64,000 bases of DNA from Thermogutta terrifontis. Lineage in GTDB: Bacteria; Planctomycetota; Planctomycetia; Pirellulales; Thermoguttaceae. Below are positions 1-64,000 of this stretch, one piece after another; within the stretch, counting starts at the first letter, position 1; the number at the start of each line of letters is the position of its first letter. The stretch is taken from positions 310,001 to 374,000 of the forward strand of contig NZ_CP018477.1 of assembly GCF_002277955.1 (NCBI RefSeq). Direction: 5' to 3'. Both the position numbers and the translations under genes were made by a program. The notes below the pieces were generated by a model, which searched no databases, was not told where the DNA came from, and saw only the letters and a list, made by a program, of their open reading frames with translations.

Positions 1-242
1 TCGGTGATGCGGTTGAGGACCTCCGGAGGGATGGTGAGCTCGTTGAGCTGGACCACTGGCAGGTTGAACTGTTCCGCCAGCGCCTGGGCAAGCTGGTCCT
101 CGTTAATCAGACCCATCCGAATGGCAATCTGACCGAGAAGTTCCCCTTTGTGCTGTTTTTGCTCCTCAAGGAGCATTTCTAGCTGGGACTCCGTGATGAA
201 GCCCAGGTCCACGAGAATTTGACCGATCCGCCGAAGAGCCAT
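1..242 (-). CDS. Type II secretion/type IV pilus ATPase, N-terminal part (cut by window edge)
   Basis: The reverse strand opens with ATG at 242 and stays open to the window edge, giving 80 codons (MALRRIGQILVDLGFITESQ...). The reading resembles the MshEN domain at the N-terminus of GspE/PilB ATPases: an amphipathic helix, then a G-x-L-L-G-x-x-A-I-R-M-G-L-I-type element and an 'EQFNLPVVQL' strand, as in the N-terminus of the PilB-like gene at 1684-3402. An AGGACAAGCGG stretch before the ATG can serve as ribosome binding site. It is the third gene of a minus-strand run after the PilB-like gene and pilT. The ATPase core lies outside the window, so it could be a full GspE or a stand-alone MshEN-domain protein. 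Confidence 0.75.
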   Translation of the reverse strand, partial: MALRRIGQILVDLGFITESQLEMLLEEQKQHKGELLGQIAIRMGLINEDQLAQALAEQFNLPVVQLNELTIPPEVLNRIT

Positions 243-387
243 CCGCTTGTCCTGCTATCCTGCTATGCGTTTTCAGTTGACCAAATCGCCGACGAAGACA
301 ATCCCTGATCGGCCGGAAAGACTTATCTTCCCGGTCCACACTCTATCTTAGCCAGCCGTCGGTATTTATCCAAATGCCGATAACTGC

Positions 388-1527
388 TTATTTTCGCCCG
401 TTTTGGGCCATTTCCCGTTCCAGGCGCCGCCGGGCTTCCTCCTCGTCTTCGAGGATTCCCCGCTCGGCCGCCGCAATTCGCGCTGCCAGTTCATCCGGGC
501 TGTTAGCCCGGAGGAGGACTTCTTTCTTCTCGCAGATTCCATCCCGCCACAGCCGGAAGAGGTGATCATCCAGAAGCTGCATCCCCAGCTTGTGGCCGGT
601 TTGAATGGCCGAGTTGATTCGGTAAGTTTTATTCTCGCGGATGAGGTTTGCAATAGCGGGGGTCACCACGAGCATTTCGTAGGCCGCCACGCGTCCCCCA
701 CCAATCCGCGGCAGCAACTGCTGGGACAAAATGCCGATGATGGACGTCGAAAGCTGGGTTCGGATCTGCTCCTGCTGGTTGGTGGGAAAGACGTCAATGA
801 TTCGGTTGACCGTTCCCTGGGCCCCGGTCGTGTGCAAGGTGCCGAACACGATATGGCCTGTTTCGGCCGCTGTGATGGCGGCCTCGATGGTTTCCAGGTC
901 ACGCATTTCACCCACGAGGATGATGTCCGGGTCCTGTCGCAACGCCCGGCGGATGGCCTCTGCAAAGCTCGGCACGTCCACCCCCACTTCCCGCTGGTTC
1001 ACCGTGCATCGCTTGTGGGTGTGATAAAACTCGATGGGGTCTTCGATGGTGATGATGTGGTGATCCACGTTGTTATTCAGATAGTCGATGGCCGCCGCAA
1101 GAGTCGTCGACTTACCGGAGCCGGTTGGGCCGGTCACCAGGATCAGGCCCCGCGGCCGCATGATAAGCTCCTTGAAGACCGGCGGCGTGCCCAACTCCTC
1201 AAAAGACATCAACCGGTTGGGGATCTGCCGAAGCACCATCCCCACATAGCCCTTTTGCTTAAAGACCGACACCCGGAACCGGCACTTATCGCCGAAGGCG
1301 AAGCCGAAGTCGGATCCTCCCACCTCCTGGAGTTCCCGCTGGCACCGTTCGGGGGTGATACTCTTCATGAGGGCGACCGTGTCCTCAGGTTCGAGGACCT
1401 TGGTTTCCAGCCGCACCAGTCGGCCGTCAATGCGAAGAACAGGCGGCTGCCCCACGGTAATGTGAAGGTCACTTGCCTTCCGAGTGACTACGGTGTTGAG
1501 AAGCTTGTCGATTTGAAGCTGTGACAT
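388..1527 (-). CDS. pilT: Twitching motility/pilus retraction ATPase PilT
   Basis: This 379-residue protein is a hexameric cytoplasmic ATPase expected to drive type IV pilus retraction. The N-terminal PAS-like domain (about 1-110) is followed by a RecA-like core with Walker [10 protein letters not shown] (133-141), an Asp box around ITIEDPIEF (159-167), Walker [13 protein letters not shown] (199-210) and a His box [10 protein letters not shown] (224-233). It lacks the tetracysteine zinc motif present in the upstream PilB-like protein, as expected for PilT. Length is close to the usual 345-380. GAGGCGGGGT precedes the ATG. It lies 156 bp downstream of the PilB-like gene and upstream of a further secretion ATPase fragment, so the three probably form one pilus or secretion operon. 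Confidence 0.93.
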
Positions 1528-1683
1528 ACCCCGCCTCGATTCTTAAAAGGTACCTGGTAATTTGACTGGCCCTGTTGAACCACAGCACCGACACAACCCT
1601 CCCCCGACGAATTATTCTGCCGCCCGATACCACAGAATGCGGTAACACTCCAAACCAGCGGCGCTGTGAGCGCTGATGGGAAA

Positions 1684-3402
1684 TCAGCGGAGTTCTTCCT
1701 CCGGACGAGCCACCGAGAGCAACTCTTCCAAGGTTGTCTTTCCCTTGAGAACTTTCTGGAGTCCGTCCATGTAGAGGGTCTTCATCCCCTCCTGGATGGC
1801 TACACGGCGGATTTCTGCTACGGGGGCGTTCTTAAACGTAAGTTCCCGAATCTTCGGGGACATGATCATCAATTCGAAGATGCCCATCCGACCGCGGTAG
1901 CCCGTGCCGTTACAGCGGCTGCATCCTTTGCCTCGGTAGAAGGTAGCGCCGGCCATCATTTCGGGGGTCACGCCAGCCATCTCCAGGACGGCATCGCTGG
2001 GCTGATAGGGTTGCTTGCACTGCTCGCACACGACCCGCACGAGCCGCTGCGCCATGATCGCCACAACGCTGCTTGCCACCAGATAGGCGGGGACCCCCAT
2101 ATCGATCAAGCGTGTAATGGAACTGGGCGCATCGTTCGTATGTAGCGTACTAAAAACGAGGTGTCCAGTCAAAGACGCCTGAATACCCATCTGGGCAGTC
2201 TCCAGGTCGCGCATCTCGCCGACCAGGATCACGTTCGGCGCCTGCCGCAGCATGGCGCGAATGACCCGCGCGAAATCCAGTCCAATCTCGTGCTTGATCT
2301 CCACCTGATTGATCCCCGGCAGGTAGTACTCCACGGGGTCCTCCGCGGTGATGATCTTGCGGTCGGGAGTATTCAGCTCGTTGAGGGCCGCATACAGGGT
2401 GGTCGTCTTCCCCGAACCGGTGGGTCCCGTCACCAAAATAATTCCGTTCGGCCGCTTGATGAGTTGTTTGAATTTGACGTAATCTTCTTCGGAAAATCCC
2501 AGTTGGCGCAAGCCAATTTTGATATTGTCTTTGTCCAAAATCCGCATAACCACAGCTTGACCCCACGTGCTGGGGAGGATGCTCACCCGCAGGTCAAGCT
2601 GCTTCTCGCCAATGTTCATCTTGATACGACCGTCCTGCGGCCGACGCCGCTCGGCGATGTCCATCTTGGCGAGAATTTTGATGCGTGACAGAATAGCACC
2701 GAGCAAACGGCGGGGGGCATTATCCCGCTCGACGAGGTATCCGTCAATCCGGTAGCGGATGCGAACGCGGTCCTCGAACGGTTCAATATGGATATCCGAC
2801 GCCCGAAGCTGCACCGCCTCCGAAATAATCAGGTGTACCAACCGCACGACGGGAGCACTCGACTCGTCCACGTCCTGTACGGTCCCCACGTCGGTATCCA
2901 CCTGAGTGAAGTCGATCGCCGTGTCTGTCACTTCGGTGATCATCGTGTCACGGCTCTCGCCTGACGTCTGGCCGTAATAGCGGTTGATCGCCTCCTGAAT
3001 TGCTTCTCGGGGCGCCAGGCAAATCTCAATGCGCTTGTTGAGAATAAAGCGCAGCTTATCGAACGTGGCAAAGTCGTCGGGATCGCTGACCGCCACCTTG
3101 AGCTGGCCATCTTCCTCAGCCACGGGAATCACCACATTCTCACGGGCCACCGATTCCGGCACCTGCTCAATGACATGCGGCGGAATGGACGTACGAGACA
3201 GGTCGATGTACTGGAGGCCATGCTGTTCGGCGAGAACTTTCATAACCTCCTCGCCGCTGGCGTATCCCAGGCGGACGAGAGCATCCGGTAATTTCATGCC
3301 GGACTGGGCTGCCAATTCGCGGGCCTCTTCGAGCTGGTCGGCACTCACGATGCCCCGTTGGACGAGCAAGTCGGTGTAATCGGCACGGCGTTTCACGGCC
3401 AT
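1684..3402 (-). CDS. pilB: GspE/PilB-type assembly ATPase
   Basis: The 572-residue protein has the PilB/GspE layout: an N-terminal MshEN domain (about 1-140), a linker, an N2 domain with the ASDIHIEP motif (201-208), Walker A GPTGSGKT (326-333), Asp box ITAEDPVEYY (351-360), Walker [14 protein letters not shown] (390-402), a His box GHLVFSTLHTND, and two zinc-binding Cys pairs (C459/C462 and C494/C497) that separate PilB/GspE from PilT. It should power pilin or pseudopilin polymerisation at the inner membrane. GGGAGGCTTGTCCC before the ATG is a strong ribosome binding site. Sequence alone does not separate pilus assembly from type II secretion; the adjacent pilT favours a pilus, while the GspG-like protein at 12907 is consistent with secretion. 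Confidence 0.92.
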   Translation of the reverse strand: MAVKRRADYTDLLVQRGIVSADQLEEARELAAQSGMKLPDALVRLGYASGEEVMKVLAEQHGLQYIDLSRTSIPPHVIEQVPESVARENVVIPVAEEDGQLKVAVSDPDDFATFDKLRFILNKRIEICLAPREAIQEAINRYYGQTSGESRDTMITEVTDTAIDFTQVDTDVGTVQDVDESSAPVVRLVHLIISEAVQLRASDIHIEPFEDRVRIRYRIDGYLVERDNAPRRLLGAILSRIKILAKMDIAERRRPQDGRIKMNIGEKQLDLRVSILPSTWGQAVVMRILDKDNIKIGLRQLGFSEEDYVKFKQLIKRPNGIILVTGPTGSGKTTTLYAALNELNTPDRKIITAEDPVEYYLPGINQVEIKHEIGLDFARVIRAMLRQAPNVILVGEMRDLETAQMGIQASLTGHLVFSTLHTNDAPSSITRLIDMGVPAYLVASSVVAIMAQRLVRVVCEQCKQPYQPSDAVLEMAGVTPEMMAGATFYRGKGCSRCNGTGYRGRMGIFELMIMSPKIRELTFKNAPVAEIRRVAIQEGMKTLYMDGLQKVLKGKTTLEELLSVARPEEELR

Positions 3403-3589
3403 GGGACAAGCCTCCCAAATTGGAATAGGTCTGGACTATATTTTCAGAACTCCCCATTTCCACGGTACCCGTCGGCATTGTTCATGTCAACAACGAGACG
3501 TAACAAAATCCGCCAGGACATGCCGACTGACAATTGCCGCCAGGAAACGCAGTTGAACGGCCGACGTGAAAGTTGGCCGCTTCCACCGG

Positions 3590-4330
3590 ACGCATGGGAG
3601 GAGCGGCTTCCACCCGGCCGGTCACACGTTTTCATCCGGATCGACGGCAGGGTTGTGAAGGCTAAAGCCTTCACCGAAAAGCGGCTATAAATCGCCGCAC
3701 TCCAAGGAGTGCGGGGCTTTAGCCCCGCTTTCATCGCGGGACTTCAGTTCTGGCTAAACATCAATGAATGATCCAACGTCAAACGACGGACCTGACAGGC
3801 AGGTCCCTCCGACGGATCTTTCGGAGGGGCACGCTTGTCGTGCCCCATGAAGCGGCATGGTTTATCCAGCGTCGGAAAAGCGGACCGTGGAATGCGTCCT
3901 TCCATTGGATGGATTGGAGGAACGGCTTCCACCCGGCCGGTCGAACGTTTCCATTCGGATCGACGGCAGGATTGTGAAGGCTAAAGCCTTCACCGAAAAG
4001 CGGCGATAAATCGCCGCACTCCATGGAGTGCGGGGCTTTAGCCCCGCTTTCATCGCGGGACTTCAGTCCCCGGTGAAAGGCGATGGACGATCGAACATTG
4101 AACGACGGACCTGACAGGCAGGTCCCTCCGACGGATCTTTCGGAGTGGCACGCTTGTCGTGCCCGGTGAAGCGGCATGAGTCATCAATCGGTGTTCATCG
4201 GACCCGACAAGCGGGTCCCTCCGGAAAAGGGCGCTGCGATGGCGTAGGGGCGATTCATGAATCGCCCCGAAAATACATTCACCAGGGCCAAACGGCATGT
4301 CGGTCGGGGCAATTCATTAATTGCCCCTTC
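3590..4330 (-). repeat. Palindromic mosaic repeat cluster R1
   Basis: Two tandem passes of the palindrome mosaic lie between the divergent pilB-like and rpmG genes, in the orientation that reads ACAAG-loop hairpins on the plus strand. Visible units are GTGAAGGCTAAAGCCTTCAC, GCGGCGATAAATCGCCGC, the GCACTCCATGGAGTGC palindrome, the GCGGGGCT/AGCCCCGC stem, the GGGACT/AGTCCC stem, the GACCTG/CAGGTC hairpin and a GGGGCGATTC/GAATCGCCCC palindrome near 4250. A long linker beginning near 3595 recurs near 3918 almost unchanged. One palindrome centre is mutated at 3701 (CCAAGG instead of CCATGG). All open frames here are by-products of the repeats. Confidence 0.9.
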
Positions 4331-4387
4331 CGTCCAAGGTGCCGCCAAATACTCTCTAGAGCCGGGTCGGCCACCAAGGACCCGGCA

Positions 4388-4416
4388 TTACTCAATTCGT
4401 CGCTGGCGGGTACAAT
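4388..4416 (+). promoter_or_regulatory. Candidate sigma70-type promoter for rpmG
   Basis: TTACTC and TACAAT are separated by 17 bp. The element lies just past repeat cluster R1 and about 158 bp before the rpmG start, leaving a long leader. This is pattern matching only. Confidence 0.35.
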
Positions 4417-4573
4417 AATCGTTTTCGAGCAACTCAGCAGTTTCGGCGGAGACCGACCAGCCGATCTGTCCACGGGCGTGGCACAGCCGAGTAGCGGTCA
4501 CCGTACTGGCATTCGGGGTGCCCGGCTTCGAAAGGCTGGTGATGCGAACATCTTGAAAGCGAGAGGTTGAACG

Positions 4574-4744
4574 ATGGCCAAAGGCGGAAAAAAGAAGAAA
4601 GCAGAGGTTGTCTTCTTGGTGTGTGAAGAGACGAACGACTACAATTACGCTCTGCGACGCAAGCCTGGTGGCGAAAAGCTCCGTCTTAAGAAATTTTGCC
4701 CTCGTTGCCGGCGGCACACCTGGCACGTTGAAAAGAAGAAGTGA
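4574..4744 (+). CDS. rpmG: 50S ribosomal protein L33
   Basis: The 56-residue basic protein aligns with L33: a VVFLVCEETNDYNY strand region, a basic middle and the FCPRCRRHTWHVEKKK tail with the C-terminal CxxC and HT signature. It belongs to the large ribosomal subunit near the E site. The first zinc-binding pair of C+ L33 (CxxC) is reduced here to a single Cys (VCEE) while the second pair is intact, so zinc binding is doubtful. It begins with an MAKGGKKKK lysine-rich extension. Its stop lies 79 bp before recJ on the same strand. Short length is normal for the family. Confidence 0.93.
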   Translation: MAKGGKKKKAEVVFLVCEETNDYNYALRRKPGGEKLRLKKFCPRCRRHTWHVEKKK

Positions 4745-4823
4745 AAATGGTGTGGCCTCGGACCCGCCGCTGTGATTGTCCCTTTCGTGGGGATTTCTCA
4801 GGCTGGAATGAGGAGCCGGGGCG

Positions 4824-6572
4824 ATGAAAAAGCGTTGGCGGATTCAGCCGCACGACCAGGGGGCGGTTGCAGACCTTGCGCGTCGAGTTGGCGTCCCGGC
4901 CGTCATCGCCCAACTTCTTCTCTGCCGTGGTATCCGCGATCCGGAAGCCGCGGAGCGATTTCTCTCACCTACCCTGCACAGGTTGCGGCCTCCTGAGTTG
5001 TTGCCGGACTGCGAGAAGGCGGCCGATCTCCTTTGGGCGGATATTCAGGCGGGCCGCCGGATTGCTGTCTACGGCGATTACGATGCCGACGGCATCACGG
5101 GCACCGCGATCCTGTGGAAGTGTTTGAAACTCCTTGGGGCCGATGTGAAGTACTACGTCCCCAGCCGGTTGGAAGAGGGCTACGGGCTGAACACCGCTGC
5201 GCTGGAGCAGTTGGCTGGCCGGGGAGTGAAAACGGTTGTCACCGTGGACTGCGGGGTGACAGCACGGGAGGAAGTGGCCCACGCCCGTCGGCTGGGTATG
5301 GAAGTGATCATTACCGACCACCACGAACCCGGACCGGATTGGCCGGAGGCGGCCGCCATTGTCCATCCTCGGGCGGCGGGGGGTGCGTATCCGTTTCCCT
5401 GGCTAAGCGGGGCGGGCGTGGCCTTCAAGTTGGCCTGGGCTCTGGCTCGCAGGGCGGGAAATGGAAAGCGGGCGAGTGCCCCATTGAGGGACTTCCTTGT
5501 CGAAGCGGTGGGCCTGGGGGCCGTCGGAACTGTGGCCGATGTCGTGCCCCTCAATGATGAGAATCGGATCTTCGTCCATTACGGATGCACGACGAGTTTG
5601 CGGCAGCGGGTTCCCCTCGGGCTTTCGCTCCTTCAGCAAGTCACACCCGCGGGAAAGAATGGACGGACGGACAGCGAATGGATTGCCTTTCAGCTCGCGC
5701 CGCGGATCAACGCGGTGGGCCGACTGGGCCAGGCCGCCCTCGCCGTGGAACTGCTCATCACGGAGGAGCCCGCCCGTGCGGAGGAACTCGCCCGATATAT
5801 CAACGGCCTCAATGACCAGCGAAAATCTATCGAGCAGAGCATCTATCTCAAAGCGCTGCGGCAGATTAAGGAGACGTGCGATCCCGAGAATGACCCGGCA
5901 TTTGTCCTGGCAGATACCGACTGGCATCAGGGAGTGATCGGGATCGTGGCCGGGAGACTGGCCGAAAAATTTCATCGGCCGGTAATTCTCATTGCGCTCA
6001 ACAAGACCCGCAGTAGACCTGCGGTGGGGTCCGGACGGAGCGTTCCCGGGCTGCATCTTCAGCAGGCTTTGGCGGCGTGTGCTCACCACCTGGAAAGATT
6101 TGGGGGGCATTCCCAGGCGGCGGGGCTCAGTATCGAAGAGGATCGCATCGCTGCCTTCCGACATGAATTCTGCCAGTATGTGGCCGAACATTTCGATGCC
6201 GCCAGCAATCCGCCCGAGATAGAAATCGATGGCCAGTTTCCTCTTGGGGTATTCACCCTCGATGTGGTGGAACAAATCGAGCGGCTGGCGCCATTCGGCG
6301 AAGGCAATCCCCGGCCGGTCCTGTGCTGCGAGAATGTCACGCTGGTGGAATCACCCCGGGCGGTGGGAAAAGGTGAGCAGCACCTTATCTTCCGCGTGGA
6401 GCACTGCGGGACGGTTATGCGGGCGGTGGCCTTTGGAGCAGGGGAGCGGATCGCCGAGTTGCCTGTCGGTCAGCCCTTTGATCTGGCGTTCCGCCCTGTC
6501 ATCACCGAGTTTCAAGGTCAACGACGGGTCGAACTCCATGTGGTGGACTGGCGTCGGCCTGAGGAACGCTGA
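4824..6572 (+). CDS. recJ: Single-stranded-DNA-specific exonuclease RecJ
   Basis: The 582-residue protein is a 5'-3' ssDNA exonuclease of the DHH superfamily, used in recombination repair and mismatch repair. Motif GDYDADG (84-90) supplies metal-binding Asp residues, VDCGVT (141-146) follows, and the family-defining DHH triad is at 165-167 in IITDHHEPG. The DHHA1 domain is marked by GRSVPGLHL and the GGHSQAAGLSI motif, and a C-terminal OB-like domain runs to the end. Length matches bacterial RecJ (about 570-580). GGAGCCGGGGCG precedes the ATG. It is probably co-oriented with rpmG by chance rather than by function, because there is no other repair gene beside it. Confidence 0.94.
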   Translation: MKKRWRIQPHDQGAVADLARRVGVPAVIAQLLLCRGIRDPEAAERFLSPTLHRLRPPELLPDCEKAADLLWADIQAGRRIAVYGDYDADGITGTAILWKCLKLLGADVKYYVPSRLEEGYGLNTAALEQLAGRGVKTVVTVDCGVTAREEVAHARRLGMEVIITDHHEPGPDWPEAAAIVHPRAAGGAYPFPWLSGAGVAFKLAWALARRAGNGKRASAPLRDFLVEAVGLGAVGTVADVVPLNDENRIFVHYGCTTSLRQRVPLGLSLLQQVTPAGKNGRTDSEWIAFQLAPRINAVGRLGQAALAVELLITEEPARAEELARYINGLNDQRKSIEQSIYLKALRQIKETCDPENDPAFVLADTDWHQGVIGIVAGRLAEKFHRPVILIALNKTRSRPAVGSGRSVPGLHLQQALAACAHHLERFGGHSQAAGLSIEEDRIAAFRHEFCQYVAEHFDAASNPPEIEIDGQFPLGVFTLDVVEQIERLAPFGEGNPRPVLCCENVTLVESPRAVGKGEQHLIFRVEHCGTVMRAVAFGAGERIAELPVGQPFDLAFRPVITEFQGQRRVELHVVDWRRPEER

Positions 6573-7081
6573 TAGACGGGCCCATCTGTCTGGCAATTCG
6601 TCGAAACGGCCGTTGCCCGGCAAGGTGTCTGAAGTTTCGTCCGACCGACCATCCCCATTTTGCAAAAAACCATGACATGCCCACGAGCGCAGTGTTTTGT
6701 GGGGGCGATTCATGAATCGGCCCAAAATACCGTCATCAGTGCCAAACGGCATGTCGGTCGGTCATGTGGGCGACGTTTTTGGGCTGGTTGCCCCAGGCAC
6801 ACTCATGGTAGGATGACCGACAGTTCCACGCCACACGACAAAAAAGAGGTCGTTTTCTGAGACGTCCCCCAGGCAGAATCATCCGCTTTGGAGCTTGACG
6901 AGCGGGGTTTGGGATGTCGAATTGACAAGGTGGCACGCCGGGGAAACTCAAACCACGTGTGCATCGTGGTCGGGCACGTGGCCCAAGCAGCCGACCGCCG
7001 AACAGCCGATCGTTTGGATTCGCTCTGGCGGAGCCATGGTGCGTACACTATATTAGCGGAGTTTTAGGAGGTTGCGGCAAG
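6573..7081. other. Intergenic region recJ to anti-sigma gene
   Basis: About 500 bp without a supported gene. A small piece of the palindromic mosaic lies at 6700-6760 and is listed separately. The remainder shows no recognisable RNA gene. A TATATT near 7050 could be a -10 element but no convincing -35 partner was found. The last 15 bases carry a strong AGGAGGT ribosome binding site for the mini-ORF that follows. Confidence 0.5.
6700..6760. repeat. Palindromic mosaic fragment R2
   Basis: A single GGGGCGATTC/GAATC palindrome is followed by the linker also seen at 4270-4310, 26905-26940 and 33740-33775 ending in CAAACGGCATGTCGGT. It is an isolated remnant of the larger clusters; its right arm has decayed (GGCCC instead of GCCCC). 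Confidence 0.7.
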
Positions 7082-7126
7082 ATGGATAATCGCGATTTCG
7101 GTAACAAAAGAACGCGGCCCAAATGA
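7082..7126 (+). CDS. 14-codon leader ORF overlapping the anti-sigma gene
   Basis: ATG at 7082 is preceded by TAGGAGGTTGCGGCAAG, the best Shine-Dalgarno sequence near this locus, with normal spacing. The frame reads MDNRDFGNKRTRPK and stops at TGA 7124-7126. This stop overlaps the ATG at 7123 (ATGA) and the next ATG at 7126 (TGATG), the start candidates of the kinase-fold gene, neither of which has its own clear ribosome binding site. The arrangement suggests translational coupling. The peptide has no recognisable function and could be a purely regulatory leader. Confidence 0.45.
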   Translation: MDNRDFGNKRTRPK

Positions 7127-7614
7127 TGGCCTCCTCCGATACCCTCGATTGGAGCGAACAGATCGTGATCGCGAGCACATGCGAGGATGCACAGCGCGTG
7201 ATCGGGCGGATTCTTGACGAACTGCGTCAGGCCGGCTGGCATCAGGACGACATCTTTGCTGTCCATCTTGCCCTGGAAGAATCCCTCAGCAACGCGATTA
7301 AACACGGCAATCGCGGGGATCCCCGCAAAAAGGTGACGATCAGTTACCGTTTGTATCCCCACAAGATAGACCTTCAGGTGGCAGACGAGGGCCAGGGGTT
7401 TGATCCTGCGGCTGTACCCGACCCCACCTTGCCGGAGAATATCAACTCCACGAGCGGCCGGGGGCTTTGCCTCATCCGCGGGTTTATGGATCGCGTGCTT
7501 TTCAAGGAAGGAGGCCGGGTGATTTGGATGGAGCGCTGTCGGCACCATGGAACAACCGAAGGGCCGGTAGCGGAGAACCGTCCACAGAGCAACCGGACTC
7601 GCCCGGCATGTTGA
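7123..7614 (+). CDS. RsbW-like anti-sigma factor/serine kinase, HATPase domain
   Basis: The 163-residue protein is a single GHKL ATPase domain of the anti-sigma/serine-threonine kinase type (HATPase_c_2). The N box is EESLSNAIKHGN (about 52-63), the G1 box VADEGQGFDP and the G2 box SGRGLCLIRGFMD, all intact. Such proteins bind or phosphorylate partners such as STAS-domain anti-anti-sigma factors in partner-switch pathways, but no STAS or PP2C gene is adjacent. The last 25 residues are polar and probably disordered. Starts at 7123 and 7126 are equally possible; both overlap the stop of the leader ORF. Repeat cluster R3 begins 48 bp after the stop. Confidence 0.85.
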   Translation: MMASSDTLDWSEQIVIASTCEDAQRVIGRILDELRQAGWHQDDIFAVHLALEESLSNAIKHGNRGDPRKKVTISYRLYPHKIDLQVADEGQGFDPAAVPDPTLPENINSTSGRGLCLIRGFMDRVLFKEGGRVIWMERCRHHGTTEGPVAENRPQSNRTRPAC

Positions 7615-7661
7615 AACGCGGATACCCCGCGGTACCAAATCTTTTATGGATTGGCAGCATC

Positions 7662-8425
7662 TCGGGGGGACCTTTTCCGGAGAGTCGTGCTTGTCGGGTC
7701 CGCCTCTCGGAGGGACTTTCTTGTCGGGTCCAGCGAACACCGAATGATGACCCATTCCCCTTTCACCGGGCACGACGAGCGTGCCCCTCCGACCTATCGG
7801 AGGGACCAGCTTGTCAGGTCCGTTTGTCAACATTCGATGTTCCATTGGCCTTCGGCGGGGACTGAAGTCCCGCGCCGAAAGCGGGGCTAAAGCCCCGCAC
7901 TTCATGGAGTGCGGCGATTCATCGCCGCTTTTCGGTGAAGGCTTTAGCCTTCACAATCTTGGCGTTTGCGGTGTTTTGCCGCAGCCACCGAAGCTCTCCC
8001 ATGGTAGGGGCAATTCATGAATTGCCCCTACCGCATACGGAGGGACCTGCTTGTCGGGTCCAGCGAAACACCGATTGATGGCCCATCGCCTTTCACCGGG
8101 CACGACGAGCGTGCCCCTCCGACCTATCGGAGGGACGTGCTTGTCACGTCCGCCGTGCAACGTTCGATCATCCATTGCCTCTCATCGGGGACTGAAGTCC
8201 CGCGCCGAAAGCGGTGCTAAAGCCCCGCACTCCACAACTCGGAGGGACCTGCTTGTCGGGTCCAGCGAACACCGATTGATGGCCCATCGCCTTTCACCGG
8301 GCACGAGAAGCGTGCCCCTCCGACCTATCGGAGGGACCTGCTTGTCAGGTCCGTTCGTCAACGCTGGAAACATCCATTTCGTCTTCGTCATGTCGGATAG
8401 GACGAGCGTGCCCGGCCGACGTGGC
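7662..8425 (+). repeat. Palindromic mosaic repeat cluster R3
   Basis: This plus-oriented cluster holds at least six CTTGT- or ACAAG-loop hairpins. One is GGACCTG-CTTGT-CAGGTCC at 8334-8352. Also present are two GGGACT/AGTCCC stems, the GCGGGGCT/AGCCCCGC stem, a fused D-E junction near 7900 lacking the NcoI-type centre (CACTTCATGGAGTGC), GCGGCGAT/ATCGCCGC, the GTGAAGGC/GCCTTCAC stem, and a perfect 28-bp palindrome at 8004-8031 with arms GTAGGGGCAATTC and GAATTGCCCCTAC. The same linker (GATTGATGGCCCATCGCC) occurs twice. Confidence 0.92.
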
Positions 8426-8674
8426 CCTGGCCAAAAGGCTGGTCTGCCCATACACTTAAACGTTCGCGCACGTTTGGAAGTGGTTGATCAAAAAAGCTGC
8501 ACCTGCCCAGGGATTATTGAGAATTCAACCACAGTCTCGAGACAGGGAACGCGGAAGCGACCCGGCGGTATACAATGGGAACAGACGTCCATGGACGCCG
8601 GGAGGAATTCGATTATCACAGGGCTTAAAAGATTTTTTCCGTTGGTTGGACACCGCACACAACTTTGGAGGACA

Positions 8675-9016
8675 ATGATGGTCAGTGTGGATGAAATGTA
8701 CGATCAGGCGATTGAGCTTCAGCAGAAAGGTGATCTGGACGGAGCCATTCAGAAGCTCCACGAACTGCTGGAGACGGACCCCAATTACGCGCTGGCGCAT
8801 GCGGCCCTGAGTGTTTTCTACAGCAAACGCGAAGAGCATGAGAAGGCCGTGGAGCATGCCCGCAAAGTCTGCGAGCTGGAACCTGAAGACCCCTTCAGTT
8901 TTGTAGCGCTGAGTTTGATCTGCCAGAAGGCGGGCTTGATCGCAGAAGCAGAAGAAGCCATGTGGCATGCTCGACAGGCTCAGGTGGCCGCTATTCAAAA
9001 GCGGTACGCACAATGA
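8675..9016 (+). CDS. Small tetratricopeptide repeat protein
   Basis: From ATG 8675 this encodes 113 residues forming about three TPR helix pairs: DEMYDQAIELQQKGDLDGAI, then NYALAHAALSVFYSKREEHE, then DPFSFVALSLICQKAGLIAE. There is no signal peptide, so a cytoplasmic scaffold role is likely; partner unknown. TTTGGAGGACA gives a good ribosome binding site immediately before the ATG pair at 8675/8678. The open frame extends upstream to 8051 but that part only reads through repeat cluster R3, so the later start is chosen. The leader (8426-8674) contains an AAACGT/ACGTTT inverted repeat at 8458-8475 and a TACAAT at 8571. Confidence 0.82.
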   Translation: MMVSVDEMYDQAIELQQKGDLDGAIQKLHELLETDPNYALAHAALSVFYSKREEHEKAVEHARKVCELEPEDPFSFVALSLICQKAGLIAEAEEAMWHARQAQVAAIQKRYAQ

Positions 9017-9073
9017 GCGACGGACTGTGAAGTCGGTTCACGACGCCGATGGCACCACGGGCTGAGTGGGGAA

Positions 9074-11158
9074 TCAGTGCACGCGATGGCCGGGCTTGGC
9101 CCCTTCATCGGGCGCGAGCAGGAAAACCTGGTCATCACCCGTTCCGGCCGCCAGGATCATCCCTTCACTCACGCCGAACCGCATCTTCCGTGGCGCGAGG
9201 TTGGCCACCAGGATCACCAACCGGCCCACGAGGCTCTCCGGCTTGTAAGCCTTTTTAATTCCTGCAAAAACGGTACGTTTGACGTCCCCGCCCAAACCCA
9301 GGGTGAGCTTGAGGAGCTTGTCCGCGCCGGGGACTTCTTCCGCAGCGAGGACGCGTGCCACGCGCAGGTCGATCTTTGTGAAATCGTCGATGGTGATCGT
9401 GTTCTCCAGCAGCGGCTCCTGCCGCAGGGGTTCATCGGAGTCCTGGCCGGTGGATGGCGAAACTTTTGTCCCCGCCGGTGTCTTGACACTCTCGTCTTCC
9501 TCGCGGCTTTCCTCGATCACCGCACTGAGCTTTTCCCGAGGCACCCGCTGCATCATGTGTTTGAAGGGCGCTACGATCCTGCCGAGCAAGGGTTGTTGGG
9601 CCTGGTCCCAGGATACGATCGGATCGCCGAATAACTCACCAGTCTGCCGCGCCAGCCGCGGCAACACCGGGGCAAGATAGATGACCAGTTGCCGGAAGAG
9701 GTTGAGGCCGATGGTGCAGACATCCTGAAGCTCTTTCTGCCGGGCGGGGTCTTTTTTGAGATTCCACGGCGCCATGCGATCGACGAATTGATTGGCCCGG
9801 TCACCGGCGGTGAGAATGATCCGTATAGCGCGGGCAAAGTCGCATGCTTCGTAGGCTTCCGCGATGGCTTCGCCGTCCGCGGCTGCCTGCGCGAAGAGGC
9901 CGCCATCCTCCGGATAGATGGCGGAGAGTGGGGAGCCTTCGATCAGCCGGGCACAGCGGCTGGCCAGGTTGACGATATTGCCCACCAGGTCCTTGTTCAC
10001 CCGATTGACGAACTCTTCAAAGTTAAGGTCCAGGTCCTCCACCCGAGAAGTCAGTTTGGCCGCATAATAATACCGCAGATACGACGGGTCGAGATGGCGG
10101 AGATAGGTTTCCGCCTTAATGAACGTTCCCTTGGATTTGGACATCTTCTCACCATTGACGGTGAGAAAACCGTGGATGTGAATCTTCCGCGGGAGATTGA
10201 AACCGGCGACTTTGAGCATCGCCGGCCAGAAGAGACAGTGAAAATACGTGATATCTTTTCCGATGAAGTGGTGGATTTCTGTCTCGGGATTGCGCCACCA
10301 GGTCTCCAATTCCTCGCCCACCCGACGGCACCACTGTTTAGTGGATCCCACGTAACCGATCGGGGCATCAAACCACACGTACCAGTAGTTACCGGGGCTA
10401 TCGGGAATCTCGAAGCCGAAGTAAGGGGCGGGGCGGGAAACATCCCAGTCGCGCAGTGGTTCGCTGAGGAAATGCGCTTTGAGATAGTTGGCGATTTCCG
10501 GCTGAAGGTGGTCCCCCGTCTGTGTCCACTCTTCCAGAAAATCGTGGAGTTTCTCAATCTGCACAAAAAGATGCCGGGCGGTTCTCAATTCCGGTTTGGC
10601 CCCGGAAATTGTGCTGACTGGATCGATGAGTTCCGTCGGGCTATGGGTGTGCCCGCACTTGTCGCAGCTATCGCCGTACTGATCGGGAGCACGACACGCC
10701 GGATTGGGACAGGTGCCTTTCACGAAGCGGTCGGCCAGAAAAACTCCTGCGACGGGGTCGAAGAGTTGGGTCACTTCTTTCTCGACCACCAGTCCGGCGG
10801 CCCGGAGTGCCTTCCAAAACACGTGGCACATCTCCCGATTTTCCGGACTGTGGGTACTGCCGTAGTTATCGAATTCGATATCGAAGCCTGCAAAATCTCG
10901 GACATGGGCGGTGTACATCCGCTGAATGAATTCTTCCTCGGGAATTCCTTCCCGGCGCGCGGAGATCATGATGGCAGTGCCATGTGTGTCATCAGCGCAG
11001 ATGTAAATGCATCGATGACCGCGCAGCTTTTGAAAACGCACCCAGATGTCCGTCTGGATGTACTCCACCAGATGGCCGATGTGGATGGGCCCATTCGCGT
11101 AAGGTAAGGCGCTGGTTACAAGGATCCGTCGTGCCATTGCGTTCTCGCTTGTTTCCAT
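9074..11158 (-). CDS. metG: Methionyl-tRNA synthetase
   Basis: The 694-residue class I synthetase charges tRNA-Met. The HIGH-type motif is in [10 protein letters not shown] near the N-terminus, followed by a zinc knuckle with CPNPACRAP and CDKCG, the [12 protein letters not shown] segment of the catalytic core, and the KMSKSKG loop. An anticodon-binding helical domain follows. The last ~105 residues form a tRNA-binding OB domain ([20 protein letters not shown]...), so this is the long MetG form with a C-terminal dimerisation module. The ATG at 11137 ([16 protein letters not shown]) fits family N-termini as well as 11158; no strong ribosome binding site decides. It is convergent with the TPR gene. 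Confidence 0.95.
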
Positions 11159-11303
11159 CCCAGGAATGACGCAAATCGGTTGTTGCAGGCTTCACCGCAA
11201 ACCCAAAACCCGCATTGTATCCCGCCTCCCGCCAGGGCGGGAGTGGGTTTTTGACCAAACGCGCCGCAGGCTGGGAAAGTGATTTTGTAAGAATGGAAGC
11301 AGC

Positions 11304-11336
11304 AAAACAGAAAAACCACCGCTGTGTCGGCGGTGG
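11304..11336 (-). terminator. Rho-independent terminator of the MetE-like gene
   Basis: On the minus strand a perfect 7-bp stem CCACCGC/GCGGTGG with a 7-nt loop (11316-11336) is followed by TTTTTCTGTTTT. It sits 44 bp after the stop at 11380 and shields metG. Confidence 0.8.
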
Positions 11337-11379
11337 CCTGCCTGAAGGAGCGAATCCGGTCCAGGGAGACACGGCGGAT

Positions 11380-12588
11380 TCAGGAAGTGGTGGCCGACTT
11401 TTTCGGGACGATGTCGATTTGCAGGGCGGGATCGGCGGCCGGAACGTAGGTGGTGGGCAACCCCAGTTCCCGCCGCACAATGTTGGTGCCCTGGGCAATC
11501 GCAGCGGCCTTATAGAAGGCGATCTCCCGATTGCATCCCTGTCGCCCAAAGCCACAGTCGCTGGTGATGACCAGTTTTTCTGGCGGGATGTATTTAAGGG
11601 CGCGACGGATCTCGGCGGCCACCTCCTCGGGGCGGTCGGCCTGCAGGGTGCGATGGCTCACCACGCCTACGGCGATTTTCTTGGGCAATCCCTTGCTCAG
11701 TGATCCGAACAGTTCGATATCCTTGAAATTGCGGTCCTTCATCTCGACCGTCCAGACATCTCCTTTCGCCTCATACAGGTACATTTCCAGAGATGCCGCG
11801 TAACTGGTGTCTTCCATGACCCTTTGCATGTTGGGATTTCCCCAGCACGTGTGGATCCAGATCTCCACGTCGTCGAGTCCTTCCACTTCGCGGTTGTAAG
11901 CTTCCAGCATGAAGCGGACATCGGGGTGGTCCTTGCCAAGCGAATTCGCCATGAAGTGGAAGCAGGGCTCCTCGACCTGAATGCATTTGCAGCCGGCATC
12001 GCGGAGGGCTCGCAACTCCTTGTTCATCGCCACCGCCAGATCCCAGATGAGTTCCCGTTTGTCCTTGTACTTATCCGTATGGATGTCCAGGAACAGGCTC
12101 ATGACCTGAGAACAGCAGGTGCCGAAGCGGACGGGCTTGCGGGTCTTGGCCTGCGTGATCCGCCAGATCTTCGGATAATCCAAAGGACGATGCTCCACCT
12201 TGTCCACGACGATCGGCCAGCGCCAGCCTGTGTAAATTTCATGCAGCAGTGTTCCCGGAGGATAACGCAACCATGGAGAGCGTGTCTCCTCGGATTGGAG
12301 ATAATCCCCTTCCAGGCCCTTCCACCGCTGCAGCGGATAATGATGCCAGGACCGTCCGGCGAAATCTTCGTCACAGTGGAAATCTCCGTGCGTGATGATG
12401 TCCAGACCGGCGCGCTCCTGGTCACTGACGACGACGGCCAGCGCGTCCTGAAACTTCTCCCGGAATCGCACGTCCATCATGCAGGTATCCAGCGGCCGCC
12501 CCCACATGCTGACGTCGAACCACCGTGGCCGGGGAAACGAACCTGTCGTCGTGCAGGGCAACATGATGTCTTTGGTGACGGTGAACAT
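11380..12588 (-). CDS. MetE-like cobalamin-independent methyltransferase domain protein
   Basis: From ATG 12588 (GGGAGGAGCACGCACC ribosome binding site) the protein has 402 residues and resembles the C-terminal catalytic half of cobalamin-independent methionine synthase. Candidate zinc ligands are H246 and C248 in WIHTCWG and C345 in TSDCGFGR, with SHRTLQADRPEEVA before the last. The N-terminal half found in MetE (about 750 residues) is absent. Similar short proteins occur as core methionine synthases or as methyltransferases acting on other donors; the substrate is unknown. An in-frame ATG at 12669 lacks a ribosome binding site. A terminator follows at 11304-11336, so it is probably a single transcription unit. 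Confidence 0.8.
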   Translation of the reverse strand: MFTVTKDIMLPCTTTGSFPRPRWFDVSMWGRPLDTCMMDVRFREKFQDALAVVVSDQERAGLDIITHGDFHCDEDFAGRSWHHYPLQRWKGLEGDYLQSEETRSPWLRYPPGTLLHEIYTGWRWPIVVDKVEHRPLDYPKIWRITQAKTRKPVRFGTCCSQVMSLFLDIHTDKYKDKRELIWDLAVAMNKELRALRDAGCKCIQVEEPCFHFMANSLGKDHPDVRFMLEAYNREVEGLDDVEIWIHTCWGNPNMQRVMEDTSYAASLEMYLYEAKGDVWTVEMKDRNFKDIELFGSLSKGLPKKIAVGVVSHRTLQADRPEEVAAEIRRALKYIPPEKLVITSDCGFGRQGCNREIAFYKAAAIAQGTNIVRRELGLPTTYVPAADPALQIDIVPKKSATTS

Positions 12589-12823
12589 GGTGCGTGCTCC
12601 TCCCATCAAAAGGCACCCATTTGGGCCGACGCCTGTTAATCGGGCCAGCGTTTCAACAATTTCTGTCAATTGGTGCTGGCATTTTAGTCGTAAACTTGCC
12701 GATGTGCAACAGTGTGAGGCAGACGGCCGCTCTCGTGATGGCCCGGAACACGCAATCGTGCAAATGTGCGAGGTTCTCGCCGATCAACGAAAACCAACCC
12801 ACCGAGGGTGGACGGCACTAAAC

Positions 12824-12866
12824 AAGAAAAGAAACAGGTGGGGCGAAATTTTTCTTTCGCCCCACC
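12824..12866 (-). terminator. Rho-independent terminator of the pseudopilin gene
   Basis: A 12-bp perfect stem (GGTGGGGCGAAA/TTTCGCCCCACC, 12837-12866, 6-nt loop) is followed on the minus strand by TGTTTCTTTTCTT. It starts 41 bp past the stop at 12907. Confidence 0.85.
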
Positions 12867-12906
12867 CAGCGTGTGGCTCATGTCAAAGCTGCTCTGCGAA
12901 GGAGAA

Positions 12907-13371
12907 TCACGGCGAGCTGTAATACTCGGGGTTGTTGGGCCAGATGGCGCCCGTTGTGGCGTCGTATTGCCATCCCGCGCCTCCGGCGACAACGCCTGTG
13001 GGCTTCTGGCCGGGGGTGCTCACCGGCACCACAGTGTTACTGTTGTTGTACGGATTGACGGGCAGTTGTCCAGTGATGTATGGGCCATAGGGGTAATTGG
13101 GACCCGGCGTGCCGATTTCACCCGCCGCGTTGGTGGCGTTATAAAGCTGGGGCAGATCGTTGTTAACAAGCTGGGGGTACGTTCCGTGATGCACGCGATA
13201 AAGCTCGATTTGCGAGCGCAGGGTGTGCATGTTGAATTCCAGGGCACTCCGCTTGGCATCTGCGGTGGACGATGCGAACTGGGGAATGATCACGGCCGCC
13301 AGAATGGCCATGATGACCACCACGATGAGAACCTCGATGAGCGTGAAAGCTTTTCGGAAACGTGGGGACAT
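12907..13371 (-). CDS. GspG-like prepilin/pseudopilin with N-terminal methylation signal
   Basis: The 154-residue protein begins with a short basic leader MSPRFRKA followed by FTLIEVLIVVVIMAILAAVI, the type IV prepilin cleavage/methylation and transmembrane helix, with Glu at mature position 5. The residue before the cleavage point is Ala, not the usual Gly. The globular part (SALEFNMHTLRSQIELYRVHHGTYP) matches the GspG-type major pseudopilin pattern. TTGGGAGGTTTCAAAC is a strong ribosome binding site. A strong terminator follows, so it is monocistronic. It would be processed by a prepilin peptidase and assembled by a GspE/PilB-type ATPase such as those at 1-3402; no gspF or gspD is nearby. 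Confidence 0.88.
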   Translation of the reverse strand: MSPRFRKAFTLIEVLIVVVIMAILAAVIIPQFASSTADAKRSALEFNMHTLRSQIELYRVHHGTYPQLVNNDLPQLYNATNAAGEIGTPGPNYPYGPYITGQLPVNPYNNSNTVVPVSTPGQKPTGVVAGGAGWQYDATTGAIWPNNPEYYSSP

Positions 13372-13746
13372 GTTTGAAACCTCCCAAATCGTCTTGAGGT
13401 TAACGCGTTAGTTCCGCTTGATTCACCGTGAAACGCGTTGTTCTGACAGTTTTGACTTGAACCTTCCCGGCCCTGCGTTTCAACTCTCTGGATGCCGGAG
13501 CCTTCAGCAGGTTTACTGCTCTGATTGACCATAGATTACGTTTTGCGCGGAGGCAAATAAGCAAGTCCAGGAAAAGGAAAATCAGCGAAAAACTCCCACG
13601 TGGGAAAACGGATAAATCGGTCAAAGCGGATATTGCGGCCGATCCCTAACCGCTATCTGGGGGATAACGTCCGGCAAGCGTGGCAAGGGCAGGGAAGGTT
13701 GGCTTTTCGGCGGTGGGATGAAAATCGCCGACGGGGCAGGCGCTGA
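13372..13746. other. Intergenic region upstream of the pseudopilin
   Basis: 375 bp with no supported gene on either strand and no mosaic repeat. It must carry the promoter of the pseudopilin (minus strand), but no clear -35/-10 pair was found. It also holds the 3' flank of the metallopeptidase-like gene. Confidence 0.5.
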
Positions 13747-15150
13747 TCAGGGAAGAGGGAGAACCTTGACGAGAATATCCCCGGAATTGTCGCTCAGCTC
13801 AGCCGCGCTATCGTTGATTCGGAGAAAAAGCGTCCCGGTTCGTTCGGCGGTCAGCACATAGCCTCGCCCCACAGCGATTGGCTGAAAGAAACTCCCGCGG
13901 GTATTGAGCTCCGCGCCGGGTCGTGGTGGAGAATCCCCGACAGGCACAACGGCCGCCAGCAGTGTTCCCAGGGGATGACCGCGCACGTAGCGGATGGTCA
14001 CGCCCTGAGGCTCGCACTCCCACGGGCCTCCGTCCTGGGCCACGATAAAACGCCCGGTGGCAGTCAGTTGGTAGCGCTTGCCGACCTCCAGTTGCAGCCC
14101 GGCGTTTTGCCATCCTTTTCCCGCTTCGACGCGGACCGCGCTTCCGCCGGTCAGGACCGGCGAGCCGGGTGTGAAGTCGGCGGCGGTCCGCTCGAAATCA
14201 TATCCGTAATCGAGGTCCGCCAGGACGATCAGCCATTGATACTCCGCAGTCTTCCAGGTGGGGCCTAATAGTCTCAAAAAATTCTCGTTGAAGTTTTGAA
14301 GGTTTCCCCGCTGGATAAATGGCGGTAGTTTTTTAAAGGCGGGTTGAAAGCGGGGATCGTGCGCAAAAAGCGCCGTGGCAGCCCAGCACCAGCCGTAAGG
14401 CTCCAGATCGCGATGGGCCGTCGGCCCAAAGTTCAGAATGTCGGTCAACGACAAGGGCCGTTTCTGGGCCACTGCGTCCCGGACGATCCTGATTCGGCCC
14501 CACATTGGCACCTCATCGCGGGATTTGGGAACAACGCCCAACTGGAGCGTGCGGCCGTCCCAAAAGTGCGTTCCCAGCAATTCGGCGATTCCCTCGTTGT
14601 ACCAGGGAGGAATCCAATCGCCAAAATGCGCTCGCAGAAATCCGTGTGTGCCCTCGTGGATCAGCAGATGACGGCGATAATACGCACTGGGTTGTTCGTA
14701 AATCCACAGCACATTGCCCACAGAAAATCCGTTGGTAAACGGCGGGAGCCAGGAAGGTAGCACGCCCAGTTCGCGAAAAGGTCGTGGATCTCTCATCAAA
14801 AAGCCGGTCATCTTCCAGGGGCGGCTATCGGGTGCAATGGCGAAAAACGCACACCACTGCGGGTAAGCGGCATCGAAAACCCGTCCCAATTCGTCGATTT
14901 CTGGAGTGACGGGCAGATCCGTGTAAAGCGTCAATCGAGAGGACGCGATTTTGTGAAGACCGGCCTGGAGCAGTCGCCCGTCGTCGATGGGAAACCCTGG
15001 GTATCGCCGGCCGGAGACGTCCGCACCGGGACCCTGGGCCGATATCTCGCCCGCACTCAGGAGCAACCAAACAGCCGAAAGACCCGCCAGAAAACAGCTT
15101 GCCCAATTTGCGGGAGGCACACGCTGGGGCTTTTCACTGCAACGATCCAT
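13747..15150 (-). CDS. Secreted HEGTH metallopeptidase-like protein with C-terminal beta domain
   Basis: From ATG 15150 the protein has 467 residues. A signal peptide (hydrophobic core about 17-34, cleavage near SAQG) precedes a gluzincin-type region: HEGTH at 165-169 fits HExxH, and NEGIAELLG (185-193) can supply the third Glu ligand, as in peptidase MA-like families. The C-terminal third (VEAGKGWQNAGLQLEVGKRYQLTA..., LFLRINDSAAELSDNSGD) resembles a carbohydrate-binding beta-sandwich of the LecA/PA-IL type. Function is inferred from the fold only. A GTG at 15240 would extend the frame over a non-hydrophobic leader and is less likely. It follows the small gene at 15256-15705 and may be co-transcribed. 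Confidence 0.72.
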   Translation of the reverse strand: MDRCSEKPQRVPPANWASCFLAGLSAVWLLLSAGEISAQGPGADVSGRRYPGFPIDDGRLLQAGLHKIASSRLTLYTDLPVTPEIDELGRVFDAAYPQWCAFFAIAPDSRPWKMTGFLMRDPRPFRELGVLPSWLPPFTNGFSVGNVLWIYEQPSAYYRRHLLIHEGTHGFLRAHFGDWIPPWYNEGIAELLGTHFWDGRTLQLGVVPKSRDEVPMWGRIRIVRDAVAQKRPLSLTDILNFGPTAHRDLEPYGWCWAATALFAHDPRFQPAFKKLPPFIQRGNLQNFNENFLRLLGPTWKTAEYQWLIVLADLDYGYDFERTAADFTPGSPVLTGGSAVRVEAGKGWQNAGLQLEVGKRYQLTATGRFIVAQDGGPWECEPQGVTIRYVRGHPLGTLLAAVVPVGDSPPRPGAELNTRGSFFQPIAVGRGYVLTAERTGTLFLRINDSAAELSDNSGDILVKVLPLP

Positions 15151-15255
15151 CTGAACTTTGCCGGTTGAGGACTGACCCGTCTGGACGCCGTTTGAGGGAC
15201 AACGCGGCGTCACACGCTTGGACACCCTCCCACCTTCCACCAGAACTGAAAGATT

Positions 15256-15705
15256 TCAATCCCAATACGACAGTTTTTTCACATAACTCAGGCAGCTCGT
15301 GGTCATGGCCTGAAAGACGGCGGCATACTTTTCGAACTCGCGATCCCAGCCCTGGGCGAAAAACACGTAGGTCCCCTGTTCGGTGCGGACACAATGGACC
15401 TGAGCCGTGCAGATGAGATCGAGATGGAAGAAGTTCATCTCGTAACCGATCAGTTGCCGGTTTCCGATAGTCACGGGCGATGACTCCACCTCCAGGGTGT
15501 CGTACTCCTGCCGCATCGCCTGAACAGCAGCATCGGCGAGTTTATGCGGATCGGTATCCCGCGGATGAACACTGACAGACCAGAAGGCCCCTTCCGGGCT
15601 ATAGACCGTGACGGAATGGCGGCCGGTCCACAAATCGTCTTCTTCCACCCGCCAATTCTCTGGATACTGAAAACGAATCCCCCGATTGTTGTACTCGGCT
15701 GGCAT
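15256..15705 (-). CDS. Conserved hypothetical protein, PsbP/DUF1795-like fold
   Basis: The protein MPAEYNNRGIRFQYPENWRV... has 149 residues from ATG 15705. The opening 'NRGIRFQYPENW' followed by SVTVYSPEGAFWSVSVHP resembles small alpha/beta proteins of the DUF1795/PsbP-like group, in which a 'YPxxW' strand starts the fold. There is no signal peptide or membrane helix. An upstream in-frame TTG at 15768 would add 21 residues; neither start has a clear ribosome binding site. Function unknown. It is divergent from the TPR lipoprotein gene and upstream of the HEGTH protein on the same strand. Confidence 0.65.
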   Translation of the reverse strand: MPAEYNNRGIRFQYPENWRVEEDDLWTGRHSVTVYSPEGAFWSVSVHPRDTDPHKLADAAVQAMRQEYDTLEVESSPVTIGNRQLIGYEMNFFHLDLICTAQVHCVRTEQGTYVFFAQGWDREFEKYAAVFQAMTTSCLSYVKKLSYWD

Positions 15706-15856
15706 GGTTCTGATCCAGTTTTCCTGCTCTTCCCAATTATCCTGGTTTGTATGGTGAGTTTGCTCCAAGATGGCCTATGGCCGGTGGACAACAATTGGTA
15801 ACATCGCCAGGACGGTTATCCGAATCTCCGGAGACGCTCACAGTCCGCCAACCCTT

Positions 15857-16765
15857 ATGCATTATTGTACCCGGTGCGCGAAACTGGTGGTTATCGCCTC
15901 GGCCTTGCTTGCGGGGTCGGGGTGCCGCTTGATGCATCGGGAGTTGATGGCCACCCGATTGCTTGAGCAAAGTCGCCTGCTTAGCCAGCAAGCGCACTAT
16001 GCCCTGCAGCGGGGAGACCTTCAAGAGGCCGACCGGCTCCTCGTCCAGGCATTGCGTACCTGCCCCAATGATGTGGAGGCCCGGGCACGTTATGCCCGCG
16101 TCCTTTGGCAATGCGGCAAACGGGAAGAGGCCCTCCAGCAGCTCCAGATGGCTTTGAGCACCGCCCCGCAGAATCCCGATCTCCATGTCCAGATGGCGGA
16201 ATTTCTGGTGGAACTGGGCCGACTGAATCAGGCCGAACGGCACGCCCAATCTGCCATCGCGGTGGCCCCGAAAAGTTCCACGGCGTGGCTGATCCAGGGG
16301 CGAATCGCTCTCATGCGGAATCGCCCCGACGAAGCCCTGGCCGCATTTTATCGGGCGCTGGGAGTTCGCCCTGACGATCGTGACGCTCTCCACTGGATTG
16401 CTCAGGCCTATCGTGCCAAGGGAGACTGGGAGCAGGTTCTGGCCGTCCAGCAACGAATTCTCCAGGGATACTCACCGGGCGATGAACCCCCCGAGCAACT
16501 GGCTGCCCTTGGCGAGGCTTATCGGATGCTGGGCCGCTACGCGGATGCCGCTGCGACGTACCTTCAAGCAGCTCAGAGAGCGGGAGAATCGAACCCGTAT
16601 CTTGCGTTGGCGGCCGAGTGCTACGCCCAGGCGGGCAATGAGGCCGAGGCCCAGCGGCTGATGGCCCAAATTCAGCCTCAACAATCGCCCCGTGCGGTGG
16701 CCCCGCAGCCTCTTTCCCAGGGAGAAATGACCCGCATGGCGGGACAGGAAATGTTGCGACGGTAG
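15857..16765 (+). CDS. TPR lipoprotein
   Basis: From ATG 15857 (302 residues) the N-terminus MHYCTRCAKLVVIASALLAGSGC is a lipoprotein signal with lipobox LAGSGC. At least five TPR units follow (QAHYALQRGDLQEADRLLVQ, PNDVEARARYARVLWQCGKR, PDLHVQMAEFLVELGRLNQA, and others), ending in a Gln/Pro-rich tail. It is probably an envelope-anchored scaffold or assembly factor; no partner is identified. The open frame begins at 15770 but that ATG would bury the lipobox, so 15857 is preferred; no strong ribosome binding site supports either. Confidence 0.75.
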   Translation: MHYCTRCAKLVVIASALLAGSGCRLMHRELMATRLLEQSRLLSQQAHYALQRGDLQEADRLLVQALRTCPNDVEARARYARVLWQCGKREEALQQLQMALSTAPQNPDLHVQMAEFLVELGRLNQAERHAQSAIAVAPKSSTAWLIQGRIALMRNRPDEALAAFYRALGVRPDDRDALHWIAQAYRAKGDWEQVLAVQQRILQGYSPGDEPPEQLAALGEAYRMLGRYADAAATYLQAAQRAGESNPYLALAAECYAQAGNEAEAQRLMAQIQPQQSPRAVAPQPLSQGEMTRMAGQEMLRR

Positions 16766-16862
16766 GTGGCGTTGCCGGGTTCGCGCAAGGGGGGTCTGCC
16801 CGTGGAAACTGCTCCCAAAAGAGTCGTGCCTACCTCTCCGGGGGAGCCGCCCAATCCCGTGA

Positions 16863-16868
16863 TATAAT
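16863..16868 (+). promoter_or_regulatory. Candidate -10 element
   Basis: A perfect TATAAT lies 41 bp before the GTG at 16910. No matching -35 is visible at 16-18 bp, so activity is uncertain. Confidence 0.3.
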
Positions 16869-16909
16869 TTCTCGAAGTATCCCAGGTTTTCTATCTTTTG
16901 CAGGCTTGA

Positions 16910-18658
16910 GTGCGCGTCATGGGCGAGGAAAAGGTGCGACGACAGCCGGAGGGTGATGCTCAGCCAGCCGGTTGCCCCTCGCCTGAAGAGTCCGCCCTAC
17001 TATCAAAACAATCGCCAGAGTCGACTCAGGTGGTTTTTCCAGAAGGGCAGGCTCAGTCCCATCAATCTGCACAATCGGCCGGGCAAGATCAGTCGCCAGA
17101 GCATCGCTGGACCGCCGTTCGCGTCCCGCTTGCCAAACCCGCCCGCCTTGTCGAATCCCAACAAATTCAATCCATGCTGCCCGGGGAAGAAAGGGCGACG
17201 CTTCGAGAATTAATCCCCTCCAAACTCGAGTGGCGTCGCGGGCTGAGCAGTTTCCTCGTAAGTGCCGTCGTCCACGCCGTTCTTTTGGTCGTTTTCTCTC
17301 TCTGGATGATTCAAACACCACAGGGATTTAGCGGCATTAGTCTGCTGGCCACGGCAAATCTGCCGGTTAACTCGCCCTTGTTGGAAAGCGACCTCATCCT
17401 GGAGACACGGCCTGAGGAGCGCTCGTTCGTTACAGAACAGTCCTTCGCCCTGACCCCGGCGACGGTGAATATCCTGGGGGAGGAGGAAGGAAATGAGCAG
17501 AGCGTTACCACGGGCGAGCGAGACACCGGACCGCTTGATCCTGCTCGCCCCTGGGGTAACAAGGAGCCGGACTACTTATCGCATTTGGACCGTCCCAGCG
17601 GAGGTGGTCTGGAAGGCCGGACGCCGGAGATGCGGGCAAAACTAGCCATCCAGAGAGATGGCTCGACCGAAAGTGAAGAGGCGGTCGAACGTGGTCTGCG
17701 GTGGATCGCCGTCCATCAGGAGGAAGATGGATCCTGGCGATTTGATTTGAAGGTTCATTCCTGCCGGGGATACTGCCGCAATCCGGGAACGGAGCCGAGC
17801 ACCACCGCTGCCACGGCACTCGCCCTGTTGCCTTTTCTCGGCGCCGGATACACCCACCGGACCGGGCCGTATATTGATACGGTTCACCGGGGCCTGTATT
17901 ACCTCCTTCGCCGCGGGCGGCAGACCGACAAAGGACTCGACTTCCAGGAAGGTATGAAAAATGGCATGTATGCGCAGGGACTGGTGGCCATCGTCCTGTG
18001 CGAAGCATTCGCCATGACCAAAGACCCGGCTTTGCAGCAACCTGCCCAGGAGGCCATCCGATTCATCGAATACGCGCAGGATAAGACTGGCGGCGGATGG
18101 CGTTATCGGCCGGGAGAACCCGGCGACACGACAGTGACCGGGTGGCAGCTTATGGCCCTCAAAAGCGCCGAGATGGCAGGGCTGAAAGTCGATCGCTCCG
18201 TGCATTACGCGGCCCAGCGATTTCTGGATAGCGTGGCCAGCGAGGAAGGAGCCCTTTACGGGTATCAGGATCGCAATCCGCGGCACAGCACCACCGCCAT
18301 CGGCCTCCTCTGCCGGATGTACGCGGGTTGGCCCCGGCAGCATCCGCCTCTCGCACGGGGCATTGCCCATCTGGCAGAATGGGGGCCTTCCGAAACCGAT
18401 CTCTACTACGACTATTATGCCACCCAGGTAATGCGGCACTGGGGCGGTTCCGACTGGAAACGCTGGAACGAGACCATGCGGGAGTTTCTCATCAAGACTC
18501 AGGCCACTCAGGGACACGAGGCGGGAAGCTGGTATTTCGAAGACCCGCATTCCCGGGTGGGTGGTCGGCTTTACACCACCGCCATGGCCGTTATGATCCT
18601 CGAAGTCTATTACCGCTACATGCCCCTCTACGGCGAAGACGTATTTCCCGGTTTGTGA
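16910..18658 (+). CDS. Membrane-anchored toroid (prenyltransferase/squalene oxidase repeat) protein
   Basis: The 582-residue product (GTG at 16910, or ATG at 16919) has a polar Gln/Pro/Ser-rich N-terminus (1-100), one transmembrane helix (about 113-135, LSSFLVSAVVHAVLLVVFSLW), a linker and an alpha/alpha-toroid domain from about 245 to the end. Repeated motifs such as AVERGLRWIAVHQEEDGSW, TAATALALLPFLGAG, GMYAQGLVAIVLCEA and YTTAMAVMILEVYYRY are typical of terpenoid-cyclase-like repeats. Planctomycetes carry many such proteins without assigned enzymatic function; the DxDD cyclase motif is not seen. It is convergent with the ATP-grasp pair. Confidence 0.75.
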   Translation: MRVMGEEKVRRQPEGDAQPAGCPSPEESALLSKQSPESTQVVFPEGQAQSHQSAQSAGQDQSPEHRWTAVRVPLAKPARLVESQQIQSMLPGEERATLRELIPSKLEWRRGLSSFLVSAVVHAVLLVVFSLWMIQTPQGFSGISLLATANLPVNSPLLESDLILETRPEERSFVTEQSFALTPATVNILGEEEGNEQSVTTGERDTGPLDPARPWGNKEPDYLSHLDRPSGGGLEGRTPEMRAKLAIQRDGSTESEEAVERGLRWIAVHQEEDGSWRFDLKVHSCRGYCRNPGTEPSTTAATALALLPFLGAGYTHRTGPYIDTVHRGLYYLLRRGRQTDKGLDFQEGMKNGMYAQGLVAIVLCEAFAMTKDPALQQPAQEAIRFIEYAQDKTGGGWRYRPGEPGDTTVTGWQLMALKSAEMAGLKVDRSVHYAAQRFLDSVASEEGALYGYQDRNPRHSTTAIGLLCRMYAGWPRQHPPLARGIAHLAEWGPSETDLYYDYYATQVMRHWGGSDWKRWNETMREFLIKTQATQGHEAGSWYFEDPHSRVGGRLYTTAMAVMILEVYYRYMPLYGEDVFPGL

Positions 18659-18716
18659 GCGAATCGGCTGGTCAACCAACCCGTGAGTAAACAATCTCGT
18701 AATTGGCCCCTTGCGC

Positions 18717-19802
18717 TCAGCCGCTTTTTTCGGCACGGGCGCGTGAAAGGGCGTCCTCGATTAACCGGGCAATGAGCTGGGGAAAAGACCAGCCCGCTTC
18801 GGCTGCGGCAGCCGGGAATCCTGCATCTGGACTGAGGCACGGGTTGGCGTTGATCTCAAGGACGTACGGTATGCCCTCGCGGTCGACTCGAAAGTCAACG
18901 CGGGCATAGCCCGTCAGGCCGAACAGTTGCCAGCACGCCAGGGCGGTCTGGCTCAGTCGCCGCAAAAGCGGCAAGTCGTCGGGTGGGAAGTTGAACCGCC
19001 GGGGAGTTGAGCGATACTCGAACGAATCAGGATCCCACTTGGCCCGATAACCCACGATCCGCAAGTCTTGCGGCGAGAAAGCGGAAAAATCGATTTCCGC
19101 CGGCGGCAACACCACCGGGCCACTGGTTGTACCCACCAAGGAAAGGTTGAACTCCCGGCCGTCGATGTATTCCTCAGCGAACCATGGTTCTCCGGTGGCG
19201 GCCGTGCGTTCGGCAATCGCGGTCTGGATTCTTTGCCGTTGTTCGACCGTGCTCGCTTCCCACAGGCTTTCCACCAGACCGGCGGAGGCATGGGCCCAGG
19301 CCGACTTGAGCAAAAAAAATGCTCCAAGGGGAAAATTCTCCGCCGGCTGCCCCAACGCGTGAAATTCCTCCAGGCATCTGGCAAGCCAAGCGTCTCCCGG
19401 CGTACCTGTGTCTTGGGGAAGCTCGGAGTTACAGATCCACCGAGGTGTGGGCACGCCTGCCCTTGCCTGGAAGATTTTGGTCAGCCGCTTGTCACCCGTG
19501 AGAAACAGGGCCTGGGAACCGTTGCCAGTGAAGGGTATTCGCAGCTCTTCCAGCACCCGGGCAGCCAGATACTGGAAGCGGTCGCTGCCAAAAAGGGATT
19601 CCACAAGATTGAACACCACCTCGGGACGGAGTTCCCTCATCCGGGCCCGCAGCTCCGCGGGGGTGGTGCCGGCCGAAACGACGACGGCCTCGTGTCCAAG
19701 CTCACGAAGGGCCTCTGCCACCGCCTGCGCTTGGGTGAGAACGTCCCGCTCGTCTTCCGGGGCTGACGAGGCCACCTCCTGATGGACGACCACCACCCGC
19801 AT
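18717..19802 (-). CDS. ATP-grasp ligase, D-alanine-D-alanine ligase-like (second of pair)
   Basis: From ATG 19802 (MRVVVVHQEVAS..., TTGAGAGGCCACGC ribosome binding site) this is 361 residues. It has the pre-ATP-grasp N-domain, the LTGDKRLTKIFQARAGVPTP segment that aligns with the Ddl ATP-grasp entry, EEYIDGREFNLSLVG in the nucleotide pocket and YARVDFRVDREGIPYVLEINANPCLSP with the metal-binding Asp/Glu/Asn set. Ddl-type enzymes join two amino acids through an acyl phosphate. It starts 20 bp past the stop of its paralogue, so the two are one operon. The open frame extends to 19880, which would overlap that gene. Substrate is not deducible. Confidence 0.8.
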   Translation of the reverse strand: MRVVVVHQEVASSAPEDERDVLTQAQAVAEALRELGHEAVVVSAGTTPAELRARMRELRPEVVFNLVESLFGSDRFQYLAARVLEELRIPFTGNGSQALFLTGDKRLTKIFQARAGVPTPRWICNSELPQDTGTPGDAWLARCLEEFHALGQPAENFPLGAFFLLKSAWAHASAGLVESLWEASTVEQRQRIQTAIAERTAATGEPWFAEEYIDGREFNLSLVGTTSGPVVLPPAEIDFSAFSPQDLRIVGYRAKWDPDSFEYRSTPRRFNFPPDDLPLLRRLSQTALACWQLFGLTGYARVDFRVDREGIPYVLEINANPCLSPDAGFPAAAAEAGWSFPQLIARLIEDALSRARAEKSG

Positions 19803-19821
19803 GCGTGGCCTCTCAATCGGT

Positions 19822-20835
19822 TTATGGAATGGCATGGACAGGGGCACGATCGGGCGCGACGCGCTGTAAGGCCGATTCAATGATGGCTCCGATAAGATCG
19901 TGATAGCTCATGCCGGCGGCGGTGGCAATCATGGGAAGATCGGAATGGGTCGGGTGGAGTCCGGCGAGAGGGTTGATTTCCAGGAATTGCGGCCGACCTT
20001 CCGCATCGCAGCGGAGGTCCACGCGACCGGCATCCCGCCCATCAAGAACCCGCCATGCCTCCAGGGCGATTTGCTCGGCTTCGGCAACCTGGGGATCGCC
20101 TTTTCCGGAAACAAATCGATATTCCACCAATTCTTCGCAACGCTCTTTGTTGACGTAAGAATAGGCGTGGGCTTCCGCCTGGGGCCTGAGAATGACCTCG
20201 AGAGTCCCCAGCACCCGGGCATGTTCGCCGGTGCCCAGCAGGCCCACTGTGAACTCCCGACCCGGCAGATAACACTCTACCAGGACGGGCTGCCGAAATT
20301 GGGTGAGAAGCCGGTGACAAACCTCCCTGAGTTGCGTACCGTCGCCGATGAACGAACTCTCGGAGATCCCCTTGCCTGTGCCCTCAGCGAGCGGTTTGGC
20401 AAATAGCGGATAGGGCAGATCGACACGGGAAACATCGGCGGGGGAGCGAATCACGGCAAAGGGGGGCGTGGGCAAACCTGCTTCTCGCACGAGTGTCTTG
20501 GCCAGGGATTTGTCCAGGCTGATGATAAGGGCCCGCGGGTCGGCGAAGGTGTAGGGGATTCGGTAAGCCTCCAACAGGGCCGGCACCTGAGCTTCTCGTG
20601 CTAAACCGTAAAGTCCCTCCGCGATGTTGAAAACGAGATCCCACCGATCGCCGCTTGCGAGCCGCCGAACGAGGGAGGTGATCCGTCCGATACGATCCGG
20701 CTCGTGTCCATTGGCCCGAATGGCCTCTTCAATCGCGGCGACCGTCTCCTCGCGATCAAATTCCGCCGTTTCTTCTTCGGAATAACCCTCGGCCAGGTAT
20801 TCGCTCCGCAGGTCGTAGGTCAGACCAATCCGCAT
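19822..20835 (-). CDS. ATP-grasp ligase, D-alanine-D-alanine ligase-like (first of pair)
   Basis: The 337-residue protein begins MRIGLTYDLRSEYLAEGY and follows the Ddl layout: an N-domain with DLVFNIAEGLYG, the ATP-grasp domain with ISLDKSLAKTLVREAGLPTPPF, the PLFAKPLAEGTGKGI phosphate loop, VECYLPGREFTVGLLG and a DLRCDAEGRPQFLEINPLAGLHP metal site. Length is close to Ddl (about 310-370). The Ddl substrate loop serine is not obvious, so the pair may act on other amino acids or peptides. Repeat cluster R4 lies upstream and separates it from the YkgJ/aminomutase operon on the same strand. Confidence 0.8.
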   Translation of the reverse strand: MRIGLTYDLRSEYLAEGYSEEETAEFDREETVAAIEEAIRANGHEPDRIGRITSLVRRLASGDRWDLVFNIAEGLYGLAREAQVPALLEAYRIPYTFADPRALIISLDKSLAKTLVREAGLPTPPFAVIRSPADVSRVDLPYPLFAKPLAEGTGKGISESSFIGDGTQLREVCHRLLTQFRQPVLVECYLPGREFTVGLLGTGEHARVLGTLEVILRPQAEAHAYSYVNKERCEELVEYRFVSGKGDPQVAEAEQIALEAWRVLDGRDAGRVDLRCDAEGRPQFLEINPLAGLHPTHSDLPMIATAAGMSYHDLIGAIIESALQRVAPDRAPVHAIP

Positions 20836-20910
20836 GGAAAAGTCCCTCGGTGATTGGGTGGAAATGAATGTTACTGATCGACACTCTCAAGAAAAAGCTA
20901 CACCCCGGCC

Positions 20911-21298
20911 TGGAAAGACGTACTTGCCAGGTCCGCCTCTCGGAGAGACCCGCTTGCCGGGTCGGCTTCTCCGACGATGGATGATCCATTGCGATTCACC
21001 GCGCACGACAAGCGTGCCCCTCCGGCCTTTCGGAGGGACCTGCTCGTCAGGTCCATCTTTTCGGAGGGACGTGCTTGTCACGTCCGCCGTTTGACGTCGG
21101 ATCGTCCATTCCCTTTCGGCGGGGACTGAAGTCCCGCGCCGAAAGCGGGGCTAAAGCCCCGCGCTCCATGGAGTGCGGCGATTTATCGCCGCTTTTTGGT
21201 GAAGGCTTTAGCCTTCATCGCCTTGTCATTTGCGGTGTTTTGCCGCAACCACGAAAGCGACCCACCGGTAGGGGCGATTCACGAATCGCCCCTACCGC
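20911..21298 (+). repeat. Palindromic mosaic repeat cluster R4
   Basis: One nearly complete mosaic unit: four CTTGT/ACAAG-type hairpins, then GGGACT/AGTCCC, GCGGGGCT/AGCCCCGC, a GCGCTCCATGGAGTGC centre, GCGGCGATTTATCGCCGC, the AAGGCT/AGCCTT stem, the linker with GTGTTTTGCCGCAACCACGAAAG, and a GGGGCGATTC/GAATCGCCCC palindrome with one changed centre base. A boundary motif follows at 21309-21343. The cluster ends 85 bp from the 3' end of the YkgJ gene. Confidence 0.92.
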
Positions 21299-21308
21299 GC
21301 ATTCATCG

Positions 21309-21343
21309 TTTGGCGCTCCCATAGCTCCAAACCGAAAGTGGGA
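21309..21343 (+). repeat. Cluster boundary motif, copy 1
   Basis: A 35-bp sequence starting TTTGGCGCTCCCATAGCTCC and ending CCGAAAGTGGGA resembles the motifs at 47274-47308 and 51363-51397. All three lie just past the right end of a plus-oriented mosaic cluster. It is not palindromic. This copy is the most diverged. Confidence 0.6.
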
Positions 21344-21382
21344 ATGAGCCAGGTCTCATTTGGTTGGTCCGCCTTCATCACT

Positions 21383-22081
21383 CTAGGGCGCTTTGGTGAC
21401 GGGATAAGGGGGGCGTTCTCCCTGCGTTCCCGCCAGGGAAGCAGTGCTGCCAGCAATAGGGCGCTCGGTGGCCGGCGTCGGTGCCGCATCAGTCGGGGCT
21501 GCCTTGTCGGACGGGGTCGGCCCATCCAGCCGCCATTGTCGTGTCTGATCGGTTGCCGGGGCCGACGACGTCGCTCCTGCTACCACAAGGCGGGCATGGG
21601 GCTCCAGCCGGATCTCCGCATAGAGCTGCCGGTGCCACACTTCCGCCTGGGCCCAGCTCATATCCAGGGCTTCCAACAGCCCGACGCCCGGTGGCAAAAG
21701 CTGGACAGGACAACCCTTTGCCAGCTCCTGCTCCAGGCCCCGCGCCGTGTAATTGATCGGATAGAGCCGGCAGACCAGGGGCCGAACTTCTAAAGGAAGC
21801 TGACAGCCCCGGGGTCCTAAGAACACGCAATCGCCGTTGGCTTTCCGTTTGAGCACACGGCGCGAACCGTCGGGACGAAACACGCACGCGGCCCACTCGG
21901 GGTCGTCGTCCTGATCGAGGTACACCGGGTTATCCGGGATACGAAATTCGTGGAACCCCGTCTGCCCGGTAAACGCCTCGATGCGTGCCACATCGCCGGG
22001 CGTCACGTAGATTTCGCACGTCTGGCAGCAGGTCTTCCCGAGCCGCGCACACCGTGCGCAGAGCGACTCCGTTTCTTGCAT
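21383..22081 (-). CDS. YkgJ-type cysteine-cluster protein
   Basis: The 232-residue protein carries a Cys-rich N-terminus (CARCARLGKTCCQTCEIYVT) followed by GDVARIEAFTG, CVFRPDGSRRVLKRKANGDC and GPRGCQLPLEVRPLVCRLYP, the pattern of the YkgJ/CxxCxxCC family (putative zinc- or Fe-S-binding). A polar Ala/Pro/Thr-rich tail occupies about residues 165-232. It starts 18 bp after the lysine 2,3-aminomutase gene, so it is co-transcribed and could support that enzyme, for example in metal handling; this link is inference. No signal peptide is present. Confidence 0.75.
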   Translation of the reverse strand: MQETESLCARCARLGKTCCQTCEIYVTPGDVARIEAFTGQTGFHEFRIPDNPVYLDQDDDPEWAACVFRPDGSRRVLKRKANGDCVFLGPRGCQLPLEVRPLVCRLYPINYTARGLEQELAKGCPVQLLPPGVGLLEALDMSWAQAEVWHRQLYAEIRLEPHARLVVAGATSSAPATDQTRQWRLDGPTPSDKAAPTDAAPTPATERPIAGSTASLAGTQGERPPYPVTKAP

Positions 22082-22099
22082 GATCCAGTCCTCCTCATC

Positions 22100-23425
22100 T
22101 CACTTTGCCGGTGAATCAAGGGGATCTGGATAGCGGAAGACCCGCCCTTCGTAATTACGAATGAGTAAGTCATCGCCGTCACGACCTACCACATAGTTGG
22201 GTTGCAGCGGGACCTTGCCCCCACCACCGGGAGCGTCAATGACGTACGTGGGAACGGCGTAGCCCGTCGTGAATCCCCGCAATCCCTCGATGATCTCCAA
22301 ACCCTTGGAGACCGGCGTGCGGAAGTGCGCCGAGCCACTGATCGGGTCGCACTGGTACAAATAGTACGGTCGTACCCGCATCTTCAGCAGCTCGTGAACG
22401 AGCCGTTTCATCGTTTCCACGTTGTCGTTGATCCCGCGCAACAGGACCGTTTGGGAACCCAAGGGAATTCCGGCGTCTGCCAGCCGCGTGCACGCCGTGA
22501 AAACTTCCGGAGTGCATTCATCCGGATGGGTGAAGTGGATGCTCATCCACAGGGGATGATAACGCCTGAGCATGCGACAGAGCTGGGGCGTGATCCGTTG
22601 CGGCAGGACAACGGGGACTTTGGTCCCGATGCGCACAAATTCCACATGGGGAATTTTCCGCAACTCCCGCAGGATCCACTCCAGTTTTTCGTCGCTCAAA
22701 GTCAGGGGATCACCACCGGAAAGCAGCACATCCCGGATCGCCGGCGTGCGGCGAATGTAGTCCAGCCCCATCTGGATTCGTTCTGGAGTGGACTTGATTT
22801 CGCCGTGACCGACGACTCGGCTCCGCGTGCAGTAGCGGCAGTACGTCGAGCAAAAGTCGTGCACCAGGAAGAGCACCCGATCAGGATAGCGGTGGACAAT
22901 TCCCGGCACCGGGCTGTCCTCATCCTCGCCCAGGGGATCGTCCGCTTCACCGGCCGAGCGAACAAATTCGGCCGTGCGGGGAATGACCGTTTTCCTTAAC
23001 GGGTCTTCCGGGTTATGCGGCGAAATGAGCGCCATATAGTACGGCGTGATGCCCACAGGGAGCTTGGCACCGGCTTTTTCCAGTGCCTCGCGCTCGTCGG
23101 GCAGGAGCAGCAGCATCCGCTCGATGTCCACAAGCGTCCGAATCCGATGGCTGATCTGCCAGTGCCAGTCGTTCCAGAGCTTGTCAGGCACATCGCGGAA
23201 GAAGGTTCGACGAAACTGTCGAACACGGGGATCGGTCTTCAGCCGCCGTGTGACAACCGGCGGTTCTGCCGATTCCAGAGACGACTCTGCACCCAAGATT
23301 TTCAGGTAAGGCAGGTGACCAAGGCGATTGGTCGGAAGAGTGGGGGAAATTTGGAGCGCCGTCTGGGAACTCGGAGGTTCCTCTTCGACGGCCCCCAGCG
23401 ACGACTCAGCGTCAAAGGTGGCCAT
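22100..23425 (-). CDS. kamA: Lysine 2,3-aminomutase, radical SAM and PLP dependent
   Basis: From ATG 23425 (AGAAGGATCG ribosome binding site) the product has 441 residues. The radical SAM cluster motif CxxxCxxC is in FCSTYCRYCTRSR, and GGDPLTLSDEKL follows. The PLP lysine lies in the GGGGK motif of VIDAPGGGGKVPLQ, and the acidic residues that contact the lysine amino group in clostridial LAM are preserved as QCDPISGSAHFRTP and VIDAP. The enzyme should convert L-lysine to beta-lysine, although EpmB-type activity on elongation factor P cannot be excluded. It precedes the YkgJ gene. The in-frame ATG at 23530 has no ribosome binding site. Confidence 0.88.
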   Translation of the reverse strand: MATFDAESSLGAVEEEPPSSQTALQISPTLPTNRLGHLPYLKILGAESSLESAEPPVVTRRLKTDPRVRQFRRTFFRDVPDKLWNDWHWQISHRIRTLVDIERMLLLLPDEREALEKAGAKLPVGITPYYMALISPHNPEDPLRKTVIPRTAEFVRSAGEADDPLGEDEDSPVPGIVHRYPDRVLFLVHDFCSTYCRYCTRSRVVGHGEIKSTPERIQMGLDYIRRTPAIRDVLLSGGDPLTLSDEKLEWILRELRKIPHVEFVRIGTKVPVVLPQRITPQLCRMLRRYHPLWMSIHFTHPDECTPEVFTACTRLADAGIPLGSQTVLLRGINDNVETMKRLVHELLKMRVRPYYLYQCDPISGSAHFRTPVSKGLEIIEGLRGFTTGYAVPTYVIDAPGGGGKVPLQPNYVVGRDGDDLLIRNYEGRVFRYPDPLDSPAK

Positions 23426-23663
23426 AGGGTTGCGATCCTTCTCTGTGACTGCGGCAAGGCGGAAACCCCAACTACGTTGCCCGTGCTCCGACTCGCGGGA
23501 CGGCCTTTTGCGACCGCAGTCACTTTCCAATTCAATCCTTTAAAGAATTATCGTCCCCCCGTTTTTTGTCAAGTGAGGAACTTTCTTGAACTTTGCCCAG
23601 GGGACTACCTCCACGTCTCCCCGCCGATAGGTGCGCGGACGTCCACACAGGCTTGGTTCAACC

Positions 23664-23961
23664 CGGAGGGGCACGCCTGTCGTGCCCGGCTGCACATATG
23701 GAGTGCGGGGCTTTAGCCCCGCTTTCGGCGCGGGACTTCAGTCCCCGCTGAAACGGAATGGACAATCGAACGTTGAAAAGCGGACCCGACAAGCGGGTTC
23801 CTCCGAGAAATCATTCGGAGGGGCACGCCTGTCGTGCCCGGTAAAAGCGGAGGGGTCATCAATAGGTGTTCCTCGGACCCGACAAGCGGGTCCCTCCGAA
23901 GGCGGACGTGACAAGCACGTCCCTCCGAAAAGACGGACCCGACGAGCGGGTCCCTCCGACG
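23664..23961 (-). repeat. Palindromic mosaic repeat cluster R5
   Basis: A minus-oriented cluster starting with the GGGGCACG-CCTGT-CGTGCCC hairpin fused through CATATG (23695-23700) to the GAGTGCGGGGC unit. It then has AGTCCC/GGGACT and five CTTGT/ACAAG-loop hairpins with arms CCCG, CACG and CCTG types. The cluster ends 12 bp from the asnS stop codon. The long open frames crossing it are repeat by-products. Confidence 0.9.
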
Positions 23962-23972
23962 TTGTCCGGCAA

Positions 23973-25355
23973 TCAAAATTCCGCGTTGCCGGGAAATCTT
24001 GGGAACGGGATGACATCCCGAATGTTACCCATGCCTGTGACGAATTGGAGGGCCCGTTCCAAACCGAGGCCGAACCCGCTATGGGGAACCGTGCCAAATC
24101 GTCGCAGGTCCAGGTACCACCAGTAATTTTCTTTGTTGAGCCCCAGTTCTTCCATCCGCTGTTCGAGGACGTCCAGTCGCTCCTCGCGCTGGCTGCCGCC
24201 AATGATTTCACCCACGCGGGGCAGCAGCACGTCCATCGCGCGAACGGTTTTCCCATCATCATTGACGCGCATGTAGAACGGTTTGATCTGCCGGGGATAG
24301 TCTATGAGGATCACCGGTCGCCGGAAGTGCTTTTCCGTGAGGTAGCGTTCGTGTTCCGCCTGGAGATCGCGTCCCCATTCGACCGGGAACTCAAAAGTTT
24401 CCCCGGACTTCTGGAGGATGTCGATCGCTTCGGTATAGGTGAGGCGGACGAATTCGCTATCGATGATTTCCTGAAGCCGTTGAATCAGGCCGGGTTCCAC
24501 CCAGCGATCAAAAAATTCCATATCTTCGGCACACTGTTCCAGCACATCGCGAAAAATGCGCTTGAGAAACCTTTCCGCCAGATCCATGTTGTCGGAAAGC
24601 TCGAAGAATGCGGCTTCCGGCTCGACCATCCAGAATTCGGCAAGGTGCCGGGTCGTGTTGGAGTTTTCTGCCCGGAAGGTCGGCCCAAACGTGTAGACCT
24701 TACCCAGTGCGCAGGCGTACGCCTCGGCTTCCAGTTGGCCGCTGACCGTCAAATAGGTGGGTTTGCCGAAGAAGTCTTGGCTGGGATTGCGTGGCTCTTT
24801 GGAGAGGGGGTCCAGAGTCGTTACGCGGAACATGGCCCCCGCCCCTTCGCAGTCGGAAGCTGTGATAATTGGCGTGTGAATGTAAAGGAAACCCTCCTCC
24901 TGAAAGAAACGATGGATGGAAAAGCTCATCGCGCTGCGGACCCTTGCCACGGCGCCGAAGGAATTCGTGCGGGGACGTAAATGCGCGATGGTTCGCAGAA
25001 ATTCGTAGGAATGTCGTTTTTTCTGAAGGGGATATTTTTCCGGATCGGCCCAGCCGTACACGAAGATACGGCTGGCCAGCACCTCGGTGGCCTGTTCTCG
25101 ACCGGGCGATGCCTGGACCACACCCTCCACAGCGATGCTGCAGCCGGTGGTCAGGCGTTTGACCTCGCTTTCGTAATTGAGAAGGCGATTGTCCGCGATG
25201 ATCTGAATATTGCCCAGGCAGGAGCCGTCATTCAGTTCCAGGAAGCTGAATCCGCCTTTGGAGTCCCTTCGAGTGCGGACCCATCCCTGGAGGAGGACCT
25301 CTTTTCCGATTGCCTCTGGACGCCGTGCCTGAGCGACAGAAATTTTTTCCGCCAT
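23973..25355 (-). CDS. asnS: Asparaginyl-tRNA synthetase
   Basis: The 460-residue class IIb synthetase has an N-terminal OB anticodon-binding domain ([22 protein letters not shown]), the [19 protein letters not shown] segment, motif 2 in [21 protein letters not shown] and motif 3 in [27 protein letters not shown]. The [11 protein letters not shown] pattern separates AsnRS from AspRS, which has a HxPEFTQxE form. Length is standard (about 460). The gene ends RFPGNAEF directly against repeat cluster R5. It lies 158 bp after trxB on the same strand and may share its transcript. Confidence 0.95.
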
Positions 25356-25513
25356 GATCGCGCCTCCGTGAATGTTTTGCTCGGCCCGATGGATCGGGTG
25401 ATGCCACCGGACGCCCTCCGTTTATCAACTGCCTGGACACCGCCGGCTCCGCCCCGCCGTCCCCGAGACCAGGCGTCGCGAGTACTTTTTGCCCTATTCC
25501 CCGCACGAGCGAC

Positions 25514-26572
25514 TCAACTCTCCTGCCCTGCCAGCCACCGCTCCGCATCGAGGGCTGCCATGCAACCGCTGGCGGCCGCCGTGACCGCCTGTCGGTAGTA
25601 GTCGTCGGCGACATCTCCCGCCGCGAACACTCCCTCCACACTTGTGTAGGTGCGGAAGGGCTTGGTGAGTTTGATGTACCCCTTGTCCGTCAGCTCGAGC
25701 TGACCTTTGAGAAATGCCGTGTTGGGGGTGTGGCCGATGGCCAGAAACATCCCACTCACCTCAATCGTCAGATCAGGTTCGCCCACCGTGCTCTTGAGGC
25801 GAATTCCTGTCACACCGTTTTCGTCGTCACCGAGGACTTCATCGACAACGCGGTTCCAGAGGATTTCGATCTTGGGATGAGAGAGTGCCCGCTGGGCCAT
25901 GATCTTCGATGCCCGAAGCTGGTCCCGGCGATGAACCAGATAGACTTTCGATGCCCAGTGGGCCAGATAAGTGGCTTCCTCCACAGCGGAATCACCACCC
26001 CCGATGACGGCCACCGGCCGGTTCCGAAACCGCGGCAAAGCTCCGTCGCATACGGCACAGGCGCTGACTCCCTTGTTTTTGAACCGTTCTTCGGAGGGCA
26101 ACCCCAGATAGTTGGCCCGGGCGCCCGTTGCCACGATCACCGCGCGACTCTCGTACGTCTCTCCGTTGGAAGCCTTCAAGCGAAACGGCCGGACGGAAAA
26201 ATCAACGTCCACAATGTCTTCCGTGATGACCCGCGTACCAAAGTGGATGGCCTGCTGCCGCATGAGTTCCATCAACTCAGGGCCGGTGACCCCGTGTTTG
26301 TTATGCGGGGGTAGATAGGCACGGCGTTCCTCGGGCAGAGCTGTTTCCAGATATCCGGACAGGTCCCCCGGCGGAAATCCCGGAAAGTTTTCCACCTCGG
26401 TGGTGAGGGCCAGTTGCCCCAGGGGCAGCGTGCCGTTTCGGGCATTTTCTTCGTTGATCGCCCCCTCGAAAAGGAGCGGATTGAGGGCCGCACGTGCGGC
26501 ATAGATGGCGGCCGTCCATCCCGCGGGCCCACTCCCGATGATGATTACCTTCTCAATCTGTTTGTCTGCCAT
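25514..26572 (-). CDS. trxB: Thioredoxin reductase
   Basis: From ATG 26572 (AGGTGAAGCCA ribosome binding site) this is 352 residues, somewhat longer than the usual 310-320. It has the FAD-binding [16 protein letters not shown], the redox-active CAVCDG motif, an NADPH-binding [17 protein letters not shown] and the C-terminal FAD segment [25 protein letters not shown]. It should reduce thioredoxin with NADPH. The extra length sits partly in an insertion around residues 75-95 ([18 protein letters not shown]). A GTG at 26581 is an alternative start. Confidence 0.93.
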
Positions 26573-26627
26573 TGGCTTCACCTGCGCTCCGGAACAAATA
26601 CCTGATCAATCTGCTCGAGAATCACTT

Positions 26628-26633
26628 ATTATA
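26628..26633 (-). promoter_or_regulatory. Candidate -10 element for trxB
   Basis: The minus strand reads CATATAATAAG, a consensus TATAAT, about 56 bp before the trxB start. No convincing -35 is visible at normal spacing. Confidence 0.4.
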
Positions 26634-26698
26634 TGGCAGATGAGAGCCTCCCGATAGGGAAAACTCCGCCGGGTGTGCCAAGCGCGTGCCTTTAATAC

Positions 26699-27173
26699 GC
26701 GGACCTGACAAGTGGGTTCCTCCGAAAGGTCGGAGGGGCACGCTTGTCGTGCCCGGTTCCACATATGGAGTGCGGGGCTTCAGCACCGCTTTCGGCGCGG
26801 GACTTTAGTCCCCGCCAGAAGGCAATGGATGAACGAGCGTTAAACGGCGGCCCCGACAAGCGGGTCCGTCCATTCGCGGTAGGGGCGATTCATGAATCGC
26901 CCCGAAAATACGTTCATCAGGGCCAAACGGCATGTCGGTAGGGGCAATTCGTGAAGTGCACCTACCCCGAGCATGCTTTCGTGGTCGCGGTGAAACACGG
27001 TTAACGCCAAGGTTGTGAAGGCTAAAGCCTTCACCGAAAAGCGGCGATGAATCGCCGCACTCCATGGAGTGCGGGGCTTCAGAACCGCTTTCGGCGTGGG
27101 ACTTTAGTCCCCGCTGAAACGGAATGGACAATCCAACGTTAAACGGCGGACCTGACAAGCAGGTCCCTCCGGA
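26699..27173 (-). repeat. Palindromic mosaic repeat cluster R6
   Basis: A minus-oriented cluster between the divergent trxB and sulfatase genes. It opens with a CCTG-type hairpin and a GGCACG-CTTGT-CGTGCC hairpin, is fused by CATATG at 26762-26767 to the GAGTGCGGGGC unit, and then holds AGTCCC/GGGACT, the GGGGCGATTC/GAATCGCCCC palindrome, GTGAAGGC/GCCTTCAC, GCGGCGAT/ATCGCCGC, GCACTCCATGGAGTGC and a final GGACCTG/CAGGTCC hairpin near 27150. Confidence 0.92.
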
Positions 27174-27315
27174 AGGGGCGGGGAAAAATGAAAATGAATC
27201 AGGGCTCGTCGGTGTTTGCACGCGGGTTGGGGAGGGCTTATCATGTTCGGAAAGCTGGCGCTTTTGTGGTGGTTGGCCAGGACCGACTTGTCAGAACTTT
27301 CGGGGAGGTTTTGAG

Positions 27316-29508
27316 ATGATCAGACAGAGTTCGCGCAGCGGCTTATCGTCACCTGTTCGGCTGGTGCTGGGAGCGCTGGTGCTTTCGGTTTTCGGGGCCG
27401 GAAGTGCGCTCGCCAAAGACTCCCGGCCGAATATCATCATTATCCTGTCGGATGACATCGGATTTTCGGATATCGGCTGTTACGGCGGTGAAATTCTTAC
27501 GCCCAATTTGGATCGCCTGGCGGCCCACGGTCTGCGCTTCACGCAGTTTTACAACACTGCGCGGTGCTGCCCCACGCGCGCAGCCCTGCTGACGGGAGTG
27601 TATCCCCATCAGGCAGGCGTGGGCTGGATGACGCAGGATCGCGGTTACGACGGCTATCGGGGGGATCTCAATCGCCATACGGTGACCATCGCCGAGGTGC
27701 TCCGAACGGCGGGCTATCGCACCTACGCGGTGGGAAAATGGCACGTCACCAAGGCCGTTCAGCCGGAAGGACCGAAAGACAACTGGCCGCTCCAGCGAGG
27801 ATTTGACCGATACTACGGGACCATTCAGGGAGCGGGGAGTTATTTTGATCCGTCGGCCCTGGTGCGGGATAACACCATGATTACGGTGTTCATCGATCCC
27901 GAGTATAAGCCCGAGCGCTACTACTACACCGACGCCATCAGCGATCACGCGATCCGTTTCATTCGTGAGCACGTCGCCCAAAATAGCGAGCGACCGTTCT
28001 TCATGTACATCGCATACACTGCCGCGCACTGGCCCCTTCATGCTCTGGAAGAGGACATCGCCAAGTATCACGGGAAATACGACGGGGGTTATGAGCCGAT
28101 TCGTCGGGCGCGGTTTGAACGGCTCAAAAAGATGGGCATCATCAATCCCAATTGGGAACTGAGCCCGCAGCACGGTGATTGGGAACAGGTGGAACATAAA
28201 GAATGGGAAGCCCGGTGCATGGAAGTGTATGCGGCTCAAATCGACCGCATGGACCAGGGAATTGGGCGGATTGTGGAGACGCTGGAGAAGACCGGGCAAT
28301 TGGAAAACACGGTGATCTTCTACCTACAGGACAACGGTGCCTGTCAGGAGGCCATCGGCCGAACAGGAAACTGGCGGCGGCCGGTGGAACCGTCCCTCCC
28401 GCCCATTCCTCCCGATGTCATCCGGACAGAGAGCCGGCCTTCCCAGAATCGCCGCGGTGTTCCCACCCTCACCGGGCCGTACATCATGCCGGGTCCCGAA
28501 GATACCTACATCTCTTACGGCATCAACTGGGCGAATGTCTCCAACACGCCGTTCCGGGAATACAAGCACTTTGTGCATGAAGGCGGCATCGCGACGCCGC
28601 TCATCGTTCACTGGCCTGCGGGACTGAAGCGTCAGGGTGAGCTCGAGCATACGCCGGGCCACGTCATTGATCTGATGGCCACCTGCGCCGATCTGGCAAA
28701 AGCACAATATCCTACCGAATTCAACGGGAATAAGATCATTCCCATGGAAGGGGTAAGCCTTGTGCCGCTCTTTGAAGGTCGGCCTCTCGAGCGCAAAACG
28801 CCCATCTTCTGGGAGCACGAAGGCAATCGCGCTGTGCGCGATGGCAAATGGAAGCTTGTTGCCAAAGAGAATAAGCCCTGGGAACTGTACGACATGGAAG
28901 CCGACCGCACCGAAATGCATGACCTCTCCGCGGAGCATCCGGAAATTGTCGCGCGTTTGGCCGCTGCCTGGGAGGCCTGGGCTGCCCGCGCCAACGTCCT
29001 TCCTCTGGGAGCCTGGCGCGGTCGTGCTGAGGAAAGTTTTTCCCAGCAGAAAAATTTCGTCCTACGGAGCAACGCTCGGCTGGAGCGAAATCGGGCACCC
29101 TATGTGGTGGATAAAGGCCTTACAATTTCGGCTCGGATTACGCTGCCGGGTGACCGCGGCGTGCTCGTCGCCCAGGGCGGCTCTGCCTGGGGATACGCCC
29201 TGTATCTCGATGCTGGCCGAGCCTGCTTCGCTGTTCGCCGGAGTGGGCAACTGAAGACCATCCAGGCGGAAAAACCGTTGCCACAGGAGGCCGGAACCTT
29301 GAAAGTCGTCTGGTCGCGGTCCGGCGAAATCAGCGTGTGCTGGAACGATCAAATTCTTGCCCGGGCGGCCAATATCCCGCCGCTTTCCAGCATGCCGCAG
29401 GACGGTCTGGAGGTGGGCCGGGATGAGAAAGGATTGGTCGGTGACTATCCGGCCGACTTCCGCTTTAACGGCCGACTCGATCAGGTCACCATCACTTTGG
29501 AACCATAA
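27316..29508 (+). CDS. Secreted sulfatase with C-terminal concanavalin-like domain
   Basis: From ATG 27316 (GGGGAGGTTTTGAG ribosome binding site) this is 730 residues. A signal peptide (about 1-33, ending SALAKDS) precedes an alkaline-phosphatase-fold sulfatase domain. C84 in CCPTR is the formylglycine site of the C-x-P-T-R signature; IIIILSDDIG holds the first metal-binding Asp pair and AVGKWH follows. The last ~200 residues (FVLRSNARLERNRAPYVV... LDQVTITLEP) look like a LamG/concanavalin-type beta-sandwich. It probably desulfates polysaccharides outside the cytoplasm; the substrate is not deducible. The open frame extends into repeat R6 but that part is spurious. Confidence 0.92.
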   Translation: MIRQSSRSGLSSPVRLVLGALVLSVFGAGSALAKDSRPNIIIILSDDIGFSDIGCYGGEILTPNLDRLAAHGLRFTQFYNTARCCPTRAALLTGVYPHQAGVGWMTQDRGYDGYRGDLNRHTVTIAEVLRTAGYRTYAVGKWHVTKAVQPEGPKDNWPLQRGFDRYYGTIQGAGSYFDPSALVRDNTMITVFIDPEYKPERYYYTDAISDHAIRFIREHVAQNSERPFFMYIAYTAAHWPLHALEEDIAKYHGKYDGGYEPIRRARFERLKKMGIINPNWELSPQHGDWEQVEHKEWEARCMEVYAAQIDRMDQGIGRIVETLEKTGQLENTVIFYLQDNGACQEAIGRTGNWRRPVEPSLPPIPPDVIRTESRPSQNRRGVPTLTGPYIMPGPEDTYISYGINWANVSNTPFREYKHFVHEGGIATPLIVHWPAGLKRQGELEHTPGHVIDLMATCADLAKAQYPTEFNGNKIIPMEGVSLVPLFEGRPLERKTPIFWEHEGNRAVRDGKWKLVAKENKPWELYDMEADRTEMHDLSAEHPEIVARLAAAWEAWAARANVLPLGAWRGRAEESFSQQKNFVLRSNARLERNRAPYVVDKGLTISARITLPGDRGVLVAQGGSAWGYALYLDAGRACFAVRRSGQLKTIQAEKPLPQEAGTLKVVWSRSGEISVCWNDQILARAANIPPLSSMPQDGLEVGRDEKGLVGDYPADFRFNGRLDQVTITLEP

Positions 29509-29653
29509 CCTTCCTACCTGCGTGCGGGGAGCAGGCCCCATCACAATTCGGCGAGGAAGCTCCCGTAACGGGCGGGCCTTTGGGCACGGAGGACGCATCG
29601 GCGCAGGCGAACGGAACGGGACGAGATAAGCGAACGGGCCGGGAGGGCAAACC

Positions 29654-30958
29654 ATGCGCACCGCGACAAGCCGCTTTTATCCGATCCTGGTGACGGCGTT
29701 GCTGTTGACGGGGGTCGTTTGTTCCGATCACGCGCGAGGGGGCGAGGCCGCTTCTGAGGGCGTGGGCTGGACGCATTTTCGCGGTGGCGAGGCGTGTGGG
29801 GTCTTTCAGGGTGGGAAAGAGATTCCCGCAGTTCTCTCGTCGGACAAGCAACTTGCCTGGAAATCCGCGCTTCCTGGTCGAGGACCTTCATCGCCCATCG
29901 TGGTGGACGGTCACGTGGTGGTGACGGCAGCCTCCGGCTATCGTCAGGACGAGCTTCACATCCTCTCGTTTGCTGCAGATTCCGGGAAAAGGAACTGGCA
30001 CGTTCGGCTTTTTGCCACAGGTTCCACGGTTTGCAATCCATTCGGCGGTGTGGCGGCGTCCACACCCGCCAGTGACGGTCGATTGATTGTGGCCCTTTTC
30101 TCCTCCAACGATCTCGTGTGTCTGGATCGCCAGGGTCGGCCAAGGTGGATGCGTCCCCTGGGGTGGGAGCGACCTCTCCTCCGCAACGACGTGGGAATGG
30201 CGTCCTCCCCGTTAATAGTGGGTGACGTGGTCGTTGTCCAGGCGGAGAGTCTCCTCGACGCCGTCCTGTTTGGAATCGACCTGAAAACCGGGCGGACCCT
30301 GTGGGAGAAGGAGCGAAACAAGGAAGCGATGTGGTCCTCGCCGGTTCCCATCCGGTTGCATTCGGCTGATGAAAAGAGCGCCGACGGCAGCGACAAACTC
30401 CCCCCTGTGGGGGTGCTCGTGCAATCGCGGGAGGATTTTGAAGTGCTCGATCCGCAGACTGGAACGACGATCGCCAGCTACGGGCACTGGTGCGACACGA
30501 TTTCCTCGGCGGCAGTGTGCGGTCGATTCGTGGCCCTGCCCGCGGCGGGGATTCATGCTCTGGAGTGGGTTCCCCAGCCACCCGAATTGCGGCTTCTGTG
30601 GATTTCGGACCGGTTAAATTGTGGCAATACCAGCCCCGTCGTGTGGAAGGGTCGCGTGTACGTGGTGAAATCGCCCAATATCCTGGCGTGTGCGGATGCG
30701 GCGGATGGGAGGATCCTCCGGCAAATACGGATGCGGGGAAGTTTCTGGGCATCGCCGGTCATTGTGGGACGCCATCTCTACGCCGTAAACTACGAAGGAA
30801 CGGTCTTTGTGTTTCGGTTGAACGAGGATGGCTTGCCGGAGCGCGTGGGGGAGTGGGACCTCGAATCAGGAGTGCTCGCTTCGCCCGCCGTTGACAACAC
30901 CGGCCTGTACTTCCGCACCAATCGCTGGCTGTACAAGTTTGCCCTCACCCTGCCGTAG
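29654..30958 (+). CDS. Secreted PQQ-like beta-propeller protein
   Basis: The 434-residue protein has a signal peptide ([24 protein letters not shown]) and a BamB/PQQ-dehydrogenase-like propeller. Blades contain the WD-like repeats [78 protein letters not shown] and [20 protein letters not shown]. No PQQ-enzyme catalytic signature is seen, so a scaffold role in the periplasm is more likely. GGGAGGGCAAACC precedes the ATG. It is co-oriented with the sulfatase (145 bp gap) and with aroA (17 bp gap), so aroA may depend on its transcript. Confidence 0.85.
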
Positions 30959-30975
30959 CTTGCCCTGGATGGTCC

Positions 30976-32268
30976 ATGAAAGAAAATCCGGAGTTCGTGG
31001 AAATTCCTCTCAGTGGTCCGGTGGACGCAGTGGTCCAGCCGCCGGGTTCCAAAAGCATCACCAATCGGGCGCTCGTTTGTGCGGCGCTGGCGGAAGGTGA
31101 GTCCCTCCTCACCGGCGTCCTGGATAGTGAAGACACCCAGGTGATGATGGAGGCCCTGCGACGGCTGGGCGTTCGGGTGGAACACGACCCCGAAAGACGG
31201 GAAGCCCGGGTTGTCGGGTGTGGCGGGAAGATTCCTGCCCGTTCGGCCGACCTCTATTTGGCCAACAGCGGGACGAGTCTGCGTTTTCTGACGGCTGTCT
31301 GTTCACTCGGGCGGGGAAGATTCCGATTGGACGGCAATGCCCGAATGCGGGAACGCCCCATCCAGGATCTCGTTGAGGCGCTCAATTGTCTGGGGGTCAA
31401 AGCGTGGACGGAATATGGCAACGGTTGCCCCCCGGTCATTGTCGAGGCCGCCGGATTGTCGGGGGGAAGCACCGAAATTTCCGGCGAGATTTCCAGCCAG
31501 TTTGTGAGCGGACTGCTCATGGCCGCCCCCTACGCGGCAGCGGATGTGGAACTGGTCATTCGGGGAGATCTCGTCTCCAAGCCCTACGTGGATATGACCC
31601 TGGCAGTCATGCGGGCATTTGGCGTTACCGGCTCGAACAGCCATTATCAGCGCCTCCACGTTGCGGCGGGACAGCGCTATCAGGGTCGAGCGTATGCCAT
31701 CGAGCCGGACGCCTCCGCAGCGACCTACTTTTTCGCCGCGGCTGCCGTGACGGGTGGGCGAGTCACCGTCACCGGCTTGAGCTGGAACAGCCTCCAGGGG
31801 GATGTTGCCTTTTGTCGCTGTCTGGAACAGATGGGCTGTGAGGTGACGGCAGCAGACGACCGATTAACGGTGACGGGCAAACCGCTCCGCGGAATTTCAG
31901 TGGATATGAACGCCATCAGCGACACCGTCCCCACCCTGGGGGTTGTTGCTCTGTTCGCACAGGGCCCCACCGAAATCCGCGGTGTGCGGCATATCCGCTT
32001 TAAGGAAACCGACCGCATTGCGGCGCTCGCCACGGAACTCCGTCGACTCGGCGCGGAGGTCGAAGAATTTGAAGACGGCCTCCGCATTGTGCCCCAGCCC
32101 GGTTATCAACCGGCTGCCATTCACACCTACAACGACCACCGCATGGCCATGAGTTTTGCCATCGCCGGTTTGCGGATTTCCGGCGTAAGAATCCTTGACC
32201 CGGGTTGCACAGCCAAGACCTATCCGCAGTTTTTTGAGGACCTCTTCGCGATTCTCCGGCCAGCGTAA
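30976..32268 (+). CDS. aroA: 3-phosphoshikimate 1-carboxyvinyltransferase (EPSP synthase)
   Basis: The 430-residue enzyme joins shikimate-3-phosphate and phosphoenolpyruvate in chorismate synthesis. Visible motifs are the N-terminal [17 protein letters not shown] with the substrate Lys, [56 protein letters not shown] with the catalytic Asp, and [15 protein letters not shown] followed by [16 protein letters not shown]. Length is standard. It begins 17 bp after the propeller gene without a strong ribosome binding site of its own, which suggests co-translation. Confidence 0.95.
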
Positions 32269-32392
32269 TCCAACCAAAAACCAGCGCAAGCAATCCCGAA
32301 TACAGCGAGTTGCTCAATTGCCCGCACTTTCACCGTGTTGCTTCTCATCGGCAAATCTTAACATGCTGACATGCCCCGTTCCTGAATTGGTC

Positions 32393-32422
32393 TTGTCAAT
32401 GGGGTTCCTTTTCTGCTAATCT
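32393..32422 (+). promoter_or_regulatory. Candidate promoter upstream of the OmpA lipoprotein
   Basis: TTGTCA and TAATCT are separated by 18 bp, 133 bp before the open frame at 32555. The 286-bp aroA-OmpA gap has no gene and no mosaic repeat. Confidence 0.35.
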
Positions 32423-32554
32423 ACGTGGCCGCCGAAGGGTGGGCGAACAAGGTGAACAGTGCAGGACAGTGGGCGTCGGCATTGGTGGTGGGAATTAGCG
32501 GCTGGCTAAAGATCGGCTTGTGCAGCATCTTCCTAGTGATGATGGACAAAACTC

Positions 32555-33457
32555 TTGACCTGGCGGAGTGTGGCGACGGTGTTCGCGGAGGGAGATTCGC
32601 CCCAATGTAAGAACGAGCGATGGCTGAGTCCCCCTGCACTCGGGCTGATTGTGGGCCTGGCAGGGATGGGGCTATTTCTGGCCGGGTGCGCGAGCAATCC
32701 CGCAACGGCTGCGGCCCAGGCGCAATCGGCCCAGCAGCAGGCCGCTCTCAATCGACAGATCGAAGAATATCAGACACGGATCACGGCACTGGACCGCGAT
32801 AATCAGCAGCTTCAGGGATTGTTGGCCCAGGCCCAGCAGAAAAACAAACTCCTCGAAGATCAGCTCGCACTGCTCCGCAAGCAATTGAGCGATGCCAGCA
32901 GCCAGATCGCCCGCCTGCAACAGGAAAAGGAAGAGAAAGAAAAGCAGGTTCAAACGCTCACGGCGTCACTCCAGCGGTCGGGGACTGTGACCATCCAGCC
33001 CAACAATAGCCTGCTCCAAACACTCCCCGCTGTCAACATCCCAGGCGTTCAGGTGCGGAGGGATGGCGACGTCATTCGCGTGGAACTTCCCGCCGATCAA
33101 CTCTTTGAAAGCGGCGCGTTTCAATTTCGACCGGGCGCGGTGCAGATGATCAGTTCCGTGGCGGCAGAAATCGCCCGACTCTATCCCGAACAGATGATCG
33201 GTGTGGAAGCCTTTACCGACAACGGTCCCTTGCCGCCTGGACCGTGGAAAAACCATACCCAGATGTCCGTCTCCTGGGCGGCGGCCGTCCATGATGTTTT
33301 GGTCAACCAAAGTAACCTCAAGCCGGAACAGCTCGTCGTGGTGGGGCATGGGGCCAGTTCACCCCTCATGTCCAATGGAACGCCCGCGGGACGGCAACGA
33401 AACCGTCGGGTGGAACTTGTCATTTATCCTGAAAAATACCGTGCCGCAGCGGGATGA
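32555..33457 (+). CDS. OmpA-family lipoprotein with coiled coil
   Basis: The product (300 residues from the first in-frame codon, a TTG) has a hydrophobic segment ending in lipobox LAGC near residue 45, then a long Gln/Glu-rich coiled coil (about 60-145) and a C-terminal OmpA-like peptidoglycan-binding domain (about 165-290) with FESGAFQFRPGA, EAFTDN in place of the usual GHTD, VSWAAAVHDVLV and RQRNRRVELVI. It should anchor the envelope to peptidoglycan. The start is uncertain: GTG codons at 32570 and 32579 are also possible. Repeat cluster R7 begins 20 bp after the stop. Confidence 0.85.
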   Translation: MTWRSVATVFAEGDSPQCKNERWLSPPALGLIVGLAGMGLFLAGCASNPATAAAQAQSAQQQAALNRQIEEYQTRITALDRDNQQLQGLLAQAQQKNKLLEDQLALLRKQLSDASSQIARLQQEKEEKEKQVQTLTASLQRSGTVTIQPNNSLLQTLPAVNIPGVQVRRDGDVIRVELPADQLFESGAFQFRPGAVQMISSVAAEIARLYPEQMIGVEAFTDNGPLPPGPWKNHTQMSVSWAAAVHDVLVNQSNLKPEQLVVVGHGASSPLMSNGTPAGRQRNRRVELVIYPEKYRAAAG

Positions 33458-33476
33458 TCTGCCAAGGCGATTTTTC

Positions 33477-33802
33477 CGGAGGGGCACGCCTGTCGTGCCC
33501 GGCTTCAAATATGGAGTGCGGGGCTTTAGCCCCGCTTTCGGCGCGGGACTTCAGTCCCCGGTGAAACGGGATGGACGATCCAACGTTGAACGGCGGACCC
33601 GACAAGCGGGTCCCTCCGAAAGGTCGGAGGGGCACGCCTGTCGTGCCCGATGAGGAGGGATGGGTCGTCAATCGGTGTTCATCGGACCCGACGAGCGGAT
33701 CCCTCCATTTGCGGTACGGGCGATTCATGAATCGCCCCGAAAATACGTTCATCAGGGCCAAACGGCATGTCGGTAGGGGCAATTCATGAATTGCCCCTAC
33801 CG
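33477..33802 (-). repeat. Palindromic mosaic repeat cluster R7
   Basis: A minus-oriented cluster 20 bp after the OmpA gene. Order: GGGGCACG-CCTGT-CGTGCCC hairpin, GAGTGC/GGGGCT-AGCCCC unit (joined here through AATATGG), AGTCCC/GGGACT, CCCG-type hairpin, CACG-type hairpin, GGGCGATTC/GAATCGCCC, the CAAACGGCATG linker and a GGGGCAATTC/GAATTGCCCC palindrome. Decayed hairpin pieces continue to about 33870. Confidence 0.9.
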
Positions 33803-33994
33803 TTTCATCAGCGGAATGTAGCCCCGACAATCACATCCCGCCGAAGGCGGACGTGGCAAGCCATCCCGCCAAAAGACCTACCCTGGAAAATCGGTCCAAC
33901 CCGGCAAGAATGATACTTTTCGGGCTTTTCCCAGCCAAAAATCAATCTCCGCATCGTGCTCACTCTACGAAAGGACCAGCGAGGGCGGTATCCG

Positions 33995-34921
33995 ATGATT
34001 CCCCATGAATTGTGTCAGCCCAATTTGAATTTCCTGGGGTTGCCAGAGGAACTGGCCAACCCGGCGACGGCCAAGGTGTGGATTTTGCCTATCCCGTATG
34101 AAGCGACGACGACCTACGGGGCGGGCACCCGCAACGGACCGTTGGCCATCCTCATGGCTTCGCGGCAGGTGGAGCTCCATGACCATCGCCACGGATGCGA
34201 GCCTGCCGAAAGTCTGGGATTTGCCACTCTGCCCCCGATGGAGATCACGGTGAGCACTCCCGAAGCCATGATCAATCGGGTGGCCGCCGCCGTGGAAACA
34301 GTGTTTTCTCGGCCGCCTTCGCCCGAATTGCTTGTGGTCCTGGGCGGGGAGCACAGTATTTCCGCCGGAGTCGCGCGAGGCCTGGCACGCGTTGTGGAGA
34401 CAGACGGCCTGGTGTGTGTCCAGGTCGATGCCCACGCCGATCTTCGCGATGAGTTTGAAGGCTCACCGTTTAATCACGCCTGTGCTGCCCGACGCATCAG
34501 CGAGCTGTGCCCTGTCTTTCAAATTGGCATCCGCAATATTTCCAAAGAAGAGGCGGAGTTTCACTCAACAGCCAACAACATTCAAACGTTCTTTCGGGAG
34601 CAGTGGGGACCATCCGGGGTGAACGCCCTGCGCGACTTTGTGCGCGGCAAGACAGTTTACCTGACCATTGATCTGGATGGACTGGATCCCTCCATCATGC
34701 CAGCGGTGGGAACCCCGGAACCGGGCGGGCTGTTCTGGGATGAGCTGCTGGAGATCATTCGCACCATTGGCGAAGCGGCCGCGCGGGTACCGGTGATGGA
34801 TGTCGTGGAGCTGGCGCCCATTCCCGGGATGATCGCCCCGGACTTTCTCGCGGCAAAGCTGATCTACTGGGCAGCGGCTGATCTTCTGCTCCCCGGGGAC
34901 GGCACCAACCGCGGTGGGTGA
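33995..34921 (+). CDS. speB: Agmatinase/arginase-family ureohydrolase
   Basis: From ATG 33995 the protein has 308 residues. It carries the ureohydrolase metal motifs GGEHSIS, DAHADLRDE and DLDGLDPS together with GTPEPGGL, all of which supply Mn ligands in the arginase/agmatinase fold. The N-terminus (YEATTTYGAGTRNGPLAIL) matches agmatinase rather than arginase. It should hydrolyse agmatine to putrescine and urea in polyamine synthesis. A GTG at 33956 is in frame but unsupported. No adc (arginine decarboxylase) gene is nearby. It is convergent with the next gene, leaving 50 bp. Confidence 0.92.
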   Translation: MIPHELCQPNLNFLGLPEELANPATAKVWILPIPYEATTTYGAGTRNGPLAILMASRQVELHDHRHGCEPAESLGFATLPPMEITVSTPEAMINRVAAAVETVFSRPPSPELLVVLGGEHSISAGVARGLARVVETDGLVCVQVDAHADLRDEFEGSPFNHACAARRISELCPVFQIGIRNISKEEAEFHSTANNIQTFFREQWGPSGVNALRDFVRGKTVYLTIDLDGLDPSIMPAVGTPEPGGLFWDELLEIIRTIGEAAARVPVMDVVELAPIPGMIAPDFLAAKLIYWAAADLLLPGDGTNRGG

Positions 34922-34971
34922 TTAAAAGACGCTAACGGCTAACGTCACAAGGGTATGTCAGAAAGCCCAGC

Positions 34972-37155
34972 TTATTGCGCGGCGGCTGCGCTCCACTTTG
35001 TCCACAGCTCCGGGTACTCCAGAAACTTGATGAACACGCCACCGATCACCGGTCGGGCCCGAAATCCTCGCAGCCGGGCGTTATTCGTCCAGTACCAGTC
35101 GGTGAGCGGGACACGGTCCGGCGTTTCGTCGATAAAACGGTACAGAGGGTTCATGAGGGTGTCGAAATCCTCGCGCGAATCGGCGAGTGTTGCCGTCCAC
35201 ACCGTCCAATCCGTTTTGGTGAAGAGGGCCCGATTGTCCAGTGGCAAACCGTAGGGCTGGAGCTGCGTCTTGTAGAAGGCAATCTCTTTTTGGCGGACTT
35301 CCCCGGGAAAGACGTTGAGATTGAGGAGTTTATCCCACACAAGATTGTACTTCTGGCTCCAGGTGCCTGGTTTGTCAAACGCCAGACGGTAGTGATCACC
35401 GTCGTCGGCAGCCCGGATCCATTTGGCGGCAAAGTCTTCGGCCAGCTTGCGGTATTTCGTGGATTCCTCGGTTTTACCTGCCCGGTGACACATGTCGGCA
35501 TAGCACGCCAAAGCGAGGATGGCCTTGACGGAAAGGTTGCAATTGTGTGCCAGCGGGCCGGTGAAATCGTCCGTACAGAGCTGATTTTCGGGATCGAAGC
35601 CTTTCTCTTCGAGATATTCCGCCCAGCGCTGGAGGAGGGGCCAGTATTTCTCGGCATAGCGGGTGTTTCCATCCAGGCGGGAAACAACACACGCAAGGAT
35701 GAGGAGGTTGGCGGATTCCTCCACGGGCATCTGGTGCTCTTCACTCGTTTCACCTCCCCCATAGACCTGCCCGTTGGCCAGCGGATATGTTCCCAGATCG
35801 TGCGGTGCAAATGGGAATTTCCACCGTGGGCTGGCCGCGTATTCCAGAACCGGTGTGAGGGTTGCCTTGAGAAGCTCCTTATTGAACAGCATGAAAAACG
35901 GAGAGGCGGGATAGATGACATCCACGGTGGCGATGCAACCGTTGCTGAAGCATTCCTTGGAAAAGAGCATCGGTTCATCCTGAGGACCCAACGTCAGCTT
36001 ATGGGCGCCCAGGGTGTGCCGATACGCCAGCGCGATGAGATTCGCATATCCCCGACCGCCGACCTGTTCCGCGTCTTTCATCAGATTGCGGTCGAATTCT
36101 TCGCAGGCATCGAGAAGCCGCGGCAAATCTTTTGCTGCCTGAATGAGCACTTCGCCGATATGCGCGAAGTACTTCCGCCAGTACGGACGCAGCCGCTGGC
36201 CCAGGTATTCGATGGAAAGGATGTCATCATAGGCCAGCAGAACATGCCGGGATTGGGGCTGGGCGCCCACTGAACCAAGACGCCAGGCGCACGTCACCAC
36301 CGGCCAGCGATCCTGAGCGGCTCGCGGTTCGGAAGGATCATCCCGGCCGGGGACTGTTCCGGTTTCCACGAATACCCGGCGTGCGGATTCATGATTGGTC
36401 ATCACCGTGCGAAGGTCTTCACTCTGCGGAGCCGCCACGTACGCGTAGCCCCAATCGATTCGCAGGTCGTCACCTTTTTTCTGCAGCACGGGTTGTTCGA
36501 GTGTCCCGATCCGCATCCATACCAGGGAACCGGCCTGGCCGCGCTCCCAGATCACCACCTGGTCGGGCGTGTTGACGGCCAGCTCGGCCGAGTTGTCGTA
36601 GTAAAGCTCGACTTCGTGGGCACTGCCGTCGCGGGCCCAGACTTCCCAAATGAGATACGTGACCGGACGGGAGAGGAGATTGAGGTCGTGCGGCAGCACC
36701 GGCGTGAGAAAAGTCAGCCGCACGCCGATCTGCGGAGTTTCCCACTCGTAGATGGTCCGCGTGGGAAGCACGGTGAGGTTTTTCTGGGGCAGCGGGGGAA
36801 TATCCAACTGGGGTGTTCCCATCATCCGATACGCCTTGCCATCCACCCGGATAAGGCTGCACAGGGCATGGATGCGGCCGGTCCAGTGCCGTGGCCAATC
36901 CTCGGCCAGGTGATCGGTAAACGACCAGATGCTGAAATAGGGATCATGGACCACCAGAGGAACGGCCGGGGGACGACCTGCCGGCCCTTCGTTGGCGGAC
37001 AGACATCTCGATTCAGCGATCAGGGCAAACGTCCCTGCCGCACAGACCAGGACCCCAAAGGTGCCGAATTTCACGAAGTGTTTTTTCCCACCAGCGCGCA
37101 TGGAAAGAACTCCGACCAAAAATCGTCTCAGGAGAGCCAGCATGTAACCGAACAT
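34972..37155 (-). CDS. Glutaminase A-like secreted protein (DUF4965/DUF5127/DUF1793 type)
   Basis: This 727-residue protein has a positively charged N-terminus and a hydrophobic segment (about 28-48, VKFGTFGVLVCAAGTFALIA) that may be a signal anchor, then VVHDPYFSIWSFTDHLAEDWPRHW, a hallmark of the glutaminase A/DUF4965 family, and a large (alpha/alpha)6-like domain with DFTGPLAHNCNLSVKAILALACYA and TKTDWTVWTATLA. Fungal members hydrolyse glutamine; bacterial members are mostly uncharacterised. ATG starts at 37155, 37143 and 37101 are possible. It lies alone between the agmatinase and repeat cluster R8. Confidence 0.82.
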   Translation of the reverse strand: MFGYMLALLRRFLVGVLSMRAGGKKHFVKFGTFGVLVCAAGTFALIAESRCLSANEGPAGRPPAVPLVVHDPYFSIWSFTDHLAEDWPRHWTGRIHALCSLIRVDGKAYRMMGTPQLDIPPLPQKNLTVLPTRTIYEWETPQIGVRLTFLTPVLPHDLNLLSRPVTYLIWEVWARDGSAHEVELYYDNSAELAVNTPDQVVIWERGQAGSLVWMRIGTLEQPVLQKKGDDLRIDWGYAYVAAPQSEDLRTVMTNHESARRVFVETGTVPGRDDPSEPRAAQDRWPVVTCAWRLGSVGAQPQSRHVLLAYDDILSIEYLGQRLRPYWRKYFAHIGEVLIQAAKDLPRLLDACEEFDRNLMKDAEQVGGRGYANLIALAYRHTLGAHKLTLGPQDEPMLFSKECFSNGCIATVDVIYPASPFFMLFNKELLKATLTPVLEYAASPRWKFPFAPHDLGTYPLANGQVYGGGETSEEHQMPVEESANLLILACVVSRLDGNTRYAEKYWPLLQRWAEYLEEKGFDPENQLCTDDFTGPLAHNCNLSVKAILALACYADMCHRAGKTEESTKYRKLAEDFAAKWIRAADDGDHYRLAFDKPGTWSQKYNLVWDKLLNLNVFPGEVRQKEIAFYKTQLQPYGLPLDNRALFTKTDWTVWTATLADSREDFDTLMNPLYRFIDETPDRVPLTDWYWTNNARLRGFRARPVIGGVFIKFLEYPELWTKWSAAAAQ

Positions 37156-37241
37156 TGCACGACACGCTGATTATCACGGTTGCTGGCGCAAGCGGCAAGC
37201 AGCGACCGGGTTCAAGGGACGCCCTGGAAGGCGTCTCTCAT

Positions 37242-37945
37242 GGTAGGGACGATTCATGAATCGCCCCTACCGCAAATGGAGGGACCTGCTCGTCGGGTCC
37301 GATGAACACCGATTGATGACCCATCCCTCCTCATCGGGCACGACAAGCGTGCCCCTCCGAATAAACTCCGGAGGGACGTGCTTGTCACGTCCGCCTCCCG
37401 GAGGGACCCGCTTGTCGGGTCCGCTTTTCGACGTTGGATCATCCATTCCCTTTCACCGGGGACTGAAGTCCCGCGTGAAAAGCGGGGCTAAAGCCCCGCA
37501 CTCCATGGAGTGCGGCGATTCATCGCCGCTTTTCGGCGAAGGCTTTAGCCTTCACCACCTTGGCGCTGCCGATGTTTTACCGCGAATACGAAAACGGTTC
37601 CCTGGTAGGGGCAATTCATTAATTGCCCCTACCGCACATTGGAGGGCCCTGCCTGTCAGGCCCGATGCACAACGATTGATGCCCCATCCCCTTTCACCGG
37701 GCACGACAAGCGTGCCCCTCCGAATAAACTCCGGAGGGACGTGCTTGTCACGTCCGCCTCCCGGAAGGACCTTTTCCGGAGGGACCCGCTTGTCGGGTCC
37801 GCTTTTCGACGCTGGATCATCCATTCCCTTTCACCGGGGACTGAAGTCCCGCGCCGAAAGCGGGGCTAAAGCCCCGCACTCCATGGAGTGCGGCGATTTA
37901 TCGCCGCTTTTTAGTGAAGGCTTTAGCCTTCACCAACCTTGGCGT
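37242..37945 (+). repeat. Palindromic mosaic repeat cluster R8 (reference example)
   Basis: Two successive complete mosaic units, the clearest example in the window. Order in the first: GGGCACG-ACAAG-CGTGCCC (37336-37354), GGACGTG-CTTGT-CACGTCC (37374-37392), GGACCCG-CTTGT-CGGGTCC (37404-37422), linker with TTGGATCATCCA, GGGACT/AGTCCC, GCGGGGCT/AGCCCCGC, GCACTCCATGGAGTGC, GCGGCGATTCATCGCCGC, AAGGCT/AGCCTT, a linker containing TTTTACCGCGAATACGAAAA, and GTAGGGGCAATTC/GAATTGCCCCTAC near 37604-37632. The next unit repeats the whole order. The linker after the second F unit differs (CGGATCAAAACGGAGTACCG). Confidence 0.95.
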
Positions 37946-38068
37946 TGATCCGGATCAAAACGGAGTACCGATCGGGGCGGAACCCGATCCTCCACGGCGT
38001 CCAACGGATTGCCCGGTTCCCCCTGGGCTGACGGCGGTCCTTTGTTGAGGTGGGGTCGGGAAGCCGGA

Positions 38069-39118
38069 TCAGCGCTTCAGGTCAAGCGGGGCTCGAAAAC
38101 TTCCCTGTGACTGGGAGGAGCCAGCGGCCAGCAACCTCGTGCCAGATTCCTGGGGCTTTTGGTAAAGCCACGGTTGAAGTCGGGTCATTTCGGAGAGCAA
38201 ATCCCCGATTCCCTCGGCGGCTCCTACCACGAGATACCCGCCCGGCTGAAGGACCTTGAGCACGTTGTTCAGGACCACTTTCTTTGACCCCACGTCGAAA
38301 TAGATGAGGACATTTTTCAGAAAGATGAGGTCAAAGGGGCGTTCTGGCAGGGGATCCATGAGATTGTGCTGCCGGAAAGTGGTCATCTGGGTGAGGATCG
38401 GCTTTGCCCGCCACACTTCGGCATTGGGTAGTTTTTCAAAAAATCGCCGCTTTAAGTCGTCGGGAACAAGCCGCATTGCCCGTTCGCCGAAGGTTGCGGT
38501 GCGCGCCTGCTCAACGGCGCCCAGTCCAATATCGGTTCCCAGAATGGTGATCCGCCAACTGGCAAGGTCCGGAAGTTCGGCCGCGATACAGCAGGCAGCG
38601 GTAAACGCCTCGTCTCCCGTGCTACAGGCAGCCGACCAGATGCGGAGGGTCTTCATCGGTCCCCGCTGCCGGTTTGCCACTTCTGCCAAGAATTTTTTAC
38701 GGAACCATTGCCATTGGAGCTCATCGCGGAAGAGGTAGGTCTCGTGGGTTGTGATTTCCTGAAGGAAGGCGTCCCATTCTGGATGGCGAGAGGGTAGCTT
38801 GGTGAGATAGTCGTAATACTCGGAATAGCTGGATATGCCCGTTTCCCGCAATCGGCGACGAAGCCGATTGGAAAGCAAAGTCTTCTTCTGCGGAGAAATA
38901 CGGATTCCCGTCTTGCGATAGACCAGATCGGCATAGCGCTGGAGTTCGTCATCCGTTACCTGAGGGAGTGCCAGCGGTGAGGTGATTGGGGCAGGAGGCG
39001 CAATCTCATCCAAGTTGGCAACCTTCTTCTGTTGGCTGAGAATTGCAGGGCGGTGAGCGCGGTCTCCGCTGCCGGGTGGCTTGTGACCGGGATTAGGCAT
39101 CATGGCGCGATTCCTCAT
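38069..39118 (-). CDS. cheR: CheR-type chemoreceptor methyltransferase
   Basis: The 349-residue protein has an N-terminal Pro-rich stretch (1-50), a CheR helical domain (LQRYADLVYRKTGIRISPQKKTLLSNRLRRRLR), and an S-adenosylmethionine-binding domain with FLQEITTHETYLFRDELQWQWFRK, LRIWSAACSTGDEAFTAACC, ILGTDIGLGAVEQAR and DLIFLKNVLIYFD. It should methylate glutamates on chemoreceptors. ATG codons at 39103 and 39100 follow a better TGAGGAA ribosome binding site than 39118. It lies downstream of cheW on the same strand; no cheA, cheB or receptor gene is in the window. Confidence 0.92.
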   Translation of the reverse strand: MRNRAMMPNPGHKPPGSGDRAHRPAILSQQKKVANLDEIAPPAPITSPLALPQVTDDELQRYADLVYRKTGIRISPQKKTLLSNRLRRRLRETGISSYSEYYDYLTKLPSRHPEWDAFLQEITTHETYLFRDELQWQWFRKKFLAEVANRQRGPMKTLRIWSAACSTGDEAFTAACCIAAELPDLASWRITILGTDIGLGAVEQARTATFGERAMRLVPDDLKRRFFEKLPNAEVWRAKPILTQMTTFRQHNLMDPLPERPFDLIFLKNVLIYFDVGSKKVVLNNVLKVLQPGGYLVVGAAEGIGDLLSEMTRLQPWLYQKPQESGTRLLAAGSSQSQGSFRAPLDLKR

Positions 39119-39317
39119 CTCGCGTCAAAGGGCTTTCCGTAATTTGTCTTTGGAAGAAAAATCCATCGGCACCACGGCCGCGGCGCCACCGACCAGGTTT
39201 CCACTGGGCGCCAGGCGGGTCGGAAGTACACGACTTCCAGGACTGTTAGAGGCGGGCACGGAGCGGCCGTGGGCCGACGCGACAAGCGACCCGTAATGGG
39301 TCATGCGGAGGGTGATC

Positions 39318-39827
39318 TCACATGCCTGCTTCTGGAATCTCTTCGTCGTCTCCCAGAATCTTTTCGATGTCCAGGAGAATGAGGAGACGCTTGTCCAGCT
39401 TGACCAGGCCGGTGAGGTATTTGCGTCCCAAACCGGCCACCGTGGGTGGGGGAGGGGCGATCTGGTCCTTGCTGATCCGCAGAACCTCACTCACCGCATC
39501 GACAATGATGCCGATGGTCTTTCCCCGCACATTCACCACCATGATCCGTGTTTCGTCGGTGGGTTCCTGCGGAGGCAGACCAAACCGCAGCCGGAGATCC
39601 ACAATCGGAATCACCGTGCTTCGGAGGTTGATCAATCCCTTGATATAATCCGGAGTTTGGGGAACACGGGTGATTTCCCCCATCAGGATGATTTCCTGAA
39701 CCTTGGTGATTTCCACCCCGTATTCCTCCTGACCCAGGCGGAAACTCACCAGCTGCATGGTCGCGCTGCCACCCCGATGGGCAAGCTCCTGCACGAGTGC
39801 TTCTTGAACTGCCGTGGCCATTTTCAT
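39318..39827 (-). CDS. cheW: CheW chemotaxis coupling protein
   Basis: The 169-residue protein has a single CheW domain after a 22-residue N-terminal extension: LVSFRLGQEEYGVEITKVQEI, ITRVPQTPDYIKGLINLRSTVIPIVDLR, and IMVVNVRGKTIGIIVDAVSEVLRI, ending in YLTGLVKLDKRLLILLDIEKIL. It couples receptors to the CheA kinase. The start has a GGGAGATC ribosome binding site. It lies 199 bp before cheR; the gap contains a 59-codon frame that fills it almost exactly. Confidence 0.93.
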   Translation of the reverse strand: MKMATAVQEALVQELAHRGGSATMQLVSFRLGQEEYGVEITKVQEIILMGEITRVPQTPDYIKGLINLRSTVIPIVDLRLRFGLPPQEPTDETRIMVVNVRGKTIGIIVDAVSEVLRISKDQIAPPPPTVAGLGRKYLTGLVKLDKRLLILLDIEKILGDDEEIPEAGM

Positions 39828-40022
39828 GATCTCCCGGTGATGCTTGTTTGTTGGTTACTGGACGAACTGACAACCGCCCTGTTTGATGAAAATATAGGTT
39901 ACGAATGGCAAGGTAAAAAAAGTTGATCATTCTTTGGGAACGCACACGCGATGAATAATTGGCTGGTCCGACTGACTCCGCTGGAATAACCGCTTTCCGT
40001 CGCTTCGTCAGTAAAATCCCCC

Positions 40023-41216
40023 ATGAAGTTAAAACAACAACCGGAAGATTTTGTGGTGGAAGAGGTGACACAGTTCCCTCTGGACGGTGGCCCCTTCGCC
40101 ACATACGTTCTGACCAAAAGGTCCCTCGGCACGCCGGAAGCCCTGGATAAGGTCCGCAAGCAGTGGAAAATCCCTCTTCACGCAGTGTCCTACGGAGGTC
40201 TTAAGGACCGCCATGCGGTGACAACCCAATGGGTGACCATTCGTGGCGGCCCGCCGCGGGATCTCCAGCTCAACGGCGTGCGCCTGGAATACCGGGGCCA
40301 GGCTTCCCGGGCGTTCACCTCCGACGATATTCTCGCCAACAGATTCCGCATCGTCCTGCGAGACCTTGCTCCGCAAGAACTTCAGGCAGCCATCGCGGCC
40401 CTCGATGAGGTGAAGCAGTGGGGCTTGCCCAACTATTTCGACAAACAACGGTTCGGGTCGGTGGGTTGGTCCGGAGACTTCGTTGCCCGAGCCTGGTGCC
40501 TGGGAGACTACGAACGGGCCTTGTGGCTTGCCCTGGCCGATCCTCACGATTCGGATCGGGCGGCGGATAAAAAGGAAAAGCAGTTTTTGCGGGAGCACTG
40601 GGGCGATTGGGCGGAATGTAAAAAAGTTGTCCGAAATCGCTTCCGCCGGGCGGTCGTCGCGCAACTGGCGGACCAGCCGGGCCAGTACCGTCGCGCTATG
40701 GCCGCGGTGCGACGTGATCAGCGGGCTCTGTACCTGGCGGCGCTTCAGAGCTATCTGTGGAATGCCATGGCTTCGGAGTGGATCCGACAGCGAGTTCCTC
40801 CCGAGGATTGCTTCGAAGTGGTCATCGCGCGCTGGACGTTCACCTTTTACCGGCGTCTTAACGCCCAATTGCTCAACGAATTTCGAGAGACTCAGTTGCC
40901 GCTTCCCTCGGCCCGATGTGGGGTGAAAACCGGTCCGGTGCGAGAGCTTATGGAGCGGGCTGCCGCCGAGCTGGGACTGGAAGTCCGTCAGCTCCGGATC
41001 AAATATCCCCGCGATAGCTTTTTTTCCAAGGGTGATCGACCTCTCGTGTTCTTTCCCAGGGAACTTGCCCATCAGACAGGGGACGATGAACTGAACCCTG
41101 GAAAGCAGCAGCTCACGTTGAGCTTCGAGCTGCCACGGGGCTCGTACGCCACCATCCTGGTCAAACGGATCACTGAGGATCGTTCGTCGGAGGAGGGATC
41201 AGGTCTCGAGGAATAG
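40023..41216 (+). CDS. truD: tRNA pseudouridine synthase D
   Basis: The 397-residue enzyme modifies U13 of tRNAs. Evidence is the N-terminal KQQPEDFVVEEVTQFP, the GGLKDRHAVTTQWVT segment with the family's catalytic Asp, NYFDKQRFGSVGWSG, and the TruD insertion domain LYLAALQSYLWNAMASEWIR. Length is standard (about 350-400). The C-terminal Ser/Glu-rich tail ends 12 bp before repeat cluster R9. It is divergent from cheW and has no functional link to recA, which follows the cluster. Confidence 0.93.
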   Translation: MKLKQQPEDFVVEEVTQFPLDGGPFATYVLTKRSLGTPEALDKVRKQWKIPLHAVSYGGLKDRHAVTTQWVTIRGGPPRDLQLNGVRLEYRGQASRAFTSDDILANRFRIVLRDLAPQELQAAIAALDEVKQWGLPNYFDKQRFGSVGWSGDFVARAWCLGDYERALWLALADPHDSDRAADKKEKQFLREHWGDWAECKKVVRNRFRRAVVAQLADQPGQYRRAMAAVRRDQRALYLAALQSYLWNAMASEWIRQRVPPEDCFEVVIARWTFTFYRRLNAQLLNEFRETQLPLPSARCGVKTGPVRELMERAAAELGLEVRQLRIKYPRDSFFSKGDRPLVFFPRELAHQTGDDELNPGKQQLTLSFELPRGSYATILVKRITEDRSSEEGSGLEE

Positions 41217-41227
41217 CACGCCCACCT

Positions 41228-42059
41228 CTCGGCGGGACCGGCTCGTCGGTTCCACCGCTCGGAGGGACCCGCCTGTCAGGTCCGCATATTGGAGGGACAT
41301 CTCGGAGGGACCCGCTCGTCGGGTCCGAGGAACACCTATTGATGACCCATCCGTTTTTACCGGGCACGACAAGCGTGCCCCTCCGAAAAAATTCCGGAGG
41401 GACGTGCTTGTCACGTCTGCCTCCCGGAGGGACCCGCTTGTCGGGTCCGCTTTTCGACGTTGGATCGTCCATTCCCTTTCACCGGGGACTGAAGTCCCGC
41501 GCTGAAAGCGGGGCTAAAGCCCCGCACTCCATGGAGTGCGGCGATTTATCGCCGCTTTTTCGTGAAGGCTTTAGCCTTCACAACCCTGTCATTGACCTGA
41601 ATGGAAAACGGAGTACCGGTCGCGGTGGAACCCGATCCTGCCATTCATCCAATAGAAAGACGCATTCCACGGTCCGCTTTTCCGAGGTTGGATAAACCAT
41701 GCCGCTTCATCGGGCACGACAAGCGTGCCCCTCCGACCGTTTGGCCCTAATTAACGTATTTTCGGGGCGATTCATGAATCGCCCGTACCGCAAATGGAGG
41801 GACCTGCTTGTCAGGTCCGCTTTTCCACCATGGGTGATCCATTTCATCTCATCGGGCACGACAAGCGTGCCCCTCCGAAAAAATTCCGGAGGGACGTGCT
41901 TGTCACGTCCGCCTCCCGGAGGGACCCGCTTGTCGGGTCCGCTTTTCGACGTTGGATCATCCATTCCCTTTCACCGGGGACTGAAGTCCCGCGCTGAAAG
42001 CGGGGCTAAAGCCCCGCACTCCATATGTGGAGCCGGCCACGACAAGCGTGCCCCTCCAA
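41228..42059 (+). repeat. Palindromic mosaic repeat cluster R9
   Basis: About 830 bp of plus-oriented mosaic directly after truD. Hairpins at the left include GGGACCG-GCTCGT-CGGTTCC and CCTG-type forms. Two passes of the C-D unit occur, the first followed by GCGGCGATTTATCGCCGC and a linker with GAAAACGGAGTACCGGTCG. The second unit ends through CATATG at 42022-42027 fused to a GGCCACGACAAGCGTGCC hairpin, leaving out E, F and G. This is the longest cluster but one. Confidence 0.93.
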
Positions 42060-42105
42060 GGGACGCGGGCTCCACCCGGGCCACGGGGCTTTAACCGGGC
42101 GTCTC

Positions 42106-42135
42106 TTGTGAACCCACAACAGAGGGGAGTATACT
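42106..42135 (+). promoter_or_regulatory. Candidate distal recA promoter P1
   Basis: TTGTGA and TATACT are separated by 18 bp, 238 bp before the recA start. A similar TTGTGA/TATACTGAG pair precedes the small basic protein gene at 54580. The segment from 42136 to 42263 contains no gene; a GC-rich hairpin sits near 42236-42258. Confidence 0.4.
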
Positions 42136-42263
42136 GAGCGCGGTTGTGGGGTGGCCGGCGAGCATCGCGTGATACAGTCGCAGTGTGACTTTTGCGAAGC
42201 AGTGGAAACTCACGACGGTAGCCCCAAATAGAATTCGGCCCGGCTTTCCCGGCGGCCGAGGGA

Positions 42264-42292
42264 TTGAAAGATTTGGTTCGATCGGCTATCGT
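42264..42292 (+). promoter_or_regulatory. Candidate proximal recA promoter P2
   Basis: TTGAAA and TATCGT are separated by 17 bp. Transcription would start near 42299, at the left edge of the operator-like palindrome. Confidence 0.45.
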
Positions 42293-42299
42293 TGAATAT

Positions 42300-42315
42300 G
42301 TGTTCATTTGAACAC
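42300..42315 (+). promoter_or_regulatory. Operator-like palindrome upstream of recA (SOS box candidate)
   Basis: GTGTTC-ATTT-GAACAC is a perfect 6-bp inverted repeat with a 4-bp spacer located over the predicted P2 start site. The Gram-positive LexA box has the opposite half-site order (GAAC-N4-GTTC), so this could be an unusual LexA target or another repressor's site. Confidence 0.45.
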
Positions 42316-42373
42316 GTGAAGGCTCTCCGCAAGCGTCGAGAAATATCCCCGTGGGAAGGGAGGTGATTGATCC

Positions 42374-43444
<1,071 letters not shown>

Positions 43445-43649
43445 AACGCCGCGGCTTTCAAGGGGACTGCTCCCGGGTGGCCGTGCCCAGAGTGCGAGTG
43501 CCACACAGGTTGCTGGCAGACGAACCCACAGAACGGCATTTGTCTTTATGTAGAAACGCATCCCTGGGCCACCGCCTGCGAAGGCTTTGTTACTTAGCCG
43601 CCACGTTTCACGTTAAGGCCCACAATCGACCAGCGGCGTCGGACCATTT

Positions 43650-44204
43650 CTAAGGTTTAAGATCGATGTTAAAGGTATTCTGGCCTGGCTGAACAGTTAT
43701 AAATAGTCCGGAGGTTTTCTCGTTTTCGTACTTTGCCGGAAGTTCGTTTTGGGGGCCCGTTTTCACTTGCTGTGGCGCTTGCTTGTACTGTAAGTAAGCC
43801 TGCATTTCACTTTCGGGGTCCTCCCTTGGCGCCTGTTGCTGCTGATTTGGAACCTGATACTTGGTCACTTTGACTAAATATTCTCCGGGGATTGCCCCGT
43901 CGCCGGTTGCGAAAGTACCGATTGCATATCGCCCGTTTGCGTCAGTAATGGCTGTGGCCGCCTGGGGTTTCGGGTCACCTGCGTTAGGATCCTTAGGCAC
44001 GAAAGTAACTGTAGCACCCTCCACGGGTTTGCCGTTGAACGTCACCGTTCCAGTGACGGGGTATGTTTTGGGTTTCGACGGCTGTTTCGAGCACCCCGTC
44101 ATCACCACGCTGGCGGAGGAAAGCACTAGTAGGCACACTAAGGACGTCCGAATAATCAAACATTCACGCTTGGTCGCGACGATGAGCCGCGATAGGCAGT
44201 GCAT
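43650..44204 (-). CDS. Carboxypeptidase-regulatory-like lipoprotein
   Basis: From ATG 44204 the product has 184 residues. A lipoprotein signal (TSLVCLLVLSSASVVMTGC) precedes a transthyretin-like beta-sandwich: KTYPVTGTVTFNGKPVEGATVTF, TAITDANGRYAIGTF and GEYLVKVTKY are the usual pattern of surface lipoproteins paired with DUF1559 genes in planctomycetes. The rest is Gln-rich. An ATG at 44264 would add 20 residues. It lies downstream of the DUF1559 gene on the same strand, inside the duplication-bounded insert. Function unknown. Confidence 0.82.
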   Translation of the reverse strand: MHCLSRLIVATKRECLIIRTSLVCLLVLSSASVVMTGCSKQPSKPKTYPVTGTVTFNGKPVEGATVTFVPKDPNAGDPKPQAATAITDANGRYAIGTFATGDGAIPGEYLVKVTKYQVPNQQQQAPREDPESEMQAYLQYKQAPQQVKTGPQNELPAKYENEKTSGLFITVQPGQNTFNIDLKP

Positions 44205-44589
44205 TCGTGGGCGATGCCTCGGAGTTGTTCTCTCGGAACCTCTAAAACCCGCGTCAGTTCGCATGGCGTGCCTCCCGATAATCGATCATTGGGCTGCTAA
44301 CGAGCGATACATCCCCGACTAACGCCTGCCGCTGGAAGCTTCTGCGCCCATTTGTTTTGCCATCTCGATTGTACGCACTGCAAAAGGGAAGCCACCTCAA
44401 GGGCTGCCGTAATCCCCTAAAACAACCCATTGGGGTGCGTATCAGTCCCCGCAGTGCAAGATGTTCAGGGAGATTGTCGCTAAGTTTACACTTCCCCGGA
44501 TGAAAAAAGGTATGCCCGCTGGCTTGATTGAAGCGGAAATCGAATAGGCGCCAACTTCTTGGTCACAGACGTTCCAGAACCGTTAACCG
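44205..44589. other. Gap between DUF1559 and lipoprotein genes
   Basis: 385 bp of AT-richer sequence with no mosaic repeat, no clear terminator and no other gene. A CGTTAACCGTTAAAAG stretch lies just before the DUF1559 stop on the minus strand. Confidence 0.5.
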
Positions 44590-45762
44590 TTAAAAGCCCG
44601 AAGAAACACTTTCACCACCTGCGCGAGATCCAAGTGCTCCCCAGACACCGTAGACGCTCTGCCCTCGCATCGGTTGGTATGCCGCCAAATTACCGGTATC
44701 GATCGTCTCCGAAATGAACCTCACAGATCCATCCGCAAACAAACAATTCACACCCCCGGGATGCCGGCTACTCGGGGGTAGCACGACATTGTTATCCCAG
44801 CCCCAGCTATTTTGAGTTTCAGCACAACTGGGACTGTTAGGAGGCAGTACAGTGTTAAAGCCCACATAAATAGACGGACCAAATGTCCATTTAACTCCGC
44901 GGCGGCTGTTGACTGGCCGTCCTGCCAGATAGTATTTGCCGTCGGTTGTCGCGCGGCAGTTGATAGGTGATGCTGCCAGTCCCCCGACCGCTGTTGTGAT
45001 TGCCTTAACATGCTCAACTTCACCATTGCGCTGCGTGGTGTAATCAGATCCCATATCACCCACACCACCTCTATCCTGCACGATTTGTTCGCTCAACGCG
45101 ATCGTGTTACTTGTTCCATCGATGATGTCGGAAAAGCGATAGGTCGTGTTTCTGCAGAATAGTCCGCGAACGTCCGTGGAATCGTTTGCGTTTTCTACTT
45201 GGTCCCCTACGCAAAAAGCGTAAGCCGTATGCCGGCCATTCTTATCGGGAATACCATCGTTAGATGGGCAAAGCAAAACATCAGGTGAGTTATTCCACAC
45301 ACTCCAACCCCAGTGTGGCCAACCTCCTTCAGGGGCCACAGGTTGCCCTCCGTTCGTCGCCCCGGTTGGGTCTCCAGCGCGAATCTGATCGTACATCGCC
45401 TTTTGCTCGATATAAGGAAGCAGGGAGACAAACCCAGACCGTTGCTGCCAGTTTGCAGCCCAACCCCAAGGAAGGTTACCGTACGTCGAGTTCGTCCCTC
45501 CCGACCGGTAGACTAACGTTCCGTTCACGTCGTGATAATTGTGGAGGCCCAGTCCAAGTTGCTTCAAATTGTTTGTGCATTGGCTACGTCTGGCGGCCTC
45601 CCGCGCTGCCTGCACGGCGGGCAGAAGTAATGCGATCAAAATGCCGATTATCGCAATAACAACTAACAGTTCTACCAGCGTGAAACCGGTTACAAAATCG
45701 CGGTTAACGGCGATGAACTCCCGTGTTTTGTGGCGGCGCTGTCCGTTTTTAATTTGACCCAT
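44590..45762 (-). CDS. DUF1559 prepilin-type protein
   Basis: From ATG 45762 (GCGGAGGTGGAGAC ribosome binding site) this is 390 residues. A basic leader ends at a prepilin peptidase site (FVTG, then [18 protein letters not shown]), followed by the [20 protein letters not shown] helix that defines planctomycete DUF1559 proteins. The C-terminus has the family H-x9-DG tail ([19 protein letters not shown]). Such proteins are abundant in planctomycetes and resemble pilins; their role is poorly known. It belongs to the AT-richer insert beside recA and is followed by a lipoprotein. Confidence 0.93.
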
Positions 45763-45857
45763 GTCTCCACCTCCGCACTTGTAGGAAGTAGTAAAGCCGA
45801 ACAAACCCCGAAAAACCGTTTGATCAGACACGCATGACATGCAATGCACCGTTCGCT

Positions 45858-45886
45858 ATGTTACCTTGGTCCTCAACGGGCGTCAA
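45858..45886 (-). promoter_or_regulatory. Candidate promoter of the DUF1559 gene
   Basis: On the minus strand TTGACG (45886-45881) and TAACAT (45863-45858) are separated by exactly 17 bp. The predicted leader is about 90 nt to the start at 45762. The remaining sequence to 46265 holds no gene. Confidence 0.55.
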
Positions 45887-46265
45887 CGATTTTGCGGACG
45901 ATTTTTTGGCTGCGCGAATCTAAGTAAGCCGATCCATCGCCAGTGGCAACTCATCCCACCCGAAGGGACCATAGGAGTTTAGAGAGTTCAATCAACGGTT
46001 TTGACGCATTATTAACACATTGTCGAATCGACAAATCTTCCGTGGACTGTTATGTTGGTGTTGAACGGCGTCTGCTATAAGATTCTCGCTCAGGAACGAT
46101 GCGGTCCAACCATTCTGCTTGCCTTGCCGCTAGGATGCTTTAATGAACACTCCAGGCCCTTTAGACCAGTGATGCGCGGAGGTCACGTCCCAGCTCTAAG
46201 ATTTGATCCATCAAGTTCGCCTGCAGAAGGAGGACTTGGCCTGCCCAACAAAATCCGTGGCCTTG
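45887..46265. other. Gene-free right end of the recA-flanked insert
   Basis: No supported gene. The line starting 45961 has 24 G+C of 60 bases, unusually low for this window. A 46052-46336 open frame exists only because it runs into the recA copy. Confidence 0.5.
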
Positions 46266-46336
46266 CCGAGCTGGTGGAAGAGCTGCGCCAGAAAATTCTC
46301 GCCATGCCGATCGATCTCCACACCGAGGTGGAGTGA
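46266..46336 (+). pseudogene. Duplicate recA 3' end (22 codons and stop)
   Basis: The segment encodes the last 22 residues of RecA exactly ([10 protein letters not shown] then [12 protein letters not shown]) with TGA as stop. It differs from the functional gene by two synonymous changes. There is no ribosome binding site, upstream RecA sequence or start, so it is not expressed as RecA. Silent-only differences suggest that both copies were once under selection as the end of a recA gene. Confidence 0.88.
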
Positions 46337-46400
46337 GGCTGTGGAACTTTCCATCACGAAGCGTGGGAGCGGCGATGCAGGCGGGAGGTGCCTCTTCCGC

Positions 46401-47261
46401 GGGGACGTGCTTGTCACGTATACATTCGGTTGATTAAACAGTAGGGGCAATTAATGAATTGCCCCGGCAAGCTCGGAGGGACCCGCTTGTCAGGTCCGCT
46501 TTTCCACCATGGGTGATCCATTTCATCTCATCGGGCACGACAAGCGTGCCCCTCCGACCTTTCGGAGGGACGTGCTTGTCACGTCCGCCGTTCAACGTTC
46601 GATCATCCATTGTGTTTCGACGGGGACTAAAGCTCGGAGGGACCCGCTTGTCGGGTCCACTTTTCGACGTTGGATCGTCCATTCCCTTTCACCCGGGACC
46701 AAAGTCCCGCGCTAAAAGCGGTGCTAAAGCCCCGCACTCCATGGAGTGCGGCGATTCATCGCCGCTTTTTAGTGAAGGCTTTAGCCTTCACAACCTTGCC
46801 GTTTACGGCGTTTTGCCGGGACCACGAAAACGGTCCCCTGGTAGGCGCAATTCATGAATTGCCCCTAGCGAACATCTTGTTTAGTCCTGGTAGACGTGTT
46901 TTTGGGGGCGATTCATGAATCGCCCCTACCGCACATCGGAGGAATCCGCTTGTCGGGTCCGATGAATCCCGATTGATGACCTATCCCTCCTCATCGGGCA
47001 CGACAAGCGTGCCCCTCCGACCTTTCGGAGGGACGTGCTTGTCACGTTCGCAGTTTAACGATCGACCATGCATTGCCTTTCAGCGGGCACGACAAGCGTG
47101 CCCCACCGAATCCTTTCTTGGGAGGGACCCGCTTGTCGGGTCCGCTTTTCGACGTTGGATCATCCATTCCCTTTCACCGGGGACTAAAGTCCCGCGCTGA
47201 AAGCGGGGCTAAAGCCCCGCACTCCATATGTGTTGCCGGCCACGACAGGTGCACCTATCCA
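46401..47261 (+). repeat. Palindromic mosaic repeat cluster R10
   Basis: The longest cluster, plus-oriented, lying between the recA copy and the dnaE 3' end. It contains at least seven CTTGT/ACAAG hairpins, a GGGGCAATT/AATTGCCCC palindrome near 46445 and another at 46848-46867 (CAATTC form), and a GGGGCGATTC/GAATCGCCCC palindrome at 46905-46926 (G:C form). One C-D-E-F unit lies near 46690-46790. The right end is a CATATG junction at 47225-47230 to a degraded hairpin, followed by a boundary motif. Confidence 0.93.
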
Positions 47262-47273
47262 ACACATTCAGCC

Positions 47274-47308
47274 TTTGGCCTCTCACAGCTCCAGCCGAAA
47301 ACTGGGGA
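47274..47308 (+). repeat. Cluster boundary motif, copy 2
   Basis: TTTGGCCTCTCACAGCTCC followed by AGCCGAAAACTGGGGA. It is shared nearly intact with 51363-51397 and in diverged form with 21309-21343, and begins 12 bp after R10. Confidence 0.7.
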
Positions 47309-47363
47309 CAAATCGGGTGCTGAACACCTTAACGAAACTTTTTAAAGGTGTCTCGCCTCCCGT

Positions 47364-50300
47364 TTAGCGGCGGTAAGCACCGTTCCGACCATTGCCGTTG
47401 CCATTACCGTTACCACCGTTCCCGCGGAGATTGGGACGAGCGGCCAGATACCCCAGCGAATCCTTTCCCAGCAGGTTTTCCACCTGCTTTTCCAGCTCTT
47501 CATCCAATCGCACGCCCAGGCCGTCGCAGGCCATGATGACGCGTCGGCCATCCGCGAGTTGGATCATAAGCTGGAGCGAGCACGGGCCGGGGTATCCACG
47601 GACAATGCGGTAGAGGTCGGGGAGAATATTTGGGCCGTGTTGTCGCTCGGAAATCCGGATTTCCAATCCCCGCGTGAAGCGACGGCGAAGCTCATCCACC
47701 GGCACAAGCTCCTGAACGATCAAGGTGGCTTCGTCACCGCCCCCCCGCTTGTCCACGGTGGCCAAAGCGACGAGAACGGCGTCATCCTTCAAAAGGTGAC
47801 CCAGCCGGGCGTAAGGCTCCGGCCAGAGGATGCACCGTACAATGCCCGACATATCTTCCAGATCGAACATGGCGAACTTGGTGGGGCCGTCGGTTCGCAC
47901 GGTCCGCGTGTGTTTGGTGACGATAGCGGAGACGACACCGCCCACAACGACCTCCGTGCCCTGGGAAAGTTCCCCCAGTTCGTCGATGGTGTGGGTACAG
48001 TAACGGCGGAGCATCTGCTCGTACTCGCGGAGTGGGTGGCTGGAAAAATAGAAGCCCAGCACCTCTTTTTCCCGGGCAAGCTTTTCGTGGTCCTCCCATT
48101 CCGGGATATCCGGCAGGCGCGCCTCGACAGAGGACACGGATTCGCTGTTATCTCCGAAGAGGCTCAACTGGCCGATGCGTCGATCTTCGGCGGCACTGGC
48201 TCCGGCCTGAATGGCCTGGTCCAGCACCGCCCATAGTTGGGAGCGTTTTGCTCCGAGCGAGTCAAACGCCCCGGCCTTGATGAGGGATTCAATCGCCGAA
48301 CGGTTGACAGCCGCTTCATCGAGCCGCTCGCAGAATTCGAAGAGGCTCTTATAGGGACCGTTTCGCCGGCGTTCCTCGACAATCCGTTCAGCCGCCGAGC
48401 CCCCACAGCCCTTGATGGCTGCCAGGCCAAAAACGATTTTCCCATCCATCACCGTGAACTCGACCTCGGACCGATTGATGTCCGGCGGCAACACAACGAG
48501 GCCCATCCGGTGGCAGTCTTCGAGATGCTCGACGAGGGAATCCTTGCGGGTGAAATTGCGGGTGCTGATGTCGCTGGACAGGAGGGCCGCCATGAACTGG
48601 AGCGGATAATGGGCCTTGAGATAGGCCGTGATGTAGGCAATCCGTGCATAGGCCGTGGAGTGGCTCTTGTTGAAGCCGTATCCCGCGAACTTTTCCACGA
48701 GGTTGAAAAGCTCCTCGGCGTCCTCGCGGCTCAGCCCCTTGGCGCAGGCGCCCTCGATAAACTGTTCCCTGTACTTGGCGATTTTATCGAGCTTTTTCTT
48801 GCTGATCGCTTTGATGCAGGTGTAGGCGTCGGCCAGCTCGATGCCCCCCAGCCGATTGAGAATCTGCATAACCTGCTCTTGATAGACCATCACCCCATGA
48901 GTTTCTTCGAGGATTTCTTTCATCACGGGGTGTTTGTATTCGGGTTTCTTGCGACCGTGTTTGACTTCGATGTAGTCGTCCACCATCCCGCCTTCCAGCG
49001 GTCCCGGGCGATAGAGGGCGTTCACCGCGATGATGTCGCGAATGTTGTCCGGTTTCATGCGCTGGAGGAGTTCACGAATACCGCCGCTTTCCAGTTGGAA
49101 AACGCCTTTCGTTTCACCCCGCGCGAGAAGGTCATACGTCGCGCGATCGTCCAGGGGAAAAGCGTAGGGATCGACGCGTTCTCCGGTAGTTTCCTCAATG
49201 AGTTTGATGACCTTGGAGAGGAGGGTGAGGTTCCGGAGGCCGAGAAAATCCATTTTCAACAGGCCCGCGCGTTCCACATCCGCCATCGCCCACTGGGTGA
49301 TGATTTCCTCCTTCCCCTGGACGTGCTGGAGCGGAACGTACTCGACCAGCGGTTTATCGGCGATAACCACACCTGCCGCGTGGGTACCGACGTTTCGCGC
49401 AAGCCCCTCGATCTGTTTGGCGTAATCGATGATTTCCCGCACCCGCAGATCCGTCTCGTATTTCTTGCGGAGATCCTCGCTCTTTTCCAGAGCCGCCTGA
49501 AGGGTGACCTTGGGACCTTCCGGCACGAGGGCCGTGATCTCGTTGACGAAGGCCACCGGATGTCCCAGCACGCGACCCACATCGCGGATGGCGGCCCGGG
49601 CGGCCATCGTGCCGAACGTGCAAATCTGTGCGACGTTCTCGTGGCCGTATTTTTCCTTCACATACTGAATGACTTCCTCCCGCCGCTCCTGGCAGAAGTC
49701 GATGTCGATATCGGGCGCTTCGCGGCGGTTGAGATCGAGGAAGCGTTCAAAGAGCAGGCCGTATTCGATGGGGCAAACGTGACTCAGCTTGAGTGCGTAA
49801 CTGACAAGAGACCCCACGCCCGACCCGCGGGCGGTGGCCTGAATTCCGCGGCTGCGGGCGAAGCGAACGAAGTCCCACACGATGAGGAAGTAATTGGCAA
49901 AGCCCAGTTTGTTGATAACGAATAATTCTTTCTCCAGCCGTTCCAGGACTTCGGGCGCGAGCTGGCCATCGCGAAACCGCCGCGGGTCATCCCGGTAGCG
50001 CTCCTTGAGTCCTTCCAGACACAGCTCGCGGAGATATTCTTCGGCGGTTTTGCCCTCGGGCGGGGTAAAAATGGGAAAGTGACGCTGTCCCAGGTCCAGT
50101 TCAAGATCAATCAGCGCGGCGATTTCCTGCGTGCGCCGGACGGCGTCTTCCAGACCGGAAAACACGCTGTACATCTGTTCCGGGGAGCGCAAATAATACT
50201 CCCGCCCATCCATCCGCATCCGGTTGGTGTCGTGGCGAAACTTGCCGGTATTGATGCACAGGAGGACGTCCTGCGCGTCGGCGTCTTCGGGGAGGACGTA

Positions 50301-50939
50301 GTGCACGTCACTGGTGGCGACAAGGGGAATATTCATTTTTCGGGCGACTTCCACAGCCCCTTTCATCGCCTGGCGCTGGATTTCGGTGCCATTATCCTGA
50401 ATCTCGATGAAGTAGCGATCGCCGAACAGGCTGCGGAACCAGTCTGCGACCTCGCACCCTTTTTTGACGTCGGGTTCTTCCCTGGCGAGAAGCGTTCGCG
50501 CCAGCTCGCCCGACGGACAACCGCTTAAGCAGATGAGGCCTTCGTGATACTGGGCGAGCAGTTCCTTGTCGATTCTCGGTCGGTAGTAGAACCCTTCAAG
50601 AAATGCCGCGGATGCCAGCTTGAGCAGGTTTTGAAAACCCTGCCGATTCATGGCCAGCAGCGTGAGATGGTAGCTGGCCTCCTTCATGCTTGCCGCTTCT
50701 CGTTGGAACCGGCTGCCCGGCGCTATGTAGGCCTCGTATCCGATGATCGGCTTGATGCCGCGGTCGCGGGCCTTTTGATAAAACTCCAGAGCCCCGTACA
50801 GGTTCCCGTGATCCGTGAGCGCCAGGGCGTTCATGCACAGATCACGCGTCCGGTCGAGGAGCCTGTCGATGGTGCCCGCTCCGTCTAGCAAACTGTAATG
50901 GCTGTGACAGTGAAGATGAACAAATGGCGGTGTGGCCAT
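47364..50939 (-). CDS. dnaE: DNA polymerase III subunit alpha
   Basis: The 1191-residue replicative polymerase has the PHP domain (HLHCHSHYSLLDGAGT at the N-terminus), the catalytic core with PDIDIDFCQERREEVIQYV (catalytic Asp pair) and GSGVGSLVSYAL, the GYGFNKSHSTAYA segment, a helix-hairpin-helix and an OB-fold (VVVGGVVSAIVTKH). It synthesises both strands of the chromosome. Length matches DnaE1 (about 1160). The C-terminus ends in a short Gly/Asn-rich tail (GNGGNGNGNGNGRNG) that is not typical of the family and is probably disordered. It is convergent with the recA remnant and lies between repeat clusters R10 and R11. Confidence 0.95.
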   Translation of the reverse strand: MATPPFVHLHCHSHYSLLDGAGTIDRLLDRTRDLCMNALALTDHGNLYGALEFYQKARDRGIKPIIGYEAYIAPGSRFQREAASMKEASYHLTLLAMNRQGFQNLLKLASAAFLEGFYYRPRIDKELLAQYHEGLICLSGCPSGELARTLLAREEPDVKKGCEVADWFRSLFGDRYFIEIQDNGTEIQRQAMKGAVEVARKMNIPLVATSDVHYVLPEDADAQDVLLCINTGKFRHDTNRMRMDGREYYLRSPEQMYSVFSGLEDAVRRTQEIAALIDLELDLGQRHFPIFTPPEGKTAEEYLRELCLEGLKERYRDDPRRFRDGQLAPEVLERLEKELFVINKLGFANYFLIVWDFVRFARSRGIQATARGSGVGSLVSYALKLSHVCPIEYGLLFERFLDLNRREAPDIDIDFCQERREEVIQYVKEKYGHENVAQICTFGTMAARAAIRDVGRVLGHPVAFVNEITALVPEGPKVTLQAALEKSEDLRKKYETDLRVREIIDYAKQIEGLARNVGTHAAGVVIADKPLVEYVPLQHVQGKEEIITQWAMADVERAGLLKMDFLGLRNLTLLSKVIKLIEETTGERVDPYAFPLDDRATYDLLARGETKGVFQLESGGIRELLQRMKPDNIRDIIAVNALYRPGPLEGGMVDDYIEVKHGRKKPEYKHPVMKEILEETHGVMVYQEQVMQILNRLGGIELADAYTCIKAISKKKLDKIAKYREQFIEGACAKGLSREDAEELFNLVEKFAGYGFNKSHSTAYARIAYITAYLKAHYPLQFMAALLSSDISTRNFTRKDSLVEHLEDCHRMGLVVLPPDINRSEVEFTVMDGKIVFGLAAIKGCGGSAAERIVEERRRNGPYKSLFEFCERLDEAAVNRSAIESLIKAGAFDSLGAKRSQLWAVLDQAIQAGASAAEDRRIGQLSLFGDNSESVSSVEARLPDIPEWEDHEKLAREKEVLGFYFSSHPLREYEQMLRRYCTHTIDELGELSQGTEVVVGGVVSAIVTKHTRTVRTDGPTKFAMFDLEDMSGIVRCILWPEPYARLGHLLKDDAVLVALATVDKRGGGDEATLIVQELVPVDELRRRFTRGLEIRISERQHGPNILPDLYRIVRGYPGPCSLQLMIQLADGRRVIMACDGLGVRLDEELEKQVENLLGKDSLGYLAARPNLRGNGGNGNGNGNGRNGAYRR

Positions 50940-51131
50940 GCTGCGTCCTCCGAGAAGTCACCAAGGCGTCGTGCCATGAGGTGTTCTGCCGATTGTAGCA
51001 CTGGTCGCCATTTGGAAAAGAGCGCCCTTCAGGGTGGTCGCAATCCCCAACAGAGGCATAACTTGACAGAAGGTGCGCAAGTTGGCGATGGCTCGGTCCT
51101 TCGGGCTTTTCGCAAGGACAAACCAGTATTT

Positions 51132-51352
51132 GGGAGGGACGTGCTTGTCACGTCCGATGCACACGGATTGATAATCCATTCTTTTCCGCGGGCACGACAA
51201 GCGTGCCCCTCCGAATAAACTCCGGAGGGACGTGCTTGTCACGTACGCCTCCCGGAGGGACCTTTTCCGGAGGGACCCGCTTGTCGGGTCCGTGGTGCCA
51301 CGTTCGATTATCAATTGCCTTTCACCGGGCACGACAAGCGTGCCCCTCCGAC
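51132..51352 (+). repeat. Palindromic mosaic repeat cluster R11
   Basis: A short plus-oriented cluster between divergent dnaE and glgC made only of B and A hairpins: GGACGTG-CTTGT-CACGTCC, GGGCACG-ACAAG-CGTGCCC, GGACGTG again with a CACGTAC arm, GGACCCG-CTTGT-CGGGTCC and a final ACAAG hairpin. It lacks the C to G units. Confidence 0.92.
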
Positions 51353-51362
51353 ACATCAAGCT

Positions 51363-51397
51363 TTTGGCCTCGCGGAGTTCGAGCCGAAAACTGGGGA
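51363..51397 (+). repeat. Cluster boundary motif, copy 3
   Basis: TTTGGCCTCGCGGAGTTCGA then GCCGAAAACTGGGGA, beginning 11 bp after R11. The preceding ACACAT and GC are also shared with copy 2. Confidence 0.7.
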
Positions 51398-51417
51398 TCA
51401 CTCATCACGCCGATGGG

Positions 51418-51445
51418 TTGCATCTCGTTCAATTTTGGGTAGTAT
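51418..51445 (+). promoter_or_regulatory. Candidate glgC promoter
   Basis: TTGCAT and TAGTAT are separated by 16 bp, 58 bp before the start codon. Confidence 0.45.
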
Positions 51446-51502
51446 GGCAAGAGAAGTCTCTGGCGCGGCTCTAGGATTTGGCATCCCGGCGTAGGTGGTC
51501 GT

Positions 51503-52768
51503 ATGAACAATGTCCTGGCAGTGGTCCTAGGGGGAGGTAGAGGAACTCGGCTCTATCCGCTAACCAAATATCGGTCAAAGCCAGCCGTTCCAATCGCTGG
51601 AAAGTATCGTCTCATCGATATTCCTCTTTCCAACTGCATTAACAGCGGAATCAGTCGCATTTACGTGCTCACCCAGTTTAACTCGGTGAGTCTCCACCGG
51701 CACATCCGGGCAACTTACAACTTCGATGTGTTTCACCGAGGTTTCGTGGAGATTCTGGCAGCCCAGCAGACTCTTACCCGGACAGACTGGTATCAGGGAA
51801 CCGCCGACGCGGTGCGGCAAAATCTCTCCTATATTGATCGCGATGACATAGATTATGTCCTTATTCTTTCTGGCGATCAGCTTTATCGGATGGATTTTCG
51901 GAAACTTTTAGAAACACACCAGAGGAGTGAGGCTGATGTCACGATTGCGGCGCTGCCCGTCACCGCTGAAGCCGCCTCCTCCCTGGGAATTATGCGAATC
52001 GACGAGACCGGCCGCGTGCTCGGTTTTCTGGAAAAACCAAAAACCGAAGAAGAACTCAGCTTCATGCGGACCGATCCCGAATGGTTTGCCCAGTTCGGAC
52101 TCAAAGCGCATGGGCGGCCTTTTCTGGCAAATATGGGTATCTATCTGTTCAACCGAAAGACACTTGTGGACGTTCTGGAAAAGACAGATTACCGCGATTT
52201 CGGTAAAGAGGTTTTTCCCGCTTCCGTTCGCGCGCGGCGAGTGTTCGTGCATCTTTTCGACGGATACTGGGAGGATATCGGAACGATCGGGGCATTCTTC
52301 GAGGCCAACCTCGCCCTTACCCGGCCGTCACCTCCCTTTGCCCTCGATCAGCCGAACGCCCCGATTTACACTCGGGCACGGTTCTTGCCGCCTTCGAGAA
52401 TTGAAAGAGCCAATATCCGGGATAGTCTCGTGGCTGATGGCTGTGTGATCGGTGAGGGAGCTGTCATCGAAAACAGTATCATCGGTCTGCGGAGCATCAT
52501 CGGTCCGAATTGCGTCATCCGGAATTCCATCATCATGGGGAACGATTTTTACGAGGCTCCCACGGCCGACCGTCAGGCCCTCATGATCGATGAGAATAGC
52601 TACATCGAAAACGCCATTGTGGACAAAAACTGCCGCATCGGCAAAAATGTTCGCATCGTCAATGCGGAAGGTGTGAAAGACGCTCCGGAAACGGAATACT
52701 GCATGATCCGCGACGGGGTCACCGTCATCCCCAAAGGTACCGTTCTCCCCGACAACTGGGCTCTCTGA
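51503..52768 (+). CDS. glgC: Glucose-1-phosphate adenylyltransferase
   Basis: The 421-residue enzyme makes ADP-glucose for glycogen. It has the nucleotidyltransferase signature AVVLGGGRGTRLYPLTKYRSKPAVP, the GKYRLIDIPLSNCINSGI substrate segment, YIDRDDIDYVLILSGDQLYRMD, and a C-terminal left-handed beta helix (SLVADGCVIGEGAVIENSII). Length and motifs match GlgC. It stands alone; no glgA or glgB lies in the window. GGTGGTC precedes the ATG. Confidence 0.95.
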   Translation: MNNVLAVVLGGGRGTRLYPLTKYRSKPAVPIAGKYRLIDIPLSNCINSGISRIYVLTQFNSVSLHRHIRATYNFDVFHRGFVEILAAQQTLTRTDWYQGTADAVRQNLSYIDRDDIDYVLILSGDQLYRMDFRKLLETHQRSEADVTIAALPVTAEAASSLGIMRIDETGRVLGFLEKPKTEEELSFMRTDPEWFAQFGLKAHGRPFLANMGIYLFNRKTLVDVLEKTDYRDFGKEVFPASVRARRVFVHLFDGYWEDIGTIGAFFEANLALTRPSPPFALDQPNAPIYTRARFLPPSRIERANIRDSLVADGCVIGEGAVIENSIIGLRSIIGPNCVIRNSIIMGNDFYEAPTADRQALMIDENSYIENAIVDKNCRIGKNVRIVNAEGVKDAPETEYCMIRDGVTVIPKGTVLPDNWAL

Positions 52769-52818
52769 AGCTTCGAATATTCGCATGACGGGCTCTTGCC
52801 GGCTTCTGGGAGGAAAAC

Positions 52819-53979
52819 ATGACGCGAACTGGGCGCGCCATTCTCGCGGTGAGCGGAGGCCTGAGCATTGCCTGGGGAGCGCTGATCGCTGGGGCCTGCC
52901 AGCTCCCTAGCGATAATGGAGACGTGGCCATTCTCCTCCGCGCCGATAAAAACGGGGTTGGACAAGAGGCAGCGGCAGAGGCCTGGCAGCGAATCGTCAA
53001 CCAGGGGCCTGCTGTGTTGCCGGCACTCTTCGAAGCGGCCTCGCAGGCCAATCCGGTGGCGCTCAACTGGATTGTGACGGCGGCCGACCGAATTGTGGAC
53101 CTGGAACGTGCAAGCAGTAGAAAGATTCCGGATGCCGTTTTTCTGTCTGTGGTGGAAAATCGCGCAGCGCACGCCAAAATCCGTTGGTGGGCATGGCAGC
53201 GCTTGCAGGAGCAATCGCCCCAGTTGGCAGCGAAAATCCTCGAAAACTCACTCGATGACCCTGCACCGCAACTCCGTCGCGCGGCAGTAGAAGCGGCCAT
53301 TCAAAAACTTGGCGATCTCGACGGACTTTTGACTCGGGGAGAAGATGTCGCCGCCCGCCGCAACGTTGCGGCTCGACTGGAAACGATTTTCGAGGCGGCC
53401 CGCGACAAAGACCAGGTAGAAAAAATTGCCGGATGGTTAGGACAACTGGGAAAACCGGTGGATTTGGCCGCGCATTACGGCTATATACGGTCCTGGTTGG
53501 TGGTGGGCCCGTTCGACAACACGCGCGACGGTGGATTTGACACGCGTTTCCCCCCCGAAGAAAGGCTCGATCCTCATCAAAAATATCCCGGCAAACACGG
53601 GGAGGTTGCGTGGAAAGCGGTCACCACCGATGATATCCACGGGCGAGTGGATCTCAATGCGATTCTGGCCGAGGAAAAAGGCGTCGTCGCCTACGCCTGG
53701 GCGGTGGTGGAAGTGGAAAAGGAACAGCCGGCAGAGATTCGCTGGGCCACGCCTAACGCGACAAAACTGTGGGTCAACGGGCAGTTGCTTGGTGTCTTCC
53801 ATGTGTACCATTCAGGCTACGAGGATGACCAGTACCGCGTCGAGTGCCGGTTGAAACCCGGTAAGAACGATATCCTGTTGAAGATCTGCCAGAACGAGCA
53901 GACGCAGGATTGGGCCCGACCGTGGGAATTCCGCCTTCGGGTATGCGATGCCCTGGGTGGCGGCATTGGACAACGGTGA
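52819..53979 (+). CDS. Secreted HEAT-like protein with C-terminal beta domain
   Basis: The 386-residue product begins with a signal peptide (MTRTGRAILAVSGGLSIAWG..., possible lipobox GAC). An alpha-helical region (about 40-200) with AAEAWQRIVNQGPAVLPALFEA and PAPQLRRAAVEAAIQKLG resembles HEAT repeats. The C-terminal part (about 220-386, WLVVGPFDN...IRWATPNATKLWVNGQLLGVFHVYHSG...LLKICQNE) looks like the galactose-binding beta-sandwich seen in glycosidase accessory domains. Function unknown. GGGAGGAAAAC gives a strong ribosome binding site. It follows glgC by 50 bp and may be co-transcribed. Confidence 0.75.
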   Translation: MTRTGRAILAVSGGLSIAWGALIAGACQLPSDNGDVAILLRADKNGVGQEAAAEAWQRIVNQGPAVLPALFEAASQANPVALNWIVTAADRIVDLERASSRKIPDAVFLSVVENRAAHAKIRWWAWQRLQEQSPQLAAKILENSLDDPAPQLRRAAVEAAIQKLGDLDGLLTRGEDVAARRNVAARLETIFEAARDKDQVEKIAGWLGQLGKPVDLAAHYGYIRSWLVVGPFDNTRDGGFDTRFPPEERLDPHQKYPGKHGEVAWKAVTTDDIHGRVDLNAILAEEKGVVAYAWAVVEVEKEQPAEIRWATPNATKLWVNGQLLGVFHVYHSGYEDDQYRVECRLKPGKNDILLKICQNEQTQDWARPWEFRLRVCDALGGGIGQR

Positions 53980-54172
53980 ACTCCCCGCCGGACGCAGGAC
54001 ACAGACCGACCGATCAGATTTCTAATGCGGTGGACTTGTGAATCGGCGGTGCAACGCATGGACCATTGGAGCAACGACAAACCGTGCTCGAAGAGGGGCT
54101 ATTCAGGAACTGCTCTTCCGAGACATCAGTCATCTTGCTGAAACCATCGTGCCAAGTCGATCAAATCTTGTC

Positions 54173-54514
54173 AGGGGCAATTCATGAATGGCCCCTACAC
54201 CGTCGGAGGAACGTGCTTGTCACGTTCGCTTTTCTTGGGGGGACCTTTTCCGGAGGGACGTGCTTGTCACGTCCGATGAAAACCGATTGATTACCCATCC
54301 CGCCTCCCCGGGCACGACAAGCGTGCCCCTCCAACCTTTTCCGGAGGGACGTGCTTGTCACGTCCGCCGTTCAACGTTTGATTATCCATTGCCTTCCGGC
54401 GGGGACTAAAGTCCCGCGCCGAAAGCGGTGCTAAAGCCCCGCACTCCACATATCGCAGGCTCGGTTCCGCCCGGGCCATGCCAACGGTAGGGTTCATTCA
54501 TGAATGGCCCTACA
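54173..54514 (+). repeat. Palindromic mosaic repeat cluster R12
   Basis: A plus-oriented cluster with four GTG/CAC-type hairpins in a row, one GGGCACG-ACAAG-CGTGCCC hairpin, GGGACT/AGTCCC, GCGGTGCT/AGCCCCGC with one mismatch and an ACATAT junction near 54449. Diverged GGGGCAATTC/GAATGGCCCC and GGGTTCATTC/GAATGGCCC palindromes mark both ends. Confidence 0.9.
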
Positions 54515-54579
54515 ACCCCTTGCGCTCGCGGCATGTCATAGGTTTTCGCCAAAGTGGGGTGGCTCAACCCGGGGCCTCG

Positions 54580-54608
54580 TTGTGACGGCGCGAAGTTGGC
54601 GTTATACT
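54580..54608 (+). promoter_or_regulatory. Candidate promoter of the small basic protein gene
   Basis: TTGTGA and TATACT are separated by 17 bp, followed by GAGTG. It resembles recA P1 at 42106-42135. A leader of about 135 nt precedes the gene. Confidence 0.5.
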
Positions 54609-54747
54609 GAGTGTTTCTCCCGCGGTAGTCAAAAGGCCAGCCTGACCGCCCGCGCAATTACTCCTTTGAGGGGGGGTCGGGTCATTTGACAACAATAATC
54701 AAGACGGAAGACGAGTTGAGACCATTTCTCGGCAGGAGATTCACGCC

Positions 54748-54966
54748 ATGACGATGGACAGAAGTCTCCGTATCCGAAAAGCTGCGGTGAAGATACGGAG
54801 CGTGCTCACCCGAGCGGAGCGAATTAAGCGGCTCCAGGAACTCGAGAAGTTCAAGGATGGCGACTGCCCGCTGGGCCTGCCAAAAGTTCGGGTGCCAAAA
54901 ATCTCCATGAAGAAGAAAAAGAAGAAAGAGGCGCCTGCTGCTCAGGGACAGCAGCAGAAGAAGTGA
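54748..54966 (+). CDS. Chlamydia/Verrucomicrobia/Planctomycetes small basic protein
   Basis: The 72-residue protein starts MTMDRSLRIRKAAVKIRSVL and continues TRAERIKRLQELEKFKDGD, then GLPKVRVPKIS and a poly-Lys/Gln tail. The SL-R pattern, the RSVLTRAERIxxL core and the G-LPKVRV motif match the small basic protein family recognised across the PVC superphylum. Its function is not established; its charge suggests nucleic-acid or ribosome binding. CAGGAGATTCACGCC precedes the ATG. It is a useful lineage marker. Confidence 0.85.
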   Translation: MTMDRSLRIRKAAVKIRSVLTRAERIKRLQELEKFKDGDCPLGLPKVRVPKISMKKKKKKEAPAAQGQQQKK

Positions 54967-55074
54967 AGCATCCCTCCTCGGGTGGGGTGAGATCACCTGT
55001 AGCATTGCGCCGCCTGGCAGAACGAGAAAGGCTCAGGGTGAACTGTCTCCTCTTTCAAGACAGGGCCGCCCAAT

Positions 55075-56367
55075 ATGCGCGTTAAGCTGGACTATGGCCG
55101 TTCAGGCCTTTTCGTGGAATTGCCCGACGAAAACCTCGTCAAGATTCTGCGCTATCGGCCGGCAGAACCTTTGGCCGACCCCCGGGCGGTGATTCGGGAA
55201 CTCCTCTGGCGGCCGATTGGAACACCCCCGCTCGCCGAGATCGCTGCCGGTAAACGGTCTGCCTGTATCGCCGTTTGCGACATCACCCGACCCGTCCCCA
55301 ATGAACTCATCCTCTCCGAGATGCTTCCCATTTTGGAAATGGCGGGCATTCCCCGAGAAAGGATTCTCATTCTTATCGCCACGGGCCTGCACCGTCCAAA
55401 CCTCGGCAGAGAACTGGTGCAGATTCTGGGGGAGGAAATCGCGGAGAAATACTGGGTGGAGAATCATTCCGGTCAGGATCCAGAGGAGCACGAGTATCTG
55501 GGCGAAAGTCCCCGAGGGGTGCCGATCTGGATTGATCGCCGCTATCTCCAAGCGGACTTGAAGATCACAGTGGGACTGATCGAACCACATTTCATGGCCG
55601 GCTACTCCGGCGGACGGAAACTCATCTGTCCTGGGCTGGCGGCCCTGGAAACCGTTCGCGCATGGCATTCTCCCCGGTTCCTCGAGCATCCCCGCGCCCG
55701 CAGCGGGGTGCTGGAAGGGAATCCCGTGCATGAAGAGAACACGTGGATCGCGCGTCGGGCGGGGTGTGATTTCATCGTCAACGTGGTCCTCGACGAGGAA
55801 CGACGGATTGTGCACGCAGTGGCGGGGGATATGGAAGCCGCCTTCCTGGAAGGAGTCCGCTTCGTGGACACGATGGTTCGGGATACGGTGCCCGAGCCTG
55901 TGGACGTCGTCGTGACCACGTCAGCCGGTTATCCCCTGGACGCCACGTTCTATCAATCGGTGAAGGGAATGGTGGCAGCGGAGCCGATTGTGAAGCCCGG
56001 CGGCACGGTGATCCTCGCCGCGGAGATTTCCGAGGGCATCGGCAGTCCGGAATTCCAGCAGATCTTTCGCGAGCATTCTTCGCTGGATGAGTTCATGGAG
56101 CGAATCACCCAGGGTAATTACTTCCGTATGGACCAGTGGCAACTGGAAGAGATGGCCAAGGTTCGCCGCAAGGCCCGGATTGTGGTGGTCACTGAAGGGT
56201 TGTCCGCAGCACAGCTCGAGCGGCTTTTCGTGGAAAGTGCTCCCAGCGTGGAAGCGGCTCTGGCGGAGTGTCGTCGCCGTTACGGTCCGAATATGACTCT
56301 GGCAGCCATCCCCAAGGGACCGTATCTGATCGCTGATGTGGAACCGCAAGCGGCAGCCGTCGGATAG
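55075..56367 (+). CDS. larA: LarA-type lactate racemase family protein
   Basis: The 430-residue protein carries the key residues of nickel-pincer lactate racemase: H106 (TGLHRPN), H172 ([11 protein letters not shown]), K182 (GRKLICPG) and H198 (AWHSP), offset by two from the Lactobacillus numbering. [12 protein letters not shown] and GNPVHEE support the family. The substrate could be another alpha-hydroxyacid, because many LarA homologues have different specificities. None of the cofactor genes larB, larC or larE is beside it, so the pincer cofactor must be made elsewhere or be absent. Repeat cluster R13 begins 34 bp downstream. Confidence 0.85.
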
Positions 56368-56400
56368 AGCTCCGTGGTATCGGCCGCTGAATCTGAAAAA

Positions 56401-57036
56401 ATCCCGCGTCGAAAGCGGGGCTAAAGCCCCGCACTCCATGGAGTGCGGCGATTTATTATGGAGTGCGGCGATTTATCGCCGCTTTGTGGTGAAGGCTTTA
56501 GCCTTCACCAACCTTGCCGTTTACGCTGTCTTGCCGCGACCACGAGAAGCCGTGGACCGGTAGGGGCAATTCATGAATTGCCCCTACGCCGTCGGAGGGA
56601 CGTGCTTGTCGGGTCCGAGGAACACCCATTGTTGCCCCATCCCCTTTCACCGGGCACGACAAGCGAGCCCCTCCGATCCTTCGGAGGGACCTGCTTGTCA
56701 GGTCCGCCATTTAACGTTGGATCATCCATTGCCTTTCACCGCGGACTGAAGTCCCGCGATGAAAGCGGGGCTAAAGCCCCGCACTCCATGGAGTGCGGCG
56801 ATTCATCGCCGCTTTTTCGTGAAGGCTTTAGCCTTCACCACCTTGCCGTTGATCCGCATGAAAACCGAGTAGCGATCGCGGTGGAAGCCGTCCCTGCAAT
56901 CCATGCAATGGAGAGACGCGTTTACGGTATCCAACCGTGACGCGTTCAATTATCCCGGGCACGACAAGCGTGCCCCTCCGATCCTTCGGAGGGACCTGCT
57001 TGTCAGGTCCGCCGACGAACGTTCGATGATCCATTC
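56401..57036 (+). repeat. Palindromic mosaic repeat cluster R13
   Basis: A plus-oriented cluster between the convergent larA and fusA genes, abutting both (34 and 41 bp). A GGAGTGCGGCGATTTAT stretch is duplicated in tandem near 56440-56475. Two C-D-E-F units are present with the two alternative linkers after F (ACGCTGTCTTGCCGCGACC and CGCATGAAAACCGAGTAGCG). It has GGGGCAATTC/GAATTGCCCC near 56565 and several ACAAG/CTTGT hairpins, including a CTTG/CAGG form at the right end. Confidence 0.93.
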
Positions 57037-57076
57037 TCTCTGCCGGGCTTGTATCCAATGGCGCCACCGTGGCTGA

Positions 57077-59197
57077 TCACGCCTTGCTGGAAACACCGGA
57101 GTTGCTGGGCATGCGACTCCGCTTCCGCTGAAGGATGATCTCCTCCTGGATGGACGGTGGCACCCGCCGGTACTTCGAGAACTCGAGAGTGAAGGTTCCC
57201 TGTCCCTGGGTAAGACTTCGTAGCGTGGTCGAATAGCCAAACGTCTCGGCGAGCGGGACTTCGCCTTCAATCCTTACGATATTGCCGAGCGAATGTGTTC
57301 CCAAAACGACACCGCGGCGGCTGATGAGGTCCCCCACGACAGAGCCCTGTGCCGACTCGGGACACTCGATCTCGATCTTCATGATCGGTTCGAGAAGCAC
57401 CGGGCGGGTCTGCGGGAAGGCCTCCCGCATGACCATCTGCGCGCAAATCTGGAACGCCAGATCGGAACTGTCCACCTCGTGGTAGGAGCCATCCTCCACG
57501 ATGACTTTAAGTCCCACGATGGGATAGCCGGCCAGGGGCCCTTTCTCCAGGCTGCTGCGAAGACCCTTTTCAATGGCCGGGATGTACTGCTTGGGAATTC
57601 GGCCGCCGACGATGCATTCTTCAAACACAAACGTCTCTTCGCTGTCCTCGGGCAGGGGCTCCATCTTACCGATGATATGGGCGTACTGACCTGCGCCGCC
57701 GGTCTGTTTGCGGTGCCGCACGTTGAAGGTGGTCGGCTCTGTGGGGGCTTCTCGATAGTTAACTTTGGGTGCGCCCACGAGCACATCCACCCCGTATTCC
57801 CGCCGTAACCGCTCCACGTAGATATCGAGATGGAGTTCGCCCATGCCCGCAATAAGGGTTTCGCCGCTTTCCTCGTCGATCGTTACGTGGAGAGTGGGGT
57901 CCTCACGGCGGAATCGGGCAAGGGCCTTCGCCAGTCGCTCGGCGGAGTTGCGTTCCACCGGCGTGATGGACATTTTGATGACCGGCTCGGGAATGTACAT
58001 CCGTTCCAGAGTGCAGGCGGGATAAGATTCGGCGTAGGTATCTCCACTCGCGGCGTCCAACCCGACCACCGCCACGATGTCGCCGGCGGTGGCACCGTCG
58101 ATGTCCTCCCGTTTATCGGCGTGCATCCGCACAATCCGCCCAAATCGCTCTCGCTTGCCGGTTCGCTGATTGTAGTAGTATCCCCCTTTGGTCAGCGTGC
58201 CTTGGTACACGCGGAGAAATGTGAGCGCACCGAATGGGTCTTCCACCAGCTTGAAGGCCATGGCGACGGCCGGTGCGGCAGGATCCGCGGAAAGGAGCAT
58301 GCTTGGGGATTCCTCTCCCGGCGGGATGGCGCGGACCTCCACTTCCAACGGCGAAGGCAAAAGGCGGACAACAGCGTCCAGGAGCGGTTGCACCCCCTTG
58401 TTTTTGAAAGCAGAACCGAGAAAGACCGGGGTCATTTGGAGGCTGCATGTGGCCGCCTTGGCGACCCGCCAAATGAGGTCCTGCGGGGGTTCTTCTTCCG
58501 CCAACAGGATTTCCAGCAGCTCGTCGCTGTACATGGCGAGCGATTCCAGCATCTGCTGGCGGGCCTGCCGGGCAGATTCCAGTAGCTCCGCGGGAATCGG
58601 CTCCCGACGCACGTGTTCGCCATGGGGGCCGTCGAAATACACGGCCTCCATGGTCACCAGGTCAATGACTCCACGGAAATCTGCTTCCCGACCGATGGGC
58701 AGTTGCATGAGGACCGCATCGCAGTCCAGGCGGTCCTTCATTTGCTGAACCACGCGGAACGGATCGGCTCCCACGCGATCCATCTTGTTGATGAAAGCCA
58801 GCCGGGGGACGTGGTACCGCCGCATCTGGCGATCGATGGTGAGCGACTGGGCCTGAACACCCCCCACCGCGCAGAGCACCAGAATTGCCCCGTCCAGCAC
58901 CCGCAGGCTTCGTTCCACCTCGATCGTGAAATCGACGTGACCGGGGGTGTCGATGAGGTTGATGACGGCCTCTCCCCAGCGGACGGTGGTCGCCGCACTG
59001 GTGATGGTGATCCCGCGCTCGCGCTCCAGCTCCATGTAGTCCATGGTGGCGCCGGGACCATCTCCGTGGACCTCGCCAAGTCGATGGATCCGACCCGTGT
59101 AATAGAGGATCCGCTCGCTGAGCGTGGTCTTGCCCGAATCGATATGGGCAGAAATCCCGATGTTGCGAATATTTTTCAGGGGTTCAGCGTTGGGCAT
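57077..59197 (-). CDS. fusA: Elongation factor G, spdEFG1/mitochondrial EFG1-like
   Basis: The 706-residue translational GTPase has G1 AHIDSGKTT near the N-terminus (Ser where canonical EF-G has Ala), switch motif RERGITITSAATT, G3 DTPGHVDF, G4 NKMD, and the EF-G domains II-V, ending in QGTFTLEFSKY. The stretch YTGRIHRLGEVHGDGPGATM with MDYMELERERGITI resembles mitochondrial EFG1 and the spdEFG1 group of planctomycetes, spirochaetes and delta-proteobacteria. It should catalyse translocation. A canonical EF-G may exist elsewhere in the genome. No other ribosomal gene is adjacent. Confidence 0.9.
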   Translation of the reverse strand: MPNAEPLKNIRNIGISAHIDSGKTTLSERILYYTGRIHRLGEVHGDGPGATMDYMELERERGITITSAATTVRWGEAVINLIDTPGHVDFTIEVERSLRVLDGAILVLCAVGGVQAQSLTIDRQMRRYHVPRLAFINKMDRVGADPFRVVQQMKDRLDCDAVLMQLPIGREADFRGVIDLVTMEAVYFDGPHGEHVRREPIPAELLESARQARQQMLESLAMYSDELLEILLAEEEPPQDLIWRVAKAATCSLQMTPVFLGSAFKNKGVQPLLDAVVRLLPSPLEVEVRAIPPGEESPSMLLSADPAAPAVAMAFKLVEDPFGALTFLRVYQGTLTKGGYYYNQRTGKRERFGRIVRMHADKREDIDGATAGDIVAVVGLDAASGDTYAESYPACTLERMYIPEPVIKMSITPVERNSAERLAKALARFRREDPTLHVTIDEESGETLIAGMGELHLDIYVERLRREYGVDVLVGAPKVNYREAPTEPTTFNVRHRKQTGGAGQYAHIIGKMEPLPEDSEETFVFEECIVGGRIPKQYIPAIEKGLRSSLEKGPLAGYPIVGLKVIVEDGSYHEVDSSDLAFQICAQMVMREAFPQTRPVLLEPIMKIEIECPESAQGSVVGDLISRRGVVLGTHSLGNIVRIEGEVPLAETFGYSTTLRSLTQGQGTFTLEFSKYRRVPPSIQEEIILQRKRSRMPSNSGVSSKA

Positions 59198-59276
59198 AGG
59201 CCGTTAGATTTGAGTTGTTGCTGACAAAAACTGCTTTTTTGGCTATCAATTGCGATTCGAACGATTTTCCCGAAAT

Positions 59277-59297
59277 TTTGACAAAAATCCCGTCAAA
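59277..59297 (-). promoter_or_regulatory. Inverted repeat upstream of EF-G
   Basis: TTTGAC and GTCAAA flank a 9-bp spacer, about 80 bp before the EF-G start. It may be an operator or chance; no promoter pair is clear. Confidence 0.25.
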
Positions 59298-59531
59298 CTG
59301 ACCATAGTGGTGTTACGCTCGACAAGCGACCGGAAAGGCTGAACGGGATGGTTGGCGGAATGAGACCTTTCGGCCACCGTGGAGGGAATCAGGGTCACCC
59401 TGCCCCGACCGTGGCTGGAGCTCAGTACCACCTTGGCAAATTGCAGGCGACCGGTGCCCGCTTGTGACGGCAGAGCTTTTCTATTTTAGGTCCCCGGCAA
59501 GAGGTTGTCCACAGCGCCGCTGGGTCCGATT

Positions 59532-59930
59532 GCTGGTTAACCGGTAGGGACCATTCATGAGTTGCCCCTATCGGGAGAGACGCGTTCCACGGCGTCCAAT
59601 GAACCCTCGGAGGGGCACGCTTGTCGTGCCCGGTGAAAGGCAATTGATAATCGAACGTGGCACCACGGACCCGACAAGCGGGTCCCTCCGGGGTTGTAGG
59701 GGCAATTCATGAATTGACCCTACCAGGGAACCGTTTTCGTGGTCGCGGTAAAACATCGGCAGCGCCAAGGTGGTGAAGGCTAAAGCCTTCACCGAAAAGC
59801 GGCGATAAATCGCCGCACTCCATGGAGTGCGGGGCTTTAGCCCCGCTTTCAGTGCGGGACTTCAGTCCGCGGGGAAACGGAATGGACACGCAACGTTGAA
59901 CGGCGGACGTGACAAGCACGTCCCTCCGGA
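59532..59930 (-). repeat. Palindromic mosaic repeat cluster R14
   Basis: A minus-oriented cluster with GGGCAATTC/GAATTG palindromes at both its left part and near 59700, a GGCACG-CTTGT-CGTGCC hairpin, a CCCG-type hairpin, the GTGAAGGC/GCCTTCAC, GCGGCGAT/ATCGCCGC, GCACTCCATGGAGTGC, GGGGCT/AGCCCC and GGGACT/AGTCC units and a final CACG-type hairpin near 59910. The order is the exact reverse of R8. Confidence 0.92.
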
Positions 59931-60038
59931 ATATCCCCAAAACGCCGGCCACTACAGGGCGGCCAGCGTTCGTGAACTACTCCCCTGAGTGTGACTGTCT
60001 CAATTGGATTGGACAGAGCCACGCCAAAGAAACCGCGA

Positions 60039-61466
60039 TCAGAATGTGAAGATCGCATCCATGGCGAACGTCAACTGGGAATCGCTGGAACCGCCGTCAA
60101 ACGGCAACCCGGTGGGGCCAGCAGGGCCGTCGTACCAATCCCAGCGGATTTCTGGTCGCACAAGCCAGTTGCCATTGGGACGCCAGTTGAGGCCCCATGT
60201 GATTTCGTAAAAATCTCCCGCAAATCCGCGTCCACTCCAGGCGCGAATTCCCGGGATATTGCCTGGTCCGGCGATTCGCACACCGTCATCATCCCGCAGC
60301 CATTCCACCCGCATGCCGGCAGACCAGCAGGGATTGATGGTGTAGAGGAAATACTGGTTGAGGCCGTACCACTCGGCGTCCTGGCCGCCGGGAGCCGCCC
60401 GGTTTTCTGTGCCGAGGTTGTGAACGAGCACGTACTTGAAGCGCTCCGTCATCTGCCACTGGACGACCAGGCTGTACACAAACCGATCCTGATTGGCTAC
60501 GTCGTCCTGCGGACCGGCAGAAACCGCATAGGCAACGCTCAGACGATTATCCTCCGAATGCCACTTGACTCCGCCCATGAAATCCAGGCGATCGTTGTTA
60601 TCCTCGAACTGCATCCAACCGCGGTGAAAGCCAGCTTGGAGTGAAAGCAGCGAGGTGAGCCGGTAATCAAACAGCATGCCGGTGACCAGTTGGGGTACGG
60701 TGTAGCCGTAGGAATACGAGTGGCTGTAAAAGGGATTCATGGGCCCGGGAACGGCTTCATAATCGAGGATTCCCGCAAAGTGTCCCATCTTCATGGAAAG
60801 GCGGTTGTAGGCCAGCTCCAGGTAGAACTGGGGCAGCACCATCCCATACGTTTGCAAACCGTTGATGCGGTCTTCCAGACCGTTGTTAATGCCGAATCGC
60901 CAGTCGGTGCCGTACATCATGTCCACGTGACCACCCCAGGCCCAGCCACAACCACCGTTATCGGCCGGGCGATCGAAATACAGCCATAATTGGTTCATTT
61001 GATACTCATGGTCCAGATCGTTGGTGGCCACAGGGCCGTTGAACTGGTCCGGCGGCTCCTGGGCGTTGAACGTGATGCCCTGTTCCAGCCAGCCGCCCAT
61101 GCGAATCCCCAGCCGTTCGAGGAACCACGGTTGAGGGATTGTCCAGCGATCAGGACATGGTCCGGCAACCGCCGATGACTGTTCTGCCAGGGGCGATTCC
61201 GGGACCGGCGCCAGAGGGGCAGGTGCCGCCTCTTCCAGTCCCGAAACAACTTGCGCAAAATCCCGTTTCGGCATCCTGTCCGGTTCGGTCAGTGATACGA
61301 CGGGCTGAAGCTCGGATTCGGACGCGGAACTGGTTGGATCAGTCAAGACAGGCCCTTCGTCATCCGGCCAGCGGGGTGGCCATTCGGGCAACTCCCGAGC
61401 CAAAACCACGGGCGCAAGGACCGCTCCCATCACGGCGGTCATCCAGAAAACTCGCACAATGGCCAT
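60039..61466 (-). CDS. BBP2/OmpL-like beta-barrel porin
   Basis: From ATG 61466 (TAAAGGGAGGGAATCC ribosome binding site) the protein has 475 residues. A signal peptide (AIVRVFWMTAVMGAVLAPVVLA) precedes a Pro/Glu-rich linker to about residue 120, then a barrel with GWLEQGITFNAQEPPDQFNG, YQMNQLWLYFDRPADNGG, GGHVDMMYGTDWRFGI and alternating strands, ending in an aromatic SQLTFAMDAIFTF signature. These match the planctomycete putative porin family (DUF1597/BBP2). It would form an outer-membrane channel. The 5' leader holds alternative stem-loops. Confidence 0.88.
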   Translation of the reverse strand: MAIVRVFWMTAVMGAVLAPVVLARELPEWPPRWPDDEGPVLTDPTSSASESELQPVVSLTEPDRMPKRDFAQVVSGLEEAAPAPLAPVPESPLAEQSSAVAGPCPDRWTIPQPWFLERLGIRMGGWLEQGITFNAQEPPDQFNGPVATNDLDHEYQMNQLWLYFDRPADNGGCGWAWGGHVDMMYGTDWRFGINNGLEDRINGLQTYGMVLPQFYLELAYNRLSMKMGHFAGILDYEAVPGPMNPFYSHSYSYGYTVPQLVTGMLFDYRLTSLLSLQAGFHRGWMQFEDNNDRLDFMGGVKWHSEDNRLSVAYAVSAGPQDDVANQDRFVYSLVVQWQMTERFKYVLVHNLGTENRAAPGGQDAEWYGLNQYFLYTINPCWSAGMRVEWLRDDDGVRIAGPGNIPGIRAWSGRGFAGDFYEITWGLNWRPNGNWLVRPEIRWDWYDGPAGPTGLPFDGGSSDSQLTFAMDAIFTF

Positions 61467-61924
61467 GGATTCCCTCCCTTTAGACAGGCAACGGCGCACG
61501 GGACAGGAAGCCGGCTGGGAGAAAGCGCTGTCCTGTGCTGCGGCTTCCTGGCGGGATAACGCACTGAATCTTGTCACTAATGGTTGATCACGCTGAGTGG
61601 TTGGGTCGACCACCCCGACGATTCAAAGAATGCCTTCCCTTACTAGCTGTCGGCAAAATACCGGTCGTCGCGTTTTTGTGTCTTCTGCGGAACGTGCCAA
61701 AAATACGTGTCATTCTGAAGGTGCGGTTCTGGTGGTGCCGACTGGGTAAAATAAACCGTCAGAGCTTCCGTGCGCCGCCACATTACCCGTCGTGCAGCTC
61801 ATGGATCCGGAGCATCCTCCGCGTGTCTTTTCTTAGCCGTCACAGTTTGGTACGCTGCTAAAGCTTTCTCGATTGTGCAACGTGGTCCTTCGCGGTTCTT
61901 CGTCCATTGAGAAGGAGACACAGG
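61467..61924. other. Divergent intergenic region porin to DUF4832
   Basis: 458 bp with no supported gene and no mosaic repeat. The porin leader hairpins are listed separately. The right half (61600-61900) is AT-richer and must contain the promoter of the plus-strand gene, but no convincing pair was found. Confidence 0.5.
61501..61549 (-). promoter_or_regulatory. Alternative stem-loops in the porin leader
   Basis: A 9-bp perfect stem AGGAAGCCG/CGGCTTCCT (61505-61513 with 61541-61549) overlaps a 6-bp stem GGACAG/CTGTCC (61501-61506 with 61528-61533). The two cannot form together. They lie 35-83 bp before the porin ATG. Confidence 0.35.
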
Positions 61925-63433
61925 ATGGTGACGTCAAACGGCGGAAGATTTTTGCTCTGGGCAGGTTTTGTCGGTGTGATGGCGTGCGGACTGCGCACGC
62001 AGGGGGCAGACAATCAGAATTGGCAGGTCATTCATCCGGCCGATAACGGCGCTGTTCTGGAGAACCCTGGAATGGGTTGGGTCCTCCACTATTACGACAA
62101 TGTCCCCGCAAACTACGGCTCGCGGTTGGAACCGTCGGATACCGTGGACGAATTTCCCGGCCTTACCGTGGTCTATCTCCGCATCCCGTGGTCCTACCTG
62201 GAACCTGCCGAAGGTCAGTACTGCTGGTCGGTCCTTGATACCCCCGCTCAACGCTGGATTTCCCGAGGTAAGAAAATCGCCCTGCGGATCAGTTGTTCTG
62301 AATCCTGGACGCGTTACGCAACACCCGAATGGGTCGAGAAAGCCGGGGCCAAAGGGTATAACTTTCGTGTAGGCCAGGGAGTTACCGAAGATGGACCGTT
62401 CTGGGAACCGGACTACAACGACCCTGTGTTTCTGGAAAAACTCGACCATTTTTTGGCGGCCCTGGCCGCCCGCTATGACGGCAATCCCGAGGTCGCGTTC
62501 ATCGATGTGGGCTCGTTTGGTGTCTGGGGGGAAGGGCATACCTTCAGCAGCACGCGGATCAAATATCCGGCTGAAACCGTCATCCGTCATATTGACCTGT
62601 ACCGCAAACATTTCAAACACACGCTGCTGGCCGCCAACGACGATTTTGTCATGACCGAAAATGGCGAACTGGCTATTGCCCATGCCCTGCAGAGCGGTCT
62701 GACACTTCGAGATGACAGCATTCTTGTGCAAAAACGCCCCAACAGTTATTTCCATGCTGGGATGGCTCAGGATTTCTGGCCGCGATGGCCCGTCATTTTG
62801 GAGTCCGAGCACTACGGCCCATCACGTGATCGTGGGGCGTGGGAGGACGGCACGCTCTACCTTCGCGCCATGCTGGAGTATCATGCGAGTTACGTTTCCA
62901 TTCACTGGTGGCCGCACGAATTCCTGCAGGAGAACAGAACCCTCGTCGATCGCATGAATCGCTACCTGGGTTACCGGCTGGTGCCCACGGAGGTGCGTTT
63001 ACCCCAGACGGGCACCGTCCGGAAACCGCTGAGCTGGAGCGTCACATTTGAGAACCGTGGCGTTGCGCCCTGCTATTGCGGAGGTTTCCCCGCCCTGACC
63101 CTCAAGGACGCCCAGGGCGGCATCGTGGCCGTGCTTGTCAACACGCAGGCAAATGTCAGGGATCTTAAAGTGCGGGATGTGGCCATCAAAGGTCCCAAGG
63201 CGGAAGGAGACCCGGAGGCTGATCTGGGCCCGCCCATTCCAACCACCTGGGAAACCGCGAGTTGCCTGCCGTTTCAGCTTCGGCCGGGACGCTATCGCGT
63301 GTTTCTTTCGGTGGGAACCATGACGGGGACTCCGCAGATCGCGATGCCCCTCGATGGAGACGACGGCCAGCGCCGCTATTTCCTGGCTGAGGTGGAAATC
63401 ACTTCCGATGCGGAGCGATCAGAGGGAAAATAA
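61925..63433 (+). CDS. Secreted DUF4832 glycosidase-like TIM-barrel protein
   Basis: From ATG 61925 (GAGAAGGAGACACAGG ribosome binding site) the protein has 502 residues. A signal peptide (FLLWAGFVGVMACGLRTQGA) precedes a TIM-barrel resembling glycoside hydrolases: VLENPGMGWVLHYYDN, YLRIPWSYLEPAEGQYCW, KKIALRISCSESW, IDVGSFGVWGEGH with an acidic pair, and a C-terminal DUF4832 beta domain (PLSWSVTFENRGVAPCY). Catalytic residues are not proven and the substrate is unknown. A TTG at 61907 is in frame but less likely. Confidence 0.8.
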   Translation: MVTSNGGRFLLWAGFVGVMACGLRTQGADNQNWQVIHPADNGAVLENPGMGWVLHYYDNVPANYGSRLEPSDTVDEFPGLTVVYLRIPWSYLEPAEGQYCWSVLDTPAQRWISRGKKIALRISCSESWTRYATPEWVEKAGAKGYNFRVGQGVTEDGPFWEPDYNDPVFLEKLDHFLAALAARYDGNPEVAFIDVGSFGVWGEGHTFSSTRIKYPAETVIRHIDLYRKHFKHTLLAANDDFVMTENGELAIAHALQSGLTLRDDSILVQKRPNSYFHAGMAQDFWPRWPVILESEHYGPSRDRGAWEDGTLYLRAMLEYHASYVSIHWWPHEFLQENRTLVDRMNRYLGYRLVPTEVRLPQTGTVRKPLSWSVTFENRGVAPCYCGGFPALTLKDAQGGIVAVLVNTQANVRDLKVRDVAIKGPKAEGDPEADLGPPIPTTWETASCLPFQLRPGRYRVFLSVGTMTGTPQIAMPLDGDDGQRRYFLAEVEITSDAERSEGK

Positions 63434-63499
63434 GTTTTTTCACAATTACGTCCAAGACGGGTAAGCAAGGGTTTCAACCGACGCTGCAAACGAGGAACC

Positions 63500-64000
63500 A
63501 TGGACGAAGGCCGATTGCGGGATCTCATTTGGGCCCCCTGGCGCATGGCATACATCGAGGGGTGTGATCGGCCGGCGGAGCGGTCGATTCCCCCTGAGCG
63601 ATTACTCCCGGATGCCGACCCCGGCTGTTTTCTGTGCCAGGCCGTGGCCGATCCGGACAGCCCGGAACGCTACGTCGTGTATCGAGACGATCGGACCGTT
63701 GTGGTGCTGAACCGCTATCCCTACAACAATGGTCATCTTTTGGTTGCACCGCTGCGGCACGTGGGACATCCCTCCCAGTTGAGCACCGAGGAACACACGG
63801 CCCTGATGCTCACGTTGACCCGCATGATCCAGCTTCTGGAGAGCGTCATGCAACCGGAGGGGTTCAATGTGGGGCTCAATTTGGGTCGGGTGGCGGGAGC
63901 GGGCCTGCCGGGCCATCTTCACTGGCATGTGGTCCCCCGTTGGAACGGCGACACTAACTTCATGCCCGTGCTAGCGAATGTGAAAGTCATCCCTCAATCA
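63500..64000 (+). CDS. HIT-family nucleotide hydrolase/transferase (cut by window edge)
   Basis: The frame from ATG 63500 (AACGAGGAACC ribosome binding site) runs 167 codons to the edge without a stop. The HIT motif HLHWHVVPRW and the preceding GAGLPGHLHWH are intact, and CFLCQA near residue 46 is a Cys pair found in the Ap4A phosphorylase-like HIT branch. The start MDEGRLRDLIWAPWRMAYI is typical of these proteins. It probably cleaves dinucleoside polyphosphates or AMP derivatives; the C-terminus is outside the window. Confidence 0.88.
   Translation, partial: MDEGRLRDLIWAPWRMAYIEGCDRPAERSIPPERLLPDADPGCFLCQAVADPDSPERYVVYRDDRTVVVLNRYPYNNGHLLVAPLRHVGHPSQLSTEEHTALMLTLTRMIQLLESVMQPEGFNVGLNLGRVAGAGLPGHLHWHVVPRWNGDTNFMPVLANVKVIPQS

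Follow-up and report, generated by a model that had tools for sequence, protein, structure and literature searches.

Hairpin arrays with paired arm changes in Thermogutta terrifontis are probably REP/REPIN-like passengers of RAYT transposases

What kind of element is built from short intergenic palindromes whose two arms change together around a nearly constant loop? The question is raised by Thermogutta terrifontis, a thermophilic planctomycete, in a 64-kb window (bases 310001-374000 of its single 4,810,751-bp contig) that we analyzed together with samples of the remaining genome and of other genomes. At 37242-37934 of the window, where a first-pass annotation had placed a palindrome mosaic, our tokeniser resolves 18 hairpin tokens in one chain, flanked by a glutaminase-like gene (34972-37155, minus strand) and a CheR gene (38069-39118, minus strand). 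A 230-aa open reading frame across the chain (37256-37948) was considered as protein-coding and rejected, having been passed over by the codon model. The annotation proposed selection on a folded RNA or a cruciform and knew of no named family of this design. We conclude, with a probability of about 0.88, that the chains are composite REP/REPIN arrays, similar to BIMEs, and non-autonomous passengers of RAYT transposases.

Three palindrome types build the mosaics. Type A, with the CTTGT loop, is a 23-nt element in which GGAG is followed by a 7-bp stem around that loop; its arms are GGGCACG in class A1 and GGACCTG, GGACCCG, or GGACGTG in class A2. Type C (GGAGTGC..) comprises class C1, GGAG-T-GCGGGGCT.TT.AGCCCCGC, and class C2, GGAG-T-GCGGCGAT.TY.ATCGCCGC; an accessory hairpin (D or E) follows each of them. 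Type T (GTAG..CTAC) reads GTAGGGGCRATTC-AT-GAATYGCCCCTAC, and the paired A:T to G:C swap reported for its stem is confirmed, with A-T at 47 and G-C at 9 of 69 sites. The constant part of type A is not confined to the loop. It also includes the 5' GGAG foot, which the annotation had missed and which, left free in the search, is present at 166 of 173 type A sites. Nor is the loop invariant, as had been stated: fully paired sites carry CTTGT (173), CTCGT (32), CCTGT (16), or CTGGT (4), and two variants lie in the focal chain itself, at 37278 and 37641.

Hairpins of the focal chain, followed by the other chains of the window (window positions)
Feature	Position	Strand
T palindrome, G variant, double foot GTAG..CTAC	37242-37271	
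A2 hairpin, GGAG foot, loop CTCGT, one stem position unmatched; starts REPIN A2-35-A1	37278-37300	+
A1 hairpin GGGCACG-CTTGT-CGTGCCC (minus strand); ends REPIN with CTCC	37336-37358	-
A2 hairpin, arms GGACGTG/CACGTCC, loop CTTGT	37370-37392	+
A2 hairpin, arms GGACCCG/CGGGTCC; starts unit A2-35-D-6-C1	37400-37422	+
D accessory hairpin GGGGACTGAAGTCCC	37458-37475	-
C1 hairpin, type C, minus-strand foot GGAG-T; same hairpin as at the intact RAYT	37482-37504	-
C2 hairpin GGAG-T-GCGGCGATTCATCGCCGC	37507-37529	+
E accessory hairpin	37535-37556	+
T palindrome, A variant	37604-37633	
A2 hairpin, loop CCTGT, one stem position unmatched; 3 mismatches to class	37641-37663	+
A1 hairpin	37699-37721	-
A2 hairpin, GGACGTG class	37733-37755	+
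A2 hairpin, GGACCCG class	37778-37800	+
D accessory hairpin	37836-37853	-
C1 hairpin	37860-37882	-
C2 hairpin (37890-37907), then T5, up to 37912; terminator-like on paper	37885-37907	+
E accessory hairpin, last of focal chain	37913-37934	+
Chain, 15 hairpins, reverse order	3654-4331	
Chain, 17 hairpins	7679-8352	
Chain, 9 hairpins	20942-21296	
Chain, 8 hairpins, reverse order	23665-23957	
Chain, 12 hairpins, reverse order	26701-27170	
Chain, 8 hairpins, reverse order	33478-33801	
Chain, 19 hairpins	41231-42057	
Chain, 18 hairpins	46399-47225	
Chain, 5 hairpins; different units at orthologous site of sister species	51133-51349	
Chain, 7 hairpins	54170-54447	
Chain, 13 hairpins	56415-57010	
Chain, 9 hairpins, reverse order	59543-59927	

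The palindromes follow a largely fixed order, T - A2>35<A1 - A2>35<D-6-<C1-2-C2>-5-E-47-T. The annotation had counted 14 clusters in one fixed order; the tokeniser finds 13 chains in the window, the focal one included, and the order holds in either orientation. Spacings were measured in a genome sample made of the window and 60 stretches of 20 kb (1,264,000 bases, 26% of 4.81 Mb). A2 and A1 stand head to head in 98 cases, 94 of them 34-37 nt apart, and a head-to-head A2/A2 pair occurs once. The other neighbor rules are strict as well: 35 nt in 43 of 48 A2/D neighbors, 6 nt in 50 of 50 D/C1 neighbors, 2 nt in 29 of 38 tail-to-tail C1/C2 pairs, and 5 nt in 37 of 40 C2/E neighbors. A unit thus starts at a GGAG foot and ends at a CTCC foot, and successive units, chimeric A/C units among them, meet at their tails. 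Like REPINs, inverted A doublets keep a defined spacer (35 nt in 51 of 69, and 34, 36, or 37 nt in 16 more), and like BIMEs the arrays are REP mosaics of alternating orientation. Single hairpins make up 33 of 115 chains. Of the chains of two or three hairpins, 13 of 26 contain the A2-35-A1 unit, which is therefore likely the basic one.

Do the arms covary, and if so, how? The pattern GGAG-N6-GCTTGTC-N6 occurs 232 times in the sample, and in 167 of these sites all six positions pair. The three variable stem positions are paired in 219, 218, and 210 of the 232 sites, as compared to 124.9, 87.0, and 113.8 under independence. The arm classes that the annotation had named are indeed there and account for nearly all fully paired sites (GGGCAC 55, GGACCT 44, GGACCC 33, and GGACGT 31; 163 of 167). 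Among the 227 sites with at least four pairs, 64 fall outside the four classes: 44 combine one class arm with a changed partner, 14 combine arms of two classes, and 6 have neither. Only four of these 64, of two types, are fully paired, which argues for a small number of double changes that were copied and thereafter decayed, mostly without pairing. Against the refuting condition set by the annotation the outcome is split: pairing exceeds independence, yet the covariation in T. terrifontis is mostly that of four copied arm classes, and later changes are mostly unpaired. Mismatched cells (G.T 24, A.C 20, other 24) give no sign of selection on an RNA strand, since G.T barely exceeds A.C. Conservation is mostly 90-100% at hairpin and foot positions, values inflated by the choice of copies for hairpin likeness, and mostly 30-80% at spacer positions.

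Genome-wide extraction bore out the expected recurrence above chance. The exact type A pattern is found 508 times (252 forward, 256 reverse) and its reversed control not once on either strand, a copy number and element size (23 nt) in keeping with REPs, which are palindromes of 20-40 bp in high copy. The hairpins are also extragenic as REPs are: in the 26% sample, 6 of 676 midpoints fall inside genes predicted by a simple codon model, as compared to 523 expected. This supports the earlier view that selection acts on a folded nucleic acid rather than on protein, as does the pairing kept in other lineages (below). Hairpins occur in 29 of 97 gaps between divergent genes, in 15 of 103 between convergent genes, and in 51 of 361 between tandem genes. 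Their density peaks at 20 per 10 kb within 0-0.85 Mb of the contig, is mostly 0-2 over 0.9-2.9 Mb (exceptions are 4.0 at 1.47 Mb and 9.0 at 1.53 Mb), and is 0-8 beyond 2.9 Mb. The minimum of GC content, at ~2.1-2.6 Mb, lies on the hairpin-sparse side. The difference between the rich part (1-850000) and the sparse part (900000-2900000) may be an origin-proximal enrichment.

The arrays differ between sister species. Five sites could be aligned on both flanks; four have arrays in both genomes that differ by units. One array of T. terrifontis has one A2-35-A1 unit more than its counterpart, and another exceeds its own by five hairpins (one A2-A1 unit, two A2, and one T). At the fifth site a lone T hairpin is absent from the sister species within a 196-nt difference. 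Two further hairpin sites lie inside unbroken alignments, and a clean empty site for an A unit was not seen among the sister-species sites compared. Such differences between orthologous arrays may reflect either gain or loss of units.

RAYT transposases are HUH/Tyr enzymes related to IS200/IS605. T. terrifontis has one intact RAYT gene that we could find (896562-896966 of the contig; NF047646, 83 bits at a cut-off of 80), and it lies directly between type C hairpins, so that type C flanks a RAYT in its own genome, as expected for a RAYT-linked REP. The HUH and Tyr positions, as assigned in this analysis, are invariant in all eight aligned RAYT rows. A profile of both RAYT clades described below has E. 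coli TnpArep (4er8) as its best solved match (E 4.6e-19), with the next transposase at 5e-06. Relatives of the intact gene are present in 25 of 396 genomes, its own included. Five relatives at 54-59% identity (L099, L101, L102, L105, and L106) have GGAG-T-GC hairpins nearby, each with its own paired arms, and another in this identity range (L100) has one by a looser rule; a search beside two C-clade relatives at 42% identity (L103 and L104) yielded no type C hairpin. The RAYT at L099, in genome G058, has one stop codon and adjoins a tandem repeat of ~126 bp, whose six or seven copies carry GGAG-T-GC hairpins.

A second RAYT-like gene of T. terrifontis, at 3676418-3676786, is broken and has a GTAG double-foot hairpin inside. 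In the surrounding region (3675110-3678286) the frame is interrupted, and GTAGGGGCACGGCATGCCGTGCCCCTAC lies between the HUH and Tyr motifs. An ORF downstream may be PIN-like.

RAYT-like genes are found in 17 of 17 type A genomes reached through loci, among the matches listed, and also in 16 of 16 relatives without type A, whereas the sister draft with type A (G001; 265 copies, 1120 contigs) gave no RAYT-like match at E 0.001. Mere presence is thus uninformative, and the neighborhood of the genes is what informs. Four other genomes have type A hairpins next to or within RAYT genes, and in two of them these genes are near-identical. In Lentisphaerae GWF2_50_93 the RAYT gene stands between two A-type hairpins with outward feet, unequal arms, and the loops CTTGT and CTTGC. 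A FastTree phylogeny was built from 119 non-identical RAYT rows, and label A was given to rows with type A in the gene itself or no more than 600 nt away. The four A-labeled rows, two of them near-identical genes (L350 and L361, of genomes G398 and G400), fall in one clade of seven (support 99), and the ten C-labeled rows (nine genes) in one clade of 13 (support 98). Labels change five times along the tree as compared to 13.7 times in shuffles, none of 200 of which was as low. One row outside the A clade (L363) was hand-labeled as not flanked, since ~1.1 kb separates its A hairpins from the RAYT domain; if it is taken as flanked, four of five A rows lie in the A clade. Three of the seven A-clade rows (L016, L298, and L301) lack label A, and of these L016 has GGAG hairpins with another loop. 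Of 29 RAYT loci scanned with a strict hairpin finder, 14 gave no hairpin. At L350 and L361 many type A hairpins lie mostly inside the A-clade RAYT frame, like in-gene REP insertions.

The A-clade enzyme was not found in T. terrifontis with Pfam Y1_Tnp, NCBIfam, or an A-clade profile, to which only the C-type gene responds (35.7 bits). Over 31 genomes of its family the profile has one strong match, in G010 (244.8 bits; next 59.6), where the gene adjoins GGAG hairpins with another loop and unequal arms. Type A therefore looks orphaned in T. terrifontis. Together, these neighborhoods suggest that type A and C hairpins are probably copied by RAYT transposases.

How far does the type A frame extend? 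Within 99 genomes searched as relatives, the own genome included, the exact type A pattern occurs in T. terrifontis and the same-genus draft G001 and is absent from the other 97, two of the same genus among them; in a phylum sample of 392 it is absent from all 391 others. A scan of genome contigs for GGAG/CTTGT returned at least 117 stretches. The matches listed come from a Thermogutta MAG, from rumen and other Kiritimatiellae and Lentisphaerae, and from Verrucomicrobia, with isolated hits in further phyla, perhaps due to chance; copy numbers in other PVC genomes, resting on the matches listed, are to be read as at least. Foot and loop are the same in these lineages, as set by the search pattern, and the arms vary by lineage among the matches listed. 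The remaining stem positions are set by the pattern as well, so that only three free positions count. Pairs at these are kept in 41, 47, and 46 of 54 rows from outside Thermogutta, one per genome and arm pair with related genomes included, as compared to 16.1, 29.2, and 29.2 expected; none of 2000 shuffles reaches the observed pairing at any of the three. By row, 33 have all three free pairs, 15 two, 5 one, and 1 none. Type A is patchy among the matches listed (two Thermogutta species, Kiritimatiellae, Lentisphaerae, and Verrucomicrobia), suggesting that the RAYT/REP pair has spread horizontally.

In no unit examined are the two halves equal. Identical arms are found in none of the 69 head-to-head A units of the T. 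terrifontis sample, with 25% expected under random partners, although the inequality is inherited and the 69 units are not independent; nor are they found in any of ten units from other lineages, some of them close relatives. We folded the 39 own units in which both halves are fully paired, using DNA energies. The mean minimum energy is -19.7; 21 of the minimum-energy folds keep both hairpins and 16 keep neither. When the arms are made equal in silico the mean drops to ~-34, and both hairpins are kept in none of the 39, which form one long hairpin instead. The heterodimer rule, to which all 69 own and all 10 foreign units conform, thereby gains a direct prediction from folding, two hairpins versus one. 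A clover fold, not a long hairpin, has been proposed as the RAYT substrate (PMC3116915), a preference for heterodimers has been described as lacking an obvious explanation (Di Nocera 2013, PMC3733652), and unique loop positions are exclusively selected in group 3 REPs (PMC8266576). In combination, these three features would explain a constant loop and foot with jointly changing arms.

We weighed what other kinds of element could leave the same traces. Structured non-coding or cis-regulatory RNAs, with stems covarying under selection on the RNA fold, would account for compact GC-rich hairpins whose arms change together, and strand-specific RNA-seq of this strain has been described (PMC5673643). 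The folded-RNA part of the earlier proposal did not hold up: Rfam gives no match at gathering score in the 64-kb window, G.T mismatches are not enriched where RNA selection should favor G.U, 60 of the 64 copies that belong to none of the four classes have at least one stem position unpaired, and convergent or tandem gaps are not preferred. An unknown covarying RNA is not supported, and we regard RNA-fold selection as highly improbable. Intrinsic terminators, perhaps bidirectional and spreading between genes, would fit the second C2 hairpin of the focal chain, which with its T5 is called terminator-like, the GCTTTTC that follows some A2 hairpins, and the listing of termination among REP roles (PMC3733652, PMC6006769). 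Set against this, none of the type A hairpins of the focal chain is called terminator-like, the region has 3 terminator-like sites as compared to 1.1 (sd 1.0) in shuffles, convergent gaps hold fewer tokens than divergent ones, and the paired feet and 35-nt spacing are left unexplained. Terminators as the nature of the arrays are thus very unlikely, and terminator activity may be a side effect of type C.

The larger organization of the arrays allows two further readings. The tandem spacing of 363-378 bp inside the focal chain and the largely fixed order would be expected of one composite repeat of several hundred bases that spread as a block, by tandem or ectopic duplication or gene conversion, with small units that are not mobile. 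This is doubtful given that A2-35-A1 occurs in half of the chains of two or three hairpins, that orthologous sites differ by single units, and that the types part company elsewhere, type C standing beside RAYTs in genomes without type A (G058 and G016, for example) and type A being found at RAYT loci that lack type C. Chromosome features that serve the host, such as sites for gyrase, a nucleoid protein, or recombination, and that are by now retained in their own right could be distributed like these copies, densely at ~0-0.85 Mb and sparsely over most of 0.9-2.9 Mb, the lowest-GC side; their absence from most relatives and almost the entire phylum sample, and the differences at orthologous sites, make this unlikely.

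As REP/REPIN-like passengers of RAYTs, the elements resemble described systems, so the view that there is no named family does not hold, and each comparison also sets them apart. REPINs consist of two inverted REP hairpins and a spacer, are extragenic, lie near RAYTs and in tandem clusters, and were noted to carry compensatory changes (Bertels and Rainey 2011, PMC3116915). The Thermogutta units differ in the GGAG guide, in the unequal arms of every unit examined, in chimeric A/C units, and in A units for which we found no matching RAYT. BIMEs bind IHF, gyrase, or Pol I. They share the regular spacing of REPs in alternating orientation (PMC2817692), whereas the Thermogutta arrays join three palindrome types with GGAG and GTAG feet, two of the types being tied to different RAYT clades. 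The GTAG-tagged REP superfamily shares palindromes of 20-40 bp, a 4-nt tag, heterodimers, and members in PVC, and most of its families have sub-families with alternative complementary stem residues (Di Nocera 2013, PMC3733652), so this feature too had already been reported. The guide of described REPs is GT[AG]G, with GGAG outside it (PMC6006769), and GGAG was not found in the main text of PMC3733652, figures apart. Type T alone has the GT[AG]G 5' guide; types A and C carry GGAG and are therefore not filed as members of the GTAG superfamily. Type T (GTAG..CTAC) matches the double-foot REPs of TnpA_REP subclass 2.4, where such a REP lies between the HUH and Tyr motifs (PMC6006769) as in the broken RAYT-like gene, which differs in its broken frame and is a candidate member of the subclass.

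A GGAG-guided REP class or its link to a RAYT clade did not turn up in searches of open-licence PMC papers (figures and supplements apart), in the parts of PMC3733652 and PMC6006769 available to us, or by a term search of PMC2817692. Four features are apparently new: the GGAG guide, the tie of two GGAG REP types to two RAYT clades across PVC phyla, the strictness of the heterodimer rule, and chimeric arrays that lack one of the transposases.

How would such elements change their arms in pairs? In the mechanism that we propose, the RAYT would recognize guide (GGAG) and loop on single-stranded DNA and would need the stem mainly as a stem, so that the arms may change if both sides change. Copies would arise from a few master sequences and then decay. 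The halves of a unit would have to differ to form two hairpins and not one long hairpin, which would push the arms to diverge while each stays self-paired. Arrays would change through gain and loss of whole units. The A-clade RAYT may have been lost from T. terrifontis or may never have been there, and its A units would be either fossils or substrates mobilized in trans by the C-type RAYT, which has the GGAG guide in common with them.

More tentatively, at somewhat less than even odds, the elements belong to a GGAG-guide REP superfamily of Planctomycetota, Verrucomicrobia, Kiritimatiellae, and Lentisphaerae, spread by at least two separate RAYT lineages. Its units would be obligate heterodimers in which self-pairing is required and partner-pairing barred; with loop and guide read by the transposase, this would yield paired arm changes, and the shared guide would permit chimeric units that outlive one lost transposase.

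Stem covariation alone is no proof of RNA, as a handful of double changes that are then copied can produce the same pattern. What appeared to be a new covarying RNA becomes a testable case of DNA hairpins read by a transposase. With 508 copies in a thermophile in which no matching transposase was found, T. terrifontis offers a natural test of how long passengers of this kind persist, or of whether another RAYT sustains them.
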